Below are positions 1 through 11,077 of a DNA stretch of 11,077 nucleotides, piece after piece (within the stretch, counting starts at the first letter, position 1; the number at the start of each line of letters is the position of its first letter). Made by a program: the position numbers and the translations under genes. This stretch comes from Candidatus Zixiibacteriota bacterium (GTDB lineage Bacteria > Zixibacteria > MSB-5A5 > GN15 > JACZUZ01). Under the pieces are notes generated by a model. The model searched no databases. It was not told the origin of the DNA and was given only the letters and a program-made list of their open reading frames with translations. The DNA lies in NCBI GenBank assembly GCA_022563625.1, contig JADFNA010000021.1, forward strand, positions 1 through 11,077, read 5' to 3'.

Positions 1-2976
1 AGTCAAAGAAACCTGCGCCTTTTGCGGCAGGGAGAAATTGATTGTCGTGGCGGGATTAAACGGGTTCGGAAAATTCTGCGCCAGCGCAAATGTTTTGGGT
101 AAAATGTTCGTACGTGGATCATCATCGACATCGGTTTGAATGTCCCCGAACAGAACCCGGAAAAACTCTGTGGCTTGGTCGGGTTCAAATTCCCAGGGTT
201 CCATGAAAAACATGTAGGCCGTATGCGTCGGCGGAGAATACTTGATCCCAACGGGTCGTCCGTGAAGTTGAGAGGTTGGGTCTCGACCGCTGACATAGGT
301 GTAGAGGATTTCAGTATTTTCGGCAACGGGTATAACATAGCCCTTTAATGGAATTGGTCCGACGGAAAAATCCCGATTTGAGAATGGAACGTATAGACCT
401 GAGTGGTGATAATTTAAAGCGGGAAAGAGTGAACCGCTGACTGGCTCTGCGCCTACTGGATCGAAATAATGAAACAAGGTATCGCTACTACCGACAAGAT
501 GACTATTCCAGGTGATTGCCAATATGGTATCAATACCATAAGGGTATGCGATATGGGAGAAGATGCCAGTTCGACTAAAATGTCGTTCGAAGATAACTTT
601 TGTACCAAAAGAAGAAAGAAATGTTGATCCCCCGCCAAAGTATATGATTTTTGCGCCAGCCATCGCAATATCAACCCAGCGGACTTTCGTTGCTATTCTA
701 TCCAAAGCAGGATCATCGTACAGGATGTATTCAAATCGGGCAAGTTCTGTAAAAGTAGGACGAAACGAGTTGCTAGGGTCCAATTCCCTAGGTACAATAG
801 GAAAGAACTCAATTTCCATGTTCGGTATCATATTCCTATAGAATGTCATCATGGAATCATAACGCACCCCATGCAACTGAACACTGTCGCGCAAAATGAT
901 AGCCAGAGCCTTGTCTTTTTCCGGACTGCTCAAGACATCAAACACATCGGTAGATTGTGATTCATTTCCGGCAGAATCGACTGCAGTCATATGAAAGCTG
1001 ACTATTGTAGCGGTATCAACAGGAGGCAGGGAAAAGCTTCTGTTCGGCTCGAAAATCTCAGCAAGAGGTGGATTTCCTACGATGCACATACCAGACGAAT
1101 CTTCAAGAACCGAGTCACACAACAACACGAACGGTGATGACACGTCACATTGACGAAAAGATGTTACAAGCTCAGGCGGTACGTAAAAATTGTTCTGACC
1201 TGGCACTCTCACATAAATCTTGATCTTCTCAATATCCGGATCAATTTTCTCCCAACTGAATTCTGCTCGTCTCCCGCTAAAAAACCGCAATATGCTCTTT
1301 TGGAAAGCATCAGCGAACATTTCTTCAGATAGTTTCGGTGGATGCGGCACGCCTACGCGGACAAAAAGAGGATCAGACATGGCAGTCGATGTACCGTCCA
1401 GATTAGCCACACCGACAGCGATTGAGTACCAGCCACCATCAACGAGGTCACTCAAGACAATCGAGTCTGATTCAATGGGTGTCGCATTGTACTTGTCCTC
1501 AGGTCCAAGAGATGGCGTATCCAGCGGAGCCAACCGACAAAATACCATACTTTCCGGGACCTGCTTAACGAAAATATCATGGCCTGCGACAAGGGGACTC
1601 TGGCTGTTAACCCATTTTAGTACAGGTTGATTTTCGTTGATGTCAACGATAGTCGGCGCAGGAGGCGCCCCACAAATATCGCCTACACCGTCGAAATCAA
1701 AATCAGATTGAAGTGGATTTGGCATATTCGGACAATTGTCGCACAAATCCGGCAAGCCGTCATTATCAGTGTCGGCAGGTCCTGCGACTGTCGAGTCCTC
1801 TGATAGCTTTAGCACAAATAACGTGGAGTTCATGTTGGATACATAGATAAGCGTGTCATCCGCGGCAAAGACCCCCCACGCTCCCTGGAATGTAGGGGCA
1901 TCACTACTGGGCCAGGTATCGAAAGAGGCGAGTTCCAAAAAACATCGCGGATTGGACAAGTCCAGTACGAATACTCCTGATGTGTAATGCGAAAGATAGA
2001 CACGATTGCCTCGGAGTCTGGCATTGTGCGCTAATTCGCTCGGCCCGAGGAACTGACTGACTGGATGGACACTGTTCAAATCTTCAATGTTCCAGGCTTT
2101 GACACTTGTCCCTACCGTTTCTTCCGTTGTTACAACATGCTTTCCGTCACCGGTTGGCCAAATACTGTGTGCGTAGCCCGGATTCGGAGAGGCCCAGCGT
2201 GCCAGGAGAGTCGGATTCACCTTGTCGGCGACATCCCAGATCGAGAATGTCTCATTGTCACCCTCGGCAACATACAGGGTGTCATTCCTCGCATAGAAAT
2301 CATGGACACCCTTTTCTCCCATACGAGGCATACTTGACACAAAAACTGGGTTCAGTGGATCGGCGATATCGTGTATCAATATCGGAATACCGGCTTGGCC
2401 CTCCATGTAAAGGAATCCCCTAATCGAATCTATCGCCAGGTTGTGCGAATTATGCAGAGCGCCGCCGGCAACTTCGAAAATTGGTAGGGTCTTAACGACA
2501 TGTGCGCTGTCAGGTAAGAAACTTAAGTCTATAATCGTTATCCCGCCGCCGCATTCTGACGTGACATAACAAACATTCCCAACCGTCGCCAAATCGCGCC
2601 ATTGACAAAACTGATCAATCAGAAATGCAGTATCTACGATCTCCAGAGTCGAAACATTGATTATTCCCACACCAAAATTCATCCCCATAAGCGCATATTT
2701 GTCGCCATTGGGCGCCGTCCAGCCCCAGCAGTCACTGCCGTTGCCTGTGAAGAATTGAAAGGCGGCGACACTATCAAGCGAGTAGCGGCCGCTGAATTCA
2801 CTTGATTGCTTGACGTAAGTGTGGTTGCCGATAGCCTCTTGCGTGGGAGGCGGCTGGCCGGCTTCATCCAATCGAAAGCGGGGCATCGATTGAGGTCGGT
2901 CTGTCGGAGAGAGAGTCAATGCGCATACGAATAGTATCGATGCAAAAAATCTGCTGCTGGCGTGCGAATGAGCCAT
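1..2976 (-). CDS. Secreted mosaic protein: LVIVD/choice-of-anchor-B propeller, TSP3, Fn3, alpha/beta domain, C-terminal anchoring domain (3' end cut by window)
   Basis: One unbroken frame of 992 codons reads from ATG at 2976 to the window edge. The start is well fixed, because an in-frame TGA lies two codons upstream (2980-2982). No strong Shine-Dalgarno is seen. Residues 1-25 look like a Sec signal peptide: Arg9, then a hydrophobic run FFASILFVCALTLS. Residues about 46-392 form a propeller-like region resembling choice-of-anchor-B proteins with LVIVD-type strands (GVGIINVS, CQWRDLATVGNVCYVTSE, HNSHNLAI, GVFVLDLSNP). Residues 402-436 are a thrombospondin type 3 loop. Residues about 437-545 and 549-680 look like two Fn3-type domains. 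Residues about 686-800 look like an alpha/beta fold. Residues about 958-992 begin an FCB-type C-terminal FlgD-like/type IX-style domain, so only some tens of residues are probably missing. Export and surface attachment are inferred from the architecture. No catalytic residues are recognised and the function is unknown. It is transcribed away from the giant repeat gene. Confidence 0.93.
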   Translation of the reverse strand, partial: MAHSHASSRFFASILFVCALTLSPTDRPQSMPRFRLDEAGQPPPTQEAIGNHTYVKQSSEFSGRYSLDSVAAFQFFTGNGSDCWGWTAPNGDKYALMGMNFGVGIINVSTLEIVDTAFLIDQFCQWRDLATVGNVCYVTSECGGGITIIDLSFLPDSAHVVKTLPIFEVAGGALHNSHNLAIDSIRGFLYMEGQAGIPILIHDIADPLNPVFVSSMPRMGEKGVHDFYARNDTLYVAEGDNETFSIWDVADKVNPTLLARWASPNPGYAHSIWPTGDGKHVVTTEETVGTSVKAWNIEDLNSVHPVSQFLGPSELAHNARLRGNRVYLSHYTSGVFVLDLSNPRCFLELASFDTWPSSDAPTFQGAWGVFAADDTLIYVSNMNSTLFVLKLSEDSTVAGPADTDNDGLPDLCDNCPNMPNPLQSDFDFDGVGDICGAPPAPTIVDINENQPVLKWVNSQSPLVAGHDIFVKQVPESMVFCRLAPLDTPSLGPEDKYNATPIESDSIVLSDLVDGGWYSIAVGVANLDGTSTAMSDPLFVRVGVPHPPKLSEEMFADAFQKSILRFFSGRRAEFSWEKIDPDIEKIKIYVRVPGQNNFYVPPELVTSFRQCDVSSPFVLLCDSVLEDSSGMCIVGNPPLAEIFEPNRSFSLPPVDTATIVSFHMTAVDSAGNESQSTDVFDVLSSPEKDKALAIILRDSVQLHGVRYDSMMTFYRNMIPNMEIEFFPIVPRELDPSNSFRPTFTELARFEYILYDDPALDRIATKVRWVDIAMAGAKIIYFGGGSTFLSSFGTKVIFERHFSRTGIFSHIAYPYGIDTILAITWNSHLVGSSDTLFHYFDPVGAEPVSGSLFPALNYHHSGLYVPFSNRDFSVGPIPLKGYVIPVAENTEILYTYVSGRDPTSQLHGRPVGIKYSPPTHTAYMFFMEPWEFEPDQATEFFRVLFGDIQTDVDDDPRTNILPKTFALAQNFPNPFNPATTINFSLPQKAQVSLT
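25..90 (-). other. FCB-type C-terminal anchoring/sorting domain, beginning (FlgD-like, type IX-style)
   Basis: Residues 963-984 contain FALAQNFPNPFNPATTINF followed by SLP. The xxLxQNxPNPFNPxTxIxFxLP pattern opens the FlgD-like/type A sorting domain found at the C-terminus of exported proteins across the FCB superphylum. The preceding Asp-rich linker (DVDDDPRTN) is usual. The rest of the domain and the stop codon lie beyond position 1. Whether this organism has a type IX secretion system cannot be judged here. Confidence 0.88.
577..921 (-). other. Embedded alpha/beta domain, possibly glutamine-amidotransferase/ThuA-like (residues about 686-800)
   Basis: The flanking regions look all-beta, but this stretch alternates predicted strands and helices: KALAIILRDSV, then a helix-like segment around YDSMMTFYRNM, then IEFFPIV, ELARFEYILYDDPA, VRWVDIAMAGAKIIYFGGG. 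A strand ending in a Gly-rich turn (YFGGGS) after a helix is reminiscent of Rossmann-like or ThuA/class-I glutamine-amidotransferase-like domains. No nucleophilic Cys or clear catalytic set is visible, so a structural or binding role is as likely as an enzymatic one. The domain limits are approximate. Confidence 0.4.
1669..1773 (-). other. Thrombospondin type 3 calcium-binding repeat (residues 402-436)
   Basis: The segment begins DTDNDGLPDLCDNCPN and ends DFDFDGVGDIC. This is the classic TSP3 pattern of regularly spaced Asp residues with a Cys pair (C412, C415) and a closing Cys435. TSP3 loops bind calcium and often act as stiff linkers between the body of a surface protein and its distal domains. 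Here it joins the propeller to the Fn3-like region. Confidence 0.88.
1801..2841 (-). other. Choice-of-anchor-B / LVIVD-like beta-propeller domain (residues about 46-392)
   Basis: Repeated beta-strand motifs of the LVIVD kind are visible at protein level: GVGIINVSTLEIVD, GGITIIDLS, IPILIHDIADPLNPVFV, FSIWDVADKVNPTLLA and GVFVLDLSNPR. The order of hallmarks fits extracellular proteins called choice-of-anchor B: WRDLATVGNVCYVTSE, then LHNSHNLAID, then VHDFYARNDTLYVAEG, then YAHSIW. In that family the propeller is exported and the C-terminal anchor differs between lineages. The assignment rests on remembered family features, not an alignment. Confidence 0.7.
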
Positions 2977-3067
2977 TCTTCAATAGTCCGATCTGCTTTG
3001 GCTTACATCGATACCAGTCAATTCGAGTCCACCCGGACTGAACGTACCAACCCTTTGTAGCCGCTGA

Positions 3068-3095
3068 AATATACGTTAAAGGCGAAAACTGTCAA
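3068..3095 (-). promoter_or_regulatory. Sigma70-like promoter for the minus-strand mosaic protein gene
   Basis: Read on the minus strand, a perfect -35 box TTGACA (3095-3090) is followed by 16 bp and then TATATT (3073-3068). Transcription would begin near 3061, leaving a leader of about 85 nt before the ATG at 2976. The position directly upstream of the gene supports the call. Promoter consensus in uncultured FCB lineages is not well established, so activity is inferred. Confidence 0.6.
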
Positions 3096-3349
3096 TCAAA
3101 CCAAAAGCGCATAATTTTTGCTAAATAAGCCAGTGTAAGATTCTCCCGCGCTCGACAATTGATAGTAATACGCTGCGGGGCAACACGTTAATGGAGGACC
3201 GGGATCGGACGCAGTGGACGGTTTGCGGCCATATTGCAACTAATGAGAACTGCCTGTTGGATTAGAGGATTCTGTCTGGGATTCGTCCGGCAGTAATCCC
3301 GCAACAGTCGGCCATCCTCTTGCGCGGCAAAGAAATCAGCCGAAGGTAG

Positions 3350-3377
3350 TTGACGCTCATCACCAGAGAGTTATATT
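3350..3377 (+). promoter_or_regulatory. Sigma70-like promoter candidate for the giant repeat-protein gene
   Basis: TTGACG (3350-3355), a 16-bp spacer and TATATT (3372-3377) match the build of the promoter facing the other way, including the same spacer and -10 box. The start point would be near 3384. The leader would then be about 235-320 nt depending on which ATG is used, which is long enough to hold regulatory structure. Confidence 0.45.
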
Positions 3378-3537
3378 CATTAAGGGACTTGGTTACTTCA
3401 ACCTTCGCCAGCAGCCATTACTCAACTACGACTCTTGCCGCCGGATAAAACCTGAATTCTTTTTGCCGCTCGTCTGAGCTGAGGTACGACAACACCGATC
3501 ACGATGAAACCCGGCGCGACTGTACGCGACCGGGCGC

Positions 3538-3556
3538 CACCGGGCGCCGCCCGGTG
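3538..3556 (+). repeat. GC-rich perfect hairpin in the leader of the giant gene
   Basis: CACCGGGC, loop GCC, then GCCCGGTG form a perfect 8-bp stem with a 3-nt loop. The 10-mer ACCGGGCGCC also occurs at 3539-3548, and a near copy (GACCGGGCGCC) sits immediately before it at 3528-3538. No U-run follows, so it is not a typical intrinsic terminator. If the upstream promoter is real, the hairpin lies inside the mRNA leader. Confidence 0.5.
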
Positions 3557-3662
3557 TATGGGTGATTTCACATACTGTCAGTCGGACCCGGCCTGAACTT
3601 TCTGCCACCAAACATTTATGCGCCTACCGCTCACAAACAATTTCTTGTCCACGATATCTTTG

Positions 3663-3710
3663 CGGATGTCACAAAGGTTATCACTCAGGATGTCACTAAG
3701 AATGTCGCCG
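3663..3710 (+). repeat. Four tandem degenerate 12-bp repeats spanning the candidate starts
   Basis: Four consecutive 12-bp units, CGGATGTCACAA, AGGTTATCACTC, AGGATGTCACTA and AGAATGTCGCCG, read in the gene's frame as R-M/L-S-x four times. Three of them carry an in-frame ATG (3666, 3690, 3702). The array therefore multiplies possible start codons just ahead of the signal-peptide core. Confidence 0.7.
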
Positions 3711-6700
3711 AGACCTGCGCTCGTTCTCAGCGCCATCTTTGCCCTATTGGCAAGTTCAAATACATTTGCACAGCGCACCGGCGCCAGCAGTAATTCTGTC
3801 TCTCAAGACAGCGCAAAAACCGCGACCGTTTCTTTTAATCAAACCACCGCGCTTACGACAGACCGTGAAGTATATCCTCCGGAGGCGCTGGTCAATATCT
3901 ACGGTTCAGGCTATCTGCCGGGTGAGCCGGTTTCGCTGACCATTAAATACCAGGATTCTCTGTTCAATGAGGCCGGGCCGGATTTTAGTGTAAGCGCTGT
4001 GGCGGACACATCCGGCCAGTTCGAAGTGTCTTGGACCATCCCTGCGGACGGTGGCATAAGTGATACGCTCATCCTCCAAGGTTTAGGAGCGTTATCGGGA
4101 CGCATGGCCGGGACAGTTGTCCACACCGCCAACACCATATTGACTTTAACCATACTGGCGTCGGATACACTGTGTCCGGCCGGTACTGTTGGCGCCCCTG
4201 ATTCGTTTGTTGTGCGGGCGAATCTGGCCCAGTTCTGCAGCAAAGAAGTTACTGCAAATCTTGCCGGGCGCGAGATTTTGTTCTTTCTCAATCCGGGTGA
4301 TTGCGGGGTTGAGATTGCGCAGATGAGCCAGGATTCGGCGCTGACTGACGCCGACGGCAATGCGTTTGTGACTTTTGCCACACCGTCGGTCCAGGGAAAG
4401 TACTCGGTCCGGGCCAAGTTTCGCGAAGAAGCGCGCCCCAAACCATGCCCGGGGACAGGTAACAGCGCCTGTATCACAGAACCCGGCAATAGCAAACGCT
4501 GTATGAAATTATCAAAATCTAATGATTGTTTGAGATTCGTCGTGATGCAGGACGCCTGTCCGCGCCCGCCGAAACTGGTTTGTCCGCCGAATGAGCTGAT
4601 TACTTTATGCGGCCCGGCAGAAGTCTGTATTTCGCCGCTGACTGTCGATTCGCGCGCCGGCTCGGCCGTTACTATTTCGCTTTCATTCGGCGAACTGCGC
4701 GGCGATTCGATTTGCTTTCTCGCCGACACTGCAGGGGTGTATGTCATTACAGCGATTGCCATGGACAGCGACGGCAACGCCGACACCTGCCAGAGTGTCA
4801 TCACGGTCAAGTTCAACAGCCCTCCGGACATAATCGGAGGTGGACGCACCTTCAATGCCTGTTTCCCTGGCGCGTTAATCAATCATGACGTCAACGCCGT
4901 TGACCTCGACGGAGATACGCTTATCTGGTCATTGTCCTCCGGGTTTGGGGCGATTAACCAGAGCGGACTAATAACGTTCACTGCCGACACGTCCGGAACA
5001 TACTGTTTCACCGTGCGGGTTGATGATATCTGCGGATTCACTGAGGATGTTATCTGTCTGACAGTTCTGTTGGACCAGTTGCCCCGCATAAATGAATTCA
5101 TTGACACAGTCAGGGCTTGTCCGGGTGACAGCCTGTGTGTGACAGTAACCGGCTCTGATCCTGACATTGGTGATCAACTGGACATAGTCCAGCTTGGCGG
5201 GCCAGGTGTGTTTTTGATGAACACTGACACGTCAGGTGTGACCTGTTTCCAGGTTGGAGAGATCACCGGGCCGGTGACATATACTTTCACATATCGAATT
5301 ACCGACAACTGTTTGCGCGATTCATCGACTGCCGCCACACCCCGGCCGCCTATCGGGACAGTGACGGTGACTGTCATTCCGCCCCGTCCTCTCACGGTTA
5401 CACTGCCGGCGGACTTTACGAGTTCGCAATGCGCTCCCGAACAAATCTGCGTGGATGTGAGCATAACAGATCCGGACCACAATCTGGTGGCTGTCAATAC
5501 AAACTTTGGGATATACAATCCGGATGCCGGGACTGTGTGTTACACTCCGATTGGATCAGGAGTTGACACGCTGATAGTGGCGACAGTGGATTCGTGTGGC
5601 GGAGTTGCCCTTGATTCTGTCGTAATCACAGTGGTAACGGCGCCGACCGTGGCAGTCACCTGCCCGGCCGACACGAGTATTTTCATCTGCGATTCCGGTC
5701 TGGTGTGTGTGCCATTCGGGATATTCCCCGCAGGTGTCACAGTTAATTTGCGGCCGGCCTCAGCGTCGTACAATCCGGTTACCGGAGACATTTGTTTTTT
5801 CACGAACTGCTCGGTGCGCAAACAGCTCACGGTAATTGTAGATAACGGCTGTGCCGCTGACACCTGCAATTTCGTCGTTGATGTTACTCTCAACTCTTCG
5901 CCGTTTGTTATCACCCGGCCACAGCTCGAAATAGATTTGTGCCAGCCGGGAACGGTGTGCTGGCCGGCGGGCATTATTGATGTAGACGATAATATCAGAT
6001 CGATAGTCGTTACACCGGCGGGGACTTACAACTCCATCACCGGAAAGATTTGCGTTCCCGTTGACAGCTCGGTCCTCTACCGGGTGATCGTAACCGTGGC
6101 GGATTCCTGCGGCGCCGAGGGAGTTGATACGACATTTTTGAATGCGCATGTCAACAGCCCGCCGGAAATTAACGGGGGAAGTGACCTGGCGCTGTTACTC
6201 TGCGCCCCTCAGGAAGTGTGCGTTCAATTTATCGCCGGGGACATCGACGGAGCGCCGCCGCTGGTGACAACAAATATCGGCGTATATAACGGAATCTCCA
6301 ATATCATCTGCTTTGTCCCGGATACGGCCGGTGTGTATGCGATTATCGGGACCGCCACGGATAGCTGCGGCGCAACAGACGCAGACACGGTCATTGTGAC
6401 GGTAAGTTTCAACCAGCCGCCGCTTGTCATTCTGGGGGCCGATACGACAATCACGCTGTGTAACCTTTCACAACTGTGTCTGCCGGTGACTTTTCCGGCC
6501 GTCCCGGGTAATGACAACCTGCAAAGTGTCATCCCCAACACAGGGTTTTATAATCCGATCACGCGTGAAATCTGTTTCACTCCCGGCGCAGCAGGCGTTA
6601 ATGAAATTATTCTAACAGCAACCGACGCCTGCGGAGTACAGAGCGCCGATACGATCCTGATTACGATAATAGTCAACGACACCGCCAGAATAAGTTGCCC

Positions 6701-9700
6701 GGCCGGGCCGGTTGCCATCGATGTCTGCGGACAGGATTCAGTGTTCTACCCGCTGGAAATCACGCCGTCCAACGCCCGGGTTGCGGTCCAGGGAGCAAAT
6801 TATTCAGGCGGTATACTCAGCTTCGCCGCCGACACGTCCGGGACATATCTTATTCATGTCTCGGCAGCCTCTGATTGCGGCGCCGATAGCTGCGATATTG
6901 TTTTCAATGTTCGTGTCGGCGTACAAATTTCGCTGAACTGCCCGGTGGACACTTCGGTGTTTATTTGCAATTCCGGCCAGACGATCTTCATACCGGTCGG
7001 CTTGATGGTCGACAGCTCTGCGGTGACTGTCACGCCAATCGGTTCTTATCGCAATGGCTCAATCGGGTTTAGCGCCGACACGGCGGGAATCTACTCGATA
7101 ACTGTGTTAGTGGATAATGCCTGCGGGACCGCGTCATGCTCGTTCACTGTTAACACGGCAATCAACAGCGCGCCGAGTGTCCAGGTTGCCGGGAAAGCAG
7201 TCTCGCTCTGTTCAGCAGGTGAAATCGCCCTGCCCATAAGCGTCGCTGATCCGGACGGAAATATTCGTTCTGTCAGTTCAAGTATTGGGACCATTGACGG
7301 TGACACGCTTCGTTTCACGCCGCCAGGCGCCGGAGAGTTTACGGCGCTGGTTACCGTAGTTGATTCGTGCGGACTGTCAGCCGTTGACACGGCGCTTATT
7401 ACAGTTGCGATAAATACCGGACCGGCGGTTGATCTCGGCCCGGATACAGCTTTCGCACTCTGTGCGGTTGATAGTATCTGCCTTCCGGTCACTTTTACGG
7501 ATGCGGATAATAACATAGATATTTCGAGTGTCACTGTAAGCGGCGGAACTTTCGCCGCCGGCAGGGTCTGTTTCCTGCCAACCGGCAGCGGACTACATAC
7601 CATTATACTGAGTGTAAGTGATTCCTGCGGGGCGGCCGCCAGAGATACTGTGGTAATCGACGTTGACATCAATGCGGCGCCTGTCGTAACACTGGCCGGG
7701 CCGGGCGACACCTCGCTCTGTGCGCCGGCATCTATCTGCCTGGCAGGGACGGTCTCGGATAATAACCTGCAGAGTGTTACATCTGTCGGCGGAGCATTTG
7801 TTAACGGAAGCATTTGCTTTACGCCGGATACCTCGGGCGCTTACACGTTTGTGTTGAGCGCCACGGATTCCTGCGGGGTAACGGTCAGTGACACGGAAAT
7901 TGTGAATGTATTTCTCAACCTTCCGCCTGTCGTGGCCGGTCCGCAGGATACCCTCGTTACTGTCTGTGACGCCGGCACAATCTGTTTCGCCCTTGACGCA
8001 ACAGACCCCGACGACAACATATTGTCTATTATAGCATCAGGCGCGCGGAACGCGCTGTACTCAAACGGAACTGTATGTTTTGACCCCGACAGCTCGGGAG
8101 TCTATGCGATTGTAATACTCGCAACCGATAGTTGCGGGCAAACAGGCTCCGACACCGTTAACGTAACAGTCATCACTAACTCTGCGCCGCGGGCCAGTTT
8201 CGCCTCTGATTCGCTGGTCGTGCAGTGTGTCACAGATTCGGTCTGTATTCCTGTGGCAATCTCCGATACTGACGGCAATATCGCGGCGGTAACTGTCCTC
8301 GGCGGCTCATTTAACGAACAAACCGGAAATGTCTGTTTCCTGCCGACAACCAGCGGTGTATTTGTCATTTCACTGTCGGTGATAGATTCCTGTGGACTGT
8401 CAGCGGCGGATTCTCTGTTCGTAAGTGTCAATCTTGGCGAAGTTGTCACGCTTGTCTGTCCGTCCGACACGGCGCTGTTTATCTGCGAGCCGGATACCCT
8501 GTGTTTTCCGATCAGCGGGGTCCCGGCCGGAGCGGAGATAGTTGTCTCGCCGAATTCAGGCTGGTACGACGAAGCGTCCCGACAAATATGCTTCTACACC
8601 AATTGTTCGGTAGTCAAGAACCTGAGCATAGTTGTCACCAACGGATGTTTCGTAGATTCATGCGCGTTTGTGGTGAATGTGACAATGAATTCTCCGCCGC
8701 TGGTGATCGCCGCGCCGGATACCGGCGCAGTATTGTGCGGTCTGCAAGATGTCTGTTTGCCGGTCGGGATATCTGATGCTGATGACAACCTCAGCCAGGT
8801 GATTGTCGAGCCGTTCGGATCATACAATCCAATAACCGGGCTGGCATGCATTCCGATTGACTCAAGCGGATTGTATCTGATTACAATCACCGCCATAGAC
8901 TCATGCGGGGCGCGCGGAGTGGATTCAGTAATCATAAACGCCGCGGTGAATCGTGCGCCGAATGTATCGTTCGGCGCAGACTCGGCGCTGTTCCTTTGTC
9001 GGCCCCAGGAGATATGCATACCGGTATCAGTCGGCGATCCGGACAATAATATCTTCATGGTTGCAAATTCGCTCGGTGTGTACGACAATCTGGCGGGCGC
9101 TGTCTGTTTCACTCCCGGAGATTCAAGCGCTGTGTATCGCCTGATTGTCACGGCAGTGGACTCCTGCGGACTCGTGAATGCCGACACTGTGTTTGTCGCT
9201 GTCAGTATTAATTCTGCCCCGACGCTAACGCTTGCAGCAGATACATCAGTGTTTCTGTGCAAGGTCGGTGAAGTATGCATCCCGGTTTCTGTGATGGACA
9301 TTGATGGGAACTTTCTTGGAATCACGACCAGCCCGGGGGCAAGTTACGACGAACTGACCGGTGAGGTTTGCTTTATCGCCGCCGCCAGCGTCGTGATACC
9401 AATCACCGTGACTGCGCTTGACTCATGCGGGGCGTTCGTCAGCAAAACTATAAATATCGACGTAACAATTAACAGCCCCCCGAGGGTAGTCGCTGCTGCA
9501 GACACGGTTGTCAGCGGCTGCGGCATTTCTGAAGTATGTTTTCCGGTAGGAATTTCAGATGCAGATGATAACATTGCCGGGGTTAGCGTCCTGCCGTTCG
9601 GGTCATATAATCCGATCTCCGGCCTGGTGTGTTTGACTCCGGCCGATACCGGCGCAATCGCTGTCATCATCTCAGTAGTTGATAGCTGCGGACTGATCGG

Positions 9701-11077
9701 CGCTGACACTACTATGGTGGTGGTCACCATCGGCCCTGATGTCAGCATCGAGTGCCCGCTGGTCCCGTTCAATGTCTCACTCTGCGGGCCGGATACGGTC
9801 CGCCAGATGATCACGGTCAACCCTCCGGACGCGCAGGTAACAACAACATTTGGCGAATATGCCAACGGCCAGCTCGTGTTTTTTGCCGATACTGCCGGAA
9901 CATATCAGATCAGCCTGATTGCGCAGGGCGGCTGCGGCGTGGACACCTGCCTGCTGACGTTCGTGGTCATCCAGGGCCAGGTCCCGAAATTCAACTGCCC
10001 GGCCGACACCAGTATATTCCTGTGTGCGCCCGCCGAAATCTGCCGCCCGGTTGGCGTTTTGCCCGACGGCGCCAATGTGACAATTTTACCGGCCGGGCGC
10101 TATCAAGCCGGTATGGTTTGTTTTGACGCAGACACAACCGGCCGCTATGTCATCACCGCTCTGGCGCAGACCGCGTGCGGAAACGATTCGTGCACGTTTA
10201 CTGTTGATGTGACAATCAACAGCGCACCGTTTGTAACATCCCTGGCCGATACCAGTGCGCTTATGTGCGATTTGCCGGGCGTTCAAATTTGCCGTTTTGC
10301 GCCGGTGAGTGATGTCAATGGAAACTTGCTAAAAGTTAATGTACCGGCATTCGCCACTTATGACGCCTCGGGGCAAATATGTTTCACCCCAGACACGGCA
10401 GGGACCTATCGTTTGTTTGTCGAAGCTGTAGATTCATGCGGAGTGCGGGTGGCAGATACATTTTTGGTGGAAATACTCTCTGTCGCTCCGGCGCTGATAA
10501 TCTGCCCGGACACGGTGGCTTTCGAGTTTTGTTTTGACATCACACAGCGCTTCGGGCTGGACATTACCCCCGCTGAAGCGATTGTCTCTGCGACAGGTGG
10601 TACACTGCTAGGCGCCGATTCGATTGGCCTCTTCTTCGATACCAGCGGTGTGTATACATCGCAAATTATCGCCGCGACTGATTGTGGCGCCGACACCTGT
10701 GAGTTCGTAGTCAAGGCCGTCCGTTTGCCGCTGCCGACTATCACCTGCCCGGCTGATCAGAATCTTTTCCTCTGCGCGCCGGATACGCTGTGCCTGCCGT
10801 TTAGCTTCTCGCCGCCCCCGGCGTTCGTATCAGTCAGCGCCCCGGCATTTATATCCGGTGATTCTGTCTGCATACCGCTCTTGAATGACACGACACTGAC
10901 AGTTACCCTCACCTCGGCTGTTAGCTGCGCCCAGTCGAGCTGCTCGTTCACGGTCACGGCAGAGGTAAACGAAGCGCCGGTAGTTACCTTAGGGCCTGAC
11001 TTCAGCGTCTTGCAGTGCGGAGTTGATTCGGTTTGTATTCCGGTTTCAATCAGTGACGATGAAAACAATGTCAAGTC
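3690..11077 (+). CDS. Giant secreted Ig/cadherin-like repeat protein, cysteine-rich (3' end cut by window)
   Basis: A single frame stays open from the TGA at 3594 to the window edge, giving 2462 complete codons from the ATG at 3690. That start gives a compact signal peptide: Arg4 and Arg8, hydrophobic core ALVLSAIFALLA, and signal peptidase site TFA|Q after residue 27. ATGs at 3618, 3666 and 3702 are alternatives, and no strong Shine-Dalgarno decides between them. Residues about 58-150 and 158-285 are two Ig-like domains. From residue 293 to the end there are 25 complete repeats plus one partial repeat of about 80-102 residues. Typical units read like NSAPVV...DTS.FLC...ICIPV.ISDADNN...G.YN..TG.VCFTPDTSG.Y.I...DSCG...DTV.VTV. 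The build resembles tandem-95/cadherin-like bacterial repeats, with added cysteines. Acidic loops suggest calcium binding. An adhesin, filament or matrix role is inferred; no catalytic domain is seen. No C-terminal anchor is visible because the end is missing. Confidence 0.93.
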   Translation, partial: MSLRMSPRPALVLSAIFALLASSNTFAQRTGASSNSVSQDSAKTATVSFNQTTALTTDREVYPPEALVNIYGSGYLPGEPVSLTIKYQDSLFNEAGPDFSVSAVADTSGQFEVSWTIPADGGISDTLILQGLGALSGRMAGTVVHTANTILTLTILASDTLCPAGTVGAPDSFVVRANLAQFCSKEVTANLAGREILFFLNPGDCGVEIAQMSQDSALTDADGNAFVTFATPSVQGKYSVRAKFREEARPKPCPGTGNSACITEPGNSKRCMKLSKSNDCLRFVVMQDACPRPPKLVCPPNELITLCGPAEVCISPLTVDSRAGSAVTISLSFGELRGDSICFLADTAGVYVITAIAMDSDGNADTCQSVITVKFNSPPDIIGGGRTFNACFPGALINHDVNAVDLDGDTLIWSLSSGFGAINQSGLITFTADTSGTYCFTVRVDDICGFTEDVICLTVLLDQLPRINEFIDTVRACPGDSLCVTVTGSDPDIGDQLDIVQLGGPGVFLMNTDTSGVTCFQVGEITGPVTYTFTYRITDNCLRDSSTAATPRPPIGTVTVTVIPPRPLTVTLPADFTSSQCAPEQICVDVSITDPDHNLVAVNTNFGIYNPDAGTVCYTPIGSGVDTLIVATVDSCGGVALDSVVITVVTAPTVAVTCPADTSIFICDSGLVCVPFGIFPAGVTVNLRPASASYNPVTGDICFFTNCSVRKQLTVIVDNGCAADTCNFVVDVTLNSSPFVITRPQLEIDLCQPGTVCWPAGIIDVDDNIRSIVVTPAGTYNSITGKICVPVDSSVLYRVIVTVADSCGAEGVDTTFLNAHVNSPPEINGGSDLALLLCAPQEVCVQFIAGDIDGAPPLVTTNIGVYNGISNIICFVPDTAGVYAIIGTATDSCGATDADTVIVTVSFNQPPLVILGADTTITLCNLSQLCLPVTFPAVPGNDNLQSVIPNTGFYNPITREICFTPGAAGVNEIILTATDACGVQSADTILITIIVNDTARISCPAGPVAIDVCGQDSVFYPLEITPSNARVAVQGANYSGGILSFAADTSGTYLIHVSAASDCGADSCDIVFNVRVGVQISLNCPVDTSVFICNSGQTIFIPVGLMVDSSAVTVTPIGSYRNGSIGFSADTAGIYSITVLVDNACGTASCSFTVNTAINSAPSVQVAGKAVSLCSAGEIALPISVADPDGNIRSVSSSIGTIDGDTLRFTPPGAGEFTALVTVVDSCGLSAVDTALITVAINTGPAVDLGPDTAFALCAVDSICLPVTFTDADNNIDISSVTVSGGTFAAGRVCFLPTGSGLHTIILSVSDSCGAAARDTVVIDVDINAAPVVTLAGPGDTSLCAPASICLAGTVSDNNLQSVTSVGGAFVNGSICFTPDTSGAYTFVLSATDSCGVTVSDTEIVNVFLNLPPVVAGPQDTLVTVCDAGTICFALDATDPDDNILSIIASGARNALYSNGTVCFDPDSSGVYAIVILATDSCGQTGSDTVNVTVITNSAPRASFASDSLVVQCVTDSVCIPVAISDTDGNIAAVTVLGGSFNEQTGNVCFLPTTSGVFVISLSVIDSCGLSAADSLFVSVNLGEVVTLVCPSDTALFICEPDTLCFPISGVPAGAEIVVSPNSGWYDEASRQICFYTNCSVVKNLSIVVTNGCFVDSCAFVVNVTMNSPPLVIAAPDTGAVLCGLQDVCLPVGISDADDNLSQVIVEPFGSYNPITGLACIPIDSSGLYLITITAIDSCGARGVDSVIINAAVNRAPNVSFGADSALFLCRPQEICIPVSVGDPDNNIFMVANSLGVYDNLAGAVCFTPGDSSAVYRLIVTAVDSCGLVNADTVFVAVSINSAPTLTLAADTSVFLCKVGEVCIPVSVMDIDGNFLGITTSPGASYDELTGEVCFIAAASVVIPITVTALDSCGAFVSKTINIDVTINSPPRVVAAADTVVSGCGISEVCFPVGISDADDNIAGVSVLPFGSYNPISGLVCLTPADTGAIAVIISVVDSCGLIGADTTMVVVTIGPDVSIECPLVPFNVSLCGPDTVRQMITVNPPDAQVTTTFGEYANGQLVFFADTAGTYQISLIAQGGCGVDTCLLTFVVIQGQVPKFNCPADTSIFLCAPAEICRPVGVLPDGANVTILPAGRYQAGMVCFDADTTGRYVITALAQTACGNDSCTFTVDVTINSAPFVTSLADTSALMCDLPGVQICRFAPVSDVNGNLLKVNVPAFATYDASGQICFTPDTAGTYRLFVEAVDSCGVRVADTFLVEILSVAPALIICPDTVAFEFCFDITQRFGLDITPAEAIVSATGGTLLGADSIGLFFDTSGVYTSQIIAATDCGADTCEFVVKAVRLPLPTITCPADQNLFLCAPDTLCLPFSFSPPPAFVSVSAPAFISGDSVCIPLLNDTTLTVTLTSAVSCAQSSCSFTVTAEVNEAPVVTLGPDFSVLQCGVDSVCIPVSISDDENNVK
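3861..4565 (+). other. Two N-terminal Ig-like domains of the giant protein
   Basis: The first domain (residues about 58-150) contains DREVYPPEALVNIYGSGYLP followed by GEPVSL, then DTSGQFEVSW and DTLILQGLGALSG. This is the pattern of bacterial Ig-like domains that open with Y-x-P-x-E-x-V-x-I-x-G-S-G-[YF]-x-P-G-E. The second (residues about 158-285) contains GREILFFLNP, TDADGNAFVTFATPSVQGKY and SVRAKF, the invasin/Big-type pattern of an A-x-V-x-F strand and a TDA-x-G-x-A turn. It also carries a Cys-rich, Lys-containing insertion (PCPGTGNSACITE...KRCMKL...DCLRFVV). These domains differ from the downstream array and probably form a distinct N-terminal tip or base. Confidence 0.65.
5643..7169 (+). 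repeat. Higher-order repeat block, copy 1 (R5-R10)
   Basis: Order of subtypes: B with the TNCS signature (R5), A, A, A, then a B1-B2 pair (R9, R10). Specific shared features with copy 2: R5 has ICFFTNCSVRK and FVVDVTLNS. R6 has VDSS.LY, DSCGAEGVD and NAHVNS. R7 has CAPQEVC, IGVY and ADTVIVTVS. R9 has a P..A.V loop, ADTSGTY and CGADSC. R10 has NCPVDTS.F.C and SCSFTV. These details go beyond the general consensus and match unit by unit with the downstream block. Confidence 0.7.
8442..10223 (+). repeat. Higher-order repeat block, copy 2 (R16-R22, one extra unit)
   Basis: R16 matches R5 (ICFYTNCSVVK, FVVNVTMNS). R17 matches R6 (IDSSGLY, DSCGARGVD, NAAVNR). R18 matches R7 (CRPQEIC, LGVY, ADTVFVAVS). 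R19 aligns more loosely with R8. R21 matches R9 (ADTAGTY, CGVDTC, CG.D.V start). R22 matches R10 (NCPADTSIFLC, PVG, SCTFTV). R20 has no counterpart in copy 1 and is closest to R17, so it looks like a unit inserted after the block duplicated. Confidence 0.7.
10485..10973 (+). repeat. Third B1-B2 repeat pair (R24-R25)
   Basis: R24 shares the B1 signature of R9 and R21: ICP start, ITPAEA loop, DTSGVY, TDCGADTC, and no cysteine at the two middle positions. R25 shares the B2 signature of R10 and R22: TCPAD...FLCAP and SCSFTV. B1 is always followed by B2 in this window (R9-R10, R21-R22, R24-R25), so the pair behaves as a duplicating module. It is followed by a type A unit (R26) cut by the window edge. 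Confidence 0.65.

Follow-up and report, generated by a model that had tools for sequence, protein, structure and literature searches.

A giant, probably secreted T9SS-type surface protein of a Zixibacteria species as a putative disulfide-stapled, cadherin/RTX-like rod

The giant repeat protein described here is, in our assessment, very likely a secreted T9SS-type surface protein of a Zixibacteria species, built as a disulfide-stapled rod of the cadherin/RTX-like kind. In most of its units, a cysteine in strand B (C2) would be bonded to one in the neighboring strand E (C3). At nearly every junction, a second bond would connect C1, at the bottom of unit i, with C4, at the top of unit i+1, thus stapling consecutive units covalently. 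The junctions would also follow a second code; that is, each tends toward either a cluster of Asp and Asn residues (the linker Asn of unit i, with the DxD motif and the Asp of the DSCG motif of unit i+1), a probable binding site for calcium or another metal, or, where a unit lacks the cluster, a C0-C5 bond that would tie the first segment to strand G. Because a bond within the unit would be combined with a bond from unit to unit, the chain as a whole probably forms a welded rod. Exported probably by the T9SS, the protein would project from the cell in this covalently reinforced form, and might serve in adhesion.

The window, i.e., the whole stretch of 11,077 nucleotides that was analyzed, is an entire contig (G000:C409) of a genome of 2.46 Mb in 522 contigs, 68% complete. 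Its giant ORF consists of a leader resembling a signal peptide, an N-terminal region, 25 complete units (R1-R25) and the start of R26, and encodes 119 Cys (Table 1). The units are about 85 residues long (range 81-97 aa in the alignment of R1-R25). The initial annotation of this DNA had placed the start of the repeats at position 4566; our alignment cuts the first complete unit at 4560. A 12-base tandem repeat at window positions 3664-3706, encoding LRMS-like copies, lengthens the n-region of the signal peptide, and the true start of the ORF may be a Met downstream of the first one. A divergent neighboring ORF (window 1-2976, minus strand), open at the contig edge, encodes a choice-of-anchor B protein (TIGR04312, 157.3 bits against a cut-off of 100) with an additional weak match to thrombospondin type 3.

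Table 1. Features of the giant repeat protein and their positions in the window.
Feature	Position	Strand	Description	Basis
Giant repeat protein ORF	3618..11075	+	2486 aa, no stop up to the contig end (3' truncated)	
Leader resembling a Sec signal peptide	3618..3773	+	aa 1-52, ...TFAQ	Judged by eye from the translation
R1-R25	4560..10985	+	25 complete cadherin/PKD-like units, aa 315-2456	Alignment; AF2 models of R17-R20 and R20-R23
R1	4560..4829	+	First unit; C1 present, C4 absent (DSDG in place of DSCG)	Alignment
R2	4830..5090	+	Without C2 and C3; private Cys pair in strands F and G (HMM columns 58 and 76)	Alignment
R5	5655..5906	+	Lone extra Cys C6 (TNCS) plus C0-C5	Alignment
R9, R10, R11	6690..7427	+	Consecutive trio without C2 and C3; C0-C5 in R9 and R10	Alignment
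R16	8451..8705	+	Second C6 unit (TNCS), 11 units past R5	Alignment
R17-R20	8706..9746	+	Four-unit rod, modeled	AF2, mean pLDDT 96.8, pTM 0.76
R21	9747..9992	+	Without C2 and C3; C0-C5 present	Alignment; AF2 model of R20-R23
R24	10497..10742	+	Without C2 and C3; C0-C5 present	Alignment
R26	10986..11077	+	Partial, ended by the contig edge; C1 and C2 present	Translation

In the AF2 models of R17-R20 and R20-R23 (mean pLDDT 96.2 for the latter), the units are seven-strand sandwiches arranged in tandem end to end, as in cadherin, and Foldseek matches of the modeled rod include tandems of cadherin and of RTX extender domains. Two Pfam profiles, PF22352 (33.7 bits against a cut-off of 27) and PF17963 (30.2 against 23.6), exceed the cut-off for the whole protein, with scores that are sums over many weak units. 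These profiles represent the Big_9 and K319L-like PKD families, of which, to our knowledge, the Cys pairs are not part. The cadherin profile PF00028 scored below its cut-off (14.2 against 28.8 bits), and the linker between units reads N.PP in the column table, not the DXNDN of cadherins. No RTX nonapeptide repeat family was among the Pfam matches at E 0.01 in two relatives (L029 and L031).

Matches to the window protein were obtained in 56 of the 60 related genomes (E 0.001), and a four-unit profile, at E 1e-10, detected one in 120 of the phylum's 132 genomes, its own genome counted. The titles of 26 named related loci read Zixibacteria in 22 cases, Calditrichaeota and Ignavibacterium in one each, and 'bacterium' in two. 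Our sample comprises 70 proteins with 1,496 units, all from the same class (Zixibacteria), in three sets: a first set of 33 proteins (809 units), the window's protein among them; a held-out class set of 16 proteins (180 units) from other orders of the class; and a held-out order set of 21 proteins (507 units) from the window's own order. Held-out units were aligned to a profile built prior to their retrieval. Seven duplicates and seven ORFs with three units or fewer were dropped from the 26 named-locus ORFs, as were six duplicates from the 43 held-out ORFs with at least five units. Pair tables exclude any cell in which one or both of the columns have a gap, as well as neighbors more than 12 residues apart, and an alignment, A3, of 1,085 columns, apparently shifted by whole units, was left out of the results. 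In one relative (L105, G038:C86), a single in-frame TAA splits the repeat ORF, and may be a sequencing error or real.

The initial annotation held that the Cys of the VC.P motif (C2) and that of the VCF.P motif (C3) are both present or both absent in each unit, and attributed this to a disulfide within the repeat, gained or lost as a pair. Tabulation of the Cys columns bears the co-occurrence out: both residues are found in 19 of the 25 complete units, neither in R2, R9, R10, R11, R21 and R24, and no unit holds just one. Were the six units lacking C3 a random draw, they would be identical to the six lacking C2 with a chance of 1/177,100, or 5.6e-6, a figure that ignores descent. The same pairing holds in homologues, where 1,450 of the 1,459 scorable units from the 70 proteins have both or neither. 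Both, neither and mismatched units number 638, 150 and 5 (of 793) in the first set, 151, 20 and 2 (of 173) in the class set, and 436, 55 and 2 (of 493) in the order set. Units with one Cys only, which the initial annotation took as counterevidence to its proposal, are thus absent from the window, but a handful exist in relatives. Unit 11 of L029 and L030 represents a single orthologous event, unit 1 of L088 and L089 a further one, and unit 20 of L121 is a real exception; unit 3 of L071 sits in a divergent stretch, unit 18 of L068 has C2 shifted by one column, and in unit 2 of both L047 and L108 the alignment ended short.

When C3 was taken from a neighboring unit as a control, the association with C2 was gone in the first set (p 0.31 and 0.17) and in the order set (p 0.67); the class set retained a weak association of C2(i) with C3(i+1) (p 0.005). 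On a tree of 787 units for which the Cys columns were masked, C2 changes 56 times and C3 54 times by Fitch parsimony, and 52 of these changes coincide in branch and direction (46 losses and 6 gains). In the AF2 models of R17-R20, and also in those of R22 and R23, C2 belongs to strand B and C3 to strand E, and a direct-coupling analysis of 1,331 unit pairs reveals an antiparallel ladder between these strands, formed by column pairs 18-48 (z 29.5), 16-50 (z 3.9) and 20-46 (z 3.1). The pairs 18-48, 58-76 and 3-73 have the strongest couplings of all. The proposal of a bond gained or lost as a pair is thus backed by the 70 proteins, the tree, the strand positions and the couplings, and we regard an intra-unit B-E disulfide from C2 to C3 as well supported, though not proven.

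The picture of a single pair was nevertheless incomplete. At least three Cys pairs co-vary, and the most conserved of them, overlooked in the initial annotation, joins neighboring units. C1 is present in all 25 window units and C4 in 24, R1 being the exception. In each modeled unit of R17-R20, C1 sits in the A-B turn and C4, of the DSCG motif, in the F-G turn. In a fold of this kind, these turns lie at opposite ends of the unit, A-B at the bottom and F-G at the top; a C1-C4 staple would therefore be placed at the junction. Pooled over the three sets, C1(i) and C4(i+1) are concordant in 1,308 of 1,313 scored junctions: 717 with both, 5 with neither and 1 mismatched in the first set (of 723), 135, 1 and 3 in the class set (of 139), and 447, 3 and 1 in the order set (of 451). 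This column pair is also the top coupling among 7,396 inter-unit pairs (z 16.1). Pairing with the second neighbor, C1(i)-C4(i+2), was discarded, as the 724 such pairs of the first set included no joint loss. A disulfide staple from C1(i) to C4(i+1) is what these sequence patterns predict.

The exceptions are few. In the 14 units that have a residue other than Cys at C1 and are followed by another unit, the next unit lacks C4 in 10 cases and keeps it in four (L111, L088, L089 and L084). Those of L111 (unit 20) and of L088 and L089 (unit 9, one event) are true exceptions, and the alignment of L084 seems to have shifted the Cys. Conversely, 10 of the 13 internal units scored without C4 come after a C1-less unit; the others are unit 2 of L035, where the Cys is one column on, unit 3 of L045, which is 208 residues away from the detected unit before it, and unit 18 of L068, whose preceding unit has a gap at C1. 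One joint loss (L118) is missing from the pair tables because the gap to its neighbor is 14 residues. Grouped by identity, the 10 joint losses stem from only about four lineages, and the counts are not independent. As L111 is 61% identical to L071, that lineage contains both a joint and a single loss.

The ends of the chains follow a related tendency. Among the 58 first detected units that start at residue 40 or later (12 of the 70 proteins begin earlier and were excluded), 41 have C1 without C4, 15 have both, and 2 have a gap. The lack of C4 in R1 would be expected if C4 bonds to a preceding unit. In 14 of the 15 first units with C4, some Cys is found within the 120 residues upstream (L032 is masked there); this is no proof of a partner for C4, because a Cys-rich stretch likewise precedes R1 of the window. 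Of the 62 last units that are trailed by over 150 residues, 40 have C1, 16 lack it and 6 have a gap. The number of Cys before the GGFD-like motif of the next domain is one in 14 and two in 2 of the 16 C1-less last units, two in 4 and three in 34 of the 38 with C1, and one in 3 and three in 2 of the 5 with a gap; these counts track clades and are not independent events. The motif was not found after the last unit in 11 of the 70 proteins.

A third pair, likewise overlooked in the initial annotation, is formed by C0 and C5, which co-occur perfectly in the same 9 of the 25 window units. Within units, both, neither and mismatched number 270, 345 and 1 in the first set (of 616), 10, 105 and 1 in the class set (of 116), and 123, 233 and 0 in the order set (of 356). 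Parsimony is weaker here than for C2 and C3, with 25 and 17 changes, 16 of them together, with gaps at C0 counted as losses. As a control, C0 and C5 of adjacent units also associate in the first set (p 0.005 and 0.028); this association, and that of C2 and C3 between neighbors, presumably arises because unit types cluster along the chain. C5 is linked to the composition of the junction, defined by Asn or Asp at column 82 of unit i and Asp at columns 25 and 65 of unit i+1, and scored where column 82 has a letter. The full cluster is found in 821 of 948 junctions without C5 versus 41 of 320 with C5, and all three residues are absent from 219 of the 320 C5 junctions versus 18 of the 948 C5-less ones. 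Column 82(i) with 25(i+1) (z 14.1) and with 65(i+1) (z 8.1) are the next inter-unit couplings after C1-C4, none of them involving Cys, and columns 25 and 65 couple as well. Calcium is bound in cadherins by the linker, DXD and XDX-TOP motifs (PMC5120219); by our own reasoning, columns 82, 25 and 65 would correspond to these motifs in place. A metal would likely be bound at junctions with the Asp/Asn cluster, because these columns couple and their presumed cadherin counterparts bind calcium.

Could all disulfides instead lie within units, C2 with C3 and C1 with C4 of the same unit, leaving the units without covalent links? Nearly every unit has both C1 and C4, and most therefore look self-sufficient. 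However, within a unit C1 and C4 are never lost jointly (0 of 785, 0 of 170 and 0 of 491 units in the first, class and order sets; 1,446 in total) and are mismatched in 36, 16 and 33 units, respectively (85 in total), whereas C1(i) and C4(i+1) are jointly lost in 9 of 1,313 junctions, with only 5 mismatches. The within-unit C1-C4 coupling ranks about 245th of 3,321 (z 1.05). The 41 first units that keep C1 and lack C4, and the location of the modeled turns at opposite ends of the fold, also speak against this arrangement. On the loss pattern, the mismatches and the couplings we reject a C1-C4 bond within the unit, and we consider a chain held by intra-unit bonds alone very unlikely. Bonds between separate chains, giving a covalent mat or fiber rather than a single stapled rod, could in our reasoning produce the same i/i+1 rule if parallel chains were one unit out of step; this appears extremely unlikely to us, as the couplings of column 82(i) with 25 and 65(i+1) bring the linker together with the top of the following unit at one junction, and C4 tends to be missing from first units.

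That the cysteines are ligands of a metal or cofactor, or free thiols, seems very unlikely. It is true that no more than 3 of 21 genomes have the usual oxidase profiles over cut-off, and low-oxygen habitats are possible for Zixibacteria. Against this, C2 and C3 are in register on neighboring strands, an orthologue has an export domain, a pair that changes jointly on 52 branches behaves as a disulfide would, and no column of the column table has His as one of its three most frequent residues. We give next to no credence to the pairing being an accident of descent, in which a small number of repeat subfamilies, some having the Cys and some lacking them, were copied. Kindred units do agree in their states (R9, R21 and R24 resemble one another), but common descent alone does not account for C2 and C3 changing together 52 times on a tree made without the Cys columns, and the rule holds in held-out proteins of other orders.

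If the chain is indeed a disulfide-stapled rod, it has partial counterparts among known systems. Cadherin repeats (protocadherin-19, 6pgw; CELSR1, 7sz8) share the fold of these units but differ at the linker, with DXNDN there and, here, N.PP plus the Cys pair predicted to join units. The best Foldseek match is to RTX adhesin extenders (AhLap, 6xi1; MpAFP, 4p99; E 1.5e-14). RTX stalks are likewise long bacterial sandwich stalks with stiff linkers, which contain calcium, and the word 'disulfide' has no occurrence in the text available from PMC7493085; the present proteins differ in carrying a T9SS-type tail. A disulfide from repeat to repeat also occurs in the Helicobacter Hcp/Sel1-like repeat proteins (excerpts of PMC3851747), although these are alpha-helical solenoids of unrelated fold. 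In titin, also a giant tandem protein, a variable Cys content per domain tunes the mechanics of the I-band Ig domains; the bonds in the available portion of PMC5766482 are, in contrast, intradomain, among strands B, F and G, and none between domains is mentioned there. Among the literature matches listed, in which few subscription papers are covered, we recognized no account of this family or of a disulfide-stapled cadherin-like bacterial stalk. Calcium at the linkers keeps cadherin and RTX-adhesin stalks straight, as stated in parts of PMC5120219 and PMC7493085. A disulfide staple at the junction, if real, would be a calcium-independent, redox-dependent solution to the same problem, legible from sequence, and the repeats provide a clean natural experiment, with some 50 coincident gains or losses of one pair on the tree, a tendency at the start of the chain and a choice of two codes at the junctions.

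The window ORF is cut before its C-terminus, but full-length orthologues have a T9SS-type sorting domain at their end; one is L029, whose C-terminus carries a T9SS type A sorting domain (TIGR04183, 32.5 bits against a cut-off of 23); export by the T9SS is probable for this reason. Stretches in orthologue C-termini that look cohesin-like or dockerin-like by eye received no Pfam support at E 0.01. The translocon component SprA exceeds its cut-off in 19 of 21 genomes, but the genome of the window, 68% complete, gave no match; in that genome, the PorU sortase had 26 matches, none over cut-off, and 25 of these fell within the C-terminal portion of the model. The view of the initial annotation that the protein must fold in an oxidizing compartment is reasonable given the signal-peptide-like leader and the orthologue's sorting domain, but the usual oxidases are sparse: over cut-off in the 21 genomes are VKOR in 2, DsbB in 0, DsbA in 3 and Thioredoxin_4 in 3, all in G005, G006 and G018. 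In the other 18, no DsbA, DsbB or VKOR profile exceeds its cut-off, even though the repeat proteins contain some 100 Cys each; the window's own genome has one Thioredoxin_4 match slightly below. None of the four is over cut-off in G001 (97% complete) and G003 (96%), whose orthologues have 29 detected units. The disulfides described in the available text of a Flavobacterium study (PMC12635249) are between parts of the T9SS machine, not in its cargo. We are evenly divided on a broader proposal, namely that giant T9SS-type surface rods occur throughout the phylum, with a disulfide weld between cadherin-like units at the place where calcium sits in cadherins and RTX adhesins and with a second code at each junction (the Asp/Asn metal cluster or the C0-C5 disulfide), and in most species form without DsbA, DsbB or VKOR; if true, this would imply an oxidation route of unknown kind. 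How disulfides are made in an exported protein of 119 Cys, in a lineage mostly without the usual oxidases, thus becomes a testable question.

Beyond C2 and C3, the window units have seven Cys columns: C0, C1, C4, C5, C6 and two found in R2 only. C6 is a lone Cys in a conserved TNCS loop, encoded at window positions 5808-5810 (R5) and 8604-8606 (R16). A search for its partner found no companion Cys in 27 units; in other lineages, the companion is at linker column 81 in 11 units, and a vicinal Cys in 8. Per protein (n=21), C6 occurs in two units in 15 cases, in one unit in 4 and in none in 2, and where there are two, they stand 9 to 19 units apart. Columns 37 and 60 hold the sole two extra Cys in 24 of 809 units, mostly the last unit of the protein, e.g., unit 29 of L029.
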